Shown piece after piece: positions 1-64,000 of a stretch of DNA of 64,000 nucleotides (the stretch's first letter is position 1; each line of letters starts with the position of its first letter). Source of the DNA: Pontibacter vulgaris. GTDB lineage: Bacteria; Bacteroidota; Bacteroidia; Cytophagales; Hymenobacteraceae. The notes beneath the pieces are model-generated. The model saw only the letters and a list, made by a program, of their open reading frames with translations. It was not told the DNA's origin and made no database searches. The stretch lies in NCBI RefSeq assembly GCF_022758145.1, contig NZ_JAJVDH010000002.1:1-64000 (forward strand), written 5' to 3'. The translations under genes were made by a program, and so were the position numbers.

Positions 1-1320
1 AGGCGGTGGCCATGCCGTTGCCCACATACACCTGGGTGGCTCCGGTAAAATTGCTGCCCGTAACCGTTACCACCGTGCCCACAGGACCCGAAGCAGGCGT
101 AAAAGATGTTATGGTTGGTGCTCCTGTTACTGTATATCTGCCAGAGCCAATAACTTGCCCTTTATTAGTTATCACTCTTATTGCACCTGTTGAAGCCAGC
201 GCCGGCACAGTGACTTTAAGCTCGGTATCGCTAACCACAGTAAAGGCGGTGGCCATGCCGTTACCCACATACACCTGGGTGGCTCCGGTAAAGTGACGCC
301 CAGTAACCGTTACCACCGTGCCCACAGGACCCGAGGCAGGCGTGAAAGATGTAATTACCGGTGCTCCTGTTACCGAATAGGTGCCACTGCTTGTAACTTG
401 ACCATTAGAAGTACGGACTACTATTCTTCCTGTCGAAGCCAGCGCCGGCACAGTGACTTTAAGCTCGGTGTCGCTGACCACAGTAAAGGCGGTGGCCATG
501 CCGTTGCCCACATACACCTGGGTGGCTCCGGTAAAATTGCTGCCCGTAACCGTTACCACCGTGCCCACAGGACCCGAGGCAGGCGTAAAAGATGTTATGG
601 TTGGTGCTCCTGTTACTGTATAAGTGCCACTACTCGAAACCGAACCTTTATTAGATTGTACCCGCAGTACACCACTTGAAGCTTGAGTTGGCACTAATAA
701 TTGTATTTCTGTATTACTTAAAAATATAAAGTCCTTTGCTTCAACTATCCCATTACCCACATACACTTGGGTGGTACCAGTAAAGTTGCTGCCCGTAATC
801 TTTAACACTGTACCCACCGCACCCGAAGAAGGCGTAAACGATGTAATTACCGGTGCTCCTGTTACTGTATAGGTGTCGCTGCTGAAAACCGATCCTTGAT
901 TAGATTGTACTTGAATCTTTCCTGTCGAAGCAAAGGCTGGTACTACTACTTTTATTTCCGTATCACTTACTACAGTAAAATCTGTGGCCGCCCCACTGCC
1001 TACATGCACTGCGTTGGCACCAGTGAAGTTGCTGCCCGTAATCTTTAACACTGTACCCACCGCACCCGAAGAAGGCGTAAACGATGTAATTACCGGTGCT
1101 CCTGTTACTGTATAGGTGTCGCTGCTGAAAACCGATCCTTGATTAGATTGTACTTGAATCTTTCCTGTCGAAGCAAAGGCTGGTACTACTACTTTTATTT
1201 CCGTATCACTTACTACAGTAAAATCTGTGGCCGCCCCACTGCCTACAAGTACTGTATGAGTATTGGTAAAATTAGACCCAGTAATAGTCATTATCGTTTC
1301 TACCGGACCCGAGGAAGGCG
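1..1320 (-). repeat. Tandem 243-bp TIG-domain repeats (six units in view)
   Basis: Equivalent positions recur at 1, 244, 487, 730, 973 and 1216, a period of exactly 243 bp, so the reading frame is kept. Positions 783-1004 and 1026-1247 are identical over 222 bp. Positions 1-137 and 487-623 differ by a single base. The near-identity indicates recent duplication or gene conversion between units. Confidence 0.92.
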
Positions 1321-1441
1321 TAAAGCTGCTAATTGAAGGTATTTGCCCATAGCCAGGCATCACAACGCATAAAAATAATACAAGCTGCAGTAAGAAAGAA
1401 TACTTTAACTGTTTATATGTTTTTTTGTAAAAGTGCGCCAT
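1..1441 (-). CDS. Secreted IPT/TIG-repeat protein, C-terminus beyond the left edge
   Basis: Read on the minus strand, an open frame starts with ATG at 1441 and stays open to the window edge (480 codons visible). An N-terminal basic segment and a hydrophobic stretch ending near residue 32 (motif MPGYGQ) look like a signal peptide. Six tandem units of exactly 81 residues (243 bp) follow. Each carries the IPT/TIG-fold signatures SFTPxSGPVGTVVTVTG, GSNFTGATQVYVG and a closing TYTVTGAP. Such domains build extracellular Ig-like rods in surface or secreted proteins of Bacteroidota, so an adhesin-like or type IX-secreted role is inferred. The C-terminus, where a sorting domain would lie, is not visible. 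Stop-free reverse frames over this gene come from the repetitive composition and are not genes. Confidence 0.85.
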   Translation of the reverse strand, partial: MAHFYKKTYKQLKYSFLLQLVLFLCVVMPGYGQIPSISSFTPSSGPVETIMTITGSNFTNTHTVLVGSGAATDFTVVSDTEIKVVVPAFASTGKIQVQSNQGSVFSSDTYTVTGAPVITSFTPSSGAVGTVLKITGSNFTGANAVHVGSGAATDFTVVSDTEIKVVVPAFASTGKIQVQSNQGSVFSSDTYTVTGAPVITSFTPSSGAVGTVLKITGSNFTGTTQVYVGNGIVEAKDFIFLSNTEIQLLVPTQASSGVLRVQSNKGSVSSSGTYTVTGAPTITSFTPASGPVGTVVTVTGSNFTGATQVYVGNGMATAFTVVSDTELKVTVPALASTGRIVVRTSNGQVTSSGTYSVTGAPVITSFTPASGPVGTVVTVTGRHFTGATQVYVGNGMATAFTVVSDTELKVTVPALASTGAIRVITNKGQVIGSGRYTVTGAPTITSFTPASGPVGTVVTVTGSNFTGATQVYVGNGMATA

Positions 1442-1871
1442 ACCTACTTTAAATAATGAGAATAACTTACTGTAATTTTACCCTATTAAATGGATATATT
1501 TTACAAAGTAGTACAGTTTTTTGCTCACTATCAATATTAGTAGAATTTTTTTTTATAATATATGAAACTTTCTATATAACTTTTAACAAATACACTGACT
1601 ATCAATGCAATCTAAAAACCACCGTAATAAGGCTAAATCTGTATATTCATTAGCTTTTATAGGCTGATAAGCCCATTTAATATATTTTTGGATGATTTTT
1701 ATGCCTTAAATTATCTAATTTAAGTACCCTACCATACAAACATACTTTTAGAGTGATTTGTATTTTTTCCTTTACTCACAGCTTGAGACAATTGCTAATA
1801 GGAAAGCTTAACTTAAAACTCAATATCAGCGAAGAAATAGAATGCTTCTATAATACTATCTTCCTTTAAAT
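1442..1871. other. AT-rich intergenic gap, no gene seen
   Basis: This 430-bp gap is very AT-rich. It lies between the start of the TIG-repeat gene and the end of the metallophosphatase gene. A 65-codon open frame at 1456-1653 has no ribosome binding site and a composition that looks random. The promoter of the TIG-repeat gene should lie at its left end, but I see no clear TAnnTTTG element. Confidence 0.6.
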
Positions 1872-2564
1872 TTACTTCCGACCGCCGCTATACGGCTTGT
1901 CTTCGTTTGGCTGCACAAATAATTCCTGGGAGTCCAGATCATAGGCTACAAGGTTACCATAAGGGGCATTTTTATAGTAGGCACAGCCAGCATCAAGGTT
2001 GAGGCGCTGCTCTTTATGTATAACACTCTTTTTTATAGTATAAAGCGAAGTAGGTGTATGGCCGTGCAGAATTTTTTTATTGCCGATTTTATTCCAGTCT
2101 ATTTTATAGTCCCGGATATTCATCATTGCCTCCGTATCTTTAAATATATCGGTTTGCTTAAAATCAAAGCCTGCGTGTACCAGAAAATAGTCCGGAAGCT
2201 CAAGAAAGTATGGAAGACTGGCTAGGAAATCTGTATACTTTGGCGCCAGATGCCTGAAATCCTTTATCCCAAAGCTTTGTAGGGTCTGTTGTTTTTCGGC
2301 AGTACTTAAGGTTAAAGACGCTTCACCATGCTTAGCAGCTTTTAAAAGCATATGGTCGTGGTTGCCGCGCAGGCAATGCACCTGGTAGTGCTGTTTTTGC
2401 AAGTGAAGTATAAAGTCAATCACACCTTTGCTGTCAGGCCCTTTGTTCACATAATCTCCCAGTAAGTATAATTCATCGGTTTTTTTTAAGCGCATGTGGT
2501 TTTCGACTAATGCTTTAAAAGTACGGGAGCAACCATGTATATCGGTTAGAGCATATCGGGCCAT
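1872..2564 (-). CDS. Metallophosphatase of the PP1/ApaH type
   Basis: A 230-residue calcineurin-like phosphoesterase. The metal-binding motifs are in order: D8-x-H10 (LTDIHGC), GD at 36-37 (GDYVNKGPDS), GNHD at 67-70, then VHAGFD and LHGHTPT further on. This pattern matches bacterial PP1-like serine/threonine phosphatases and symmetrical Ap4A hydrolases. Which substrate is used cannot be told from sequence. I chose the ATG at 2564. A longer frame exists upstream, but it would translate through the terminator hairpin at 2597-2629, and the MARYALTDIHG start matches the usual family N-terminus. No signal peptide, so cytoplasmic. Confidence 0.88.
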   Translation of the reverse strand: MARYALTDIHGCSRTFKALVENHMRLKKTDELYLLGDYVNKGPDSKGVIDFILHLQKQHYQVHCLRGNHDHMLLKAAKHGEASLTLSTAEKQQTLQSFGIKDFRHLAPKYTDFLASLPYFLELPDYFLVHAGFDFKQTDIFKDTEAMMNIRDYKIDWNKIGNKKILHGHTPTSLYTIKKSVIHKEQRLNLDAGCAYYKNAPYGNLVAYDLDSQELFVQPNEDKPYSGGRK

Positions 2565-2596
2565 GCAACTGAGGTATGTTTGGTGTAAATGTATAT

Positions 2597-2629
2597 AAAA
2601 ATAGCACCTGTTAGTGCAGGTGCTATTTT
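2597..2629 (-). terminator. Rho-independent terminator of the 76-residue gene
   Basis: Arms AAAATAGCACCTG and CAGGTGCTATTTT enclose a 6-base loop. On the minus strand the stem runs into T-rich sequence. It follows the stop of the small gene at 2655-2885 and separates it from the metallophosphatase. Confidence 0.8.
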
Positions 2630-2654
2630 GTGATCTGTTATTCAAAAGCAGTGC

Positions 2655-2885
2655 TTAATACCGCCCCCTGTCTATATCTGGTTTATTCAGGTTACGGTTA
2701 GGGTTATTTATTTTGATACCTTCAGCTGGTTCATCAGGCCCTTTTGTATACTTATCCTCTAACTCATCGTGCTCAGCTCGTGTCTGATTAGGGTCAACTG
2801 GTTTAGCACCAGCCTTGGATTGTCCTCTTCCGCTAGGATTACCTTCGTTCTCAGAGCTTGGCTGAGTGTGTTTGTATGATGGCAT
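2655..2885 (-). CDS. Small hydrophilic protein, unknown function
   Basis: A 76-residue protein with no hydrophobic segment, rich in Asn, Pro, Glu, Lys and Gly, and probably disordered. The start is supported by a strong Shine-Dalgarno AAGGAGG a few bases upstream of the ATG at 2885, which is unusually clear for Bacteroidota. It sits in a same-strand group with another small hydrophilic protein and a stress-type SDR and has its own terminator. I do not recognise a family. A role in stress or desiccation is only a guess from composition and neighbours. Confidence 0.72.
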   Translation of the reverse strand: MPSYKHTQPSSENEGNPSGRGQSKAGAKPVDPNQTRAEHDELEDKYTKGPDEPAEGIKINNPNRNLNKPDIDRGRY

Positions 2886-2991
2886 CTTTTCCTCCTTCTT
2901 AAATTTAGTTTAACAAAAGGCCTGTAGCTGCAGCAATAAAATGCAGCTACTACAGTACCTGAAATTTATACTTTAGCTAAAGACCTATATA

Positions 2992-3291
2992 TCAACTACC
3001 TCGGCCTTCATCTTCGGTGCGCATATTATCCGGTGGTGGTGTTCCGTCATCAGCATAATCGTTTACGCCTGTGGCAGATGGACCTTGCCCGGCAGTGTCG
3101 CTGCCGAAACCTTCTTTACCATCTCTGTTTCCGAAACCACCACGCTGGTGCTCATTCTTTGGCGGATCTGCACCAGGTATAATGTGCCCGGCACGCATCT
3201 CCAATTCCGAAGTATCATCTTCTATTACACGCACTGGCCTGTTTCTGCCATTATTATTTTGCGGGTCGTTCTTTTCTTTGTTCTGCTCCAT
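2992..3291 (-). CDS. Small glycine-rich hydrophilic protein, unknown function
   Basis: About 99 residues from the ATG at 3291 (MEQNKEKNDP). A start nine codons further upstream is possible but adds a segment unlike the rest. The protein is highly charged and rich in Gly, Asp, Asn and Pro (for example HQRGGFGNRDGKEGFG), with no transmembrane segment or cysteines, and looks disordered. It lies between the 76-residue protein and the SDR gene on the same strand. I do not recognise a family. Confidence 0.65.
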   Translation of the reverse strand: MEQNKEKNDPQNNNGRNRPVRVIEDDTSELEMRAGHIIPGADPPKNEHQRGGFGNRDGKEGFGSDTAGQGPSATGVNDYADDGTPPPDNMRTEDEGRGS

Positions 3292-3376
3292 AACTTTAAT
3301 AGTTAGTTGCTCATACACACAGCATAAGCTCTTAAGGGTTTTTACTCCTATTAAGGAACTATGGTTTAGTATAAAA

Positions 3377-4246
3377 TCAAGAACCTACCTGCTCACCACC
3401 ATTTATGTGTAATACTTGCCCTGTAACGTACGAACCATCTTCTGAGGCCAGGAATACATACGCCGGTGCTACCTCAGAAGGCTGCCCAGGGCGTTTCAAA
3501 GGCACATTTTGCCCAAATTCTTTTACCTTCTTTTTATCGAATGAGGCCGGAATAAGCGGTGTCCAGATCGGGCCTGGCGCTACCCCGTTTACCCTGATAT
3601 TTTTTTCTGCCAGATTTGCTGAAAGAGAACGCGTAAAGGCTGTAATGGCTCCTTTTGTAGAAGCATAATCTATGAGATGGTCGCTGCCGCGGTAAGAAGT
3701 AACTGATGTGGAGTTTATGATCGCGCTGCCTTCTTTCATGTGTTCCAGCGCTGCTTTCGTCATATAAAACATTGCAAAAATATTGGTCTGGAAGGTGCGT
3801 TGCAGTTGCTCTTTTGTTATATCGCGCAGATCTTTTTGCTCGTGTTGTTCGGCAGCGTTGTTTACAAGTATATCCAGCTTCCCCAGCTCTTTTACTGTTT
3901 TCTCTACTGTTTTCTGGCAGAACTTTTCATCGCCGATATCGCCGGCCATTATCAGGCACTTCCGGCCTTCCTCCTCCACCATCTTTTGGGTGTCTTTTGC
4001 GTCTTTGTCTTCGTTCAGGTATACAATGGCTACATCGGCACCTTCGCGGGCAAAATGCACGGCAACCGCACGGCCAATACCACTGTCGCCACCCGTAATC
4101 AGGGCAACTTTCCCTTTTAGTTTATCACTGCCTTTATAGTTATCACGGATAATTTCGGGCTGAGGCGTCATTTTATACTCTTTGCCTGGCTGTACTTCCT
4201 GTTCCTGAGCCGGTAAAGATTCTGGCTTCTTCTTCATAGTTTTCAT
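3377..4246 (-). CDS. SDR-family NAD(P)-dependent oxidoreductase, general-stress type
   Basis: A 289-residue short-chain dehydrogenase. Visible are the cofactor motif TGGDSGIG (51-58), NNAA (129-132), a catalytic serine near 181, YASTK with Tyr194 and Lys198, and a C-terminal INGG. A 40-residue Pro/Gln-rich leader precedes the Rossmann fold, with the NYKGSDKLKGKVALITGG context typical of the B. subtilis YhdF/GSP39 subgroup. Members of that subgroup are often induced by general stress. The substrate is unknown. The start could be either of two nearby ATGs, four codons apart. Next to two small hydrophilic genes on the same strand, which fits a stress-gene group. Confidence 0.9.
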   Translation of the reverse strand: MKTMKKKPESLPAQEQEVQPGKEYKMTPQPEIIRDNYKGSDKLKGKVALITGGDSGIGRAVAVHFAREGADVAIVYLNEDKDAKDTQKMVEEEGRKCLIMAGDIGDEKFCQKTVEKTVKELGKLDILVNNAAEQHEQKDLRDITKEQLQRTFQTNIFAMFYMTKAALEHMKEGSAIINSTSVTSYRGSDHLIDYASTKGAITAFTRSLSANLAEKNIRVNGVAPGPIWTPLIPASFDKKKVKEFGQNVPLKRPGQPSEVAPAYVFLASEDGSYVTGQVLHINGGEQVGS

Positions 4247-4377
4247 AGTTTTATAGTATAAATACCCCTGGCTAAAGGCTTTTTGCTATACGCCTGCCTT
4301 TCTGGGCTTGTTTCCGTAAGTAGAAAAGCGGCAAGCCATGCCAGGAAGTATATTTAAACTAAACATGCCATACCAAT

Positions 4378-4647
4378 ATGCAGCAGGAGGAGGATAACAA
4401 ATACATCTGGAAAGAAGAAGACAATAAGCTGAAGCGCAGCTTTAAGTTTAATGATTTTAAAGAGGCAATAGCCTTTATGAACGAAGTAGCCGATATTGCC
4501 GACGAGCTGGACCACCACCCGTGGTGGAGCAATGTATACGATACTGTTAACATAGAGCTTTACACCCACGATGCAGGCAATACTGTAACCGACCGTGATC
4601 GTAAGCTGGCACAGCACATTGATACTATTTACGAGCAATACGCCTAA
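4378..4647 (+). CDS. phhB: 4a-hydroxytetrahydrobiopterin dehydratase (PCD/DCoH)
   Basis: An 89-residue protein, the usual length for pterin-4-alpha-carbinolamine dehydratase. The signature DELDHHPWWSNVY holds the catalytic His-His-Pro and aromatic residues, followed by the conserved VNIELYTHDAG strand and a C-terminal helix. The enzyme regenerates the pterin cofactor after aromatic amino acid hydroxylation, or may act on another pterin here. No hydroxylase gene lies nearby. It stands alone upstream of rsmI. The gene name is given by family only. Confidence 0.9.
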   Translation: MQQEEDNKYIWKEEDNKLKRSFKFNDFKEAIAFMNEVADIADELDHHPWWSNVYDTVNIELYTHDAGNTVTDRDRKLAQHIDTIYEQYA

Positions 4648-4739
4648 ACCCATAGTTAAAAAAGCCCGCAAAGTATAACCCAGGCAGCTATACTATAAAT
4701 TCGTGTGCCATACGTAACCACGCCCAACCGTAATCTTGC

Positions 4740-4747
4740 TATCTTTA
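4740..4747 (+). promoter_or_regulatory. Possible -7 element of rsmI (TATCTTTA)
   Basis: TATCTTTA differs at one base from the Bacteroidota TAnnTTTG element and ends four bases before the rsmI ATG. If used, the transcript would have almost no leader. I see no good TTG at the -33 position. Confidence 0.35.
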
Positions 4748-4751
4748 CACC

Positions 4752-5465
4752 ATGCAGGAACCAGAGAAAACCAGTTTATACTTAGTACCAACGCCCATCG
4801 GCAACCTCGAGGACATAACCTTGCGTGCCATCCGGGTACTGAAAGAAGTGGATGTTATACTTGCCGAGGATACCCGCACCAGCGGTAAATTGCTGCAACA
4901 CCTGGGTATAGATAAGCGCATGCATAGCCACCACCTGCACAACGAACATAAAGCAACCGCTCATCTGGTTGAAAGACTGAAAGCTGGCGAAGTAATGGCG
5001 CTTGTTTCGGATGCGGGTACGCCCGGAATTTCTGACCCCGGTTTTTTGTTAGTGCGTGAGTGTGTTAAGAACGGTATTAAAGTTGAGTGCTTGCCAGGGC
5101 CTACTGCTTTTGTGCCTGCCCTCGTTAAATCTGGTTTCAGCACTGATAGGTTTACATTCGAAGGGTTTCTGCCGCTTAAGAAAGGTCGCCAGACGCGCTT
5201 ACTGAGCCTGGCAAACGAGGAGCGCACCATGATTTTTTATGAATCGCCGCACCGCCTGCTTAAGACACTTACCCAGTTTAAAGAGTATTTTGGTGGCAAC
5301 CGCATGGCATCTGTTTCACGTGAAATCTCTAAAATGTTTGAAGAAACCATCAACGGCACTTTAGATGAGCTGGTAGAAATTTTCACGACCAAACCGATTA
5401 AAGGCGAATTTGTGCTGGTTGTGGCAGGCGCGCCAAACACAAAAGCTTCTAAAGACGAAGAATAA
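4752..5465 (+). CDS. rsmI: 16S rRNA (cytidine-1402-2'-O)-methyltransferase
   Basis: A 237-residue tetrapyrrole-methylase-fold enzyme. Key motifs are LVPTPIGNLEDITLRA at the N-terminus, EDTR (39-42), SDAGTPGISDPG (86-97), the SAM-binding loop GPTAFVPALV and a central FEGFLP. These are diagnostic of RsmI, which 2'-O-methylates C1402 in the ribosomal decoding centre. It is followed after 16 bases by the DUF4105 gene, so the two may be co-transcribed. Length is slightly short of the E. coli protein, as is usual where the C-terminal extension is absent. Confidence 0.95.
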   Translation: MQEPEKTSLYLVPTPIGNLEDITLRAIRVLKEVDVILAEDTRTSGKLLQHLGIDKRMHSHHLHNEHKATAHLVERLKAGEVMALVSDAGTPGISDPGFLLVRECVKNGIKVECLPGPTAFVPALVKSGFSTDRFTFEGFLPLKKGRQTRLLSLANEERTMIFYESPHRLLKTLTQFKEYFGGNRMASVSREISKMFEETINGTLDELVEIFTTKPIKGEFVLVVAGAPNTKASKDEE

Positions 5466-5481
5466 GGAAGTATAACTCCAG

Positions 5482-6708
5482 ATGAAAAATCTTTTAAAAT
5501 CGCTTTGGCTAATAGGCGCACTTTGCCTTTTGTCGTTCCAGAGCCAGGCCCAGTTCGAGGGTATCCGTATATCGCCGGATGCTAAAATAAGCCTTATCAC
5601 CTGTTCGCCGGGAGCAGAATTATACTCTGTTTTCGGGCATAGCGCCGTGCGCGTGCAAGACCCAGCTTTAGGCCTGGATGTGATCTTCAACTACGGTACC
5701 TTCGATTTTAACGAGCCAAACTTTTACCTCAAATTCATACAGGGTAAGTTAAACTATAAACTATCGGCGGCACATTTCCAGGACTTTGTATATAACTATG
5801 AAATGGATAACCGCTCTATTTACGAGCAGGAACTGAACCTGACACCCGAGCAGAACCAACAATACTGGCTGTTTCTTACTAACAACTATTTGCCTGCCAA
5901 CCGCTTTTATCTCTACGATTTCTTTTTCGATAACTGTGCCACCCGCATTCGCGACGGCCTTGAAAAAACTTTCCCAAACGAGGTAAAATTCAACATCAGC
6001 CAACTCGATAAAGACCTGAGCTTCCGCAACCTGATCGATTTATACTTGCCACCGCAGCCTTGGGGAGATTTCGGGATTGACCTGGCATTAGGCGCGCGTA
6101 TCGACCGGGAAGCAACACCATACGAATATATGTTTCTGCCGGATTACCTGAGCAAAGGCTTCGCAAATGCCACGCTTACGCAAAATAGTAAAGCTACTCC
6201 GCTAACTAAAGGCCAGAAAGTAATTTTTGAACGCGACCCGAACCAAACACCACCTGCTGGTTTCTTCACGCCTGCCGTGGCGCTCTGGTTGTTTTTTGCA
6301 ATAGCACTTGCCCTAACCATACTTGATTATACTCGCAAGCAGCGCAGCCGCGGTTTCGATCTCGGTTTGTTTCTTGTAACCGGCCTTTTAGGCGTGCTTT
6401 TATTCCTGCTTTGGGTTGGTACCGATCATCAGGCTACAGCAAATAACTTTAACCTGTTATGGGCGCTGCCTACGCATGTTATAGTTGCTTTTTACCTGCG
6501 TAAGCAAACTTTGCCAGCATGGGTTACTAAATACCTGCTTGTTTCGGCTACTGTATGTGCTATACTTTTAGCAGCTTGGCCGTGGTGGCCGCAGCAGTTT
6601 CATGTGGCCTTTATACCTTTGGTTCTTACCCTAGGCATGCGGGCTGCGTATACCGTATGGCTTTCTAAACAGCAACCCGTACAGCAAATCCAGAAACAAA
6701 GAACTTAA
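5482..6708 (+). CDS. DUF4105 family membrane protein
   Basis: A 408-residue protein with a signal peptide (residues 1-24, cut likely after SQAQ). It has the DUF4105 hallmarks SPGAELYSVFGHSAVRV, DVIFNYGTFDF and FFFDNCATRIRD. The Ser/His/Cys-containing motifs resemble the papain-like NlpC/P60 or LRAT-type folds, but no activity is established. The C-terminal third holds about four hydrophobic membrane segments from residue 262 onward. Position suggests an envelope protein with a periplasmic domain and a membrane tail. Between rsmI and the inositol monophosphatase gene with gaps of 16 and 9 bases, so probably one operon. Confidence 0.85.
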   Translation: MKNLLKSLWLIGALCLLSFQSQAQFEGIRISPDAKISLITCSPGAELYSVFGHSAVRVQDPALGLDVIFNYGTFDFNEPNFYLKFIQGKLNYKLSAAHFQDFVYNYEMDNRSIYEQELNLTPEQNQQYWLFLTNNYLPANRFYLYDFFFDNCATRIRDGLEKTFPNEVKFNISQLDKDLSFRNLIDLYLPPQPWGDFGIDLALGARIDREATPYEYMFLPDYLSKGFANATLTQNSKATPLTKGQKVIFERDPNQTPPAGFFTPAVALWLFFAIALALTILDYTRKQRSRGFDLGLFLVTGLLGVLLFLLWVGTDHQATANNFNLLWALPTHVIVAFYLRKQTLPAWVTKYLLVSATVCAILLAAWPWWPQQFHVAFIPLVLTLGMRAAYTVWLSKQQPVQQIQKQRT

Positions 6709-6717
6709 CCCGAAACT

Positions 6718-7521
6718 ATGAACCTGCGACAGCTTTGCCAGAATGTGAATGTAATAACCCGTAGAGTAGGGGCTTTTATAAAACACGAGGCGGATAATTT
6801 TGACCGATCTAAGGTAGAAATGAAAGGCTTTAACAACTTGGTTTCTTACGTGGATAAAGAGGCAGAGCAGCAGCTGGTAAATGGTTTGCGCGAATTATTG
6901 CCCGAAGCAGGTTTTATAACCGAAGAAGAAACGGATAACACGCAGCAGGAACGCTTTAACTGGATCATTGACCCGCTGGATGGCACCACAAACTTTACGC
7001 ATGGCCTACCCATTTTTTCGGTAAGTATAGCCCTGATGGAAAATGATGAGATTGTGCTGGGTGTGGTGTACGAACCTAACCGCGACGAGTGCTTTTATGC
7101 CTACAAAGGTGGTGGCGCTTTCTGCAACGATATGCCTATTAAAGTATCCGAAGCGCCTGCCTTGAAAGATGCTTTGGTTGCAACCGGTTTCCCATATTAT
7201 GAATTTGGCCAGACAAGCCATTACCTGCAGGTGTTGGGTTCATTTATGGCCAAGTCGCATGGCGTACGTCGTTTGGGCTCTGCTGCGCTGGATCTGGCGT
7301 ATGTTGCCTGCGGGCGTTTTGAGGGTTTCTTTGAATTTAATTTAAATGCCTGGGATGTGGCGGCCGGCGCTTTAATTGTGCAGGAAGCAGGAGGTACAGT
7401 ATCTAAATTTACAGCGGGAGGCGACTATATTTTTGGACGCGAAATTGTTGCCAGCAACGGCAACATTCACCCGGAAATGCTGGAAACTATTGCTGAACAC
7501 TGGAAGCAGCCTGCTCACTAA
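6718..7521 (+). CDS. Inositol monophosphatase family protein
   Basis: A 267-residue IMPase. Metal ligands are visible in EEETDN (69-74), IDPLDGTTNFTHG (84-96) and WDVAAGALIVQEAGG near residue 210. The family is Mg2+-dependent and lithium-sensitive, and dephosphorylates inositol phosphates, related sugar phosphates or, in CysQ relatives, PAP. The WDVAAG context and length favour a SuhB-like inositol-1-monophosphatase over CysQ. It begins nine bases after the DUF4105 stop. Cytoplasmic, with no signal peptide. Confidence 0.92.
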   Translation: MNLRQLCQNVNVITRRVGAFIKHEADNFDRSKVEMKGFNNLVSYVDKEAEQQLVNGLRELLPEAGFITEEETDNTQQERFNWIIDPLDGTTNFTHGLPIFSVSIALMENDEIVLGVVYEPNRDECFYAYKGGGAFCNDMPIKVSEAPALKDALVATGFPYYEFGQTSHYLQVLGSFMAKSHGVRRLGSAALDLAYVACGRFEGFFEFNLNAWDVAAGALIVQEAGGTVSKFTAGGDYIFGREIVASNGNIHPEMLETIAEHWKQPAH

Positions 7522-7557
7522 ACTATTTATACTTTTGTATAGTTGTACTGGTAATCT

Positions 7558-7740
7558 ATGGTACAGGAAATTTTAATATTCGTCATTTTTATTGCTGCTG
7601 CCTTCTACATTGGCCGCATGCTTTACAAAACCTTTACAGCAAAAAGTGGCTGCGCCAAAAGCTGTGGCGCCTGCTCTACCATCGATTTTAAAAAGATACA
7701 ACAAGACCTCGACCGCAAGGCGCTAAACCCCGAAGTATAA
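7558..7740 (+). CDS. FeoB-associated Cys-rich small membrane protein
   Basis: A 60-residue protein with one N-terminal transmembrane helix (about residues 3-21) followed by a cysteine cluster, Cys32, Cys36 and Cys39, in SGCAKSCGACS. The pattern matches the small proteins annotated as FeoB-associated Cys-rich membrane proteins, thought to accompany ferrous iron transport. No feoB lies in this window, so the link to iron is by family only. It follows the IMPase gene at 36 bases. Confidence 0.75.
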   Translation: MVQEILIFVIFIAAAFYIGRMLYKTFTAKSGCAKSCGACSTIDFKKIQQDLDRKALNPEV

Positions 7741-7873
7741 ATCCCGGCCACAATTACCTTAAAGTATGATGCTATACTTTGGAAGTTAATTTTTGCCGCC
7801 TATCTCGTATACTTCACCTGATTTTGCGTATAGTTCTATACTTGAACAGATATTCAACTTAAAACTATACACC

Positions 7874-8212
7874 ATGCAAGATAAAGTAGAAGAAAGATCT
7901 TTGGTAAACGTGCTGAACCGACTGAAAAAAGACGGCTATAAAACTGATTTTAAAGTTTCAGGTGAAGGCCGCCTTTGCAACATGGAGGATAAGAAAGAAT
8001 TTAGCCCGGAAGAAGTTCGCATTGTGGATTTTTACCGCTTCGAAGGCGAAAGCGACCCCAGCGACATGTCGATTTTATATGCCATAGAAACTAAATCGGG
8101 TATGAAAGGCACTATCTCAAATTCTTATGGACCTTACGCCGACCAGAAAGTAGACAGCTTCCTGAAGCAGGTAGAAGACCTTGGCAAAAACCTCGATAAA
8201 AAAGATAAATAA
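7874..8212 (+). CDS. Conserved small protein, Bacteroidota family mislabelled PRPP synthetase
   Basis: A 112-residue acidic protein from the ATG at 7874. A longer frame starting at 7793 adds a segment rich in the AAGTATA-type spacer words and is unlikely. The motifs NRLKKDGYKTDF, VDFYRFEGESDPSD and SILYAIET match a small family common in Bacteroidota that databases often call phosphoribosylpyrophosphate synthetase. It is far too short for that enzyme and lacks its PRPP loop, so I give no function. The stop codon overlaps the terminator stem at 8211. Confidence 0.75.
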   Translation: MQDKVEERSLVNVLNRLKKDGYKTDFKVSGEGRLCNMEDKKEFSPEEVRIVDFYRFEGESDPSDMSILYAIETKSGMKGTISNSYGPYADQKVDSFLKQVEDLGKNLDKKDK

Positions 8213-8249
8213 ACAGAAAGGGCCGGTAGATATCGGCCCTTTCTGTTTT
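8211..8249. terminator. Bidirectional terminator between convergent genes
   Basis: A perfect 15-bp stem (AAACAGAAAGGGCCG at 8211-8225 with 8234-8248) and 8-base loop. It has T-rich flanks on both strands and lies between the convergent genes ending at 8212 and 8270. The left arm begins within the stop codon of the upstream gene. Confidence 0.9.
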
Positions 8250-8269
8250 AAAGCACACTTGCTTTATTT

Positions 8270-9208
8270 TTATACTTCCTCCTCATTCTCCTGCTCTTCC
8301 CGGCCATTTTGCAGATAAGCTGTATAGTTCTTCAGCTGCTCGGCCAGTTTTTCTCCGCCTTTTATACCAAAGTCCAATGTACGAATCGGGAACGGGAACA
8401 TGATCTTATTCTGATCGAAGGCCTTTTTTATGCGGATGATGGCATCGCTTTTAGCACCAACATAATCAACCTGCCGGCTATACGATACCCAGAAACGCGC
8501 TTTAAAAGTAATGGCGCTATCTCCGAAAGCATCAAACATTACTTCTATTTTGCGGGTTTTTACGCGGTTCTTCACATCTTCCAGGGCTTCTATTACGATG
8601 TGCTGCACCTGCTCCAGGTCTTCGGCATACGAAACGCCTACTTCCAGATCAATGCGCCGCATGCCGTTTGATGAAAAGTTAGTGAGCGGGTTCTCGAAAA
8701 CCATTTTGTTAGGCAACTTTACCCGCTCGCCTGTTGTCTGCCGGATGTCTACCGTACGCAAGGTAATGCGCTCTATCACGCCAAAATATTTGTTCGTTTC
8801 GATCATATCGCCCACGCCAAAAGGCTTTTGCACGGCAATAATAACCCCCGAAATAAAGTTGGCGGCAATATCCTGAAAGGCAAAGCCCAGGGCCAAACCA
8901 ATAATACCCACACCAGCCAGCAACGACACTACTACTTTATCAAGCTGCAGTATGCTAAGTACAAAAAAGAAACCCACCAGCACCAGCGAGATGTAAAGCA
9001 ACGTTGAGACGAGGTTATTCAGCGCCTGGCTGTGAGAAAACCGGTTTATAACCTTATCAAGCGCATTGCGAGCAATACGGGCAATAAAAAACGTAACTAT
9101 GAGCAGGATAAGCGCCACAAATATGTTTGGCAACATAAGCACCAAGTGGTTACCCCAAAGCTGGAGCTTTTTAAGCAGCAGGTCCAGCGCCTTATCCAGG
9201 TCTTGCAT
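8270..9208 (-). CDS. Small-conductance mechanosensitive channel (MscS family)
   Basis: A 312-residue protein with three hydrophobic helices (about 22-45, 65-88 and 92-120). The third is Gly/Ala-rich (LLAGVGIIGLALGFAFQD), as in the MscS pore helix. The beta-domain signature ANFISGVIIAVQKPFGVGDMIE follows, then the cytoplasmic alpha/beta cage domain. MscS channels release solutes on osmotic downshock. Length is close to E. coli MscS with a short extra acidic tail (EEQENEEEV). Single gene on its strand, convergent with the upstream small gene. Confidence 0.93.
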   Translation of the reverse strand: MQDLDKALDLLLKKLQLWGNHLVLMLPNIFVALILLIVTFFIARIARNALDKVINRFSHSQALNNLVSTLLYISLVLVGFFFVLSILQLDKVVVSLLAGVGIIGLALGFAFQDIAANFISGVIIAVQKPFGVGDMIETNKYFGVIERITLRTVDIRQTTGERVKLPNKMVFENPLTNFSSNGMRRIDLEVGVSYAEDLEQVQHIVIEALEDVKNRVKTRKIEVMFDAFGDSAITFKARFWVSYSRQVDYVGAKSDAIIRIKKAFDQNKIMFPFPIRTLDFGIKGGEKLAEQLKNYTAYLQNGREEQENEEEV

Positions 9209-9253
9209 TTGATGGTTTTGTATAAGGGTTTATACTATACTTTTAAAAAGCGG

Positions 9254-10273
9254 TCAGGCCCATACTCTGGTACCTTCAGTGCAATTACGGCACATTTCTA
9301 CCTCGGTTCTGGAGCGTAGTAATTTCTGCCGGAAATTGTTGTAGGCCGGGCCTCTCCATACTTGCTTAAAGCCTGCCTGCTGCACATCGCCCATGCGGTA
9401 CTCCGCGTCTTTATCAAAGCAACAAGGCACTACCAAACCATCCCAGGTAATTACACAGGAGTGCCACATTTTCCAGCAATGGTTCAGCAGTTTGTTTTTG
9501 ATGCCATACGTACCATCGCCGTTATTTTTGTACCTAGCGTAGTAATCTATAGTTGGGATAAGTGGGGACCCTTGTTCATAATTATAGATCTGGGCGGTTT
9601 TAAAAACCACTTCATCAACGCCCAGTTCTTGGGCCAACTGCTTCACATCTTCCAATTGATGCTCGTTTGGCCGAACAACTAAAAACTGGAACATAATGTG
9701 TGGCGTGTTTGACTTAAGCTCCCTTTTCCATTTTACAACATTCCGAGTTCCTTCCAGCACTTTGTCCAGTTTCCCGCCTATGCGGTAAGCTGCGTAAGTT
9801 TCCTGTGTAGTTCCGTCTATTGATACAATTAACCTGTCCAGCCCGGATTCCACGGTTTTGCGGGCCGTTTCATCATCTAAAAAATGGGCGTTAGTAGAAG
9901 TGGCGGTGTATATACCTTTACTGGATGCATACTTTACCAGCTCCAGAAAGTTTTTGTGTAAGTATGGCTCGCCCTGAAAATAGAAAATAAGGTATAGCAA
10001 CCTACGGTGCAGTTGATCTATGGTCTGCTTAAAGAGCTCATCCTGCAGCATGCCGGTAGGGCGCGTAAAAGAGCGCAGGCCGCTGGGGCATTCGGGACAG
10101 CGAAGGTTGCAGGACGTGGTAGGCTCCAGCGAAATGCTAAGCGGATAACCCCAATGCCTTGCCTTACCTGTAAACCTGGAAAGCACGTAACTGCCAACCA
10201 CCTGCATCGCATTAAATACCCGCAGAGGCGTTAGTTTGCGGGCAAAATTCAGGCTATCGGTCAGGTGTAACAT
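9254..10273 (-). CDS. Radical SAM protein with SPASM domain
   Basis: A 339-residue protein. The [4Fe-4S] radical-SAM motif is Cys55-x3-Cys59-x2-Cys62 in TSCNLRCPECPSG, followed by FQGEPYLH and SIDGTTQETY motifs of the TIM barrel. The C-terminal third has seven cysteines, including CWKMWHSC, VPCCFDK and CRNCTEG, the pattern of a SPASM domain binding auxiliary Fe-S clusters. Such enzymes modify peptides or act in cofactor or glycan maturation. There is no candidate peptide substrate gene next to it, so the reaction is unknown. The gap to the MscS gene is 45 bases on the same strand. Confidence 0.9.
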   Translation of the reverse strand: MLHLTDSLNFARKLTPLRVFNAMQVVGSYVLSRFTGKARHWGYPLSISLEPTTSCNLRCPECPSGLRSFTRPTGMLQDELFKQTIDQLHRRLLYLIFYFQGEPYLHKNFLELVKYASSKGIYTATSTNAHFLDDETARKTVESGLDRLIVSIDGTTQETYAAYRIGGKLDKVLEGTRNVVKWKRELKSNTPHIMFQFLVVRPNEHQLEDVKQLAQELGVDEVVFKTAQIYNYEQGSPLIPTIDYYARYKNNGDGTYGIKNKLLNHCWKMWHSCVITWDGLVVPCCFDKDAEYRMGDVQQAGFKQVWRGPAYNNFRQKLLRSRTEVEMCRNCTEGTRVWA

Positions 10274-10341
10274 TCTGGTTCAGGTATATTGTAGTTGGTG
10301 GCAAGTCTGGTTGGTAAGTATAAAATAGCATTAAAATAAAA

Positions 10342-10362
10342 GGGCAGCCGCTCTGGCTGCCC
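10342..10362 (-). terminator. Terminator of the eRF1-like gene
   Basis: GGGCAGCC and GGCTGCCC form an 8-bp GC-rich stem with a 5-base loop, followed on the minus strand by TTTTATTTTAA. It lies 45 bases past the stop at 10407. Confidence 0.85.
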
Positions 10363-10406
10363 CACTAAGTTATACTATATGGCAGTAACGCCCAAACTAT
10401 AGCATT

Positions 10407-11579
10407 TTAGTATCTAAAAAGTGCTCTTACGTTACCACTGTCACCTACTTCAGACATGCCGTTGTAGCTGCTTACAAACACTCTGCCACCCTGCGAAAGG
10501 GTTTTAATAGCTGCCAGATTTATAAGATCGTCGTCGCCGCGCTGGTATTCATCGTGCACAACAGCGGTAGCATTTTTAGCATCATAAGCACCCCAGACCG
10601 GCTGGCCAGGTGCAATAAACAAAGTATCTACGCGGCCATGTATAGCTTCTGCAGCCACAGTGGCAATATCCTCGGAGGTAACGCCGGTACCGGCAACATT
10701 CTCGTAGCGCGAAAGCGAATCGGAATGGTTTTGCTGCATAAGCGGCCTTACCAGCTCAAGCGCTTTTTCATGAATGACATTGGCACTCATGCCCGCAGCA
10801 CTTTCATTTACATTAATATTGCCCTGTACTATGTTTTTATACTTGCTGATGTTGCGGTAAATGGCGCAGTAATGGTCTACGCCGGCTAGTACCAGCGGTT
10901 CGTGCTCATCATGCAGTATTTGTTGCAGGTTATTGTCTATTTCCAGCATAAACTCTCGTACGCGTTCATGCTCTTCATCACCTTTCTGTGAGCCTGCTCC
11001 GTGCAAAATATTGGTGCCATTAACAGTAGAGGTAGAGTTATGGAAATCCTGGTCATGGCCTTTTACATCAAAGCGCAACGCCTCGTTCATACTGGATGGC
11101 ACAAACGCAGTAATATCTATTGGCCTGATGCGCTCTATAGTTGCTTCGTAAAAACCTACCTTCTCGCGGTTGAGGCAAAGTATAAAAAAGCGTCCGTTCT
11201 GGCTGAGCACCGGCAGGATAGGAGTGAAGTAAAACTGATCCAATACATATACCATTTCAGAAACAGCTATAGGCAAACTATAATGTTTCGAGAATCCTTT
11301 GGTTATAAAAACCACCAGTCCTTCGCTTTGATGGCGCCAGAAATTAGTATCCGCTAACAGCGTTTCGGCAGGTTTTATATAGGTTTCTATTTCTTCATCC
11401 GGAACATCATGCCTGGCAAGCAGTGCTTTTGCCTCACGTATCTTGTTCTTAAAGAGCGTCTGGTCCTGACCATTTAATACTTCGTTACCCGATCTGTGCG
11501 TTGGTATGTAGATGGAGATGCACAAGCCATTCTGTACATTAAGCAGATCCTCAATGTCCTTTTTTTTGATTAATGCCAT
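10407..11579 (-). CDS. Bacterial archaeo-eukaryotic release factor (eRF1-like, baeRF) family protein
   Basis: A 390-residue protein whose N-terminal part (CISIYIPTHR, LFKNKIREAKALL) and C-terminal part (VDTLFIAPGQPVWGAYD, AAIKTLSQGGRVFV) match the bacterial eRF1-like families with pelota/eRF1 central and C-terminal folds. I believe it is the family 3-like group. The eRF1 GGQ loop is not seen, though a GAGSQKGDEEHER stretch occupies the middle. Proposed roles are ribosome rescue or hibernation-type binding, but no member is well characterised. Monocistronic, bounded by its own terminator. Confidence 0.82.
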   Translation of the reverse strand: MALIKKKDIEDLLNVQNGLCISIYIPTHRSGNEVLNGQDQTLFKNKIREAKALLARHDVPDEEIETYIKPAETLLADTNFWRHQSEGLVVFITKGFSKHYSLPIAVSEMVYVLDQFYFTPILPVLSQNGRFFILCLNREKVGFYEATIERIRPIDITAFVPSSMNEALRFDVKGHDQDFHNSTSTVNGTNILHGAGSQKGDEEHERVREFMLEIDNNLQQILHDEHEPLVLAGVDHYCAIYRNISKYKNIVQGNINVNESAAGMSANVIHEKALELVRPLMQQNHSDSLSRYENVAGTGVTSEDIATVAAEAIHGRVDTLFIAPGQPVWGAYDAKNATAVVHDEYQRGDDDLINLAAIKTLSQGGRVFVSSYNGMSEVGDSGNVRALFRY

Positions 11580-11725
11580 AGTTTAATGGTTTATAAAATA
11601 TCAGAAAACAAAAACCGGCCATACCCCTGAAATTACTGCAGAGGTGTGAAATTTAATTACGCAGCTACTCATACAACGGTTATTTATACCTCCGATATAG
11701 AAATTAAATAACCCGGTAAAACATA

Positions 11726-11760
11726 AAAAGCCCGACACCTTTTCTGGTACCGGGCTTTTT
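11726..11760 (-). terminator. Terminator of the TlpA-like gene
   Basis: Arms AAAAGCCCG (11726-11734) and CGGGCTTTT (11751-11759), with a T-rich tail on the minus strand, lie 20 bases past the stop of the gene at 11780-13195. Confidence 0.85.
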
Positions 11761-11779
11761 AAAGTATATAAATGTACGC

Positions 11780-13195
11780 TTACCGCGCCGACGCCTGATC
11801 GCTGCTGTTTAAGTAGCGTGTGATCTCGTTAGGCGTTTCCCGGTCGGTTGGGCGGCGTGCCTTAATACTAATGATATCGCCGTTGCCATCTATCAGGAAG
11901 TAAGCCGGGGCATCTTTCAGCCCGAATTGTTTTGCCAGTTCGGCAGTACCCTGATGCAGGTTTATACCTTGCAGCTGTTTCTTCTTAACCATATTCTGCC
12001 AGGCAGCTACATCGTCATCCAGGCTGATGTTTATGAATGCAACGTTCTTGCCGGCAAATTTACCAATCAGTTCCTGCAGGTGTGGCTGCTCTACAAGGCA
12101 AAGGCCGCAGTCGGTGCGCCAAAAAGAAAGGTATATCAGCTTGCCCTTAAAATCGCTAAGGTTTGTTTCTTTGCCGTTTACATCTGCCAGCTTAAATGCA
12201 GGGGCAGCGCTACCGGCAGCCAGCTCTCGGTTATTGGAAAGTGTGGCTAAAAAAGCTGTTGCTTCGGGCAGTTTATAGTTGTTATTAAAATCCTGTACAA
12301 TTTCCTGGCTATACTTTACATGGCCTTTCTGCAACGATTGTTTAAGTACCTGCAGCAGTGCTATAGTTTGTGCATTGCCTGTAAACTTCTGTTTAGCCAG
12401 GTTATAGCTTGCTTTGTAGTAAGTAGCATCGGTTTCCTTCAGGCCGGCCTGCTTTGCCAGATACGAAGTATAATTGCACAGGAAGGTTGTATAAGAACTG
12501 CTGAGCAGGTTAGCAGGGCGCTGCAGATCAAGCTCATTCAGGAAAGAATAATAACCGGCAGAAGGGATCAGTCGCTTCTCGCTCATTACAATACGCTCGC
12601 GCAGGTCTATGTAAGTCAGCCTGTCGTTGGCGTAGTTAAAATCGATCTCGGCCTGGGCGTAGGCTTTAAACTTTTCAGAAACCGGGTACTTGCTCAGGTA
12701 TTTCTCTAAGTTTTTAAGCTGATCTTTTTTACGGCTGTCCAGAAAAGCAAGAAACTCCTTCTCGCGGAACCTGATGTTGTCGGGCAGCACCTGGTAATCT
12801 TCTTCTTCATCAAAGCGCAAAGTATAAGCTGCCAGGTAGTTATTCTCGTTGGCGCCTTTGCCTTCAAATTTTATACTTTTAATGAAATTATCGCCGTCGA
12901 AAGCTACCGTAAGAGCAAAACCCGGCTCCAGGTAAACAGGAATAGATTCGTTGCCATGCACCAGTTCTGACATAGTTGGCGCTGTAACCGGCGCTTCCAG
13001 CACGAACTGGTCTTTTGTAAGCGTTGCTTTTGTTTCTGCCTCCTGCGGCACCAGTTGCGAAGGGCGTGTTACAAGTATAACCTCATCGGCCAGCGAGTTA
13101 GTTACTTTACCTTTCAGGATGGCTTTGGATTGAGCAGATACGTTTGAGGCCACTGACAGGAAAGCCAGCAGCAGGAGTAAATGTACTTTTTTCAT
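11780..13195 (-). CDS. TlpA/ResA-like thioredoxin-fold protein, exported
   Basis: A 471-residue protein with an N-terminal signal peptide ending near SNVSAQ. It has a roughly 300-residue N-terminal region typical of Bacteroidota AhpC/TSA-TlpA proteins (DUF4369-like in part) and a C-terminal thioredoxin domain. The active site reads FWRTDCGLC, a CxxC motif with Gly-Leu between the cysteines. The cis-proline region follows as LKDAPAYFLID. It should act in periplasmic disulfide reduction or cytochrome maturation, substrate unknown. Single gene with its own terminator. Confidence 0.88.
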   Translation of the reverse strand: MKKVHLLLLLAFLSVASNVSAQSKAILKGKVTNSLADEVILVTRPSQLVPQEAETKATLTKDQFVLEAPVTAPTMSELVHGNESIPVYLEPGFALTVAFDGDNFIKSIKFEGKGANENNYLAAYTLRFDEEEDYQVLPDNIRFREKEFLAFLDSRKKDQLKNLEKYLSKYPVSEKFKAYAQAEIDFNYANDRLTYIDLRERIVMSEKRLIPSAGYYSFLNELDLQRPANLLSSSYTTFLCNYTSYLAKQAGLKETDATYYKASYNLAKQKFTGNAQTIALLQVLKQSLQKGHVKYSQEIVQDFNNNYKLPEATAFLATLSNNRELAAGSAAPAFKLADVNGKETNLSDFKGKLIYLSFWRTDCGLCLVEQPHLQELIGKFAGKNVAFINISLDDDVAAWQNMVKKKQLQGINLHQGTAELAKQFGLKDAPAYFLIDGNGDIISIKARRPTDRETPNEITRYLNSSDQASAR

Positions 13196-13398
13196 GGGTA
13201 AGCTAAAAGTTGAACATCTGAAGCGCTTTTCGCACTGTTTACACTATAAAATATACTTATCTGGCAAGCATTTATACTTAGCCACCAGGCAGGTATTCCC
13301 CTGAACAGCAAGGCTATAGTATAAAATTCCAAAGCAAATAAATTTTCAGAATTTCGCAGAAAGAAGCAACCTGTTCCACTAAAATTACGGCTGACAGC

Positions 13399-14778
13399 TT
13401 ACCCGAACAAGCCTGTAAAAACCTCCTCCAGTCGGCCAAAAGCATGTATGTTTATTGAGAACTTGCTCAGGTCTACGCCCTTCTTGTTATACTTTGAAAT
13501 GTAGATATCGCGGAAGCCAAGTTTTTCAGCTTCTGTTATCCGGTTCTCTACACGATTAACGGCACGTACCTCGCCACCCAAACCAACTTCCGCGGCAAAA
13601 CAGGTGGTGCTTGGTATGGCAATATCCTCGAAAGACGAAAGTATGGAGGCACAAACAGCCAGGTCAAGGGCAGGGTCTTCTACTTTTAGGCCGCCGGCAA
13701 TGTTCAGGAACACATCCTGCACACCCAGGCGATAGCCTCCCCGTTTTTCCAGAACGGCCAGCAGCATGTTCAGGCGCTTGCCATCGAAACCGGTGCTGGT
13801 ACGCTGCGGTGTACCGTAGGTGGCGGGGCTTACAAGGCTTTGCACTTCTATCAGCAGAGAGCGGTTTCCTTCCAAGGTAGCACCAATGGCAATGCCACTG
13901 AAAGCATCCTCGCGTTGCGTTATCAGGATTTCCGATGGGTTGCTCACCTCGCGCAGGCCAGATCCCAGCATTTCGTAAATACCTAACTCAGAAGTAGATC
14001 CGAATCGATTTTTAGACGTGCGAAGTATACGGTAGGTCATGTGGCGGTCGCCTTCAAAAGTAAGTACGGTATCTACCATGTGCTCCAGAATCTTTGGCCC
14101 GGCCAGGTTGCCTTCTTTGGTTATGTGGCCGATCAAAAATACCGGCGTACCGCTTTCTTTCGCAAATTTCAAGAGCTCGGCAGTACATTCGCGTACCTGG
14201 CTAACACTGCCTGCTCCGGCCTCTATAAAAGAGGAGTGAAGCGTTTGAATAGAGTCTACTACCAGCACTTGCGGGCGCAGCATTTCTATTTGCTTGAATA
14301 TATTCTGGGTACCGGTTTCGGTAAGTATAAAGCAATCGGATGTTTGGGCTACAAGGCGCTCAGCGCGCATTTTTATCTGCTGCTCACTTTCCTCGCCGCT
14401 AACGTAAAGCACGCGCAAGCCGCTCAGGCTAAGGGCAATCTGCAACATCAGGGTAGATTTACCAATACCCGGCTCGCCGCCAATCAAAACCATAGACCCC
14501 GGCACAATACCACCACCTAACACGCGGTTAAGCTCCTGGTCCTGCGTCAGGATGCGTTGCTGCTCCTGGTAAGTGATATCAGCAATTGGTTTGGGCTTGC
14601 TCGATACCTGTGCCGAGCTGCTGCCCACCTTCCAGGCGGTGGTTGGCGTCAGCTCTTCGCGTTGTACTACTTCTTCTACATAGGTATTCCATTCGCCGCA
14701 GGCAGGGCACTTACCAATCCATTTAGCCGATTGTGCGCCACAGTTCTGGCAGAAGTAGGATGTTTTTATTTTAGCCAT
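13399..14778 (-). CDS. radA: DNA repair protein RadA (Sms)
   Basis: A 459-residue RadA. The N-terminal zinc finger has Cys10, Cys13, Cys24 and Cys27 (CQNCG...CPACGEW), followed by a RecA-like ATPase with Walker A GGEPGIGKST near residue 97, the RadA-specific KNRFG motif, and a C-terminal Lon-protease-like domain (VGLGGEVRAV). RadA is a DnaB-like helicase that aids branch migration in recombination and repair. Length is normal. The upstream region has a TAAATTTG element on the minus strand at 14820-14827. Confidence 0.97.
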   Translation of the reverse strand: MAKIKTSYFCQNCGAQSAKWIGKCPACGEWNTYVEEVVQREELTPTTAWKVGSSSAQVSSKPKPIADITYQEQQRILTQDQELNRVLGGGIVPGSMVLIGGEPGIGKSTLMLQIALSLSGLRVLYVSGEESEQQIKMRAERLVAQTSDCFILTETGTQNIFKQIEMLRPQVLVVDSIQTLHSSFIEAGAGSVSQVRECTAELLKFAKESGTPVFLIGHITKEGNLAGPKILEHMVDTVLTFEGDRHMTYRILRTSKNRFGSTSELGIYEMLGSGLREVSNPSEILITQREDAFSGIAIGATLEGNRSLLIEVQSLVSPATYGTPQRTSTGFDGKRLNMLLAVLEKRGGYRLGVQDVFLNIAGGLKVEDPALDLAVCASILSSFEDIAIPSTTCFAAEVGLGGEVRAVNRVENRITEAEKLGFRDIYISKYNKKGVDLSKFSINIHAFGRLEEVFTGLFG

Positions 14779-14819
14779 TAAATCGAGATTCTACTTAATG
14801 TTTACTTTTCTATTTATAA

Positions 14820-14827
14820 CAAATTTA
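14820..14827 (-). promoter_or_regulatory. Possible -7 element upstream of radA
   Basis: The minus strand reads TAAATTTG, a match to TAnnTTTG, about 42 bases before the radA ATG. The surrounding DNA is AT-rich, so a chance match is quite possible. Confidence 0.3.
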
Positions 14828-14978
14828 ACGATAACTTATGGCATTGCCACCTTATACTTAGGACATATATGAGCACTGCGCTAGCTTAAAAATATCATGC
14901 TATATATTTAATTATAACTATTTTTGATTGCTCACGTTTTGCAACTCACAATATTATTTAAATCAATCTTTAACCCGT

Positions 14979-16136
14979 ATGAGGATCTTCAGGTTTGCCT
15001 TCGCTTTAATATGCTTTGCCATTGCTTCACCTATATTATGTACAGCACAGGACCAGGGATACATCATTACAATGGAGGCCGATACGGTAAGAGGTATACT
15101 GCAAACCAGTAAGGCACAGCAATCAAGTATAAAGTTTAAGCCAGAAGGTGGCCAGGTCTTTACAGAATACACTGCCCGGCAAATTAAAGGCTATGGTATA
15201 GAGAATGTTGTTTTTAAAAGCAGAGGAGTACTGATTGATAATAAAGAGCAGATTGTTTTCCTGAGAGTTATTGCAGACGGGCCAACAACGTTATATGGGG
15301 CACTAAACCCAATTGCGAACGCTACATATTTTATTCAGAAGCCGGAAAGCCCTGTTATGCCCTTGTTCCGGGATTATTACAAAGGCACTTTAGCCGCTAC
15401 GCTAAACAATTGCGCTTCTTTAAAAATTGCTGCTGATGGCAGAAACCTGCCAGCTTATACTGCTACCGCTCTTTCTGAGTTCGTTGCCAAGTATAACTCC
15501 TGTACTTATCCTGGCCAAACAACTAATATTAACCTGGCTCATAACAGGATAAATGTAGGATACGGCGCCAGAGCAGGATTCATAAGCTCAAGGCTTACAT
15601 TAGAATCTTCCTTACCCGAAGATGTATACACCTTCGAACCTGATAATAAACTAATGGCAGGTTTGTTTATGAATATTAGCATGGAAGGAAAAAGGCTTTC
15701 TATACAACCGGAGGTTTCTTTTGTGAAGCACAGCTTTGTAAGTTACTATAATTACGAACACCCGCACGCCATGGATTATGAACTGAAGTATACCTACACT
15801 GCCACTTATCTTCAGGCGCCGCTTTTGCTCAAGTATACTTTTGGTAATGCAAGGGTAAAACCGTTTTTAAATGCTGGGCCAAGTATAAGCTTTATACTTT
15901 CGAATGATGCAAGCCAGACAATAACTTATGAAACCGGCCAAGCTACGCATACTACTTATACTAAAGACAACCGGGTGGTTGGCTACCTTGGAGGCGCAGG
16001 TATAAACTTTGAAATAATTAATAAGCGCCAGCTGTTTATGGAAGCACGTTACTCCAGAGACCTATCAAACAATAACACTGAAAACAGGAGATCTGTCATT
16101 AACAGCTTGCAGCTTTCGGCAGGAATTATACTTTAG
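14979..16136 (+). CDS. Outer-membrane beta-barrel protein, porin-like
   Basis: A 385-residue protein from the ATG at 14979, which opens a clean signal peptide (MRIFRFAFALICF...LCTAQ). An in-frame upstream start at 14928 would put polar residues before it. The N-terminal 170 residues form a soluble-looking region, and from about residue 190 the alternating pattern (INVGYGARAGF, GLFMNISMEG, PLLLKYTFGNARVKPFLNAGP) is that of an 8-10-strand outer-membrane barrel ending in LQLSAGIIL. Function unknown. It is alone on its strand, convergent with the histidine kinase gene. Confidence 0.8.
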   Translation: MRIFRFAFALICFAIASPILCTAQDQGYIITMEADTVRGILQTSKAQQSSIKFKPEGGQVFTEYTARQIKGYGIENVVFKSRGVLIDNKEQIVFLRVIADGPTTLYGALNPIANATYFIQKPESPVMPLFRDYYKGTLAATLNNCASLKIAADGRNLPAYTATALSEFVAKYNSCTYPGQTTNINLAHNRINVGYGARAGFISSRLTLESSLPEDVYTFEPDNKLMAGLFMNISMEGKRLSIQPEVSFVKHSFVSYYNYEHPHAMDYELKYTYTATYLQAPLLLKYTFGNARVKPFLNAGPSISFILSNDASQTITYETGQATHTTYTKDNRVVGYLGGAGINFEIINKRQLFMEARYSRDLSNNNTENRRSVINSLQLSAGIIL

Positions 16137-16145
16137 CACCTGGGC

Positions 16146-19067
16146 TTATGCAACTTCTGTAACCGGCTCCTGCTTAAAGTATATTTTAAAGGTGGTTCCT
16201 TCTCCCAGTTGGCTCTCTACTTCTATTTTGCCCCCGTTGTTCTCTATAATGCGCTTTACAATGTATAACCCAATACCTGTGCCCTCTACGTGCTTGTGCA
16301 GGCGCTTAAACATGGAGAATAGCTTGTGCTGGTGTTCTTTTTTAATACCCAGCCCGTTATCCTGTACCCGCAGCACTACGTAATCGCCTTCTCTGTAAGT
16401 ATTAACAAGCACCTTTACCGGCCTCTCAAGCGACCTGTATTTGATGGCGTTGGATACCAGGTTATAAAGTATGCTGCGCAGGTTTTTACGGGCATAAAGC
16501 ATTTCTTTAACCTGGAAATCCTCAACTATACTGGCATCAGCTGCACTGATCAGGTTGCTGATATCCGTTTTTACATCCTGCAGAATATCGCCGAAGAACA
16601 GCGGCTCTACAGTTGCCTGCAACTCCTTCTGCACTTTGGTTATTTCTGCCAGATCGGCTATAGTTTGTTTAAGCTTGTTTATAGATACGCCTACCATGTC
16701 AAGCACTTCGCTGTCATCTTCGTTCAGCTTGCCTTGTAGTATATCGCGCAGCAGCGTTATCAGGCCTTCCATGTTCGCAATCGGTGATTTCAGGTCGTGG
16801 GAGGCAGTATATACAAAGCTATCGAGGTCGTTGTTGATGCGGATGAGTTCGTTATTTTTATCGCTGAGCTCTTCGTTAATAGCCACCATCTTTTTGCGGG
16901 CAGTCACCAATTCGGTGACCTCCACGGCAAATACCAGCACCGCTTCTACTTTGTTTTTAGCATCGAGCAGGGGCTGATTTACCAGGTTAAAGAAGCCGTG
17001 TACAATATTGCCATCGTTCTTTCTGTCTATCGCCATCGGGATCTCTTTGCCAACATAAGGCATACCCGTTTCAAAAACTTTTTCCAGCGGTTCTAATACG
17101 CCCTGTCCTTCGAGTTCGGGGTGTGCTTCACGTATGGTTTTGCCAATGAGCGTGCGGTTGCCGTATAGTTTGCGGTAGAGTGGGTTTGCCAGTACATATT
17201 GCTTATCAGGAGCGCGCACCAGGGCAACCAGCGCCGGCACTTCTAAAAACAGTTTCTGCAATAGCTCGGCATTCTGTTTTACTTTCCTGTCGGCCTCTTT
17301 TATTTCGGTTATATCCAGCACAGAGCCTATGTGGCCCAAAAACTCGCCGTTTGCACCAAAGCGAGCGGTGCCTGTACTTACAACCCAGCGCAGTTGCCCA
17401 TCGTGGCGGCGCATGCGATACTCAGCTCTGAAACCATCGCTTTCGGCAGATGCTTTTTTATAAATGCTCTCGAAGTATGGCAGGTCATATGCATCTATGG
17501 CTGTTTGCCAGCCAAAATCCATACTATCTTCCTGGCTCTGTCCGGTAAAGTCTTTCCATTGCTTGTTTACATAAATGCACTGGCCAAAGGCATCAGCCAC
17601 CCAAATCATAACCGGAGCATTATCGGCCATCGTTCTGAAACGGGCTTCGCTCTCGGTAATGGCTTGCCGGGTACGTTTTTCTTCCGTTATGTCGCGCACC
17701 TCGATAATAGTATAACCCGAGCCGCCCTCTTCTTCAATTGGTTGCACCGCGCACGAAACATTAAAAAACGAGCCGTCTTTGCGAATAAATATATCCTCAT
17801 GCGCACGCAAACTCCCTTTAACAGCGAAGGTAGTATGAATAGGGCATTCTGAGAACGGGTATGGCCGGCCATCCGGATGTGTATGATGGATCATTTCATG
17901 CAAAGTGCTGCTTTGCATTTCTTCCAGTGTATAACCGGTCATTTCTTCTGCTGCCGGGTTCATAAAAGTACAGTAGCCATCTGTATCAAGTATAAACAGG
18001 GCTGCCGTGGCATTATCTGTAATGGTTTGCTTTAACCTGTTGGAGCGGCGTGTATTTGAAAGCGACCAGATGATAAAGCTCATCAGCATACTGATTACGA
18101 GGCCTCCTAAAAGTATAAAGTAAGGCAGCTCCGTATCAGAGGAGTTGCCAAAAGACGGCCTAGCTGAGCAGTAGACGCGCCAGGTATGGTTGGCCATACT
18201 TATAGTGCTTAACTTTCCAAACCGGCTTTTATCTGTTTTACCATAATGCAGCGTGCTGTCGGAGCTAAACAACAATGACTTTTCAGAAGGGCTGGTGCCA
18301 TCGTAAACTTCTACATCCAGGTCCTGGAAGTCGTCGCCTAACACAGAATTCATCAGATCTTTAGCACGGAACGGGCTATATATATAACCTTTGATCAGAT
18401 TTTGCCTGTCTTGTATAGTTTCCGGATCGGCGTTTTTTTTGTAAACTGGCAGGTATATCAGAAAGCCTGCCTGCAAGTCTTGGCCGGTTTCCTGCACCAG
18501 CCGCACCTTACCCGACATTGTAGGCTGTTTTGTGTCGCGGGCAATCTGCATGGCCGACCTTCTAACCGGGTTACTGAACATATCATACCCAAATGCGCGC
18601 AGGTTGCGGTCAATAAAAGGCTCTATGTAAATAATGGAGGTATAAATGTCGCGCGGGCTGGCGGGTCTTATGCTAAAATCTTTATAACCTTCTGCTCTTA
18701 CTTTTCTTTCAAAAGATTTTACTTCATATGGCTTAAGCACATGGCTATAACCAATACCTTGAATTCCGGGATAGTTCTTTTCCAGATTCAGGGTTTCGTA
18801 GTACTCGCGCCAGGCTCTTCGCTCAACCGTATCGGATGCTATAAACAGCGCTTTTGCACCTATCAGAATCTGGGTATAGTCGCGCATGCGCAGCTCAAGC
18901 GATTCCGTAGCTTGTGTAGCCCTTACATCAAACAGCTTCAGACGCCGCTCTTCTGCCCGCTTCTTGGTTTCAGAGAACACAAACAACGTTAACAGTAAAA
19001 TCAGCAAAAAGGAAGCTATCGCGATGTAATGTTCTTTTACAAAACGTGCTAAATTGGCAAGCATCAT
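16146..19067 (-). CDS. CHASE-PAS sensor histidine kinase
   Basis: A 973-residue membrane sensor kinase. In order: transmembrane helix 1 (about 15-30), a periplasmic CHASE domain (about 70-300, with YPGIQGIGYSHVL), helix 2 (about 325-345), three PAS domains (about 360-480, 485-600 and 605-735), and a HisKA domain with phospho-acceptor His757 in ASHDLKSP. The ATPase domain follows, with N-box NAIKY near 873, G1 DNGLGI near 903 and G2 GTGIGLYIV near 929. CHASE domains bind small extracellular ligands such as cytokinin-like or peptide signals. No response regulator gene lies within several kb, so the partner is unknown. Confidence 0.95.
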   Translation of the reverse strand: MMLANLARFVKEHYIAIASFLLILLLTLFVFSETKKRAEERRLKLFDVRATQATESLELRMRDYTQILIGAKALFIASDTVERRAWREYYETLNLEKNYPGIQGIGYSHVLKPYEVKSFERKVRAEGYKDFSIRPASPRDIYTSIIYIEPFIDRNLRAFGYDMFSNPVRRSAMQIARDTKQPTMSGKVRLVQETGQDLQAGFLIYLPVYKKNADPETIQDRQNLIKGYIYSPFRAKDLMNSVLGDDFQDLDVEVYDGTSPSEKSLLFSSDSTLHYGKTDKSRFGKLSTISMANHTWRVYCSARPSFGNSSDTELPYFILLGGLVISMLMSFIIWSLSNTRRSNRLKQTITDNATAALFILDTDGYCTFMNPAAEEMTGYTLEEMQSSTLHEMIHHTHPDGRPYPFSECPIHTTFAVKGSLRAHEDIFIRKDGSFFNVSCAVQPIEEEGGSGYTIIEVRDITEEKRTRQAITESEARFRTMADNAPVMIWVADAFGQCIYVNKQWKDFTGQSQEDSMDFGWQTAIDAYDLPYFESIYKKASAESDGFRAEYRMRRHDGQLRWVVSTGTARFGANGEFLGHIGSVLDITEIKEADRKVKQNAELLQKLFLEVPALVALVRAPDKQYVLANPLYRKLYGNRTLIGKTIREAHPELEGQGVLEPLEKVFETGMPYVGKEIPMAIDRKNDGNIVHGFFNLVNQPLLDAKNKVEAVLVFAVEVTELVTARKKMVAINEELSDKNNELIRINNDLDSFVYTASHDLKSPIANMEGLITLLRDILQGKLNEDDSEVLDMVGVSINKLKQTIADLAEITKVQKELQATVEPLFFGDILQDVKTDISNLISAADASIVEDFQVKEMLYARKNLRSILYNLVSNAIKYRSLERPVKVLVNTYREGDYVVLRVQDNGLGIKKEHQHKLFSMFKRLHKHVEGTGIGLYIVKRIIENNGGKIEVESQLGEGTTFKIYFKQEPVTEVA

Positions 19068-19320
19068 CTGTTTTGGTTTTATAGCGGCTTTTAAGCCAAT
19101 ACTTCGTTCAGGAAGTATAATCTTTTAAAAATAGTACAAAAATAATAAAAAACACCTTGCTCTTTACATTATTTCGGATTCTGGTTTATAACAACAAGTG
19201 CAATAAATGTTTTGGCAACAGGAGAAATATTATTGGTTCTGATGTGGCAAGTTTGTACCTTAATCAGGTTAATTGCGAGAACGTTTAAGTATTGGTAAAC
19301 ATTCAACAAAGTGCAAAAAA

Positions 19321-19803
19321 ATGAAAACTATACAGCAGTGGTTTGATGCCTACGGCGAAAGCCACCAGAACCATACAAACAAGCTTATACACTGGGTTTG
19401 CGTTCCGCTTATTTTTTTCAGCATCATTGGGCTGCTGGCCAGCATTAAGGCACACGCGCTGCAAGCACCTTTTCCGCCTTCGGTACAGCCTTATGTGCAT
19501 TTTGGTACTGTTATAGTTTTGCTGGGGCTGCTGTTTTACCTGCGGCTGTCTTTTACCATGTTTCTGGGTATGGCAATAATCTGCGGGCTTGCACTATGGG
19601 CAGTGCATACATTGGATACTGCTACGGATACCCCGCTCTGGCTTATTTGCCTTCTAATATTTGTATTAGCCTGGATCGGGCAGTTTTACGGGCACAAAGT
19701 AGAAGGCAAGAAACCCTCTTTTCTGAAAGACCTGCAGTTTCTGCTGATAGGCCCGGCCTGGTTGTTAGGTTTTATTTATAGGAAACTGGGAATACCGTAT
19801 TAA
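19321..19803 (+). CDS. Mpo1-like (DUF962) integral membrane protein
   Basis: A 160-residue protein from the ATG at 19321. A frame from 19273 exists but the MKTIQQWFDAYGESH start matches the family. Four hydrophobic segments and the conserved ESHQNHTNKLIHWVCVP near the N-terminus, plus FYGHKVEGKKPSF and a C-terminal GPAWLLGF, identify the DUF962/Mpo1 family. Yeast Mpo1 is an Fe2+-dependent dioxygenase in alpha-oxidation of 2-hydroxy fatty acids. The histidines that would bind iron are present. A role with 2-hydroxy fatty acids of Bacteroidota sphingolipids is inferred. The next gene starts 25 bases later on the same strand. Confidence 0.87.
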   Translation: MKTIQQWFDAYGESHQNHTNKLIHWVCVPLIFFSIIGLLASIKAHALQAPFPPSVQPYVHFGTVIVLLGLLFYLRLSFTMFLGMAIICGLALWAVHTLDTATDTPLWLICLLIFVLAWIGQFYGHKVEGKKPSFLKDLQFLLIGPAWLLGFIYRKLGIPY

Positions 19804-19828
19804 TTTTGCGGTATAGCCTATAGTTCTT

Positions 19829-20545
19829 ATGATTGAAATAATTAGAAATCTCCTTATCAGCTTTTTTGCAGTAGCCGTTTTGTTGCCGGTGGTGCGTTAT
19901 GCCCTACGCAGCATGTCGACGGCACCGAATGCACAAACCCTTACACCAGATGAGGTAAAATATGCACAAAAACAGGAACTGCGGCTAACGATAGCGTACT
20001 TCTTTTTTGCCTGCGTATTGTCGGTTTTCAGTGCAGGTATGCTGGCCATGATATCAAGTATATTGCATACTTCCAGCGCACATTTATATGTACTTACTCC
20101 AAACTTTGATGCTCTTTTTGCCCCAGGCCTGCTGATTGGCCTTACGCTGGCAGTTATACCTTTGCGGCTGGCACAACGTGCGCTATTAGGCCACGAGTAT
20201 GATCATTACAAAAAGTACATGCTGCAGCAGGAGGGGCCGCGCTCTAACAGATACTACAACATACTACTCATACTTATGCTGCTTATTTCGGGAGCAGTTG
20301 GCTGGTACGCCATGCGCTGGCACGTAACCATAGATCGGGAAGAAATACGTGTTACGAACTTCTTTTATAAGAACCGTGCCTACAGCATGAAAGATATAAC
20401 ACGCATCCAATACTTGGGCGCTGAAGGCCAGTACCTCGTCGATTTTAAAGACAACACCAACCTGAATACTACCTACCTTAAACCTATTCAGTTGGAAATG
20501 ATTGCCTTGCTTGCTGAGGAATCAGAGAAGAGGGTGATAAGGTAG
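19829..20545 (+). CDS. Membrane protein, unknown function
   Basis: A 238-residue protein with about four transmembrane helices (near 5-25, 52-75, 92-112 and 148-165). It ends in a soluble C-terminal domain of about 65 residues (VTIDREEIRVTNFFYKNRAY) that resembles a bacterial PH-like domain. No catalytic motif is recognised. The 25-base gap to the Mpo1-like gene suggests co-transcription, perhaps related to membrane lipid composition, but that is speculative. Confidence 0.75.
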   Translation: MIEIIRNLLISFFAVAVLLPVVRYALRSMSTAPNAQTLTPDEVKYAQKQELRLTIAYFFFACVLSVFSAGMLAMISSILHTSSAHLYVLTPNFDALFAPGLLIGLTLAVIPLRLAQRALLGHEYDHYKKYMLQQEGPRSNRYYNILLILMLLISGAVGWYAMRWHVTIDREEIRVTNFFYKNRAYSMKDITRIQYLGAEGQYLVDFKDNTNLNTTYLKPIQLEMIALLAEESEKRVIR

Positions 20546-21136
20546 TTGAGCTTCTAGTTTTATAGTTTTTCTTTTGTCATTTCGAGCGTCAGTCGTGAAA
20601 TCTTAATTGTCCTATAGTTGCAGTTTATACTTTCCTGAACCAAGCTAAACTTTCATAGTTGCTTCTAATCCTGGGAGCTTAACTTATCTATAGTTGCATA
20701 GTTAGCTTTGGGGCCCTCACGGCGGGGGTAGGGGCCCTCGATAAGGGCATCGCGCTGCTGATTTGAAGCTACCCTCGTACCTCGGGTTGCCTGACGGCAC
20801 CGCAACAAATCAAAGGCGCTCAACCCCAAGACTGATATCAGTTCGACAGTTTCCTATATTCTATACTTTGAAACGATAAGCTCCGAGAATTGTCGGTATA
20901 TTCCGTAGGGACAGGTCGCACCTGTCCGCCCGTGGACTATACCGACAAAACTATAACCGGAAGTATAGCAGTTGCAGAACTGTCCCCTTGAGGACAAGTG
21001 AGAACGAGAATTCGAAGGTAGCGAGCGTAGCTCTGAGGGGTTGGGGGTAGTTGGACCACAGCAACTATAAAACTATAGCAACACCTAAACCATCAACCAA
21101 ATCCTAAAATCTTTCCATCTTAAAAATCTTAGTCCT
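20546..21136. repeat. Intergenic region with REP-like palindromes
   Basis: This 590-bp stretch holds no gene. It contains several palindromic or REP-like pieces: GTCATTTCGAGCGTCAGTCG near 20576, repeats of the GGGGCCCT word around 20711-20738, an imperfect inverted repeat GCGCTGCTGATTTG / CAAATCAAAGGCGC around 20752-20820, and the nested hairpin listed separately at 20890-20948. Words like these recur between genes in many Bacteroidota genomes. I infer dispersed repeats, not regulatory sites. Confidence 0.6.
20890..20948. repeat. Nested palindrome with GGACAGGT stem
   Basis: An outer 11-bp inverted repeat (TTGTCGGTATA at 20890-20900 with TATACCGACAA at 20938-20948) encloses an inner perfect 8-bp hairpin (GGACAGGT, loop CGC, ACCTGTCC, 20909-20927). 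The structure resembles a mobile REP-type element or a cruciform. Confidence 0.7.
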
Positions 21137-21144
21137 TATCTTTG
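21137..21144 (+). promoter_or_regulatory. -7 element TATCTTTG
   Basis: TATCTTTG is an exact match to the Bacteroidota TAnnTTTG element and lies 26 bases before the start at 21170. No clear -33 TTG is visible. Confidence 0.5.
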
Positions 21145-21169
21145 CACCCGGATTTCCGGAAAGTATAAA

Positions 21170-22219
21170 ATGAAGTATAATTTATTGGTAATGATGCTGC
21201 TATGGAGCGTGGCGACTATAGCACAGAAGAGAGCAATTACCGTAACTGAGCAAAGTATAAGCATACCGGCAAATGGCCAGCAGGGAGTATATTTTTATGG
21301 TTTCCAGAAGGGCGATGTGGCAGTTATAGCTATTGACCCCGATAAAGCTGGTGAGGCTATAAACCTGGAAGTGCAGGAATATACTTCTGGAGCTGTGGTG
21401 TATAACAGCAAAGGCTTGAAAAAAATAAAAGACCTGAAACTGACCGTGCCGCAAAAGCAGGTTTATAAGTTTATACTTTCAACTGCCTCCGATAAAGCTA
21501 TACCTGCACGGCTAAGTATAAAACGCCTGCCTGAGAAAGATGAAACCCGCCACTTCAATTCTAACATCACCTGGAAAACCAAAAATGATACTACCTGGGC
21601 CACCACAACCGAAAAAGTATTGGTAAAGGGCGAATTGACACCTGTTACTTTGATTGATAAAACCTTCAGAGTGGCATCTATGGCAAACCTGAACCCAAGC
21701 CGCGTGTCGGTGCCGTTTAAGTTACCGGCTAATACGGTGCATTGGGTTTACTGGATTGGCGTGGGACAGCAATCGGTGGAAGACCTAAAGAACATGACCA
21801 AACTGGTAACAAAAGGCGCTTCTGTAATTGCTTCCTCTACTGTGAGCCCGGTAGTGGGTTTTGGATTAGGTTTATTACCGAGTTTGCCACAGGTAAATGC
21901 CAGCGGAAACATCGACTATTACTTTATGAATAAAGCATCGGCAGAGAAGTTTGTGGCGGATGTAGATGGCTGGAAACCTTATACTTTCGCGCAGGGTACC
22001 GGCATTATTTCCGACTACAAAAAGGTATCGCTCGCTGAGACTCCTAAAACCACCGACAGCACACTTTACGCCACTTTCAGGAACAGCAACACAGTAACAG
22101 GTCTGGACATAACGCTTAAAATTGTAGCCTTTGAGCAGGAAAAGAAGTACGTAACCAGGCAGGTGCGCAAACCCTTAAAAGTGGAGCAAAAACAAGTACC
22201 GGTCTTTGGGGAATCCTGA
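21170..22219 (+). CDS. Secreted protein, unknown function
   Basis: A 349-residue protein with a signal peptide (MKYNLLVMMLLWSVATIAQ). The mature part is beta-rich, with no cysteines and no recognised domain. A Gly-rich hydrophobic stretch (VVGFGLGLLPSLPQV) near residue 225 might be a membrane-interacting or loop segment. It precedes fumC by 90 bases on the same strand, but fumC has its own promoter-like element. No family recognised. Confidence 0.75.
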   Translation: MKYNLLVMMLLWSVATIAQKRAITVTEQSISIPANGQQGVYFYGFQKGDVAVIAIDPDKAGEAINLEVQEYTSGAVVYNSKGLKKIKDLKLTVPQKQVYKFILSTASDKAIPARLSIKRLPEKDETRHFNSNITWKTKNDTTWATTTEKVLVKGELTPVTLIDKTFRVASMANLNPSRVSVPFKLPANTVHWVYWIGVGQQSVEDLKNMTKLVTKGASVIASSTVSPVVGFGLGLLPSLPQVNASGNIDYYFMNKASAEKFVADVDGWKPYTFAQGTGIISDYKKVSLAETPKTTDSTLYATFRNSNTVTGLDITLKIVAFEQEKKYVTRQVRKPLKVEQKQVPVFGES

Positions 22220-22262
22220 AATAACTCGTAACCCGAGACTCAGAACTCAGAACTCTTTTTCG

Positions 22263-22270
22263 TAGTTTTG
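22263..22270 (+). promoter_or_regulatory. -7 element TAGTTTTG upstream of fumC
   Basis: TAGTTTTG matches TAnnTTTG exactly, about 42 bases before the fumC ATG, a normal leader length. Confidence 0.45.
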
Positions 22271-22311
22271 CCGCCGACAATTTTGATCCTTTAAACCTAA
22301 GTATAAACTAT

Positions 22312-23706
22312 ATGCAAATTCGCGTAGAGAAAGACACGATGGGCCCTGTAGAGGTGCCTGCAGACAAATACTGGGGCGCCCAGACGCAGCGCTCTAAAGA
22401 GAACTTCACCATCGGTGGCCAGCTGATGCCGAAGGAAGTGATCGAGGCTTTTGCTATACTTAAAAAATCGGCTGCATTTGCCAACGCAGAGCTGGGCGTA
22501 CTGGCACAGGACAAAGCTGAGATAATCGGTAAAGTTTGCGACGAGATACTGGAAGGCAAGCTGGCAGACCAGTTCCCGCTGGTAGTTTGGCAGACAGGTT
22601 CGGGCACGCAGTCGAATATGAACGTGAACGAAGTGGTAGCTAACCGTGCGCACGTACTGTTGGGTGGCAACCTGATGGACGAGAAAAAGAAGATCCACCC
22701 GAACGACGACGTAAACAAGTCGCAGTCTTCTAACGATACTTTCCCGACAGCGATGCACATTGCCGCTTACAAAAAAGTGGTGGAGCATACCTTGCCGTTG
22801 GTTAAAAAACTACTCGACACCCTTAACAGCAAAGCAGAAGCTTACATGGATGTGGTGAAGATCGGACGTACGCACCTGATGGATGCTACGCCGCTTACAC
22901 TTGGTCAGGAGCTTTCTGGTTATGTAGCCCAGCTGGATTACGGCATGAAGGCGCTTCGCAACACACTGGAGCACCTGAGCACGCTGGCCCTTGGCGGTTC
23001 TGCGGTAGGTACAGGCCTTAACACACCGGCTGGTTACGATGTGCTGGTTGCCGAGAAGATCTCTCAGTTTGCCGGTCATACGTTCATCACGGCTCCTAAC
23101 AAATTTGAGGCACTTGCTGCACACGATGCTATAGTTGAGACTTCTGGCGCCCTGAAGCAACTGGCTGTATCGCTGATGAAGATTGCCAACGATATCCGTT
23201 TACTGGCTTCTGGCCCACGTTCTGGTATTGCTGAGATCCTGATCCCTGAGAACGAGCCGGGTTCTTCTATCATGCCAGGTAAGGTTAACCCTACACAGGC
23301 AGAAGCTATGACCATGGTTTGCGCGCAGGTGATTGGTAACGACGTGGCTATCTCGGTTGGTGGCATGAATGGTCATTTCGAGCTGAACGTGTTCAAGCCA
23401 GTGATGATCTACAATCTGTTGATGAGCGCCCAGCTGATCGGTGACGCATGCGACTCGTTCGACAAGCATTGCGCTGTAGGCATAGAGCCGAACACAGCCC
23501 GTATCAAAGAAAACCTGGAGAACTCGCTGATGCTGGTAACAGCCCTTAACCCGCACATCGGTTATGACAACGCAGCCAAAATAGCGAAGAAAGCCCACAA
23601 AGAAGGCACAACCCTTCGCCAGGCAGCTATCGCGCTGGAACTGCTTACCAACGAGCAGTACGACGAGTGGGTACGCCCAGAAGATATGATCGGCAGCTTG
23701 AAGTAA
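22312..23706 (+). CDS. fumC: Fumarate hydratase class II
   Basis: A 464-residue aspartase/fumarase-superfamily enzyme of full length. The signature loop [11 protein letters not shown] starts at Gly317 with the catalytic serine in Ser318-Ser319. [12 protein letters not shown] and [11 protein letters not shown], holding active-site residues, are also present. It interconverts fumarate and malate in the TCA cycle. The [11 protein letters not shown] form and length match fumarase C rather than aspartase. GC content is visibly higher than in its downstream neighbour. A terminator at 23730 follows. Confidence 0.97.
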
Positions 23707-23729
23707 GAACTATAGTTTACTGATAAATG

Positions 23730-23759
23730 AAAAGCAGCTCCGGAAGGGGCTGCTTTTTT
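23730..23759 (+). terminator. fumC terminator
   Basis: GCAGCTCC pairs with GGGGCTGC (one G-T pair) around a GGAA loop, flanked by AAAA and a TTTTTT tail. Confidence 0.88.
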
Positions 23760-23825
23760 GTTTTATGCAAATTCTTGTAGCTTTTGCTATATTTATACTT
23801 ATATATAATTCAAAGTCTAATACTG

Positions 23826-24638
23826 ATGGAAAGAAAGCCGAGATTGTTTATTGGATGTTCAGCAGAAAGTTTAAAAATAGCTGATGCTATCAATGAGAAT
23901 CTTGATCATTCATGTGAAGTTACTATTTGGAGAAACGGAACATTTAAATTATCAAACAACACAATAGACTCTCTAATTGAGAAAGCATTTTCTGTTGACT
24001 TTGCAGTCTTTATCTTCTCTCCTGATGATATAGCTACAATAAGAAATGCTGAAGAGAAGATAGTTAGAGACAACGTGATTTTTGAACTTGGCTTATTTAT
24101 TGGTACTATCGGTAAACAGAGATGCTTTATAGTTAAACCTAGAGGTATTGATCTACATTTTCCGACAGATTTACTTGGGGTAACGACTGCGGATTATGAG
24201 CCCAAAAGATCAGATGGCGACTCTACTTCTGCTCTAAATTTTGCGTGTTCTTTAATTAAAAAGGAGATTGAAAGGATAGGTTTGATAAAAAGTATAAATA
24301 CTTACAAAGCTTCAAACTCTAACTTTCAAATCACTGATATAAATCTATCTGAAATTGATTTTAATTTCTTAGCTGTACTTCTAGCAACAGCCACCAACTC
24401 TCCTACTGGGCTAAGTTTATGGCATATAAAAGAAACACTTAAAATAAGAGATCCTAGAGTTGATATTTCATCAATTAAGCTGGAAAAGCTAGGTCTCCTT
24501 CAAAAAGAAAATGAAGTTGATGGACGTGAAGATTATTATGCATATAGGATTACACAAGATGGTTTAAGCGTACTTCTCAAAGAGGAGCAAAGGCTTTATA
24601 AATTGTATGAAGTTGAGGAAGATGATTTACCATTCTAA
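23826..24638 (+). CDS. TIR-like nucleotide-binding protein (PF10137 type) with C-terminal helix-turn-helix-like domain
   Basis: A 270-residue protein from the ATG at 23826; a frame from 23784 exists but adds a poorly conserved hydrophobic leader. Residues 6-105 match the TIR-like family: RLFIGCSAES near the N-terminus, VFIFSPDD (61-68) and RDNVIFELGLFIG, in which Glu87 corresponds to the likely catalytic glutamate. This domain occurs as an NAD-cleaving effector in CBASS TIR-STING proteins and in stand-alone proteins. Residues 176-252 look like a winged helix (TGLSLWHIKETLKI, YYAYRITQDG). GC is about 35-40 percent in sampled lines, against 60 percent in a sampled line of fumC. No cyclase or other defence gene is adjacent. 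An antiviral role is inferred. Confidence 0.8.
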   Translation: MERKPRLFIGCSAESLKIADAINENLDHSCEVTIWRNGTFKLSNNTIDSLIEKAFSVDFAVFIFSPDDIATIRNAEEKIVRDNVIFELGLFIGTIGKQRCFIVKPRGIDLHFPTDLLGVTTADYEPKRSDGDSTSALNFACSLIKKEIERIGLIKSINTYKASNSNFQITDINLSEIDFNFLAVLLATATNSPTGLSLWHIKETLKIRDPRVDISSIKLEKLGLLQKENEVDGREDYYAYRITQDGLSVLLKEEQRLYKLYEVEEDDLPF

Positions 24639-24649
24639 TTTCCTCAAAG

Positions 24650-24792
24650 TCCCGCAAGTTTAGTGGCAGCGCAACTTGTGGTTATACTTTGAGGCCAGTT
24701 TGTAACTGGCGTTTTCCGCAATCACACTTTCTCCAGTTACAAACTGGCTGCCATACTTCCCACAAGTTACCGCTGCGCTCAAACCTGCGGGA
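24650..24792. repeat. Long imperfect palindrome (MITE/REP-doublet-like)
   Basis: Arms of about 60 bp (24650-24709 and 24733-24792) enclose a 23-bp spacer. The inner 15 bp CCAGTTTGTAACTGG and its complement are perfect, as are the outer ends TCCCGCA/TGCGGGA. The middle has scattered mismatches (CAACTTGTGG / CCACAAGTTA). It directly follows the TIR-like gene. It could form a long hairpin in RNA or be a non-autonomous mobile repeat. Confidence 0.85.
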
Positions 24793-24890
24793 TAAATAGC
24801 TATCACAACTATAGATTTACCAAAACCTTCTTAACTTTTCGCTGTTCTTAAAACCACACGTATAAACAGAGCAACAGCAAAGCATAACCT

Positions 24891-25292
24891 ATGAAAATTG
24901 CAAAAGACCCATCAGAATATAACAAGCTTACCCCGGAAGAAGAGCGCATTATAGTTTACAAAGGCACCGAATACCCGGGCACCGGTGAGTATGAGCATAA
25001 TAAAGCAGAAGGCGTATACTTGTGTCGCCGTTGCAACGCGCCACTTTATACTTCGGAGTACAAGTTTGAGTCGCACTGCGGCTGGCCAAGCTTTGATGAT
25101 GAAATAACCGGCGCCGTAAAACGCATACCAGATGCCGATGGCCGCCGTACCGAAATTGTTTGCGCTAACTGCGGCGCGCACCTGGGCCACGTATTCGAAG
25201 GCGAATACCTTACACCGAAAAATATCCGCCATTGTGTAAATTCACTCTCCCTTAAATTTGTGCCCATAGAGGATTTGGAAAAGGAAGTATAG
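24891..25292 (+). CDS. msrB: Peptide-methionine (R)-S-oxide reductase
   Basis: A 133-residue MsrB. Visible are both zinc CxxC pairs (CRRC and CANC), [22 protein letters not shown] and [11 protein letters not shown], which carries the catalytic cysteine. It reduces the R-epimer of methionine sulfoxide in oxidised proteins. No signal peptide, so cytoplasmic. It heads a cluster of three methionine sulfoxide reductase genes on the same strand. Confidence 0.95.
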
Positions 25293-25310
25293 GTTTCAAT
25301 TTATACATGC

Positions 25311-25330
25311 CGCGAGCATCCTCGCTCGCG
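25311..25330. repeat. Short hairpin between the two msrB genes
   Basis: CGCGAGC (25311-25317) and GCTCGCG (25324-25330) form a 7-bp GC-only stem with loop ATCCTC. No T-run follows, so it is more likely a REP-like element than a terminator. Confidence 0.55.
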
Positions 25331-25360
25331 CTATAGACAAAATATCTCATGTAGCTTTAC

Positions 25361-25675
25361 ATGCTATTCGTACGCAACCAGAAAGTAGACCCAAGCGGGA
25401 ATGAGCAGGAAAGCGGCGTTTATACTTGCTCTAACTGCGGGCAGGTGTTGTTCAGTGCAAAGTATAAATTTAGTGTTGGTTCGGGCTTCCCAAGTTTTTG
25501 GGCACAGGTAGGCGACAATGTAGAGCAGAACCCGCTGGATACGTATGGCCGGGAGCGGATACAGCTCTTGTGCAGCCAATGCAGGCAGCATTTAGGTCAT
25601 TTGTTTGAAGATGCCCGTACACCAACCCAAGTGCGCTACTGTATAAATGCGGATGCACTGAAATATAAAGACTAA
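25361..25675 (+). CDS. Second, divergent MsrB-like methionine sulfoxide reductase
   Basis: A 104-residue MsrB homologue, shorter than the first. Both zinc CxxC pairs remain (CSNC, CSQC), as do HLGHLFED and RYCINADAL with the catalytic cysteine. The usual GWPSF has become GFPSF, replacing the substrate-binding tryptophan. The protein may therefore act on another substrate, or less efficiently. It lies between msrB and msrA with gaps of 68 and 24 bases. The start codon is the first ATG, with a weak ribosome binding site. Confidence 0.85.
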   Translation: MLFVRNQKVDPSGNEQESGVYTCSNCGQVLFSAKYKFSVGSGFPSFWAQVGDNVEQNPLDTYGRERIQLLCSQCRQHLGHLFEDARTPTQVRYCINADALKYKD

Positions 25676-25699
25676 ATTATCAAAGTAGAGGATAAGTAA

Positions 25700-26242
25700 A
25701 TGGAAATAGCAACGTTCGGAAATGGATGCTTTTGGTGTACTGAGGCAGTTTTTCAACAGTTAAAAGGTGTGGAAAAAGTAGAGTCGGGCTATGCAGGTGG
25801 CCATGTGGAAAACCCAACCTATAAGCAGGTTTGCAGCGCCACCACCGGCCACGCAGAGGTGCTACAAATAACTTTTGATCCTAACGTAATCAGCTACGAA
25901 GAGCTGCTGCGCGTGTTCTGGGAAACCCACGACCCAACCACTTTAAACCGACAAGGCAACGATGTTGGCCCGCAGTACCGCTCTGTTATTTTCTACCACA
26001 ACGAGGAGCAAAAGCAGCTAGCCGAAAAGTATAAACTGGCTTTAGATGAGTCTGGCGCTTTCGATGACCCTATTGTTACGGCCATCGAGCCTTTAACCAA
26101 TTATTACCCGGCCGAAAATTACCACCAGAATTACTTTTTAAACAACGGAAGCCAGCCTTACTGCGCATTTGTGGTGCGGCCAAAAGTAGAGAAGTTCAGG
26201 AAAGTATTTATAGACAAGCTTAAACCGGAGTTTGGCAGCTAA
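25700..26242 (+). CDS. msrA: Peptide-methionine (S)-S-oxide reductase
   Basis: A 180-residue MsrA of normal length. The catalytic motif FGNGCFWC (Cys10) is followed by EAVFQQLKGVEKVESGYAGG, TGHAEV, and the conserved WETHDPTTLNRQGNDVGPQYRS. It reduces the S-epimer of methionine sulfoxide. No signal peptide. It completes the msrB-msrB-like-msrA cluster, so both epimers can be repaired from one locus. Confidence 0.96.
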   Translation: MEIATFGNGCFWCTEAVFQQLKGVEKVESGYAGGHVENPTYKQVCSATTGHAEVLQITFDPNVISYEELLRVFWETHDPTTLNRQGNDVGPQYRSVIFYHNEEQKQLAEKYKLALDESGAFDDPIVTAIEPLTNYYPAENYHQNYFLNNGSQPYCAFVVRPKVEKFRKVFIDKLKPEFGS

Positions 26243-26322
26243 ATTATAGTTCGGCTAAGTATAAATCTGTTAACTTGAAACGGACTTACTAAGTATAACC
26301 TATTCTTAAATTATAATCCCCA

Positions 26323-26700
26323 TTGGAGAGTTACTTCAAAAAGCGCTATAACAGCTTTAAGTTTGCCTTTAAAGGTATAAACTCGGCTGTGCGTTCGGAG
26401 CCACACATGCGCCTGCACATACTGGCTGCTATCGGGGTTATACTTGCCGGTATCATTTTCAGGGTTACTAAACTGGAATGGTGCCTACTGGCCGGAAGTA
26501 TAGGTCTGGTCATAACTGCCGAGATTTTCAACACTGCCATCGAAACGCTTACCAACCTGGTGTCGCCGCAGCATAACCCGCTGGCCGGCAAAACCAAAGA
26601 CCTGGCAGCAGCGGCGGTGCTGGTTGCCGCTATTACGGCAGCTATTGTTGGTACAATCGTTTTCCTTCCTTATCTCTTAGATTATCTGAGTCTAGCTTAG
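26323..26700 (+). CDS. dgkA: Diacylglycerol/undecaprenol kinase (DgkA family)
   Basis: A 125-residue integral membrane protein with three hydrophobic helices. Signatures are FKFAFKGINSAVRSEPHMRLH at the N-terminus and the catalytic ITAEIFNTAIETLTN with the acidic residues. The segment PLAGKTKDLAAAAVL follows. It phosphorylates lipid alcohols such as diacylglycerol or undecaprenol. No ATG is available in frame before a stop (26314), so the start appears to be TTG at 26323, within ATTGG. Upstream is the msr cluster. Confidence 0.92.
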   Translation: MESYFKKRYNSFKFAFKGINSAVRSEPHMRLHILAAIGVILAGIIFRVTKLEWCLLAGSIGLVITAEIFNTAIETLTNLVSPQHNPLAGKTKDLAAAAVLVAAITAAIVGTIVFLPYLLDYLSLA

Positions 26701-26785
26701 AAGCAGGCTTTTCTTATTCCACTCTATTAAATACAAGTATAAAATTCGTAGTTCTAAACCCATAATTCGTAATTGAATTATTGCG

Positions 26786-26793
26786 TACCTTTG
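26786..26793 (+). promoter_or_regulatory. -7 element TACCTTTG
   Basis: TACCTTTG matches TAnnTTTG about 27 bases before the ATG at 26820. No convincing -33 element. Confidence 0.45.
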
Positions 26794-26819
26794 CGCCTCT
26801 TAAAAAAAAACACGCCTCT

Positions 26820-27188
26820 ATGACTATGAAAAAAATGCCTGTTTGGGCATCACTTGCATTGCTGCTAGCTTTTGCTTCAGGCTGTAAAACAACTGGAGCC
26901 AATACAAACTCACAAGCTCCGTGGCTTAGCCAGCTTATACAGCAACTGGAGCAGGAGGCACCTGCCAACCCTCCGGCTAAAGTATACCGTTATACTTATA
27001 ACAACCAGGAAGTATACTACCTGACGGGTCGCTGCTGCGACATTCCGGGTAAGCTGTTTGATAAAGATGGCAACCAGCTTTGCGAGCCGGATGGCGGTAT
27101 AACCGGAAAAGGGGATGGCCGCTGCACAGACTTTGCCGAGAAGCGCACAAACGAAACTTTAATTTGGGAAGATAAAAGAGAACGCTAA
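26820..27188 (+). CDS. Small lipoprotein, DUF6970-like
   Basis: A 122-residue lipoprotein from the ATG at 26820 (an ATG two codons later is also possible). The lipobox ends LLAFASGC, placing the lipidated cysteine near residue 22. The mature domain has the pattern VYYLTGRCCDIPGKLFD and CEPDGGITGKGDGRCTDF. It resembles small Bacteroidota lipoproteins that I believe are catalogued as DUF6970. Conserved cysteines suggest disulfides. Function unknown. DinB follows after 4 bases. Confidence 0.8.
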   Translation: MTMKKMPVWASLALLLAFASGCKTTGANTNSQAPWLSQLIQQLEQEAPANPPAKVYRYTYNNQEVYYLTGRCCDIPGKLFDKDGNQLCEPDGGITGKGDGRCTDFAEKRTNETLIWEDKRER

Positions 27189-27192
27189 GAAA

Positions 27193-27669
27193 ATGACAGG
27201 AAACGACGTACTGAAGAACTTATCAGAATATAACATCTGGGCCAACCAGACCATGCTGGATGTGTTCAGCAGCTTACCGCATGTACCTAACAATGCGGCC
27301 CGCTTAATGAGCCACGCCCTGAACGCACAGGCCATCTGGATAGCGCGCATTACAGGCACAACGAGCCCGGTAAAAGTATGGCAGGAGCATAACCTGGAGC
27401 AACTAAAGGAGCTGCACAAATCGGCATCTTACAAACTGGCCGAAATTGTAGCCAACGCCGACGAAACTGAATTTAACCGCCTGATAGACTATACCAACAG
27501 CCAGGGCAATAAGTATAGCACGCGTGTGCTCGATATTTTAACGCATGCTTTTAACCACGCCACGTACCACCGGGCACAAGTTGCCACCGACCTGCGCAAA
27601 AACGGCCACACACCGCCAAACACCGATTATGTTACATACGTGCGTGAGCTGATGGGCCAGGTGTATTAA
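27193..27669 (+). CDS. DinB-family protein (four-helix bundle)
   Basis: A 158-residue DinB/YfiT-like protein. The putative metal-binding histidines appear in LMSHALNAQAIW and in the NHATYHRAQVATDLRKNG motif typical of the family. These proteins are thought to be metal-dependent thiol or hydrolase enzymes, and none of the reaction details can be read here. It follows the lipoprotein by 4 bases, so likely one transcript, ending at the terminator at 27694. Confidence 0.9.
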   Translation: MTGNDVLKNLSEYNIWANQTMLDVFSSLPHVPNNAARLMSHALNAQAIWIARITGTTSPVKVWQEHNLEQLKELHKSASYKLAEIVANADETEFNRLIDYTNSQGNKYSTRVLDILTHAFNHATYHRAQVATDLRKNGHTPPNTDYVTYVRELMGQVY

Positions 27670-27693
27670 GACATTAGAGATAAGATACTAGAC

Positions 27694-27736
27694 AAATAAA
27701 AAGGAGCTCTTTATGATGAAGAGCTCCTTTTTATTT
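27694..27736. terminator. Strong bidirectional terminator (18-bp perfect stem)
   Basis: Positions 27694-27711 are perfectly complementary to 27719-27736, with GGAGCTC in the core and A/T tracts at the ends. It lies between convergent genes ending at 27669 and 27825. Confidence 0.92.
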
Positions 27737-27824
27737 GATATCAGCTAGATTTTGAACTAATGTACAAAGTCAAAATTTCAGATTTTATACTTGTAGTCCT
27801 GTATCTTATATCTAGCGTCTTACA

Positions 27825-28616
27825 TTATTCTTTTGGCAATTCTACTGTGCCAAGGTCTTTTACCTGATTTTGCGTTACGCTTACGTTCTCTATAGTTTTG
27901 TCATGCGCATTGCCTTCGGTGTAGAACTTAACTTTGTAAGTACCTGCTGGCACGCCTTTGATCAAAAAGTCGCCGTTATCGTTGGCAAAACCACCTATGG
28001 TATCGTTTGCAGCTGAGATAACATAAATACCGGGCTTATACTCGGCAGGAGTTACCTTACCTTTAATACCACCGGCAATTGCCTGTGTAATAGTACGAAC
28101 AACGGGCTTCAGGTTATACTGGCCATTTCCTCTTGGTACTATAGATTTAGCAGCATCAAAATCGAGCAGCAGCATGTACGTAACATCTTCTTCCAGCTCG
28201 GCATCAATTTTCAGTTTAATACCGGATGTCTGGCCACTTGGTGTTTTAAGCGCTACCGTTGTGCCATCTTTTAATTTAAGCGTGTTGTTATCACCTAATA
28301 TCAAACGGATCTGAGAGATTGTACCTGCAGGCAGGTTAGCACTGGCAAGTAAGGTATCGCGGCCATTCGCAAAATCCAGCAGGTTATAAATGCCCGGATG
28401 AATTTCTTCCATCGTGATCCAATCAGCCTCGTCAGTATCTCCCTCTTTAATAATCTGTACCGATTTGATATCAATATTAACCTCCTCGTAGTCGCCGGGA
28501 GCATCTGTCATACGAACCTGCATTTTAGCAGTACCCGTGTTTTCGCTATCGTCGTTGCATGCGCTAAAACCTAACAGGCCGCACAGCATCAGAGGGAAAA
28601 TGAAGTTTCTTTTCAT
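27825..28616 (-). CDS. DUF4382 lipoprotein with carboxypeptidase-regulatory-like domain
   Basis: A 263-residue lipoprotein from the ATG at 28616. A longer frame to 28646 exists, but this start gives a clean lipoprotein signal (lipobox LLGFSAC, Cys20). The central region is DUF4382-like (MQVRMTDAPGDYEEVNIDIKSVQI). The C-terminal 80 residues look like a carboxypeptidase regulatory-like domain (GGIKGKVTPA, GDFLIKGVPAGTYKVKF). It is probably an outer-membrane or periplasmic lipoprotein of unknown function. Stands alone, convergent with DinB. Confidence 0.87.
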   Translation of the reverse strand: MKRNFIFPLMLCGLLGFSACNDDSENTGTAKMQVRMTDAPGDYEEVNIDIKSVQIIKEGDTDEADWITMEEIHPGIYNLLDFANGRDTLLASANLPAGTISQIRLILGDNNTLKLKDGTTVALKTPSGQTSGIKLKIDAELEEDVTYMLLLDFDAAKSIVPRGNGQYNLKPVVRTITQAIAGGIKGKVTPAEYKPGIYVISAANDTIGGFANDNGDFLIKGVPAGTYKVKFYTEGNAHDKTIENVSVTQNQVKDLGTVELPKE

Positions 28617-28790
28617 ACGTGTTGTTTTATTTAAGTTACGCAGCAAATATCTGACCCGAAGATGAAGACAAAATGAAGAATCAGTTATTTGCTATATTTT
28701 TTTATTCAGAGGCTTTACATCTATACCTTTAGCACTTCTGAGTTTTAAGAACGGCGCAATGTTGTACTAAATTATATAAGCAGGAAAAAT

Positions 28791-28825
28791 AAAAGGCAGC
28801 AGATATAAGCTTCTGCTGCCTTTTT
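28791..28825 (-). terminator. Terminator of the AsmA-like gene
   Basis: AAAAGGCAGCAGA (28791-28803) pairs perfectly with TCTGCTGCCTTTT (28812-28824). The flanks are T-rich on the minus strand. It lies about 60 bases after the stop at 28884. Confidence 0.88.
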
Positions 28826-28883
28826 GTTGTATTATAAACTACAAGTAGCTTATACTTTATACTTCAAGCATTTTATACTTTAA

Positions 28884-31800
28884 CTAGTTACCTGTAGCTG
28901 CTGTATCGGGTTTGGCGGCAGGTCTTGTTCTGGATCTTAGCAGGTCGTTAAGCTTGTTGCCCGCTTTTTGCTTTAACTGCTGTTCGGCCTCCAGGCGCTT
29001 TTTATCCAATTCCTGGCGGGCTTTCTGCTCTGCCTGCACTCGCTTCTTGTCCAGTTCTGCTTTTATACTGTCCTGAGCCTGCAGCTTGCGTTGCTCCAGT
29101 TTCAGCTTTGCATCATCCAGCTTATTCTGCACTACATTTTTAACCAGGTCTTTTGCCTGCGCTTTAGCACTACCGCCTGCCAGCGCCACACGTGGGCTCG
29201 ACAGCGTACCGCCAATATTCAGATTAAGTGTTATGCGCTCAGAGCCAGCCAGTTTTTCGTTGCCAATAAGCCCGGCAAGGCGCGAGTTAAGCTCTTTACC
29301 TACTTTACCAGCCGGTACATTTAGGGCTGTAATGTAATCGATGTTACCATTAATGTTGTTAGAGCCGCCTACTGTCATTTCAACGTTGCCTACTTTCATA
29401 TCAAATGGCTTAATAACCAGGCTGCCATCTACGATCTCGGCATCTATATAGCGGTTTTCTACCACAAAATTACGAAGCTCATCAAAGTGGGTAAGGCTGC
29501 TGATCTTATCTACGACGGCTACGTTGCTCACCGCTGCCCGTATTACCTGCACAATACCCTCGCCATCCATTGTTTTGAATATCGGGGTCATGTCCTGGCC
29601 CAGCTCGCCTGCAAAATTAAACTTGGTAGAGAACGTACCATCAAGCAAGCCTGCAATTGGTGCTATAGCCTTTATAGTATTAAAGGTGTTGAAAGCTTCT
29701 TTAAACTGGAGGTTCTTAATATCCAGCTTCATATCGAACAGAGGATGCTGCAGGCTTTGGGTATTGTAACTTCCGCTGGTAGCAAAAGTAGCGCCCAAGG
29801 TATTAAAGGTAACGCCCTGCAGTTTTGCAATTTTGTCTTTAACCTGCACCTGGCCATTCACATTGTTCAGTTTCAGGTTATCGTAAAGCACTTGTTTGGC
29901 ATCTACCTTCAGTACCAGGTCTAAGTTGGCGGGCACCTCTACCACACCTTCTGCCTCTTTGGTGGCAGCAACGGTTTCGCCGGTATTTTCATCCACCATC
30001 CACTCGTTTACATTAAAGGTATTAGAGCGCAGGTTTATAGTACCACGCAACGACTGGTTATCAGCCAGGGCATAACCCATGTAGTTAGAGATAGTACCAT
30101 TGGCCTGAATATCGCTCTTACCTAAATGGCCGCTCATGTTCTGCAGCTGAATACGCTCATTATTGAACACAGCATTGGCAGAGGCTATTTTCATACCTTG
30201 CGGCAGGTCGGTACTTACAAAGTTCAGGTTACTGATAGCCATAGTTCCGCTGGCAGTAATGTTGTTATACTTCTCGGCTTCTATGTCGCTCATTTTGCCT
30301 TTAGCAGCCACGTTAGCGTTTATGCGCCCCGATACTTTCATATCATCCAGCGGGAAGATCTTCGTCAGCTTTGTAAGGTCAAGTATACCTTTAATGTTGA
30401 AGTCGAAAGCAGGCTTATCTATACCTTGAATAAGCGCACGGCCAGCAAGTGGCTCGCCATCCAGACTCATATTAAAGTTCTGGATATTGATGCGGGTATC
30501 GTCGGTGTTGCCGGTGGTGTTAAGTATGTTGGCTACCATATTCAGGCCTTGAATAGGAGCAGGGAAATCTTTAGACTTCACATAACCATTTGTCAGGCGC
30601 ATATCGGCATCTATTACCGGCATTTTGGTTTCAGAGTAAGTACCTTTCGCATCGGCATCTACTTTGAGCAAGCCACGCAGTGTCATACCTTCCACCGGAA
30701 AAACTTTTGTGATCTCGGCTAGATCTATACTTGCTTTCACGTTGCCATCTACGTCCATCGGCTCCAGGCCTTTTACCAATACTTTTGCATCTACAGGATT
30801 TTTACCCAGATCCAGGTGTAGTTTGCGCACATCAACCAGCAGATTATTTGTAGTATTACCGTCTTTGTTATCGATGCGCATATCTACGTTAATGTTGCGG
30901 GCGGCCTGAGGCAGGTCAGGGTATTTGAACATACCATTTATGATCTTCAGATCGGTACCATAACCAGGCATCAGGGTATCGTTCATGCGGCCTTTAAAGT
31001 AGCCGTCAAAACTCAGTTTACCTTCGGTTTTAATATCCTTAAACTGCTCAGTATACATACCGGGCACTACCGAAAGCACATGTTTAAAGTCTGTTTCGGT
31101 AGCTTTAAAGGTCAGGTCGAAATCCATGTTCTCGTCCGGCATAAGTATGGTACCGGCAAAAGTAAACGGCAGCTCGTTTAACTGAATTTTGTTGTCTTTA
31201 AAAGTATAAAGCGATTTGTTCAGGTCCATGGCCATGGTAACATCGGCGTTCAGCTTACCATTCTCGATGTAATTCACACCATCATAAGTCATGGTAAAAC
31301 GATCAGCGGTGGTTTTAGAAACCATATCAAACACATCTTTCTCGAAATCGCCACTACCGGTATGGTTCACATTATAGCCAGCTAAACCAAAAGGAATGCT
31401 CAGGTCGTCATAAAAAAGTGTTCCATTGTTCACTTCCCAACCTTTTATGGCCATTTTAAAATTGCTTGCAGCAGTATCGGCAGGAGTAACTGCAGCCGTA
31501 TCAGAAATGTAAATATCCCAGTTAGCTTTACCGCTTTTTAACACCAGCAAGCGTATTACAGGCTCATCAAGCGTAATTTTGTTTACTTTAAGCTCGTTTC
31601 CGGTTATTACGCTCATCAGGTTTAAGCCCATTCTAAAGGCAGGAATGCGGGCTAAAGTGTCGGTGGCAAAAGAATCTTTACCTACTACGGTGAGGTTCTC
31701 AACGCCTAAAGACATATCCGGGAAATCATGGAAAAGAGAAAGGCTTACGTCATCTGTATTATAGATAACATTCGCATTTATATTCTTGGCGATCTGTTTG

Positions 31801-31904
31801 TCCAGGGCCTGTTTAATTTTATCTTTGAAAAGAAATGGAACTAGCGCTGCCGCTGCAAACAGTAGCGCCAGAAATACGAAAAAGCCAATTACTAATTTTT
31901 TCAT
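28884..31904 (-). CDS. AsmA-family large envelope protein
   Basis: A 1006-residue protein from the ATG at 31904, where MKKLVIGFFVFLALLFAAAALVPFLF forms a single N-terminal membrane anchor. Only the long periplasmic part follows, rich in beta structure with repeats such as DVEMTVGGSNNING and ALNVPAGKVGKELN. It is an AsmA-like domain protein with a long charged coiled coil near the C-terminus (about 900-995) containing KLKLEQRKLQAQDS and a Pro-Ala-rich end. AsmA/TamB-like proteins form bridges for lipid transport and outer-membrane assembly. An exact role cannot be read from sequence. Confidence 0.9.
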   Translation of the reverse strand: MKKLVIGFFVFLALLFAAAALVPFLFKDKIKQALDKQIAKNINANVIYNTDDVSLSLFHDFPDMSLGVENLTVVGKDSFATDTLARIPAFRMGLNLMSVITGNELKVNKITLDEPVIRLLVLKSGKANWDIYISDTAAVTPADTAASNFKMAIKGWEVNNGTLFYDDLSIPFGLAGYNVNHTGSGDFEKDVFDMVSKTTADRFTMTYDGVNYIENGKLNADVTMAMDLNKSLYTFKDNKIQLNELPFTFAGTILMPDENMDFDLTFKATETDFKHVLSVVPGMYTEQFKDIKTEGKLSFDGYFKGRMNDTLMPGYGTDLKIINGMFKYPDLPQAARNINVDMRIDNKDGNTTNNLLVDVRKLHLDLGKNPVDAKVLVKGLEPMDVDGNVKASIDLAEITKVFPVEGMTLRGLLKVDADAKGTYSETKMPVIDADMRLTNGYVKSKDFPAPIQGLNMVANILNTTGNTDDTRINIQNFNMSLDGEPLAGRALIQGIDKPAFDFNIKGILDLTKLTKIFPLDDMKVSGRINANVAAKGKMSDIEAEKYNNITASGTMAISNLNFVSTDLPQGMKIASANAVFNNERIQLQNMSGHLGKSDIQANGTISNYMGYALADNQSLRGTINLRSNTFNVNEWMVDENTGETVAATKEAEGVVEVPANLDLVLKVDAKQVLYDNLKLNNVNGQVQVKDKIAKLQGVTFNTLGATFATSGSYNTQSLQHPLFDMKLDIKNLQFKEAFNTFNTIKAIAPIAGLLDGTFSTKFNFAGELGQDMTPIFKTMDGEGIVQVIRAAVSNVAVVDKISSLTHFDELRNFVVENRYIDAEIVDGSLVIKPFDMKVGNVEMTVGGSNNINGNIDYITALNVPAGKVGKELNSRLAGLIGNEKLAGSERITLNLNIGGTLSSPRVALAGGSAKAQAKDLVKNVVQNKLDDAKLKLEQRKLQAQDSIKAELDKKRVQAEQKARQELDKKRLEAEQQLKQKAGNKLNDLLRSRTRPAAKPDTAATGN

Positions 31905-32019
31905 AACGGTGGTTGATAGATACAGTAAAGCTAAACTATATAATTTATAGCTAAAACCATGCAAATTATAGTTAGCCTCCTTTTATTTAACTCTCTGTTG
32001 CTGTTTGTTTAGTATAAAG

Positions 32020-33033
32020 ATGTCCGTAAAAAAAGCGATTTGCGCCTGTTTAGCTTATATCTGGGTTTTTACAACCCAGGCACAGGATGTGCAACTAACG
32101 CAGCAATATGCCAACCGGATATACCTGAACCCGGCTTTTACCGGATTAGGCCGCCAATGGAGCGTAGGCTTAGCCCATCGTAACCAATGGCCCGCCCTAA
32201 ACGGTTCCTTCAGAACAAACCAACTCACTGCCGACTATAGCTTTGCTGGTACTAAAAGTGCAATCGGGCTATTGCTGCAACAGGATAAAGCCGGTATAGG
32301 AGGATTACAAAAATTACAGGCCGGAGCTATTTATGCCTATCATACCAATCTGAGCAGCAAATGGGCTTTTTCAGCTGGCTTGCAGGTAACTGTAGCCTCC
32401 CTGCGCCTGAACTATGATAACCTGGTTTTCGGCGATCAATTATCTGATAATGGTAAGGTAGCCGTAAGCTCGGCAGAGGCCAATACGTTTGAGCCCACCA
32501 ACTATGCCAGCTTTACTGCCGGAGGGCTTTTATACTCTGATAATCTATGGTTTAGCTTTGCAGCTGCCCACCTGAATAAACCCGCCTATGGGTTTGGTGA
32601 AACCACCCGGCTGCCTATACGTTTTACTGCCACTACGGGGTATAAATTTTACGCCCGCAACTATACCGATCAGGGCCGTTTATTCGAATTAAGCTTTACC
32701 CCATCGGTAACATACACCAAACAGGATTTTTTTAGCAAAACAGATATTGGCCTGCATACTATTTATACACCCTTCACGTTAGGTTTAATATACAAAGGAG
32801 TGCCTGTAACCGGTGATGCTAACCAAGATCAGGCCTTGTCCGTAATAGCAGGGCTGCAGTTAGAGCAGTTTAAAATAGGTTTCAGCCACGATGTAGGCCT
32901 GGCAGGTTTTGGCAAGCAGGCCGGCGGAGCCAACGAAATATCGCTAGTATTTGAACGAAATGATTTAAATAAATTGTTCCGGAACCGTTCTGCAAATAAA
33001 TTTAACACCGGCATTGTTTGCCCATCATTCTGA
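32020..33033 (+). CDS. PorP/SprF family type IX secretion-associated membrane protein
   Basis: A 337-residue protein from the ATG at 32020 with a signal peptide ending FTTQAQ. The family signature DVQLTQQYANRIYLNPAFTGLG follows, with the repeated-sheet pattern of a PorP/SprF outer-membrane barrel (SVGLAHRNQWPAL, FSAGLQVTVASLRLNYDN). These proteins help export and anchor T9SS cargo, often working with a partner adhesin. gldJ begins 63 bases downstream, so both T9SS-linked genes may be co-transcribed. Confidence 0.92.
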   Translation: MSVKKAICACLAYIWVFTTQAQDVQLTQQYANRIYLNPAFTGLGRQWSVGLAHRNQWPALNGSFRTNQLTADYSFAGTKSAIGLLLQQDKAGIGGLQKLQAGAIYAYHTNLSSKWAFSAGLQVTVASLRLNYDNLVFGDQLSDNGKVAVSSAEANTFEPTNYASFTAGGLLYSDNLWFSFAAAHLNKPAYGFGETTRLPIRFTATTGYKFYARNYTDQGRLFELSFTPSVTYTKQDFFSKTDIGLHTIYTPFTLGLIYKGVPVTGDANQDQALSVIAGLQLEQFKIGFSHDVGLAGFGKQAGGANEISLVFERNDLNKLFRNRSANKFNTGIVCPSF

Positions 33034-33096
33034 TTTTAGTTATAATTGCACATTAAACTACGTTACAAGAACCTTATCTAAATTGGGTGCTATTTT

Positions 33097-34335
33097 ATGA
33101 ATCTTATTAAGTATCTATCGGTAGTGGTTGTGGGAGGATTTATCCTTACATCCTGCTCCAAAGGAGGACAACCCACCAGCACAGATCCTGGTGACACTAG
33201 TACCGCCACTGGTATAGCCTATAACGAAGACGAGAAATCGTTTCAGGTAGCAGACTATGCAGAATTTCCGCAAGGTCCGGGCCTGGTGTTTATAGAGGGT
33301 GGCCGCACAACCCTGGGCTCAATGGAAGAAGATGTAGCCATGACACGCGACAATATTGAGCGCACTGTTACGGTAGCATCTTTTTATATGGATGAGACTG
33401 AAGTTGCCAACATACACTGGTTGGAGTACCTTCATTACCTAAAGGCCGACTCGCTTCCGGAAGTATACCAGGCTGCTTTGCCTGATACTACTGTATGGTC
33501 GCAGCAACTATCTTTTAACGACCCTTATGTATCGTATTACCTGCGTTACCCTGGTTTCCGCTTTTTCCCTGTTGTGGGTGTAAGCTGGTTACAAGCTAAC
33601 GATTACTGCATCTGGCGTACTGCCAAGGTTAACGAAAACCTGGCACAGCAGGCAGATGGCGGTGGCGGAAGAAGAGGCCTTTTCGGCAGAAAAAAGAAAG
33701 GTGCTGAAGAAGCTCCTGCTGAAGGTTCTAAACCATCAATCGAATCTGGCTATGTATTGCCGAACTACCGCCTGCCAACAGAAGCTGAGTGGGAATACGC
33801 TGCACAGGCTCTGATTGGAACGCAGTACTCTGACGACGAAAACCAGAACAACAGAAGACTTTATCCTTGGGATGGCCACCAGGTTCGTAACCCATATGGC
33901 AAGCAGATGGGTAAGTTTATGGCTAACTTTAAGCGTGGCCGTGGTGACTATGCAGGTATTGCAGGCTCACTAAACGATGGCGCCATGATCACAGATTACA
34001 TCTATAGCTACCCGCCAAACGACTACGGTTTGTATAACATGGCTGGTAACGTAAACGAGTGGGTACAGGATCTTTACCGCCCGCTTTCTTACCAGGATGT
34101 TGAAGATCTGAACCCGTTCCGTCGTGATGGTTTCCTGGATGACTCTTCTAACTATGATTCAAGCGAAGGTTACCACTCACTGATTAACGACGAAGTTCGT
34201 GTATTTAAAGGTGGTTCCTGGAAAGACGTAGCTTACTGGTTATCTCCGGGTACACGCCGTTTCATGGCCCAGGATTCTGCAACTGCAACTATCGGTTTCC
34301 GTTGCGCTATGATCAACGCCGGATCAAACAAATAA
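33097..34335 (+). CDS. gldJ: Gliding motility/type IX secretion lipoprotein GldJ
   Basis: A 412-residue lipoprotein (lipobox FILTSC, Cys20) with a formylglycine-generating-enzyme-like (SUMF1) domain. Signatures are GPGLVFIEGGRTTLGSMEED, YMDETEVANIHWLEYL, RLPTEAEWEYAA, NVNEWVQDLYRP and GGSWKDVAYWLSPGTRRFM. This arrangement fits GldJ, which is needed for T9SS and gliding in Flavobacterium. I chose GldJ rather than GldK because of the fixed EGGRTTLGSMEED and NIHWLEYL context. A Gly- and Lys/Arg-rich insertion (about residues 186-205) interrupts the SUMF1 fold. Confidence 0.9.
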   Translation: MNLIKYLSVVVVGGFILTSCSKGGQPTSTDPGDTSTATGIAYNEDEKSFQVADYAEFPQGPGLVFIEGGRTTLGSMEEDVAMTRDNIERTVTVASFYMDETEVANIHWLEYLHYLKADSLPEVYQAALPDTTVWSQQLSFNDPYVSYYLRYPGFRFFPVVGVSWLQANDYCIWRTAKVNENLAQQADGGGGRRGLFGRKKKGAEEAPAEGSKPSIESGYVLPNYRLPTEAEWEYAAQALIGTQYSDDENQNNRRLYPWDGHQVRNPYGKQMGKFMANFKRGRGDYAGIAGSLNDGAMITDYIYSYPPNDYGLYNMAGNVNEWVQDLYRPLSYQDVEDLNPFRRDGFLDDSSNYDSSEGYHSLINDEVRVFKGGSWKDVAYWLSPGTRRFMAQDSATATIGFRCAMINAGSNK

Positions 34336-34356
34336 GCATCAGATTTTTATTTATAA

Positions 34357-34390
34357 CAAAAGCCCGGAATCAGTTCCGGGCTTTTGCTTT
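34357..34390 (+). terminator. gldJ terminator
   Basis: CAAAAGCCCGGAA (34357-34369) pairs perfectly with TTCCGGGCTTTTG (34374-34386) around a 4-base loop, followed by CTTTT. Confidence 0.9.
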
Positions 34391-34416
34391 TATACTTACT
34401 CTAAAATATACATACT

Positions 34417-34890
34417 ATGGATAACGCTGTTCAGCACGAAGAAATCATTTTCAGGTTTTTTAGCGAACTCTTTGATCAGGAAATGGAAGAGGCACTCTGG
34501 GCCGTTGTAGTGGATAAAGAAAAAGGACACTATAAAATAGATAGTCTCCCTTTTTATGCGCCGCTGGTAGCAACCAATGATATAGTCCACGCCACATTTG
34601 ATACAGACGAAAACAAACTGGTATACAAGGAAACAGTAGAATATTCAGGTAACTCTATCGTGCATGTGGTAATTGACGATGAGACAAAGAAGATAGATGA
34701 TATACGCGATATCTTCACACACCTTGGCTGTGTTTCAGAAGCCCTGAACGAACATTACTTTTCGCTGGAAATCCCTTTTAATGCAGATTATGCTATAATA
34801 AAAAAGGAACTGGATGCACTGGAAGATGCTGAAACAATAGAGTATGCCGAGCCCAGTTTATCGGATATTCATAAAAAGCAGACATCTTAA
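34417..34890 (+). CDS. DUF4265 domain protein
   Basis: A 157-residue cytoplasmic acidic protein. The DUF4265 pattern is visible in ALWAVVVDKEKGHYKIDSLPFYAP, ATNDIVHATFD, YKETVEYSGNSIVHVV and LEIPFNADYAIIKKEL. The family is found in bacterial toxin-immunity-like and unknown contexts. No function can be assigned, and no toxin gene is adjacent. It has its own terminator at both ends, so is probably monocistronic. Confidence 0.78.
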   Translation: MDNAVQHEEIIFRFFSELFDQEMEEALWAVVVDKEKGHYKIDSLPFYAPLVATNDIVHATFDTDENKLVYKETVEYSGNSIVHVVIDDETKKIDDIRDIFTHLGCVSEALNEHYFSLEIPFNADYAIIKKELDALEDAETIEYAEPSLSDIHKKQTS

Positions 34891-34896
34891 GGAAAG

Positions 34897-34936
34897 AAAG
34901 AAAAGCGTTCTTAAAACAGGAGCGCTTTTCTTTTTT
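34897..34936 (+). terminator. Terminator of the DUF4265 gene
   Basis: AAAGAAAAGCG (34897-34907) pairs with CGCTTTTCTTT (34923-34933), followed by TTTTT. Confidence 0.85.
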
Positions 34937-35073
34937 GTAGCCTCATACTTCACAATTCAAAACATTTCAAACTTGATGCCTTTTCAGGTATACTTTCCTA
35001 TCAACTAGAGCACATCATATTACTGATCAAGCATAATTTCTTATATTAGAAGATCCTAATTCAGATATAAGTC

Positions 35074-36321
35074 ATGAGAATTTCGCGCTTGTTAGTTTTG
35101 TGCCTGCTCCTAGGAACAACTACTTCTGTTTCTGCACAGCAAAAAAATGATCCGTGGTTAAAAAGAATGTTGCGGAGACAAGCTTCTCCATTACTTAAAG
35201 ATGTTTTAAATAAACCTGATACGTATCAGTACCAGATCATTTATACCCGCATCAACAGGGACAAAAACAACCAACCGCATTTTAAGCATTCCTATTATAA
35301 CGTAGACAGAAACCGCTACTACAACCCTGCCTCTACAGTTAAACTACCCACAGCTATACTTGCTCTCGAAAAGCTCAATGAGCTTAAAGTAAATAACCTG
35401 GATAAGTATACGCCCATGCTTACCGATAGCGCTTTCAGCAAACAGACCAAGGTTGCTGCTGATAGCACCTCCAAAAATGGCTTGCCTTCTATAGCACATT
35501 ATATTAAAAAGGTATTTTTAGTAAGCGACAACGATGCCTACAACCGCTTGTATGAGTTTGTAGGGCAGCAAACATTAAATGAGAAACTGTGGCAAAAAGG
35601 GTATAAAGATGTGCGCATAACCCGTCGGTTTACGCCCATGACACCAGAAGAAAACAGGCATACGAACCCTATCCGATTTTTACAGGAGGGAAAGTTGGTA
35701 TATGCCCAGCCGGCAGCTTACAGCAAGGCCACATTCGACTTTAGCAAAAAAATACTGATAGGGAAAGGCCACTATAACTGGGATGAAAAACTGATCAATG
35801 AGCCGATAGATTTTACTACCCACAACAACCTGCCGCTCGAGGATCTGCAGCAAATGGTACAGGCGGTGATGTTTCCGGAATCGGTGCCGGCCCAAAAGCG
35901 CTTTAACCTGACACAACAGGATTATACTTTCCTGCACGAGTACATGAGTAAACTGCCTTACCAAAGCGATTACCCAAAGTATGATACCACCGAGTTCTTC
36001 GACAGCTATACCAAGTTCTTTTTATATAAGTCAGGTAAAAGCAAAATCCCGGATTACATGCGCATCTATAACAAAACGGGTTGGGCTTACGGCTTCCTGA
36101 CGGATGCATCTTATATAGTTGATACCAAAAACAATGTCGAGTTTATGCTTTCGGCAGTGATCTATGTGAACAGCGACGGCATTCTGAACGACAATAAGTA
36201 TGAGTACGACGAAACAGGCCTGCCTTTCTTTAAAGAAATAGGGGAGATTATCTACAACTATGAGCTGAAGCGAAACAAGAAGTATAAACCCCAACTCAGC
36301 AAGTATAACGCTAAGCTATAG
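35074..36321 (+). CDS. Class A beta-lactamase-fold serine hydrolase, exported
   Basis: A 415-residue protein with a signal peptide (MRISRLLVLCLLLGTTTSVSA). The three class A motifs are in place: S87-T-V-K90 (SxxK), S151-D-N153 (SDN) and K334-T-G336 (KTG). The spacing is larger than in classical beta-lactamases and a long insert lies between the SDN and KTG motifs. That suggests a penicillin-interactive hydrolase or peptidase rather than a resistance enzyme. Substrate unknown. Located in the periplasm or outer membrane. It is convergent with comF. Confidence 0.87.
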   Translation: MRISRLLVLCLLLGTTTSVSAQQKNDPWLKRMLRRQASPLLKDVLNKPDTYQYQIIYTRINRDKNNQPHFKHSYYNVDRNRYYNPASTVKLPTAILALEKLNELKVNNLDKYTPMLTDSAFSKQTKVAADSTSKNGLPSIAHYIKKVFLVSDNDAYNRLYEFVGQQTLNEKLWQKGYKDVRITRRFTPMTPEENRHTNPIRFLQEGKLVYAQPAAYSKATFDFSKKILIGKGHYNWDEKLINEPIDFTTHNNLPLEDLQQMVQAVMFPESVPAQKRFNLTQQDYTFLHEYMSKLPYQSDYPKYDTTEFFDSYTKFFLYKSGKSKIPDYMRIYNKTGWAYGFLTDASYIVDTKNNVEFMLSAVIYVNSDGILNDNKYEYDETGLPFFKEIGEIIYNYELKRNKKYKPQLSKYNAKL

Positions 36322-36336
36322 TTTTTAAAATATAAT

Positions 36337-37023
36337 TTAAGCAGCCGCTATTGTTATCACGCTAACTTCGGTAGAGCCGGCGGCTAACAAGGCAACGGTG
36401 CAGGCCTCCAGGGTAGCACCGGTTGTCATTACATCATCTACTAGCAACACCCGTTTACCAGCAACCAACTCAGGCGACAATACTTTAAAAACATGTTCCA
36501 CGTTTTGCCAGCGGTCTAACCTGTTTTTGCTGGTCTGGGTGGTGGTATTCTCTATGCGGGCTAGGCCGGTTGCCTGCCAGGGCAGTTGCAGTGCAGTAGC
36601 CAGCCCTTTTGCAAAACTATCGGATTGGTTGTAACCCCGGCGGCTCAATTTATACTTGTGTAAGGGCACTGGCACTATAACATCAAACTGCTGGTTATAC
36701 TTATGGTCGGCTAAGATAGTACCATACCGCTTGCCCAAATGCTCGCCTAAATCATGGCCACCTTTATACTTTAGTTTGTGCAACAGTTTTTGTACCCGCC
36801 CCTTCGGCCTGAAGTATAAATAAGAAAACGCAAACCGAACAGGTACTTTGCCCCAGAAGCGGCGCTGTAGCGGGTTCAGTTCGGTGCCGCCATGCAGGTG
36901 CACATCGGTGTAAGGCAACTTTACATTACAATCGGTACATATAAAGGATTCGCCTCTGGCTAAAGCGCCATCACAGGCAAAGCAACTCTCCGGAAAAAAT
37001 AAGGCCAACAGGTCTTCAAGCAT
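36337..37023 (-). CDS. comF: ComF family phosphoribosyltransferase-like protein
   Basis: A 228-residue ComF/GntX protein. The N-terminal zinc-finger-like part reads CFACDGALARGESFICTDC. The PRPP-binding motif VLLVDDVMTTGATL near residue 195 and the preceding VPVPLHKYKLSRRGYNQSD and NRLDRWQNV motifs are typical. It is linked to DNA uptake in competent bacteria. Start ATG at 37023. It is divergent from the AhpD-like gene. Confidence 0.93.
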   Translation of the reverse strand: MLEDLLALFFPESCFACDGALARGESFICTDCNVKLPYTDVHLHGGTELNPLQRRFWGKVPVRFAFSYLYFRPKGRVQKLLHKLKYKGGHDLGEHLGKRYGTILADHKYNQQFDVIVPVPLHKYKLSRRGYNQSDSFAKGLATALQLPWQATGLARIENTTTQTSKNRLDRWQNVEHVFKVLSPELVAGKRVLLVDDVMTTGATLEACTVALLAAGSTEVSVITIAAA

Positions 37024-37118
37024 GTCTCAGGGCAGGGGATAAGTATAAACTCCGTATTTTCGCGTAACTTTATCTTTTATACTTTATTAAGCTTTTTACA
37101 GCAACAGAACATACAACA

Positions 37119-37466
37119 ATGAGTCAGATAGAAGAATTCAACGAATATCGCTCGCGCATGAACGAGCGCATCATGTCTTACGACAATAAAGTAATTAAGC
37201 GCTTTTTTAACCTCGATACGAATACATACGCAGATGGCGCACTTGATGTAAAAACAAAAGAAATGCTTGGCCTGGTAGCCTCTATGGTACTGCGTTGCGA
37301 CGATTGCATTAAATACCACCTGGGCAAATGCTTTGATGAAGGTGTAAACGATGAGCAGATCTTTGAAATTTTCTCCATCGCAAACCTGGTAGGTGGCTCT
37401 ATTGTAATACCGCACTTCCGCCGTGCTGTAGAATATTGGGAAGAACTTAAAGCGCAGAATATTTAA
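37119..37466 (+). CDS. Carboxymuconolactone decarboxylase (AhpD-like) family protein
   Basis: A 115-residue all-helical protein. The AhpD-like active site Cys60-x2-Cys63-x3-His67 (LRCDDCIKYH) is present, with the flanking LVASMVLRC and helices IFEIFSIANLVGGS. AhpD-like proteins are thiol-dependent peroxide reductases or alkylhydroperoxidase partners. No ahpC lies nearby. Single gene between comF and a short conserved gene. Confidence 0.9.
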   Translation: MSQIEEFNEYRSRMNERIMSYDNKVIKRFFNLDTNTYADGALDVKTKEMLGLVASMVLRCDDCIKYHLGKCFDEGVNDEQIFEIFSIANLVGGSIVIPHFRRAVEYWEELKAQNI

Positions 37467-37535
37467 TCGCTGATTGTTAATTGTTGTAGACTCTATAATA
37501 ATAACAATCAGCAATCAGTAACGAGCAACAATTAC

Positions 37536-37886
37536 ATGGTAGAACCATCCGATAACTTAGAACATAGGTGGACCAACCTCCGGGCTGCGCTTATGAAGCA
37601 GTTTGGCAAAAAGCCCGATATGAATGCTATACTTTTCCTGATCGGAATTCAGGAACTGGGGCAAGGGATTTTTAACTTCACAAAAGAGCAGAAGCAGGAC
37701 CTCATGCACATTGCCACTTGTAAGGTTTTCAGCATATCCGGTTATTATGAACTAGAGCGCTTAGACGAAGAAGGTTGGCCACATTACAAAGCTGTTAAAC
37801 CTATTCCGTTTGCTAACCTGCGCGAACAGGAAAATATGCTTAAATGGCATGTGCTGGAGTACTTTGATAGGCTAGAACAAGTATAA
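37536..37886 (+). CDS. Conserved protein, unknown function
   Basis: A 116-residue cytoplasmic protein. Recurrent motifs are LIGIQELGQG, DLMHIATCKVFSISGYYEL and KWHVLEYFDRL. Predicted mainly helical with no membrane segment. I recognise no domain, though the pattern looks like a conserved Bacteroidota protein. It begins 69 bases after the AhpD-like gene. Confidence 0.72.
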   Translation: MVEPSDNLEHRWTNLRAALMKQFGKKPDMNAILFLIGIQELGQGIFNFTKEQKQDLMHIATCKVFSISGYYELERLDEEGWPHYKAVKPIPFANLREQENMLKWHVLEYFDRLEQV

Positions 37887-37986
37887 ATTAAAAACAGATT
37901 TGAGACATAAGATTCAATATCATTGACTATAAGTTACCAGAAGTAAATGATCCAGTGTCTTATTTCCTACGTCTTCATAAAGTATT

Positions 37987-38748
37987 ATGAGAATTATTAC
38001 TTATAACGTGAATGGCATCCGGGCAGCGCTTTCCAAAGGATTTCAGGATTGGCTGAAGGCTGCAAACCCTGATGTACTGTGCCTGCAGGAAATTAAAGCC
38101 TGCGAAGATAAATTCGACAAGGCCGTTTTCGAAGATATGGGCTATAACGTATACCTGCACCCGGCCCTGAAAAAAGGCTATAGTGGTGTGGCTATACTTT
38201 CTAAAGAGAAACCAAACCACGTGCAGATTGGCTGCGGCATGGATTGCTACGATAACGAAGGCCGTGTAATCCGAGCTGATTTCGACACCCATTCGGTAAT
38301 GAGCGTATACATGCCATCAGGCTCGAGCGGGGAGGAGCGCCAGAACTTCAAGTTCCAGTGGATGGATGATTTCTATGGTTACATAGGCGACCTGAAACAG
38401 ACGCTGCCAGGCCTTGTTATCAGCGGTGATTATAATATCTGCCACCAGGCCATCGATATCCATAACCCGAAATCCAATGCCAACAGCTCAGGTTTTTTGC
38501 CGGAAGAGCGTAATTGGATGGGTAAGTTTATCGAGAGCGGTTTTATAGATTCGTTCAGGCACTTTAACCCAGAGCCACACAACTATACCTGGTGGAGTTA
38601 CCGGGCGGGGGCACGCAACAAAAATCTTGGCTGGCGTATTGATTATAACATGGCCACCGATAACCTGCGCGACCGTTTAAAGAGAGCAGCTATACTTGCC
38701 GAGGCAAAACACTCAGACCATTGCCCGGTATTGTTAGAACTGGATTAG
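37987..38748 (+). CDS. xth: Exodeoxyribonuclease III
   Basis: A 253-residue AP endonuclease/exonuclease III. Active-site residues are visible: Asn7 (TYNVNGIR), Glu35 (CLQEIKA), the GDYNICH motif, and Asp244-His245 (SDHCPVLLEL) at the C-terminus. It acts in base excision repair, cleaving abasic sites. Normal length. The downstream region at 38755-38791 contains an inverted repeat. Confidence 0.96.
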   Translation: MRIITYNVNGIRAALSKGFQDWLKAANPDVLCLQEIKACEDKFDKAVFEDMGYNVYLHPALKKGYSGVAILSKEKPNHVQIGCGMDCYDNEGRVIRADFDTHSVMSVYMPSGSSGEERQNFKFQWMDDFYGYIGDLKQTLPGLVISGDYNICHQAIDIHNPKSNANSSGFLPEERNWMGKFIESGFIDSFRHFNPEPHNYTWWSYRAGARNKNLGWRIDYNMATDNLRDRLKRAAILAEAKHSDHCPVLLELD

Positions 38749-38754
38749 GTACTA

Positions 38755-38791
38755 TACTAAAGTATAAGCTTCTATAGTTTATACTTTAGTA
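38755..38791. repeat. Inverted repeat built from AAGTATA words
   Basis: TACTAAAGTATAA (38755-38767) and its exact complement (38779-38791) flank an 11-base spacer, 7 bases after the xth stop. It could be a weak terminator without a GC stem, or a double instance of the iterated word described in the findings. Confidence 0.6.
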
Positions 38792-38877
38792 CACCTTTCC
38801 GCTGCTTTTCTTTTGAAATACAAGTAATTACAGGATCTGAAGATAAGGCTGGCATGTACTAACAAAGGAGCAACGCT

Positions 38878-41800
38878 ATGAAACAACATGATGCGCTTGA
38901 CAGATTGCTGCAGCAACTCCAGGAGTTCAAGAAAAAGTTCTACCTGAATATGTTGCTCAGGGGTAGCATTTTTGCCCTTGGCCTGCTGCTGTCTACCTAT
39001 ATCATGTATAGCATACTAGAGTATCTGTTTTATTTTCCACAGTATGTTCGTGCTTTCCTGTTATTTTCCTTTGTTGGCATTGTGCTGTATGTTTTCATCC
39101 GCTGGATCGCCTTACCCATCTCGGCTCTTGCCAATCTTAAACGCGTACTTTCCGATGAGCAGGCCGCCTTGCGCGTTGGCAGCTTCTACCCCGAAATAAA
39201 AGATAAATTACTGAATGCGATTCAGTTAAAAGATTTAGACCGCACCAATGAGCTTATTGCCGCCAGTATAGAGCAGCGCTCGGGCCAGTTGCTTACTTTT
39301 AATTTTACAGATGCTGTTAAGTTTAAAGAAAACCGGCCACTGCTAAAGTATGTAGCCCTTCCGGCCATTATTGCCCTACTTATTGCCCTCGTTTATCCGG
39401 CCATATTTGTGCAAGGCACTGAGCGGATAATCCACTATAAAAAGTTTTACGCACCAGCTGCTCCATTTAAATTTATAGTTGAAACCAATCCTTTACAGAC
39501 TTTCAGAGGGGAGGACTTTGAATTAAAAGTAGCCATAGCCGGCAAAGCCATACCCAGCGAAGTATTTATACTTTACAACGGCCGCCGGCAAAAGCTAAAC
39601 AACAACGGCCGCAACAGCTATACTTATACTTTTAAGCAACCACAAAAGTCCGTAGATTTTGAACTAGAGGGTTCGGGCTTTACATCGGATACTTATACTT
39701 TGCAACTGCTTTCGCGCCCCAACCTGAAGGACTTCCGGATGGAGGTAAACTTTCCGGCTTATTTGAAGCGGAAACCGGAAGTAGTACAGAACACTGGAAA
39801 TGCTACCATACCTGAGGGCAGCACACTGAAGTGGAGTTTTACAGCCTCCGAAACAGAAAGTATAAACCTTGCTTTTGATGAACCTTCTCAAAGTATAGCT
39901 GCCACAAAAGAGGGAGACTCTTTTAGCCTGAGTAAAAAATTCAGCGAAAGCCAGAACTATACTATAAAGCTGCGCAACCAGTACAGTACCAACAAAGAGC
40001 AGATCAGCTACCAGATCACCACCATACCAGATCGCCACCCACAGATCAGCATCGAGCAGTTTCAGGATACAGCACTATATAGTTTCCTTGTTTTAGGAGG
40101 TGATGTTTCTGATGATTATGGCCTTACACGCCTCGCACTGTTTTACCGCATCAGCAACGATAAAAATCCTAACACCAAGTATAAAAGCAGGCCATTACCT
40201 ATTAATCCGCAGCAGCAAAGCCAGACTTACTATTACCAATGGAACACTGCAGGCCTTAATATGCAGCCCGGCGACAGGCTGGAGTACTTTGTACAGGTTT
40301 GGGATAACGATGGTATACACGGCCATAAAAGCACACGCACGCGCACTTTAGAACTGAAGGTCCCATCTAAGCAGGAACTACAAAAAGAACTGGACAGCAA
40401 TTCCCAGTCTATCTCCAGCCAATTAAGCAAATCGTTAGAGAAATCGAATAAGCTGAAGCAGGACCTAGAGAAATCTGAAGAGAAGATGAAAACCAAGCGC
40501 GACCTGAACTGGCAGGACAAAAAACAGCTGGAAGACCTGGTACAAAAGAAAAAGCAACTGGAACAGGATATCTCTTCGATGAAAGAGTTGTTTGAAGAGC
40601 TGAACAAAAAGCAGAACATGCTGAGCGAGCAAGACAAACAGCTGGCTGAAAAAGCGCAGGAGCTGCAAAAACTAATGAACGACCTGCTTGACCCGGAAAC
40701 AAAGAAACTATACGAAGAGCTCGAAAAACTACTACAGGAGCAAAACCAGAACGATCCTGAACTGCAAAAACTACTTAGCAAACTGGATAACCGCGAACGC
40801 AACCTCGAAAAAGAACTGGAGCGTGCCCTCGAGCTATTCAAGCAGTTGCAATTCGATCAGAAGCTGGACAACGTAACCAAGAAACTGGATGAGCTGGCGC
40901 AGGAAGAAAAAGAACTTTCTGAAAAAACATCTGAGAAACTGGCTGATAACAAACAACTGGAACAGGAGCAGCAGGATATAAAACAGGAATTCGATGAGTT
41001 GAAGAAACAAATGGAAGAACTGAAGGACCTGAACGAAAAGTTGGAGAGCCCTGCCCAGATGGATGAGCAGCAGCAACAGCAGGACCAGCAGCAGGTAGAA
41101 GAACAAATGCAGCAAAGCCAGCAGCAACTACAAAAGCAACAAAACAAAAAAGCCAGCGAAGCGCAGCAGAAAGCAGGGGAGAAGATGAAGCAGATGGCAC
41201 AGCAAATGGAGCAGATGCAGAGCAGCATGGGCATGGCCGGCATGCAACAAAACCTTGATAACCTTCGCGACATACTTGAAAACCTTATTAAGCTTTCTTA
41301 CGACCAGGAAGCGCTAATGAAATCGTTCCGCGGCGTTAGCCAGAGCGACCCACGCTTTATTACCCTATCGCAGCAACAGCTAAACCTCCGCGATAATGCT
41401 AAAGTCGTAGAAGATAGTTTACAGGCACTCGCTAAGAAAGTGTTTCAGATCCAGTCATTTGTTACACGCGAAGTAGCAGCCATGAATCAAAGTATGGATA
41501 ACAGCATGCAGGAACTTCGTGATCGCAACGTTGGCAAAGCTACAGTACAACAACAATTGGCTATGACAAGTATGAATAACTTGGCCCTGATGCTGAACGA
41601 TGCCCTGAAGCAAATGCAACAGGCAATGCAGCAAATGCAGGGAAACATGGCCGGAAAACAGAAGGGGGCTAAGCCAAAACCCGGTGATTTTGGAAAAATA
41701 CAGCAAGAATTGAACAAAAAAATCGAAGAATTGAAAAAAGGTGGCAAAACAGGTAAGACACTTTCTGAAGAATTAGCTAAATTGGCTGCTGAGCAGGAGG

Positions 41801-42192
41801 CTCTCCGAAATGCGCTGAAGGAAATGGAAAAGCAAAGCCAGAAACCTGGCGAGAATGGCAAAAACGGCGAACTAGGAAATATTAGCAAGATGATGGAACA
41901 AAGCGAAACTGATCTCGTTAATAAACGTTTGACCGAGCAAACCATCATGCGCCAGCGCGAAATCCTTACACGCCTGCTCCAAGCCGAGAGGTCTATGAAG
42001 GAACGTGAATTGGACAATAAACGCGAGGCTAAAACAGCGCAGGACATTTCGCGCAAAGTTCCTGCCTCCTTTGAAAAATATTTAAAAGCGAAAGACAAAC
42101 AAACGGAATTACTTAAAACAATACCACCTGCCCTTTCACCGTATTACAAGCAGAAGGTTAATGAGTACTTTCAGAATATAAGTAATAATTAA
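38878..42192 (+). CDS. DUF4175 family giant membrane protein with long coiled coil
   Basis: A 1104-residue protein. Three hydrophobic helices near the N-terminus (about 24-48, 52-74 and 153-175) are followed by beta-rich, Ig-like domains (residues 190-490, PAAPFKFIVETNPLQTFRGEDF). A very long charged coiled coil, rich in Gln, Glu, Lys and Leu (about 500-800), and a further Gln-rich region follow. It matches DUF4175. Gram-negative envelope topology suggests that most of it lies in the periplasm. Possibly links the inner membrane to other envelope structures. An RsbW-like ATPase gene follows at 28 bases, so the two are likely co-transcribed. Confidence 0.88.
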   Translation: MKQHDALDRLLQQLQEFKKKFYLNMLLRGSIFALGLLLSTYIMYSILEYLFYFPQYVRAFLLFSFVGIVLYVFIRWIALPISALANLKRVLSDEQAALRVGSFYPEIKDKLLNAIQLKDLDRTNELIAASIEQRSGQLLTFNFTDAVKFKENRPLLKYVALPAIIALLIALVYPAIFVQGTERIIHYKKFYAPAAPFKFIVETNPLQTFRGEDFELKVAIAGKAIPSEVFILYNGRRQKLNNNGRNSYTYTFKQPQKSVDFELEGSGFTSDTYTLQLLSRPNLKDFRMEVNFPAYLKRKPEVVQNTGNATIPEGSTLKWSFTASETESINLAFDEPSQSIAATKEGDSFSLSKKFSESQNYTIKLRNQYSTNKEQISYQITTIPDRHPQISIEQFQDTALYSFLVLGGDVSDDYGLTRLALFYRISNDKNPNTKYKSRPLPINPQQQSQTYYYQWNTAGLNMQPGDRLEYFVQVWDNDGIHGHKSTRTRTLELKVPSKQELQKELDSNSQSISSQLSKSLEKSNKLKQDLEKSEEKMKTKRDLNWQDKKQLEDLVQKKKQLEQDISSMKELFEELNKKQNMLSEQDKQLAEKAQELQKLMNDLLDPETKKLYEELEKLLQEQNQNDPELQKLLSKLDNRERNLEKELERALELFKQLQFDQKLDNVTKKLDELAQEEKELSEKTSEKLADNKQLEQEQQDIKQEFDELKKQMEELKDLNEKLESPAQMDEQQQQQDQQQVEEQMQQSQQQLQKQQNKKASEAQQKAGEKMKQMAQQMEQMQSSMGMAGMQQNLDNLRDILENLIKLSYDQEALMKSFRGVSQSDPRFITLSQQQLNLRDNAKVVEDSLQALAKKVFQIQSFVTREVAAMNQSMDNSMQELRDRNVGKATVQQQLAMTSMNNLALMLNDALKQMQQAMQQMQGNMAGKQKGAKPKPGDFGKIQQELNKKIEELKKGGKTGKTLSEELAKLAAEQEALRNALKEMEKQSQKPGENGKNGELGNISKMMEQSETDLVNKRLTEQTIMRQREILTRLLQAERSMKERELDNKREAKTAQDISRKVPASFEKYLKAKDKQTELLKTIPPALSPYYKQKVNEYFQNISNN

Positions 42193-42220
42193 GCACCTAT
42201 AGTTACACTTAACGAGTAAT

Positions 42221-42646
42221 ATGAATCAGGTTAAAATTCAGATTCCATCACTAATTGAGAACATCAGAGTAATAGAGAGCTTTATCGATAACTCCAAGGA
42301 TGAATTTGATTTCGAAGATGATATTTATGGCAACATTATGGTTGCTGTAACGGAATCTGTAAATAACGCCATCCGCCATGGCAACAAATTTGATAAAGAC
42401 AAAAACGTTTATCTTACACTGCAGGTAGAGCAAAACCAACTGCTTTTCGAAGTTGAAGATGAAGGCCCTGGCTTTGATTATGATAGTTTACCAGATCCTA
42501 CTGCACCTGAAAACCTGGAAAACCCTGGTGGCCGCGGTATCTTCCTGATGCGTAATCTCTGCGATGAGGTTAACTTCCTGGATAATGGAAAAAAGGTACA
42601 ACTAATCTTTAATATCGTAACAGCAACTAATGGATCATCCAATTGA
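42221..42646 (+). CDS. RsbW-like ATP-binding protein (anti-sigma kinase fold)
   Basis: A 141-residue HATPase_c protein. The N-box is E45-S-V-N48-N-A-I-R-H (VAVTESVNNAIRHGN), G1 is EDEGPGFD (79-86) and G2 is GGRGIFLM (103-110). This single-domain size and motif set is that of RsbW/SpoIIAB-like anti-sigma kinases. No sigma factor or anti-anti-sigma gene lies in the window, so the partner is unknown. It overlaps ybeY by 17 bases, which implies translational coupling. Confidence 0.92.
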   Translation: MNQVKIQIPSLIENIRVIESFIDNSKDEFDFEDDIYGNIMVAVTESVNNAIRHGNKFDKDKNVYLTLQVEQNQLLFEVEDEGPGFDYDSLPDPTAPENLENPGGRGIFLMRNLCDEVNFLDNGKKVQLIFNIVTATNGSSN

Positions 42647-43058
42647 GTTTTTTAGCGAGGATATTGATTTCACGCTACCGAACCCAGACAAAGTATCAGA
42701 TTGGATTGCATCTGTAATTGAACAACACGACAGCGAATTAATAGGGCTCACCTATATTTTCTGCTCCGACGATTACCTGCACGAGATCAACGTGGAATAT
42801 CTGGACCACGACACCCTAACAGATATCATCACCTTCAATAATGCCGATGAAGAAGGCACGATTGAAGGTGATATTTTTATAAGCGTAGACCGCGTTCGCG
42901 ATAATGCCAACACCCACGGCACCTCTTTTGAAGATGAAATGCACCGTGTACTCATACATGGCGTGCTTCACCTGTTAGGTTTTAAAGACAAAACTACCGA
43001 GCAGGAAGCACTTATGCGTAAACAAGAAGATTCTTGCTTATCTTTGCGTAATTTTTAA
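42630..43058 (+). CDS. ybeY: Endoribonuclease YbeY, 16S rRNA maturation
   Basis: A 142-residue YbeY. The metal-binding motif reads HGVLHLLGFKD, with a conserved His-x3-His and an Asp where the third zinc-binding His lies in E. coli. Close Bacteroidota homologues show the same change, so I treat it as lineage-typical. The conserved LNxxxR-like region is replaced by VEYLDHDTLTDIITF. It processes 16S rRNA 3' ends and takes part in ribosome quality control. The start overlaps the preceding gene by 17 bases. Confidence 0.92.
   Translation: MDHPIEFFSEDIDFTLPNPDKVSDWIASVIEQHDSELIGLTYIFCSDDYLHEINVEYLDHDTLTDIITFNNADEEGTIEGDIFISVDRVRDNANTHGTSFEDEMHRVLIHGVLHLLGFKDKTTEQEALMRKQEDSCLSLRNF
43039..43046 (+). 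promoter_or_regulatory. -7 element TATCTTTG inside the ybeY end
   Basis: TATCTTTG lies within the last codons of ybeY, about 80 bases before the mnmG ATG. If used, the mnmG leader would include the parS palindrome at 43090. No -33 TTG is visible. Confidence 0.4.
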
Positions 43059-43089
43059 TCAGAAAAAGGAATTACGTTTCTCTTCTTGA

Positions 43090-43105
43090 TGTTTCACGTG
43101 AAACA
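43090..43105. other. parS centromere site (ParB-binding)
   Basis: TGTTTCACGTGAAACA is a perfect copy of the canonical 16-bp parS palindrome bound by ParB/Spo0J. It extends to a 20-bp palindrome with GA/TC at the ends (43088-43107). It lies between ybeY and mnmG, 19 bases before the mnmG ATG. parS sites usually cluster near the replication origin, consistent with the candidate origin about 4.5 kb away. Confidence 0.93.
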
Positions 43106-43124
43106 TCTCTAAAATCAAAAGTAC

Positions 43125-44987
43125 ATGTTTGCTGAATACGATATAATAGTTGTTGGTGCAGGGCATGCAGGCTGTGAGGCCGCTGCTGCTGCTGCCAAAA
43201 TGGGTTCAAAGGTGCTGTTGGTAACCATGAACATGAATACTATTGCTCAAATGTCTTGTAACCCGGCCATGGGTGGTGTAGCTAAAGGGCAGATTGTTCG
43301 TGAAGTAGATGCACTCGGAGGCATGAGTGGTATCATTACCGATAAGACTATGATCCAGTTCCGGATGCTGAACAAATCTAAAGGTCCTGCTATGTGGAGC
43401 CCACGAGCCCAAAGCGACCGCATGCGATTTGCTGAGGAATGGAGACTTACGTTAGAGCAAACAGAGAACATTGACTTCTGGCAGGAGATGGTTTCAGGCA
43501 TAGAAGTAGAGAACGGAAAAGCAGTAGGAGTACGTACCAGCCTGGGGATAACTATACGCGGAAAGGCCGTTGTACTAACTAACGGCACGTTTTTGAATGG
43601 CATTATCCACATTGGAGAGAAACAATTAGGCGGAGGCCGGGCAGCTGAAAAATCTGCAAAAGGTATAACCGAACAATTGGTAGAACTTGGTTTTGAAGCA
43701 GGCCGAATGAAAACCGGAACACCTCCAAGAGTAGATGGCCGGAGCCTGGATTACAGCCGAATGGAAGAACAGTTCGGCGATGAGAATCCTTCGAAGTTTT
43801 CATACACCGAAACAGAACCGTTACAATCACAGCGAAGCTGCTATATAACTTATACAAACTCAGAAGTACACGAGATTCTAAAAACCGGCTTCGAAAAATC
43901 TCCGATGTTCCAGGGCCGTATTCAGGGATTGGGGCCACGCTATTGCCCAAGTATAGAAGATAAGATCAACCGCTTTGCTGACCGCGACCGCCACCAGATA
44001 TTTGTAGAGCCTGAAGGATGGAGCACAGTTGAAGTATACGTAAATGGTTTCTCAAGCTCGCTACCGGAAGACGTGCAATTAAAAGCGCTTCGTAAAATAG
44101 TAGGCTTTGAGAATGCTAAAATGTTCCGCCCGGGTTATGCGATCGAGTATGATTTCTTCCCGCCAACACAGTTAAATCTTACCCTGGAAACAAAACTGGT
44201 TCAGAATTTATACTTTGCTGGCCAGATAAACGGAACTACAGGATATGAAGAAGCAGCTTGCCAGGGACTGATGGCAGGTATAAATGCCCACAACAAAGTA
44301 CACGGCAAAGAACCATTCGTTCTGAAACGTTCTGAAGCATACATTGGCGTTTTAATAGATGACTTAGTAAACAAAGGTACAGAAGAGCCTTATCGTATGT
44401 TTACTTCACGCGCTGAACACCGCATACTCCTGCGCCAGGATAATGCTGATATTCGCCTAACAAAGCTGGGCCATAACTTAGGACTAGCAGATGAAAGTCG
44501 TTTGAAAGCTGTGGAAAAGAAGGTATCAGAAACAGCGGAAATCATCGCATACTTAAATAACAAGCCGATTGAACCCGGAGATATCAACAGCATGCTGGAG
44601 AGTTTAGGATCTGCTCCTATACCTGAAAAGCAACGTGCCGGCCAGCTTATAAAACGTCCAAATATCGAGATCCAACATTTAGCAGCAGCAATACCAGCCA
44701 TAGCAGAATACCTGAGCAAATTCAAAGCAGATAGTGTAGAGCAGGCCGAAATAGCTGTTAAGTATGAAAGCTACATCGAAAAAGAACATGTGATGGCTTC
44801 TAAAATGGGTGAGCTCGAAAACTACATCATCAAAGAAAGAATTGACTACCGCAACATACCTGCTTTATCTTCTGAAGCGAGAGAAAAACTCTTGAAAGTG
44901 AATCCTGAAACTATAGGACAGGCTTCGCGCATCAGTGGTGTTTCACCGGCAGATATTTCAGTGTTAATGGTATACTTAGGCAAATAA
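43125..44987 (+). CDS. mnmG: tRNA uridine-5-carboxymethylaminomethyl modification enzyme MnmG (GidA)
   Basis: A 620-residue FAD protein. The dinucleotide-binding motif [10 protein letters not shown] (11-20) and the family signatures [37 protein letters not shown] and [12 protein letters not shown] identify MnmG. With MnmE it modifies the wobble uridine of several tRNAs. mnmG is an origin-proximal gene in many bacteria. Length is standard. The methyltransferase gene starts directly after its stop, so the two are probably translated together. Confidence 0.97.
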
Positions 44988-45875
44988 ATGAGCTACGAAA
45001 GACTGGAGCACTGCCCGATTTGCGGCAAAGAAGAGTTTAAAAATTTTCTGGTAGTAACAGACAATACGGTATCCAAAGAGAGCTTTGTAATTGTGGAATG
45101 TGAGAACTGCACATTCAAGTTTACAAACCCAAGGCCCGATGTAAAAAGTATAGGCAGCTACTACGAATCTGATGATTATATCTCTCATAGCAATACTAAA
45201 ACAGGAATTATCAACAGAGCTTACCATGTTGTAAGATCTATCACCACTAAGCAAAAAGTAGAACTTATCAACAGGCATGTACCAGCTAAAGGAAATATAC
45301 TTGACTATGGTTGCGGAACCGGCGTATTCTTAAATGCCTGCAAAAAAGATGGCTGGAAAGTAAGCGGGGTAGAGCCAAATGCAAAGGCAAGAGAACTGGC
45401 TAAAGAACAAATTGGTGATACAATCAAAGAAACGCTGGCAGAAGTTGCAACCGAAAAGTTTGATGTAATTACACTTTGGCACGTATTGGAACATATCCAT
45501 ACGCTTAATGAAACGATGGATCAACTGATCTCGCGCCTTAACCCGGAAGGAGTACTGATAGTTGCTGTACCAAATGCCGATTCACATGATGCGCAACAGT
45601 ACAAGGAAAATTGGGCTGCCTACGATGTACCACGCCACTTGTACCACTTTACGCAACCAACCATGAAGCGCTTGATGAAAAAACATAAGATGGTATTGGA
45701 AGAAGTGCTGCCCATGAAGTTTGATGCATACTATGTAAGTATGCTAAGTGAAAAGCACAAGGATGGAAAAACAAAAATGCTGAGCAGCGTTATGAATGGT
45801 TTCAAATCAAATAGCTATGCAGAGAAAAATGGCAATGACTATTCGAGCCTGATTTTCGTAGCTAAAAGAAAATAA
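44988..45875 (+). CDS. SAM-dependent methyltransferase with N-terminal zinc ribbon
   Basis: A 295-residue protein. A zinc-ribbon-like N-terminus (CPICGKEEF and CENC) precedes a class I methyltransferase domain with GNILDYGCGTGVFL (SAM motif I) and DVITLWHVLEHI. The target may be a glycan, lipid or protein. It starts at the base after the mnmG stop. No signal peptide. Confidence 0.88.
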   Translation: MSYERLEHCPICGKEEFKNFLVVTDNTVSKESFVIVECENCTFKFTNPRPDVKSIGSYYESDDYISHSNTKTGIINRAYHVVRSITTKQKVELINRHVPAKGNILDYGCGTGVFLNACKKDGWKVSGVEPNAKARELAKEQIGDTIKETLAEVATEKFDVITLWHVLEHIHTLNETMDQLISRLNPEGVLIVAVPNADSHDAQQYKENWAAYDVPRHLYHFTQPTMKRLMKKHKMVLEEVLPMKFDAYYVSMLSEKHKDGKTKMLSSVMNGFKSNSYAEKNGNDYSSLIFVAKRK

Positions 45876-45906
45876 CCGCACCAAAGAAACTGTTAATAAA
45901 ATGAAT

Positions 45907-45934
45907 AAAGGGCAAGCGAAAGTTTGCCTCTTTT
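45907..45934 (+). terminator. Weak terminator-like hairpin
   Basis: GGCAA and TTGCC, extended by imperfect A-G/C-T pairing, form a short stem with a TTTTA tail 32 bases after the methyltransferase stop. Confidence 0.5.
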
Positions 45935-45953
45935 ACTTTAAAAGCACTTACAC

Positions 45954-47567
45954 ATGAAGTTTTTCAACACACTGCTTGCCATTTCATCTATAGCATTTCT
46001 CACTGCCTGCGCCACAGTAAACAACCCGGAAGGCGGAGCTAAAGATACCAAATCGCCAAACTTAACAAGCAGTAGCCCTAAGGCAAAAGATCTTAATGTA
46101 AGTACGAGATCTGTGGTTCTGGAATTTGATGAAGAAGTACAGCCAAACAACCTGACAAAGGAATTACTGATTACACCAAACACTGGTAATAAGTATAAAG
46201 TAACGACCAAACGCAACCGAATGGAGCTTGTGTTTGAAAAACCTCTGGAAGATAGCACGACGTATACTTTTAACTTCCGCAACGGAATTCAGGACATAAC
46301 AGAGAAGAATACAGCCAAAGGTTTAATGCTGACTTTTAGCACCGGGGCATACTTAGACTCTAGTAGAATAAGTGGAAAAGTAGTAGACTTACTTAGCCAG
46401 ACGCCAGAGAAAGAAACATTAGTGGCACTTTATCCACTGGCTGATACAATGAATATAAAGAAGGGTAGCCCTTATTATCAGGCTCTGACAAATGAAGCAG
46501 GGGAGTTCTCTTTTGAAAATATAAAAGAAGGCGATTATAAAATTTATGCGCTGTCTGATAAGAACAATAACAGCATATACGATAACGAAAACGAACGTGT
46601 AGCTTATAAATCAGAAGCGATAAAAGTAACCCCTAAACAACAACAGATAGAATTACAAACTATCAGGATTGATACAAAAAAACCTATACTTCAGCGCCGC
46701 GAAAATTTTATAGACCGCTTTACAGCTAACTACAACGAGGGCATTAAATCTTTTATAGGCCGGAGTGTTCAAAGCAAAAAAGATACTTTACTTTATAAAA
46801 TAGCGCCAGACGGGAAAGCAATAGATATATTCGGCGGAAATGGTTTTACAGGAGGTAAAGCTATCATAACAGCTACAGATTCAGCGGGCAATGCAACTAC
46901 TGATACCTTACAAATAGCTTTCCAGGGTAAAAGACCACAACGCTTCCAAGGCGCTCAAATAAAAAATAACGGTGTTAAAAATGGAGCAGGCTATTATAGC
47001 GGCCAACCAATTACACTGGAATTTGAAACACCTGTTAAAATAAATTCAAAAGAACCAGTTCTGATCTATGCTGATTCAATAGTAACGAGCAAAATAAACT
47101 ACCCACAGGAAAGTAAATTAGACCCGACAGCAACCGAACTCACTTTTAAAGTACCAACTATAAAAACCCGTAACAAACAAATATCAATTGGGCTTGATAG
47201 CATGGGAGTAGTAGCAGTACAAGGAGGTAAACTTAAATTTAACCAATTACCAATAACTATAGCTGAAGCCAAAGGAACAGGCAGTCTGAAAGGAACGATA
47301 ACTACAAAGTATACTTCTTATACCTTGCAACTCCTGGATAAAGATGGGAAAATTAAACACCAGTCACGCAATCAGAAAAGCTTCGACTTTAGGAACCTCG
47401 AACCAGGCGCTTATAATTTACGCGTGCTTATAGATGAAAATAAAGATGGCAGATGGGCAGCCGGAGATCCAGAACTAAAACGCGAACCAGAGAAAGTATA
47501 CATCTACAACAAACCACTTGAAGTTAGAGCAAACTGGGAAGTGGAAGCTATCAAACTTGAGTTTTAA
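45954..47567 (+). CDS. Ig-like (Big_5) domain lipoprotein
   Basis: A 537-residue lipoprotein (lipobox SIAFLTAC, Cys19). The N-terminal domain has the pattern of a bacterial Ig-like Big_5 domain: GGAKDTKSPNLTSSSPKAKDL, VLEFDEEVQPNNL and TYTFNFRNGIQDITEKN. A carboxypeptidase-regulatory-like region follows (GEFSFENIKEGDYKIYALSD, YDNENERV), and a related fold recurs at the C-terminus (YNLRVLIDENKDGRWAAGD). Function unknown, likely surface-exposed. It is the last gene before the candidate origin. Confidence 0.87.
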   Translation: MKFFNTLLAISSIAFLTACATVNNPEGGAKDTKSPNLTSSSPKAKDLNVSTRSVVLEFDEEVQPNNLTKELLITPNTGNKYKVTTKRNRMELVFEKPLEDSTTYTFNFRNGIQDITEKNTAKGLMLTFSTGAYLDSSRISGKVVDLLSQTPEKETLVALYPLADTMNIKKGSPYYQALTNEAGEFSFENIKEGDYKIYALSDKNNNSIYDNENERVAYKSEAIKVTPKQQQIELQTIRIDTKKPILQRRENFIDRFTANYNEGIKSFIGRSVQSKKDTLLYKIAPDGKAIDIFGGNGFTGGKAIITATDSAGNATTDTLQIAFQGKRPQRFQGAQIKNNGVKNGAGYYSGQPITLEFETPVKINSKEPVLIYADSIVTSKINYPQESKLDPTATELTFKVPTIKTRNKQISIGLDSMGVVAVQGGKLKFNQLPITIAEAKGTGSLKGTITTKYTSYTLQLLDKDGKIKHQSRNQKSFDFRNLEPGAYNLRVLIDENKDGRWAAGDPELKREPEKVYIYNKPLEVRANWEVEAIKLEF

Positions 47568-47583
47568 AAATTTGAAAGTATAG

Positions 47584-47611
47584 AAGGGAGGTCAGAAAGG
47601 CCTCCTTTTAT
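47584..47611 (+). terminator. Terminator of the Ig-like lipoprotein gene
   Basis: AAGGGAGG (47584-47591) pairs with CCTCCTTT (47601-47608) around a 9-base loop, with a T-rich tail. Confidence 0.82.
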
Positions 47612-48624
47612 TATGCCATACTTCAGCCGTGGCTTGTGGAAAGTATGAAATAAAACACAGCCAAACTTAGTGCAAGCGCAATAACATTGCCACCTTTCAA
47701 CATACCATCCCAGTTAAAATTCAACACCTGGTTTGCTCTGAAACTTCTTCTAAAAAAATCAAGCTCGATGCATATAATATGCATCGTTACAAACCAAACT
47801 ACCTATCCGAACTTATAAGCTTCTCCCTTAAACTATCACCAAAGTATAATCTTAACATCGGTTTCATTTGTTTGTAGAAAGTCTTTAGGACCAGACTACA
47901 GACTTGTGAACCATTCCTGATCAGCTTGTGCGTAAAATAATTTCCTCGCGTACAATTCTGTAAAAATAAAGCTGCAGCGTTAATAACATAGCAATGTAAA
48001 CTCTGACCATAGTTACACTACCAAAGCAATACATAACGATTAAAAAATATCACTTAAGAGGTATCAGTAGAGTTTAAAATATGCGCTTCTTCTTAAAACA
48101 AAGTATAGCCAAAGTAATTAACAATAAGGGTGGGTATAACTGTGGAAAAGCGTGGAAGAAAAATGTAAAACTCTGGAACCCTAAATTACACACTACATAA
48201 AAGATGCCGTGGAACACTAAAAAAGTGGAAACAGGTGCAAAAGTGAGTATAGTAAAATGGTTTATCCACGTTTGTGTGTAGTGTTTAAAAAGAAATTCAC
48301 AAATAACGTTTAAAAGTGGAAAACACCTCTAAAAGATTGATGCATAAAAATATATCCTAAGAAAGTATGTGGAGAGAAAAGTGCACAACCCGGGAAGTGT
48401 AAACAAGTTACCAAGAGTAACAAAAGAGTATAAAACATATCAACTTGTACACACCCTTAATAATGAAAGAGAATTTAGTTTAAAGAAAAATTTAATTAAA
48501 AAATATTAAAGGTTGAAAAGTGTGGAAAGGTGGATTAAAAGGAAAAAAGGAGAGAAGTATAAAGGAGTAATCGGAAGCCAAAAAAAGAAATTCGTAAATT
48601 GAAGGACATCGAAAAATATAAAGC
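47612..48624. other. Candidate chromosomal replication origin (oriC)
   Basis: A gene-free, AT-rich gap of about 1 kb. It has several DnaA-box-like words: TTATCCACG (48262-48270) and TGTGGAAAA (48141-48149), each one mismatch from TTATCCACA/TGTGGATAA, plus TGTGGAAAG at 47635 and 48521, AGTGGAAAA at 48315 and GGTGGATTA at 48530. The A/T-only tract around 48485-48510 (TTTAATTAAAAAATATTAAA) could be an unwinding element. Inverted TACACACTACATA / GTGTGTAGTG words flank the middle. A parS site and mnmG lie about 3-4.5 kb away. Evidence is by composition and position only; dnaA is absent here. Confidence 0.6.
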
Positions 48625-50706
48625 ATGAAATTATTGTTAAAGCTGACATTACCCCTGGAAGAACCAGTATTAATTTTTACGCTGGTTCTGCTTATCATAC
48701 TTGTATCAACGATCATACTTAAGAGGTTAAGAATTCCAAGTATAGTAGGCCTGATAGTGGCGGGGGTAATTGTTGGCCCCAACGGAATAGGCTTGTTACA
48801 GCGGGACGCTAGTATGATCCTGTTCGGTACAGTGGGCATATTGTATATCATGTTTCTGGCAGGTTTGGAAATGGATATGGTTGGCTTTAAAAAGACGAAG
48901 TCAAGAAGTATAGTATTTGGTGCATTAACCTTTTTAGTACCTATTAGCATAGGGTCTTTAGTATTTATATACCTGTTCGGCTACGAAACAAAATCAGCTA
49001 TACTATTGGGAAGTATGTTTGCCTCCCATACTTTGCTGGCCTACCCGATTATCAGCAAATTAGGCTTAGCTAAAAATGAGGCAGTAACAGTTACCATAGG
49101 CGGTACAATAATCACAGATACAGCTGTACTGATTGTATTAGCAATTATTGTTGGCACCACAACCGGCAATGCAAGCACAATGTACTGGGTAATGATGGCT
49201 CTGAAATTAGCTGCTTTTGTAGCTGTGGTTTTGTTCTTGTTTCCATTAATAGCAAAGTGGTTGTTTAAAAGGATCGAAAGCGAGAAAGGTGCCCAGTTCA
49301 TATTTGTTCTGTCGCTGGTATTTGCAGCAGCTTTTCTGGCAGAGCTTGCAGGCGTAGAAGCTATACTTGGCGCTTTTTTGGCTGGTTTGGCATTAAATCA
49401 ACTTATACCTCACACTTCAGCGCTCATGAACAGGCTGGAGTTTGTGGGTAATAATATTTTCGTTCCCTTCTTTTTGCTGAGTGTGGGCATGCTGGTAAAT
49501 GTAAGCGTGTTGTTTGAAGGCTGGGAAGCATTGTTAACAGTTGTTACTGTCATACTACTGGCCATAGCTTCTAAATGGATAGCAGCTTTTATTACCCAAA
49601 AACTTTATGGCTACACAATAACACAGCGTAATCTTATGTTCGGCTTAAGTACGGCAAGAGCGGCAGCCACACTGGCAGTTATACTTGTAGGCTTTGAGTT
49701 TGGCATTGTAGAAGAATTCGCCCTGAACATGACCGTGGTGCTTATACTTGCTACCAGTCTTGTCAGCTCGTTCATCACCGAGAAATCAGGAAGAATACTG
49801 GCCATTGTAGAGAGTCGTAAAAAACCAGATCTCAGCGATAAACCAGACCGCATTCTTGTACCAATTGCCAACCCGGCAACAATTGAAAATCTGGTAGACC
49901 TTTCAATCATGCTCAAGAATCCGGATTATCATGAGCCAATCTATCCGCTGGCAGTGGTAATAGATAACGAACATGCTGAAGAGGAAATCTATAGGAAAAA
50001 CAAAATGCTGCAGGAAGCCATTAAGCATGCATCTGCTACGGATAGCGATGTACAACTGGTATCCAAAATAGATACCAACGTGGCAAGCGGTGTACTGCGG
50101 GCAATAAAAGAGCTGATGATAACGGAAGTAGTGTTAGGTTGGAATGCCAGGATAACAACAAGGGGGAGAGTTTTCGGAACTGTACTTGACGATCTGCTCG
50201 ACAATACGGAGCAAATGATTTTAGTGTGCAAGATCATCCAGCCCCTGAATACCACCGCACGCATACTTGTGATTGTACCTGAAAATGCTGAATTGGAACG
50301 GGGCTTTTTAAGGTGGATACGTTCTGTTAAACTGCTTTCGTTGCAGCTTGGGGCCAAACTGATATTTAAAGGCAGCAGGCGTACCTTAAATAAGCTCAGA
50401 CAAACAATTAAAAGCGCTAAGCCAACTGTTGAAGCAGAGTACGAGCAGTACATCAGTCTGAAGGAGTTCCAGAACATGAGTACCAGGTTACGCAAAGACG
50501 ATATGGTGATCGTGATCTCAGCAAGAAGAGAAACAATATCGTACCACAGCGACCTGGACCAGGTACCGCGTGTGCTGTCGCGTAACTACAAGGATAACAG
50601 TTTTATTGTAATCTATCCGGAACAAAACCCCGTACTGTATCAGGACAATGCTAAAATGCGTGAGCCAAGTTATACAGATGAAGCCAGTACAGGGAAAAGC
50701 ATTTAA
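48625..50706 (+). CDS. Cation:proton antiporter (CPA2/Kef-type) with C-terminal USP-like domain
   Basis: A 693-residue protein. The first 385 residues contain about 12 transmembrane helices with the CPA2 motifs IVGLIVAGVIVGPNGIG, FLAGLEMDM and LAELAGVEAILGAFLAGLALNQ. The C-terminal 300 residues are soluble and look like universal-stress-protein-like domains (RILVPIANPATIENLVDLSIML). It should exchange K+ or Na+ for protons across the inner membrane. It is the first gene to the right of the candidate origin, and the next start overlaps its end by 29 bases. Confidence 0.92.
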   Translation: MKLLLKLTLPLEEPVLIFTLVLLIILVSTIILKRLRIPSIVGLIVAGVIVGPNGIGLLQRDASMILFGTVGILYIMFLAGLEMDMVGFKKTKSRSIVFGALTFLVPISIGSLVFIYLFGYETKSAILLGSMFASHTLLAYPIISKLGLAKNEAVTVTIGGTIITDTAVLIVLAIIVGTTTGNASTMYWVMMALKLAAFVAVVLFLFPLIAKWLFKRIESEKGAQFIFVLSLVFAAAFLAELAGVEAILGAFLAGLALNQLIPHTSALMNRLEFVGNNIFVPFFLLSVGMLVNVSVLFEGWEALLTVVTVILLAIASKWIAAFITQKLYGYTITQRNLMFGLSTARAAATLAVILVGFEFGIVEEFALNMTVVLILATSLVSSFITEKSGRILAIVESRKKPDLSDKPDRILVPIANPATIENLVDLSIMLKNPDYHEPIYPLAVVIDNEHAEEEIYRKNKMLQEAIKHASATDSDVQLVSKIDTNVASGVLRAIKELMITEVVLGWNARITTRGRVFGTVLDDLLDNTEQMILVCKIIQPLNTTARILVIVPENAELERGFLRWIRSVKLLSLQLGAKLIFKGSRRTLNKLRQTIKSAKPTVEAEYEQYISLKEFQNMSTRLRKDDMVIVISARRETISYHSDLDQVPRVLSRNYKDNSFIVIYPEQNPVLYQDNAKMREPSYTDEASTGKSI

Positions 50707-51193
50707 CTATAACCTCGATTTTGCTGAAACAGATTTCCGGAAGCACCCGGAACTATACCGTGTAGGCAAAGGCGAACAGGGCGTGTTGCTGGTAGAGCCT
50801 TATAAATCGGAAATACTTCCGCATTGGCGATTTAAAAACCCGGAGATAGCGCAGGCATCGTCTCAGAAAATCTATGAGTTGTTTCTGGAGTATCTGGAGC
50901 AGGAAGATTTTGTAGGCGCTGACATGGCCCGCAAATACCTGCAGATGGGCTATACCAGGTCGAGGCGCTATGCCAACCATAAATCCGGAAAGAAGTATAA
51001 CGGACCTGTACCTGACGATAAGAAAGGGCAGAGCGGCGCGCATGGCAGAGACCAGTTACCAAGAGAAGAGGATCCGGTTAAAGCTGAATCAGCGAGAATT
51101 TTCTGGGAAAAATGGCAACAGGCAAAGCAAAACGATACGTACCAAAAACTGATGCAGGAACATAAACAGAAGTATGGCACAGAAACATTTTAA
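50678..51193 (+). CDS. DUF4385 family protein
   Basis: A 171-residue protein from the ATG at 50678; ten codons earlier an alternative start at 50648 exists, but this one matches the family. The signature FRKHPELYRVGKGEQGVLLV and PHWRFKNPEIAQASS and DMARKYLQMGYTRSRRYANH identify DUF4385, a basic family also seen in some phages. Its function is unknown. It overlaps the end of the antiporter gene by 29 bases, implying coupling. Confidence 0.88.
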   Translation: MKPVQGKAFNYNLDFAETDFRKHPELYRVGKGEQGVLLVEPYKSEILPHWRFKNPEIAQASSQKIYELFLEYLEQEDFVGADMARKYLQMGYTRSRRYANHKSGKKYNGPVPDDKKGQSGAHGRDQLPREEDPVKAESARIFWEKWQQAKQNDTYQKLMQEHKQKYGTETF

Positions 51194-51214
51194 ATCTTTT
51201 AAAGCTTAGGGCTG

Positions 51215-51249
51215 TTTTGTAAACTTATTTCGGAATAAACATATCTTTG
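51215..51249 (+). promoter_or_regulatory. Bacteroidota promoter (TTTTG and TATCTTTG)
   Basis: TTTTG at 51215-51219 is followed after 22 bases by an exact TATCTTTG (51242-51249), near the ideal spacing of the TTTG-n19-21-TAnnTTTG consensus. It is 26 bases before the next ATG. Confidence 0.6.
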
Positions 51250-51275
51250 CATAATAAGAAAACCAATACAAAAGC

Positions 51276-51734
51276 ATGATCAACAAAGACATCAGGTTGG
51301 GCAAGGGGCTTGGTAAGATCAAGTTTGGCCTGACAATGGAAGAAGTAGAAAAACTGTTAGGCGAGCCTGAAGAGATAGAAGAATCAGAGGAAGAGGATGA
51401 GTTTGAGCATCAGGCCTGGAACTACTGGGAAGAAGGCTACTCACTATACTTCGATAAAGAAGACGACTATAAACTAAGCTGCATAGAAACTGCAAACCGT
51501 GAAGTGCAACTGTGGGATGAGCGCATTTTCGAAATGAGCCGCGATCAGGTAAAAAGCCTGTTCACAGACCACAATATCACGGATGTAGAAGAAGAAGAAA
51601 TGGAGACCGGCGAATACCGCATCTCTTACGAAAAGGAAATGATCGATTTATACTTTGATGACGAACAACTGATAGCTATAAACTTCGGTGTATTCATCAA
51701 CGATAATCTGGAAGTTGTTTGGCCTGAGAAATAA
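51276..51734 (+). CDS. Small acidic protein, unknown function
   Basis: A 152-residue acidic protein. The start LGKGLGKIKFGLTMEEVEKLLGEPEEIEE resembles the first helix-strand of SmpA/OmlA-type BamE-like domains, but there is no lipobox or signal peptide. The central part is very acidic (ESEEEDEFEHQ). Function unknown. A promoter and terminator bound it on both sides, so it is probably monocistronic. Confidence 0.75.
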   Translation: MINKDIRLGKGLGKIKFGLTMEEVEKLLGEPEEIEESEEEDEFEHQAWNYWEEGYSLYFDKEDDYKLSCIETANREVQLWDERIFEMSRDQVKSLFTDHNITDVEEEEMETGEYRISYEKEMIDLYFDDEQLIAINFGVFINDNLEVVWPEK

Positions 51735-51757
51735 GCCAGCCATACTTACACACTTTA

Positions 51758-51799
51758 AGAACCCCGGTTGCAACTTAGTAGCCGGGGTTTATTTTTTAT
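51758..51799 (+). terminator. Terminator of the small acidic gene
   Basis: AACCCCGG (51760-51767) pairs with CCGGGGTT (51782-51789), followed by TATTTTTTAT. Confidence 0.85.
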
Positions 51800-51950
51800 A
51801 TCAATTAACTATACCTCCTGTAGAAAAGAAAGTATAACCAGCCATTTTATACTTGTGGAAATCTAATATAAAAAGGCTTAATAAGCTGCTTAAGCCAGCT
51901 TTTAGCGATTCTGAATCCACATCAAGTATAAAGCAAACAAGTATAAAATG

Positions 51951-51985
51951 AAAAGGCCCGGCATAATTGCCGGGCCTTTATTTTT
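51951..51985 (-). terminator. Terminator of the PiT-like gene
   Basis: AAAGGCCCGGCA (51952-51963) pairs perfectly with TGCCGGGCCTTT (51968-51979) around a TAAT loop. T-rich on the minus strand, 16 bases after the stop at 52001. Confidence 0.88.
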
Positions 51986-52000
51986 AAATTATCAGGGTTC

Positions 52001-53137
52001 TTATTTGAACAGGAAATTCATGATCTCTTCCTGGATAACCGGGTTAATGGCAACAGCAAGTATAATCGAAATGATAAGACCTATAGTTACTGAAATGATA
52101 TCTTTAAAGATCAAGTTAAATGTTTTGGCAAACTTCTCGGTGCTATCGTGGGCACGCAGGCGCATGCCTAACTCACGGCCGGCCAGCAAACCAACAAATA
52201 CCCAAGTAGTACTCATCGGTATGTTGTTCACCTCTTTAAAGTAGTAAAGTATAAGCGAGTAAACCAGGTCAATGATAGTGGCGCTTCTAACATCACGTAC
52301 TTCCGATTTCTCGTTGATCACATTCTGTATCTTATCACCTTTCTTATAGAAAAGGAAACCAAGACCAAGGAAAATAAAGCCGGTAAAGGCAAAGAATTCG
52401 TACAAGTTCATTTGGCGCGGCAGGTAAACGGCAATGTTAGCCAGATCCTGAGCCAGCCAGATGTACCACAGGAAACCACTGATAAGCCACTGCGCAACTG
52501 TCCAGAAGGCATGCGCTTCGCCTTTAATAAAGCGTTTGATGATTTTGGTAAGCAACAGGTAGATAACCAGCGCAGAGATAAATGCAGCAAAGTAACCCAG
52601 CAAGCTTTTGTTTACCATGCTGATGATAGTGCCAGAAGTAGCTGTAAAAACACTAAGCAGCATAAAGGTGGTAGAAACCGGAATACGGAACCTGGTTAAA
52701 AGCAGAAGTATGATAGGAGAAGCCAACTGCAGGTAAACAAAGCTGGTTGGCGTTTTTTCAAGTCCTTTGGTGGCCAAGCGCTCATAGGTAACGTCGCCAT
52801 TAAACGCATACCAGCTATACGATACAGTGGCAACAAAAATAAGCCCCATAAACAACCATTGCCAGTACCATTTTTTGTCTTCGTTAGATCCAATGAACGT
52901 ACCGATGGTTTGGATACTGTCGTTGGCAATGGCAGAATAACCTGCAAAAGCAAAACCTACCCACATAGCTATATTTGGGTAAGGGTAAACCGCCCCAGCT
53001 ACTATAAGCGATACTGCAATAAAGTATAAGAATTTTTTCTCCTTCTGAAGAACAACATCAAAGAGGTTATACCTTTTGGTAAACTTGTGTGGGTGAGCCT
53101 CTAAAACGTGTTTCGGATGTTTTTTAGTCTTAGGCAT
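52001..53137 (-). CDS. PiT-like inorganic phosphate transporter family protein
   Basis: A 378-residue membrane protein with about ten transmembrane helices. Two PiT-type repeat signatures are visible: GYSAIANDSIQTIGTF near residue 83 (compare GANDVANAFG) and NNIPMSTTWVFVGLLAGRELG near residue 308 (compare IPVSTTHALVG). These form the phosphate-binding site of Na+/H+-coupled phosphate transporters. The motif variation is larger than in E. coli PitA, so substrate is uncertain. It lies alone with its own terminator. Confidence 0.85.
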   Translation of the reverse strand: MPKTKKHPKHVLEAHPHKFTKRYNLFDVVLQKEKKFLYFIAVSLIVAGAVYPYPNIAMWVGFAFAGYSAIANDSIQTIGTFIGSNEDKKWYWQWLFMGLIFVATVSYSWYAFNGDVTYERLATKGLEKTPTSFVYLQLASPIILLLLTRFRIPVSTTFMLLSVFTATSGTIISMVNKSLLGYFAAFISALVIYLLLTKIIKRFIKGEAHAFWTVAQWLISGFLWYIWLAQDLANIAVYLPRQMNLYEFFAFTGFIFLGLGFLFYKKGDKIQNVINEKSEVRDVRSATIIDLVYSLILYYFKEVNNIPMSTTWVFVGLLAGRELGMRLRAHDSTEKFAKTFNLIFKDIISVTIGLIISIILAVAINPVIQEEIMNFLFK

Positions 53138-53362
53138 TTGAGTGTCTAAAAGTGATTAATTTAAAAGCCGCGCAAGTTACATTAATTTAATGTTACCAAT
53201 GTATGTCTAATGTTAAGGAATTGTTAACACACGCAAATCAGTAAGTATAAATGGTATCGGAGTGATAGTGAAGCAGAAAAGGAGAACACAGCGCAAAGTA
53301 TAAATCAGCAAGCCGAGCCAAAAAGTATAAACCACGTATGGCATAATCCATCCTTAATCAGC

Positions 53363-53370
53363 TATCTTTG
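53363..53370 (+). promoter_or_regulatory. -7 element TATCTTTG immediately upstream of glyS
   Basis: An exact TAnnTTTG ends five bases before the glyS ATG (53376), so transcription from it would give an almost leaderless mRNA. No good -33 TTG seen. Confidence 0.5.
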
Positions 53371-53375
53371 CACCC

Positions 53376-54878
53376 ATGGCGACAAAAGAGAAAACTACTG
53401 AAGAAAATACCCAGTTAAAAGACATCATTTCGCACGCGAAAGAGTACGGTTTCGTGTTCCCAAGCAGCGAGATTTATGATGGTTTACAGGCCGTTTACGA
53501 CTACGGCCAGATGGGTGTGGAGCTGAAGAACAACATAAAGCAGCTCTGGTGGAAATGCATGACCCAACTGAACGAGAACGTAGTTGGCCTTGATGCAGCC
53601 ATCTTTATGCACCCGCTTACCTGGAAAGCTTCCGGCCACATCGATAGCTTTAACGACCCGATGATCGATAACAAAGACTCGAAGAAACGTTACCGCGCCG
53701 ATGTGCTGATAGAAGAAAAAGCTGCTGCTTTAGAAAACGAAGGCAAGATTGAAGAGTCTGGCGCACTGTTAGCTGAAATGGGCAAGCTGTTGGAATCCGA
53801 AGATTTGGACGGCGTACGTGAGCTTATCGTTCGTGAAGGTATAAAATGCCCGATATCCGGTACTACCAACTGGACCGAAGTTCGTCAGTTTAATTTGATG
53901 TTCTCGACGCAGGTTGGTTCTGTAGCCGAAGATTCAAGCACTATTTACTTAAGACCAGAGACGGCACAAGGTATATTCGTTAACTTCCTGAATGTGCAGA
54001 AAACCGGCCGCATGAAAGTGCCTTTCGGTATTGCGCAAATTGGTAAAGCCTTCCGTAACGAGATTGTGGCACGTCAATTCATCTTCCGTATGCGCGAATT
54101 TGAACAGATGGAAATGCAATTCTTCGTGCGCCCTGGCACCGAAATGGAGTGGTACGAGAAATGGAAAGCTGCCCGTAAACTATGGCACGAAGCCATTGGT
54201 ATTCCGGCAGAAAGCCTTCGCTATCACGACCACGAAAAACTGGCTCATTACGCTAATGCCGCGGTGGATATCGAGTATAAATTCCCGTTCGGCTTTAAAG
54301 AAGTAGAAGGTATCCACTCACGTACTGATTTCGACCTGACTCAGCACCAGGAGCTGAGCCGCAAGAAAATGCAGTACTTCGACAACGACCTGAACGAAGC
54401 CGGCAAACCATACGGTAACTATATTCCTTACGTAATCGAGACTTCAGCCGGCGCTGACCGCCTGTTCCTGATGACGCTTTGCAACGCCTACCAGGAAGAA
54501 GAAATTACCGAAGGCGAAGCTACCAAAACGCGTACGTTCCTGAAGTTACACCCAGCACTGGCACCGGTTAAGGCAGCTATACTTCCGCTAACTAAGAAGG
54601 ATGGCCTGCCAGAGAAAGCAACCGAGATCTTCAATTCATTGAAGTTCGATTTCAACATGATCTACGAAGAGCGCGACAGCATTGGTAAACGTTACACCCG
54701 CCAGGATTTGATTGGTACACCGTTCTGTATTGCCGTTGACCACCAGACACTGGAAGACAACACTGTTACCGTTCGCGACCGCGACAGCCGCGAACAGGTG
54801 CGTATGCCAATTTCAGAACTGAGAAACTACATCGACAAAGCTGTTAGCTTCAGAAGCATTCTGGAAAAACTAGCCTAA
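53376..54878 (+). CDS. glyS: Glycyl-tRNA synthetase (alpha2, class II)
   Basis: A 500-residue dimeric-type GlyRS of bacterial/eukaryote-like form. Motifs visible are YRADVLIEE, LRPETAQGIFVNF (motif 2 region), RNEIVARQFIFRMREFEQMEMQFF and GAD-type ATP motif ETSAGADRLF, plus the anticodon-binding C-terminal domain. It charges tRNA-Gly. The promoter-like element at 53363 lies almost at the start. A terminator at 54898 follows. Confidence 0.97.
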   Translation: MATKEKTTEENTQLKDIISHAKEYGFVFPSSEIYDGLQAVYDYGQMGVELKNNIKQLWWKCMTQLNENVVGLDAAIFMHPLTWKASGHIDSFNDPMIDNKDSKKRYRADVLIEEKAAALENEGKIEESGALLAEMGKLLESEDLDGVRELIVREGIKCPISGTTNWTEVRQFNLMFSTQVGSVAEDSSTIYLRPETAQGIFVNFLNVQKTGRMKVPFGIAQIGKAFRNEIVARQFIFRMREFEQMEMQFFVRPGTEMEWYEKWKAARKLWHEAIGIPAESLRYHDHEKLAHYANAAVDIEYKFPFGFKEVEGIHSRTDFDLTQHQELSRKKMQYFDNDLNEAGKPYGNYIPYVIETSAGADRLFLMTLCNAYQEEEITEGEATKTRTFLKLHPALAPVKAAILPLTKKDGLPEKATEIFNSLKFDFNMIYEERDSIGKRYTRQDLIGTPFCIAVDHQTLEDNTVTVRDRDSREQVRMPISELRNYIDKAVSFRSILEKLA

Positions 54879-55260
54879 GTATAAAGTATAAAATCAGCAA
54901 AAGCCGGAGGTCCTAAGCCTTCGGCTTTTTTGTTTCTAGGCTCCAAAGTAGAATGATTTTCTAGAAATGCTTATCTAGATGAAGACCGATTATTATAGAT
55001 TTTGTCCCAAAGTGTTTTGATTATGTTAATGTGGAACGATTAATATATTCCAAAAATCAACTACAGTTTCTTGTGGAAAATTTCTGCTAAAACATCAATT
55101 ACAAAGCGTAACTGCGGTTTATACTATAGTTTATCCTCTTGATAAAAGTGATTTCTGCTCCTACTTTATTTACTGAATCAACTATAAATAGCCCAAGCAA
55201 CTCAACCTTTTAATTAAGCAGAAGTTAGAAATAGTAATTTGGTCCTAACTCGGTGAAGCT
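54879..55260. other. Intergenic gap, only a terminator
   Basis: Apart from the glyS terminator at 54898-54932, this 382-bp AT-rich stretch shows no gene, repeat or obvious promoter. Confidence 0.6.
54898..54932 (+). terminator. glyS terminator
   Basis: AAAAGCCGGAGG pairs with CCTTCGGCTTTT, including one G-T pair, with a TTTTTT tail. Confidence 0.88.
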
Positions 55261-56382
55261 ATGTATAGAGGATTAAAATTATTGTTCCTGCTCTGTTTGG
55301 TACTACAATCTGCCTGTAACGAAGAAGATTCAAATGAACAGCCTGCTCCCGCTCTTCCTGATCCTGTACTTCCAGAAGCAGAGTTGAAGGATAGGGTACT
55401 AACAGAAGGGCTTTCGCACCCGTGGGAGTTGGTTTGGGGCTCAGATAATTTTATCTGGATAACAGAACGTGCAGGTAAGATCAGCCGCATTAATCCGGAA
55501 ACAGGAGCAGTAACTGAAGTGGCAACTATAGACGAAGTAGAAGCGAGAGGCGAGGGAGGTTTACTTGGAATGGCGCTGCACCCGGATTTCAGTTCTACTC
55601 CGGATGTATTTCTGGTATATAATTATAGCAAAGCAGGCACCTACACCGAGAAAGTGGTGAAGTATAGGTATAATGGCACCACTTTAATAAATCCTGTTGT
55701 GTTGATTGATGGTATTTCGGCAGCAAATATTCATAACGGCAGCAGGCTGCTAATAACGCCTGAGCTAAAGCTTTACATTACTACTGGCGATGCAGCTAAT
55801 AGTGGCAGAGCACAGAACCTAAACTCTTTGAATGGTAAAGTATTACGCATTAATCTGGATGGCTCAATCCCTGTTGATAACCCTACTAGCGGCAGCCCTG
55901 TCTGGAGTTTCGGCCACCGCAATGCGCAGGGCTTGGTTGTGGCTAATAACAAACTATACAGCAGCGAACATGGCCCTAGTACCGACGACGAAATCAACAT
56001 CATCGAGAAAGGCAGAAACCATGGCTGGCCAAACGTAAACGGCTTTTGTGACTCAAACGAACAGAATTTCTGCACTGAAAACAATGTAGTAGAACCCCTG
56101 AAAAGCTATACCCCAACTATAGCTGTAAGCGGAATGGACTACTATAACAACGGCCAGATTCCACAATGGAAGAACTCGCTTTTAGTAGCGACCTTAAAAG
56201 ACAATACCCTTTACCAGTATAAACTAAACGAAGCAGGCGACGAGATAACAGAAGCAAACGAATTCTACAGAAGCAAGTATGGCCGCCTACGCGATGTGTT
56301 AGTAGCACCAAATGGTAAAGTATACCTCTGCACCAGTAACGGATCAAATGATAAAATTATCGAGATCAGCCGTTCTAACTAA
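55261..56382 (+). CDS. PQQ-dependent aldose/sorbosone-dehydrogenase-like lipoprotein
   Basis: A 373-residue lipoprotein (lipobox VLQSAC, Cys19) with a six-bladed beta-propeller. Signatures are LSHPWELVWGSDNFIWITERAG, GEGGLLGMALHPDF, YITTGDAANSGRAQN, GHRNAQGL and SEHGPSTDDEIN. They match the soluble aldose sugar dehydrogenases that bind PQQ (YliI-like). It oxidises sugars in the periplasm or outer membrane if PQQ is available. No pqq genes are visible. Single gene. Confidence 0.88.
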   Translation: MYRGLKLLFLLCLVLQSACNEEDSNEQPAPALPDPVLPEAELKDRVLTEGLSHPWELVWGSDNFIWITERAGKISRINPETGAVTEVATIDEVEARGEGGLLGMALHPDFSSTPDVFLVYNYSKAGTYTEKVVKYRYNGTTLINPVVLIDGISAANIHNGSRLLITPELKLYITTGDAANSGRAQNLNSLNGKVLRINLDGSIPVDNPTSGSPVWSFGHRNAQGLVVANNKLYSSEHGPSTDDEINIIEKGRNHGWPNVNGFCDSNEQNFCTENNVVEPLKSYTPTIAVSGMDYYNNGQIPQWKNSLLVATLKDNTLYQYKLNEAGDEITEANEFYRSKYGRLRDVLVAPNGKVYLCTSNGSNDKIIEISRSN

Positions 56383-56540
56383 CTGTTGAAAATTAAACTA
56401 GTTTATGCCTTTACTCTCCAATTTTAAGCTTTTCAGGCTCACTTTTCAACTATTGTTTCTGGGCGCGTTTCACAAGGAACATAAACATAGATCAGATTCA
56501 GTTGTTAACTATAAACCGAAATCAACTAAACTATAGAGCT

Positions 56541-56702
56541 ATGGCAAACACATCAAAAATGGAGAGCAGCAAATCATCAGAAAAAGACCCGTGCTGGAAA
56601 GGCTATGAACAGGTAGGTATGAAAGATAAAGATGGTAAACAGGTGCCGAATTGTGTTCCGGAGAACAAATCATCCACTTCATCATCAAAAAAGAAAAGCT
56701 AG
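56541..56702 (+). CDS. 53-residue protein with DPCWKGYEQVGMK motif
   Basis: A 53-residue protein from the ATG at 56541. Residues 16-40 carry the compact motif DPCWKGYEQVGMKDKDG followed by KQVPNCVP with two Cys. Ser/Lys-rich ends surround it. From memory, very similar motifs occur at the C-termini of phage structural proteins, mainly in marine phages. It may be a small zinc-binding module, but that is not shown. It has its own terminator. Confidence 0.75.
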   Translation: MANTSKMESSKSSEKDPCWKGYEQVGMKDKDGKQVPNCVPENKSSTSSSKKKS

Positions 56703-56723
56703 TTTAGGCAAACTATAAAGTAC

Positions 56724-56751
56724 AAAGCCCCGCTTAAAACGGGGCTTTTTT
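56724..56751 (+). terminator. Terminator of the 53-residue gene
   Basis: AAAGCCCCG (56724-56732) pairs perfectly with CGGGGCTTT (56740-56748), tail TTTT. Confidence 0.9.
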
Positions 56752-56951
56752 GATGAAGCACTTTTATATAACTGCTGTTGTTAGCTTTAAGAGATGCCGG
56801 TAAGCATTTTGAGTTTATAAGAATGAGCAAAATTGCCTAACTTTACCGGCTTAGTGCTAAAACTATAAAGTATGGCTGCTCAGATATAAGTATAAAAATA
56901 GTCTTAGCGTGCCATCTGCTAAATAACGAGATCAAGATAAACCTGAAAACG

Positions 56952-59900
56952 GTGAAGTATAACGAGTATAAAAATCTGAATTACGCCAAGCTTGGCGAAG
57001 ACGTACTGGCTTTCTGGAAAGAGCACAACATCTTCCGGAAGTCGGTTGCGACGCGTGAGGGCAACGACAACTTCGTGTTTTACGAGGGCCCGCCATCTGC
57101 AAATGGTACGCCGGGTATTCACCACGTAATGGCCCGTGCGGTTAAAGATATTTTCTGCCGCTACAAAACCCTGAAAGGCTACCAGGTAAACCGCAAAGGT
57201 GGCTGGGACACGCACGGCCTTCCGGTGGAGCTGCAGGTTGAAAAAGAGCTAGGCATTACTAAAGAAGATATCGGTAAGAAGATAACGGTAGAAGAGTATA
57301 ACCAGCGCTGCCGCGAAACGGTAATGCGTTTCAAGGATCAGTGGGACGACCTGACCGAGAAAATGGGTTACTGGGTAGACCTGGACAACCCGTACATTAC
57401 TTTCGAGAACGAATACATTGAATCGTGCTGGGCACTGCTGAAGCGCCTGTACGACAAAGGCTACCTGTACAAAGGCTATACTATACAGCCATACTCGCCA
57501 GGTGCTGGTACAGGTCTTAGCTCACACGAGCTGAACCAGCCGGGCTGCTACAAAATGGTAAAAGATACGACCATCGTAGCGCAGTTCGAAGTACGCAAGA
57601 TCACCCGTAATATGTTCCTGTTCGACAACGAAGACGAGCAGGTATACTTCCTTGCCTGGACGACTACTCCCTGGACGCTTCCGGCTAACACGGCTTTGGC
57701 TGTGGGGAAAGGTATAAAGTATGTGAAGGTGAAAACCTACAACCCATATACTTACGCGCCAATCTCGGTTATACTTGCCAAAGACCTGGTAAGCCGCTAC
57801 TTTAACGATAAAGCCAAAGATCTTGCGCTGGCAGATTACAAGCCAGGTGATAAACTGGTGCCATTTAAAGTGGTGGAAGAATTTGTTGGCGCCGACCTGG
57901 CAGGAGTGGAGTATCACCAGCTGATGCCATATGTGCAGCCAGATAAGCCAGCTTTCAGAGTAGTGGTTGGTGATTTCGTGACGACAGAGGATGGTACCGG
58001 TATTGTACATATATCGCCAACGTTCGGTAGCGACGACTTTAGAGTAGCTGCACAGAACGATATTCCGGCGCTGCTGGTAATGGACGAGAATGGTAAGCCA
58101 TCGCCTATCGTTGATAAGCAAGGTAAGTTTGTGAAAGAGATTACGGACTTTGCCGGCATGTACGTGAAGAACTACGACGGTCAGGATGAGTCTGCTGCAG
58201 ACTATAAGCCAACTGACGTACTGATCGCTATTAAACTGAAAGAAGAAGGCAAAGCCTTTAAAGTAGAGAAATACGAGCACACTTACCCGCACTGCTGGAG
58301 AACCGATAAGCCGGTACTTTACTATCCACTGGATAGCTGGTTCATCCGTACAACTGCGGTGAAGGAAAGAATGATCGAGCTGAACAAGACGATCAACTGG
58401 AAACCGGAATCTACGGGCTCTGGTCGTTTTGGTAACTGGCTCGAGAACCTGGTAGACTGGAACCTGTCGCGCTCGCGCTACTGGGGTACGCCGCTACCAA
58501 TCTGGAGAACCGAAGACGGTGAAGAAGAAATCTGCATTGGCTCTATTGCTGAACTCAGTGAGCTGATAGATGTAGCTGTTAATAAAGGCTTCATGGATGC
58601 GGCGGTTGAGATAAACGACCTGCACCGCCCTTACGTGGATAACATCGTGTTGGTAAGTCCATCGGGTAAGCCAATGTACAGAGAGCCAGACCTTATCGAC
58701 GTTTGGTTCGACTCTGGCGCGATGCCTTATGCACAGTGGCATTATCCACTGGAGAACAAAGATATCTTTGAGCAGAACTTCCCGGCAGATTACATTGCAG
58801 AAGGTGTTGACCAGACCCGTGGTTGGTTCTTTACGCTGCATGCCCTGGCTGTAATGCTGGAAGACAGCGTGGCATACAAGAACGTAATTGCAAATGGCCT
58901 GGTGCTGGATAAGAACGGAAACAAGATGAGCAAGCGCTTAGGCAACGCCATCGATCCGTTTGACATGATTGGTACCTATGGCCCGGATGCTGTGCGTTGG
59001 TACATGATCGCGAATGCGCCACCTTGGGATAACCTGAAATTTAATGCGGATGGTGTAGTGGAAACACAGCGCCGTTTCTTCGGAACGCTGCAGAACACGT
59101 ATTCTTTCTTCGCGCTGTACGCTAACCTGGATAACTTCACGTATGCCGAAGCCGATGTGCCGTTGGAGCGCAGAACGGAAAGCGATCGCTGGATCATCTC
59201 GAAACTGAACACGCTGGTGCAGGACGTAGACGCATACTTCAACGACTATGATCCAACCAAAGCTGCCCGTGCTATCCAGGATTTCGTGACGGACGACTTG
59301 AGTAACTGGTACGTGCGCCTGAACCGCAAGCGTTTCTGGAAAGGTGAGTACAACGAAGATAAGATAGCTGCTTACCAGACACTTTATACTTGCCTGGAAA
59401 CTATAGCCAAGCTTGCTTCGCCAATCGCGCCGTTCTATACCGAGCAACTGTTCCGTGACCTGAACAGCGTGAGTGGTAAAAACAAGGTAGAGTCGGTGCA
59501 CCTGGCTTACTACCCTGAAGTGGAGCACACTGCTATAAACGAAGACCTGGAAGAGCGCATGGCGCTGGCGCAGACAGTATCGTCACTTGTACATTCGTTG
59601 CGCAAGAAGCACATGATCAAAGTTCGTCAGCCGTTGCAGCGTATACTTATACCTGTACTTAGCGAGCACACGCGTCACCAGATCCAGGCAGTTGAAGACC
59701 TGATCATGAGCGAAGTGAACGTAAAGCACATCGAGTATATTGATGATACGTCCGGCATTTTGGTGAAGAAGATCAAGCCTAACTTCAAGAAGCTGGGTCA
59801 GGTGTTTGGTCCGAAGATGAAACTGGTAGCTGCCGCTGTACAGCAAATGAACCAGGAAGACATCGCGAAGCTGGAGCGTGAAGGTGGTTTTGAAGTACTG

Positions 59901-60302
59901 ATAACTGACGATGAAACTGCCGTGCTGACGCCGGATGATGTGGAGATCTCTTCAGAAGACATACCAGGTTGGTTGGTAGCCAGCGAAGGTAAACTGACTG
60001 TAGCCCTGGATATAACTATAACCGAAGAACTGAAGCAGGAAGGTATAGCCCGCGACCTGGTTAACCGTATCCAGAATCTGCGTAAAGACTCTAACCTTGA
60101 AGTTCAGGACAAGATTTATATCCAGATGCAGCCGTCAGCTCCTGAAGTAAACGCTGCCGTTGAGAACTTCAGAGACTACATCTGCTCCGAAACACAGGCA
60201 CTGAGCCTTGAGATAGTAGATGGACTGGCTGATGGTACGTTGCTGGAAATGGACGAGTACCAGATCTACATGCAGATTCGTACGGAAGCTGTAGCAGTTT
60301 AA
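56952..60302 (+). CDS. ileS: Isoleucyl-tRNA synthetase
   Basis: A 1116-residue class I synthetase. The HIGH-equivalent GIHHV lies at 55-59 after the FYEGPPSANGTP lead-in, the CP1 editing domain contains TTPWTLPANTALAV near 238, the SWFIRTTAV and DVWFDSGAMPYAQWHYP motifs follow, and KMSKR is at 658-662. The start is GTG at 56952; no ATG fits. It charges tRNA-Ile and edits Val. A terminator at 60308 follows, with lspA downstream. Confidence 0.97.
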   Translation: MKYNEYKNLNYAKLGEDVLAFWKEHNIFRKSVATREGNDNFVFYEGPPSANGTPGIHHVMARAVKDIFCRYKTLKGYQVNRKGGWDTHGLPVELQVEKELGITKEDIGKKITVEEYNQRCRETVMRFKDQWDDLTEKMGYWVDLDNPYITFENEYIESCWALLKRLYDKGYLYKGYTIQPYSPGAGTGLSSHELNQPGCYKMVKDTTIVAQFEVRKITRNMFLFDNEDEQVYFLAWTTTPWTLPANTALAVGKGIKYVKVKTYNPYTYAPISVILAKDLVSRYFNDKAKDLALADYKPGDKLVPFKVVEEFVGADLAGVEYHQLMPYVQPDKPAFRVVVGDFVTTEDGTGIVHISPTFGSDDFRVAAQNDIPALLVMDENGKPSPIVDKQGKFVKEITDFAGMYVKNYDGQDESAADYKPTDVLIAIKLKEEGKAFKVEKYEHTYPHCWRTDKPVLYYPLDSWFIRTTAVKERMIELNKTINWKPESTGSGRFGNWLENLVDWNLSRSRYWGTPLPIWRTEDGEEEICIGSIAELSELIDVAVNKGFMDAAVEINDLHRPYVDNIVLVSPSGKPMYREPDLIDVWFDSGAMPYAQWHYPLENKDIFEQNFPADYIAEGVDQTRGWFFTLHALAVMLEDSVAYKNVIANGLVLDKNGNKMSKRLGNAIDPFDMIGTYGPDAVRWYMIANAPPWDNLKFNADGVVETQRRFFGTLQNTYSFFALYANLDNFTYAEADVPLERRTESDRWIISKLNTLVQDVDAYFNDYDPTKAARAIQDFVTDDLSNWYVRLNRKRFWKGEYNEDKIAAYQTLYTCLETIAKLASPIAPFYTEQLFRDLNSVSGKNKVESVHLAYYPEVEHTAINEDLEERMALAQTVSSLVHSLRKKHMIKVRQPLQRILIPVLSEHTRHQIQAVEDLIMSEVNVKHIEYIDDTSGILVKKIKPNFKKLGQVFGPKMKLVAAAVQQMNQEDIAKLEREGGFEVLITDDETAVLTPDDVEISSEDIPGWLVASEGKLTVALDITITEELKQEGIARDLVNRIQNLRKDSNLEVQDKIYIQMQPSAPEVNAAVENFRDYICSETQALSLEIVDGLADGTLLEMDEYQIYMQIRTEAVAV

Positions 60303-60307
60303 ACTAT

Positions 60308-60350
60308 AAACGCACCCGTTTGTCTAAAACAGACTGGTGCGTTTATTTTT
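60308..60350 (+). terminator. ileS terminator
   Basis: AAACGCACC (60308-60316) pairs with GGTGCGTTT (60336-60344), with an inner GTCT/AGAC stem, followed by ATTTTTATT. Confidence 0.88.
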
Positions 60351-60410
60351 ATTAAGTATACTTGCAGTAGCTGATAACTATAACCAACCAGCGCTGCTTA
60401 CCTAACACAC

Positions 60411-61028
60411 ATGAAATACTGGAAATTTTACCTGCTCAGCCTTGTTGTGATCCTGATAGACCAGGCCGTAAAGCTGATCGTGCATTACAACATGGAAATG
60501 GGTCTGCCCGGCGAAATCCACGTTATAGGCGACTTCTTTAAGCTGCACTATACGCTTAACCCAGGTATGGCCTTTGGCGTAGAGTTAGGCTCTGATTATG
60601 GTAAACTTATACTTACACTGTTCCGATTGGTAGCCATGTTCGGTATCGGGTATTATTTATACTATCTCGTTAAACATCATGCGCCAAAAGGTTTGATCTG
60701 GTGCATTGCGCTTATACTTGGCGGCGCCATCGGTAACCTGGTAGATAGTACATTTTATGGTGTCTGGTTTGATAATGCGCTGTATGGTTCATCCACACCA
60801 TGGTTTCATGGACAGGTAATCGATATGTTCTACCTCGATATATGGGAAGGCATTATACCACACTGGGTACCTATTCTTGGTGGTAAACCAATGTCTTTGT
60901 GGCCAATTTTTAACGTAGCCGATGCTGCCATCTTTATAGGTGTGTTGCTGATTCTTTTCAACCAGAAGCGCTTTTTTGGTGAGCACCACGAGCAGGAACA
61001 CAGAACGGTACAACAGCAAGGTTTGTAA
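60411..61028 (+). CDS. lspA: Lipoprotein signal peptidase (signal peptidase II)
   Basis: A 205-residue membrane protein with four hydrophobic helices. Signatures are VILIDQAVKL, LNPGMAFGVELG, LGGAIGNLVDSTFYG (first catalytic Asp) and IFNVADAAIFIGV (second catalytic Asp). A Bacteroidota-type insertion (DNALYGSSTPWFHGQVIDMFYLDIW) lies between the two. It removes signal peptides from prolipoproteins, of which several are encoded here. It is convergent with the small outer-membrane protein gene. Confidence 0.95.
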   Translation: MKYWKFYLLSLVVILIDQAVKLIVHYNMEMGLPGEIHVIGDFFKLHYTLNPGMAFGVELGSDYGKLILTLFRLVAMFGIGYYLYYLVKHHAPKGLIWCIALILGGAIGNLVDSTFYGVWFDNALYGSSTPWFHGQVIDMFYLDIWEGIIPHWVPILGGKPMSLWPIFNVADAAIFIGVLLILFNQKRFFGEHHEQEHRTVQQQGL

Positions 61029-61051
61029 TCAAAAGTACAAAGTATAAATAG

Positions 61052-61090
61052 AGGCGGCTGTTCCATGTGGAGCAGCCGCTTTTATATTTT
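61052..61090. terminator. Bidirectional terminator after lspA
   Basis: GCGGCTGTTCC pairs with GGAGCAGCCGC (one G-T pair) around ATGT, with A/T-rich flanks on both sides, between convergent genes ending at 61028 and 61089. Confidence 0.88.
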
Positions 61091-61676
61091 ATTTTCTTTT
61101 ATTAAATACTCCTGAAAACGTAATACCAATTGAGTTAGCCGAATAAGTAGTGTTCGTCTGGTCAGTGTACTTCATGGCAGTGTAAGATATGCCAACTATA
61201 CTATAAGCTACCTCAAATACAGGACCGCTAGCACCTTTAAAGGTCATGTCTTCTCCAATGCCATCTGCCTTAAAACGAATAGCCTGATGGGTAACAAGCC
61301 CTGCACCTAATCTTATTTTATCAGTTGCCATCCAGTTTGCAGTAAATTGTAAAGGAACGCGGGTTAAACGGATATGGGCATTGTCAGCCTGCGTGGTAAC
61401 ATACTTGTAGCCTACCGTAGTTCTTAAAAGTAATTTCTCAAGTTTAGGAAACTGGAATTGCGCCCCTAAGGCAATAGAAACGCCTTGACCGGCTTTTACA
61501 GACTGGTCTTCGCCATTTGTAAAGTATACTTTGGCCACATCGTCACCACCAAATTCTAAAGCGCCACCAAGCAAAAAGCGAACTGGCGAAGGTTTTTTTT
61601 CTACATCCTGATCCTGCGCAAAAGAGCAATTAAGGCTAGTTAAGATTAGCAATGAAAGTAGTAATAGTTTTTTCAT
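61089..61676 (-). CDS. Small outer-membrane beta-barrel protein, unknown function
   Basis: A 195-residue protein with a signal peptide (MKKLLLLSLLILTSLNCSFAQ). The alternating pattern FLLGGALEFGGDD, SIALGAQFQFPKL, LQFTANWMATDKIRLGAGL and NSIGITFSGVFNKRK is that of a beta-barrel. The cysteine within the signal region does not form a clean lipobox. Function unknown. Start ATG at 61676. Confidence 0.78.
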   Translation of the reverse strand: MKKLLLLSLLILTSLNCSFAQDQDVEKKPSPVRFLLGGALEFGGDDVAKVYFTNGEDQSVKAGQGVSIALGAQFQFPKLEKLLLRTTVGYKYVTTQADNAHIRLTRVPLQFTANWMATDKIRLGAGLVTHQAIRFKADGIGEDMTFKGASGPVFEVAYSIVGISYTAMKYTDQTNTTYSANSIGITFSGVFNKRK

Positions 61677-61911
61677 AAAATTAAATAAGGCTGAGTTGTG
61701 TACGCTAAATTTATGAGATATTAGGATTAACTAATATAGTTATTGCAATATATTTTTTAAAAATGCGAATCTACTATACTATCTGGTAAACTATTTACTT
61801 TTTAAATTGAGTAACTAATGAGAAAGCTGTTTCAAAAACTAATCTTAATCTCGGCCATAACAATTGCCTAAAAACTCTTATTTTTACCAGAAGCATTAAC
61901 CCGAATTACCA

Positions 61912-63744
61912 TTGGCAACTCCAACTCCTATACTTAAAGTCACAGATTTAGAAACTGTTTTCACCACGCACCGCGGCACTACCAAAGCTGTGGATAAGGT
62001 ATCGTTTGAAGTATACCCCGGCGAGACAGTGGCTATAGTTGGGGAGTCTGGTTCAGGCAAATCGGTAACATCGCTTTCAGTAATGCGGCTTATCAATACA
62101 CCGCCGGGCAGGATAGCAGGAGGAACGGCTATTTTCCAGTCAGAAAAGTTCGGGGAAGTAGACCTTTTCCAGTTGCCGGAAAAGCAGATGCAGCAGATCC
62201 GAGGGAATGATATTTCGATGATATTTCAGGAGCCGATGTCGTCGCTGAACCCGGTTTATACTTGTGGAAAACAGGTAGCTGAGGTCTTGCTGCTCCATAC
62301 TAATATTTCAGAAAAAGAAGCCAGAGAGCGAACTATAGCCCTTTTTGAGAAAGCAAAACTGCCACGGCCGGAGAAAATTTACAACGCTTATCCACATGAA
62401 ATTTCGGGTGGGCAGAAGCAGCGCGTAATGATTGCCATGGCCATGGCCTGTGAACCAAGTATACTTATCGCCGATGAGCCAACTACTGCCCTGGACGTAA
62501 CGGTACAGGCGCGAATGCTGCAATTAATAGATGAGCTACGTGTAAAAGAGAATACAGCTGTATTGTTCATCACCCACGATTTGGGTGTTGTGGCCGAGAT
62601 TGCTGACCGCATATTGGTCATGTATAAAGGCAAACTTGTAGAGCAGGGTAAGGTGATGGATATCTTTACAAATCCGCAGCACCCCTATACCAAAGGGCTG
62701 CTGGCCTGCCGACCGAAGCTATCAGCTAAAGCCCAGTCTATACTTCCTACTGTATCTGATTTTATGGTGGAAGACGAGTTTGGTGACATCATCGAAAGAA
62801 AGCAGCAGGCATATGAGCCGTCGTTAGCCGATGTGGTGAACAGCTATGTAGGCACCGTTACCGATATAAAACACCAGCAGGAAAACCGCGAGAAGCCACC
62901 GTTGCTTAAAGTAGAGAATTTGAAAGTATACTTCCCGATAAAAAAGGGTTTCTTTGGCCGTACTACTGATTATGTAAAGGCAGTAGATGGTGTAAGCTTT
63001 ACAGTTAATCCCGGCGAAACAATAGGTCTGGTTGGCGAATCGGGTTGTGGAAAAACTACATTGGGCCGTACCTTGCTTAGATTGGTAGAGCCAACAGAAG
63101 GAAGTATAATATTTAATGGCCGTGATATAGCCCAGCTTAGTTCAGAAGAGCTCCGCAAAAGCCGCCGCGATTTCCAAATGATCTTCCAGGATCCATATGC
63201 TTCGCTTAACCCGATGCATACTGTAGGCGAAGCTATCATGGAGCCGATGCGTGTGCATAACCTATATGCCAACGATAAAGAACGCAAAGCCAAAGCTATG
63301 GAACTGCTTGAGAAGGTGGGACTTCTGCCTGATCACTTCCAGCGTTATCCACATGAGTTTTCGGGCGGTCAGCGACAGCGTATATGTATTGCCAGGGCTT
63401 TAGCATTGCGACCAAAATGCATTATCTGCGATGAATCGGTATCGGCCTTAGATGTATCGGTGCAGGCGCAGGTACTTAATTTGCTGAACCAGCTGAAGCA
63501 AGAATTCCAGATAACCTATATCTTTATTACCCACGACCTGTCGGTTGCCAAGTATATGTCGGACCGTATTCTGGTAATGAGCAAAGGCCAGATCGTGGAG
63601 AGTGGTACTCCAGAGCAATTATACCTGAACCCAAAAGAGGAATACACCCGCACACTTATCAGCGCCATCCCGAAAGGCGAGCCAGAAGATATTATCAAAG
63701 CCCAACAGAAACGGGAGTTAATGAAAGCAGAAGCAGGAATTTAG
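61912..63744 (+). CDS. Peptide ABC transporter ATPase with two fused ATPase domains
   Basis: A 610-residue fusion of two oligopeptide-type ABC ATPase domains. Domain 1 has Walker A GESGSGKS (44-51), signature SGGQKQR and Walker B ILIADEPTTALD. Domain 2 has Walker A GESGCGKT, signature SGGQRQR and CDESVSALD. The organisation matches YejF/GsiA-type proteins, in which one polypeptide powers peptide or glutathione import. No permease or binding protein lies in view; they may be elsewhere. The start appears to be TTG at 61912 within ATTGG. Confidence 0.95.
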   Translation: MATPTPILKVTDLETVFTTHRGTTKAVDKVSFEVYPGETVAIVGESGSGKSVTSLSVMRLINTPPGRIAGGTAIFQSEKFGEVDLFQLPEKQMQQIRGNDISMIFQEPMSSLNPVYTCGKQVAEVLLLHTNISEKEARERTIALFEKAKLPRPEKIYNAYPHEISGGQKQRVMIAMAMACEPSILIADEPTTALDVTVQARMLQLIDELRVKENTAVLFITHDLGVVAEIADRILVMYKGKLVEQGKVMDIFTNPQHPYTKGLLACRPKLSAKAQSILPTVSDFMVEDEFGDIIERKQQAYEPSLADVVNSYVGTVTDIKHQQENREKPPLLKVENLKVYFPIKKGFFGRTTDYVKAVDGVSFTVNPGETIGLVGESGCGKTTLGRTLLRLVEPTEGSIIFNGRDIAQLSSEELRKSRRDFQMIFQDPYASLNPMHTVGEAIMEPMRVHNLYANDKERKAKAMELLEKVGLLPDHFQRYPHEFSGGQRQRICIARALALRPKCIICDESVSALDVSVQAQVLNLLNQLKQEFQITYIFITHDLSVAKYMSDRILVMSKGQIVESGTPEQLYLNPKEEYTRTLISAIPKGEPEDIIKAQQKRELMKAEAGI

Positions 63745-63761
63745 TCCTAACCCAATAGAGT

Positions 63762-64000
63762 ATGGTAAATATTAATGGCATTGTAGCAGCAGTTTATTTG
63801 GCCATTTTTCTATTTACAATATGTATAGTAGTATTTCTGATTGTTGGCTACAAGGTTATTAAGCATAGAAACAAGGTAATTGCCTCTTTATACTTCTTGA
63901 TTTCTCCTGCTTTTATACTTATCGGGATAGCTTTAACTAAATGGCTTCATAATCCTGACTTCATATTAGCCACATTATTTCTTCTGCTATTTTTTAATTC
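63762..64000 (+). CDS. Membrane protein, partial, cut by the right edge
   Basis: An open frame from the ATG at 63762 runs 79 codons to the window end. Three hydrophobic segments are seen (about 5-28, 40-55 and 63-79), separated by a short basic loop (KVIKHRNKVI). No family can be named from this fragment. It starts 18 bases after the ABC ATPase stop, so could be co-transcribed. Confidence 0.6.
   Translation, partial: MVNINGIVAAVYLAIFLFTICIVVFLIVGYKVIKHRNKVIASLYFLISPAFILIGIALTKWLHNPDFILATLFLLLFFN

Follow-up and report, generated by a model that had tools for sequence, protein, structure and literature searches.

A probable chromosomal parS site next to mnmG in Pontibacter vulgaris, and the pairing of parS with mnmG across its phylum

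Why would a centromere stay by a tRNA-modification gene while the partition operon lies far off? The question is raised by a short gap in the window (the whole 64,000-nucleotide stretch that was analysed), where a perfect palindrome of the ParB-binding type stands between ybeY and mnmG. From comparisons of sequence, we judge with a probability of roughly 0.93 that this palindrome serves as the main parS of a chromosomal ParABS system acting on the origin region. A chromosomal parS is in itself an ordinary and already known type of site. The features of the gap are these:

43090-43105, no strand: parS, a perfect 16-bp palindrome TGTTTCACGTGAAACA, identical to the 16-bp ParB-site consensus at 16 of 16 positions
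43088-43107, no strand: extended 20-bp palindrome GA-parS-TC, its outer bases near-fixed in same-genus leaders
42630-43058, plus strand: ybeY, rRNA maturation RNase, upstream neighbour of parS (ORF position and family match)
43125-44987, plus strand: mnmG (gidA), downstream neighbour of parS (ORF position and family match)

A single exact palindrome, conserved in place

An earlier note on this DNA had described an exact canonical ParB site in a 66-bp gap between ybeY and mnmG, and our analysis agrees on both points: TGTTTCACGTGAAACA departs from the consensus nowhere, and the gene boundaries at 43058 and 43125 leave 66 bp that hold it. Within the window, two places lie within three mismatches of the 16-mer against a mean of 0.33 in shuffled sequences, but since 5 of 100 shuffles equal that count, it is by itself weak evidence. 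The draft genome of the same organism (4.19 Mb, 36 contigs) contains the exact 16-mer once, where about 0.001 copies would be expected by chance from simple arithmetic, and 35 of the 36 other genomes of the genus likewise contain exactly one; the exact match is therefore not a product of chance. The remaining genome of the genus, G001, has a copy with one mismatch. The gene order ybeY-parS-mnmG recurs in all 29 same-genus loci fetched (from 29 of the 35 genomes with an exact copy), and in these 29 relatives parS stands 17-22 bases before the mnmG ATG. Of six named loci found by pattern and compared at the protein level, the one of Pontibacter burrus has the MnmG most similar to that of the window, at 92.6% over 162 residues. 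Conservation extends one step beyond the 16-mer: in 30 leaders (the window and the 29 same-genus leaders, all chosen by the exact 16-mer pattern), the outer bases of GA-parS-TC are G in 28/30, A in 30/30, T in 30/30, and C in 30/30, and the columns flanking the extended palindrome are mostly variable. Elsewhere in the order, an exact copy was found in only 3 of 22 genomes, and the 3 kb fetched around one of these copies (L007) gave no match to MnmG or YbeY.

Weaker matches are less informative. The organism's own genome has five further copies at two mismatches, against none for the reversed control; two of them are no more than 90 kb from parS, and the other three are in other places. Genomes of the genus have 2-10 such copies each versus 0-7 in the reversed control, and because these counts are so close, most two-mismatch copies in the genus are attributable to chance. 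The earlier note had proposed that matches across the genome should cluster around one region. That expectation is borne out by the exact copies, which are not scattered, and by 12-base cores of the site, which lie mostly near parS in the genomes with places listed (see below), and it is left undecided by the two-mismatch copies, which are scattered, near control level, and no clean test.

Partition proteins and the position of the origin

The proteins that such a site would need are encoded in the genome, on a contig other than that of parS:

L005 (G000:C7:262627-265908): parAB locus, with parB directly after the ParA gene

Its ParB is the only ParB_N-family match in the genome, and ParB was found in 41/41 genomes of the genus. 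One same-genus genome has a second ParB_N-family match, at G013:C11:83440-83649. With residues numbered by alignment to the Caulobacter protein, following the numbering in the available text of PMC7383237, all 11 aligned ParB proteins of the genus carry Q162, G170, K171, R173, N178, G201, and R204, as well as K172, Y179, and K184. Position 172 is lysine here and serine in Caulobacter, a difference that we counted against the parS reading. By analogy with characterized systems, ParB from the parAB operon would load on the palindrome as a CTP-dependent clamp, the clamps would slide over mnmG and the nearby origin, ParA would move the ParB-bound origin region, ParB would probably load SMC, and newly copied origins would then separate first. 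Binding, clamp loading, sliding, SMC loading, segregation, and any effect on mnmG are all carried over in this way and should be read as predictions.

The earlier note had also placed parS near a candidate replication origin, and sampled GC skew in two same-genus relatives assembled as one contig each, G022 (5.46 Mb) and G031 (4.34 Mb), bears this out, since the sign of the skew switches at parS in both. In G022, where parS is at 1.505 Mb, 8/8 samples between 1 and 1.49 Mb give negative values and 7/7 between 1.52 and 3.32 Mb positive ones; skew falls near zero at 3.85 Mb (-0.002) and 4.125 Mb (+0.010), and is negative in three samples from 4.4 Mb on, with the antipode of parS near 4.24 Mb; at closer range it is negative from -35 to -15 kb and positive from +15 to +35 kb of parS. 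In G031, where parS is at 3.311 Mb, ten samples from 1.2 Mb to parS are negative and ten onward round to 0.92 Mb are positive. In both genomes dnaA is well inside the positive arm, and the sign changes at parS, not at dnaA. A genome of another family, G152, is roughly consistent with a switch at mnmG: values are for the most part negative between 0.55 and 2.3 Mb, stay close to zero between 2.5 and 3.0 Mb apart from +0.055 right behind mnmG (2.76 Mb), and are positive beyond 3.3 Mb and around to 0.3 Mb. The sampled skew of G175 was too noisy to point to any origin. The window itself has its GC-skew minimum at 40,250, 2.8 kb before parS; its AT-skew minimum, at 20,750, disagrees. Because the organism's own genome is a draft, with parS, parB, and dnaA on three contigs, the placement of the origin draws on the window's skew and on the relatives, and the GC skew of the two same-genus relatives supports a position of parS close to the replication origin. 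The origin itself may lie in a neighbouring intergenic stretch:

47568-48624, no strand: candidate oriC, AT-rich (66.5% AT) and intergenic, about 4.5 kb downstream of parS, with DnaA-box-like GTGGA words (9 forward and 1 reverse)

Relative to parS, the longest ORF-free run is found between +4.4 and +7.3 kb in 18 of 20 same-genus regions (the exceptions are L249 and L256, and in L239 the run is only 235 bp), and in 17 of those 18 (not L243) GTGGA is denser there than in the remainder of the region. DnaA-box-like 9-mers also occur inside mnmG, at 43603 (about +512) and 44510 (about +1419) of the window, and keep nearly fixed places in 21/21 and 18/21 regions, respectively; these probably reflect coding constraint.

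The partition and initiator genes lie away from parS in the six same-genus genomes compared, namely G022 and G031 (one contig each) and G001, G002, G020, and G021 (two contigs each, the main one being used). As a fraction of the half-chromosome, the distance from parS is 0.73-1.00 for parB in 6/6, or 73-100% of the way towards the antipode, and 0.28-0.40 for dnaA. Among 27 genomes of the phylum assembled as one or two contigs, nine (G060, G061, G088, G109, G120, G130, G163, G181, and G189) have dnaA no more than 100 kb from mnmG, and none has its best parB match that close, the nearest being at 299 kb. Lengths were rounded for G122, G130, G163, G169, and G181, and the figures for G163 and G181 are less precise as a result. 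In G191, a second ParB match lies about 284 kb from mnmG, a distance obtained by subtraction.

The locus thus resembles the chromosomal ParABS systems of Caulobacter, Bacillus, and Pseudomonas in its 16-bp site, parS-type ParB residues, ParA, SMC, and near-origin position, and differs from them in the remoteness of parB, in a dnaA that is off the origin, and in having only one exact site. The available text of PMC10197239 reports one to ten parS sites per genome in 12 gut strains, two Bacteroidetes among them, and an origin that is not always at dnaA, both of which fit the situation here; it also reports no known condensin in those two Bacteroidetes, for which reason the presence of a full-length SMC gene in the present genome matters. 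No mention of mnmG occurs in that text. Where dnaA misleads, parS beside mnmG would give a simple marker of the origin.

Pairing of parS with mnmG and its possible meanings

Beyond the genus, a site with at most one mismatch was found in 122 of 148 genomes of the phylum, against nine places in eight genomes for the reversed control. We looked at mnmG and up to 2 kb on each side of it in one genome per genus for 80 of 83 genera, the three excluded being the window's own genus, G103, whose mnmG runs into the edge of a contig, and G173, which lacks a full mnmG match. No farther than about 400 bp from an end of mnmG, a site with at most two mismatches is present in 70/80 genera (52 upstream, 39 downstream, 21 both, and 18 downstream only), one with at most one mismatch in 52/80 (35 upstream, 29 downstream, 12 both, and 17 downstream only), and an exact one in 26/80; G095, G121, G148, G160, G059, G071, G080, G112, G166, and G194 have none at two mismatches over that distance. 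Over the full 2 kb, 73 of the 80 genera have a parS-like site and 7 have none; in the same 80 genera, the reversed pattern gave 0 and 20 shuffled palindromes gave 0 to 2. The central CACGTG is kept in 116 of 123 sites near mnmG of other genera.

A pattern scan of named genomes, selecting for parS 30-60 bp upstream of an mnmG motif, returned at least 119 stretches with an exact site in that position, and the titles of those listed point to Bacteroidetes, Chlorobi, Calditrichota, Rhodobacteraceae, and Clostridia, among other groups. Of the stretches listed, 118 have an MnmG match; of these, 33 carry both ParA and ParB on one tile, 10 have just ParA, 34 have ybeY, and 41 have none of the three, although tiles were at most 8 kb and their edges may hide some neighbouring genes. 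The 33 with both partition genes share none with the 34 that have ybeY, as the window does. The arrangement recalls the mnmG(gidA)-parA-parB origin cluster of Alphaproteobacteria and others, with parS 30-60 bp upstream of the mnmG motif (the loci having been selected for this), and differs from it in that ParA and ParB occur together in none of the listed stretches with the window's ybeY arrangement. We infer from this an ancient origin cluster in which parS and mnmG remained in place after parAB had moved out. A fuller version, in which the centromere of the phylum is tied to mnmG rather than to the partition genes or dnaA, on one or both sides across most genera, has stayed there though parAB moved away (in this genus, towards the terminus), and is accompanied by weak sites in codons of rsmI and a thiolase-like gene, seems to us speculative, with odds of perhaps one in four; the pairing could in that case be functional, ParB clamps covering mnmG and tying its expression to origin copying. 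Among the open-access literature matches listed, nothing was found on parS beside mnmG, whether in Bacteroidetes/Bacteroidota, in Chlorobi, or elsewhere, and we do not claim that the link is unpublished. In the available text on other bacteria, the parS sites of Pseudomonas aeruginosa nearest gidA lie in recF (PMC3909081), and parS-359 of Bacillus subtilis is inside parB (PMC4442127).

The proximity to mnmG could instead mean that a transcription factor uses the palindrome as its operator to control mnmG or ybeY, or that the site is dual and ParB also represses mnmG from it. A feature just upstream bears on this:

43039-43046, plus strand: TATCTTTG, a possible -7 promoter element for mnmG that lies within the 3' end of ybeY

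The earlier note had pointed to a likely -7 element at 43039, upstream of parS, and TATCTTTG does start there and fits TAnnTTTG, which we take to be the consensus of that element. If it is the -7 element of mnmG, parS would lie in the mnmG leader. All 30 leaders have a -7-like element at -49 to -53 from parS, a point in favour of the operator reading, but the element lies in ybeY codons, so coding explains part of its conservation. Repression of promoters next to parS has been linked to ParB in P. aeruginosa in the available text of PMC5521831, but the available text of PMC3909081 has the gidA promoter of that species unregulated by ParA or ParB in Escherichia coli, though its nearest parS sites are the ones in recF. 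That 18/80 genera have near-mnmG sites only downstream speaks against the site being mainly an mnmG operator, and an exact match to the ParB consensus close to the origin also counts against this reading, which we regard as improbable, in its dual form as well.

Two further readings can be set aside with near certainty. One holds that selection acts on an RNA hairpin of the mnmG leader: the extended palindrome would give an 8-bp stem in the predicted RNA, but the leader folds no better than shuffled sequences (z -0.64), the CACGTG centre, part of which would make up the loop, is kept in most of the sites counted above, and sites also occur 3' of mnmG, so we rejected it. The other is a binding site for nucleoid occlusion of the Noc type, suggested by the ParB, whose best E-value in NCBIfam is with the Noc model, at 243.5 bits. 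This score is below the Noc cut-off of 315, however, and the cut-off of the NCBIfam ParB-domain model is exceeded; moreover, the protein has R173 and G201, which according to the available text of PMC7383237 are conserved in all ParB orthologues and are Q and R in Noc. The Noc-type pair being absent and only one ParB_N-family protein matching in the genome, we rejected this reading too, and return to the palindrome as a parS.

Weaker parS-like sites within codons

Apart from the principal parS, similar sequences recur inside two genes:

5312-5327, no strand: secondary parS-like site TGTTTCACGTGAAATC (core 5314-5325) in rsmI, over codons for VSRE (pattern match and relatives)
4752-5465, plus strand: rsmI, 16S rRNA (cytidine1402-2'-O)-methyltransferase, containing the secondary site (family match)
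L003 (G000:C2:125971-128986), contig position 127471: a third parS-like site 84 kb away from parS, within a thiolase-like gene

The 12-base core TTTCACGTGAAA has 114 copies in the 41 genomes of the genus (1-4 each), compared with 13 for the reversed control, and 40/41 genomes have at least two. In the 28 genomes with places listed, the cores are mostly within about 110 kb of parS: 25/28 have one copy on the contig of parS at a distance of 34-48 kb, and 12/28 have another that is 97-114 kb away. In G008, G032, and G034, core copies are farther off or on another contig. The first core is in rsmI at the VSRE codons in 12/12 genomes fetched, and the second is at ISRE codons of the other gene, presumably thiolase-like to judge from its motif, in 8/8 genomes fetched. 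Never-changing four-residue stretches with equally unchanging DNA number 1 of 73 and 1 of 51 at the two places, each of them the core, an invariance that follows by construction, as the genomes at both sites were picked for holding the core. In the organism's own genome, the rsmI core lies 38 kb from parS, and 11 of the 12 bases are found at the thiolase-like gene.
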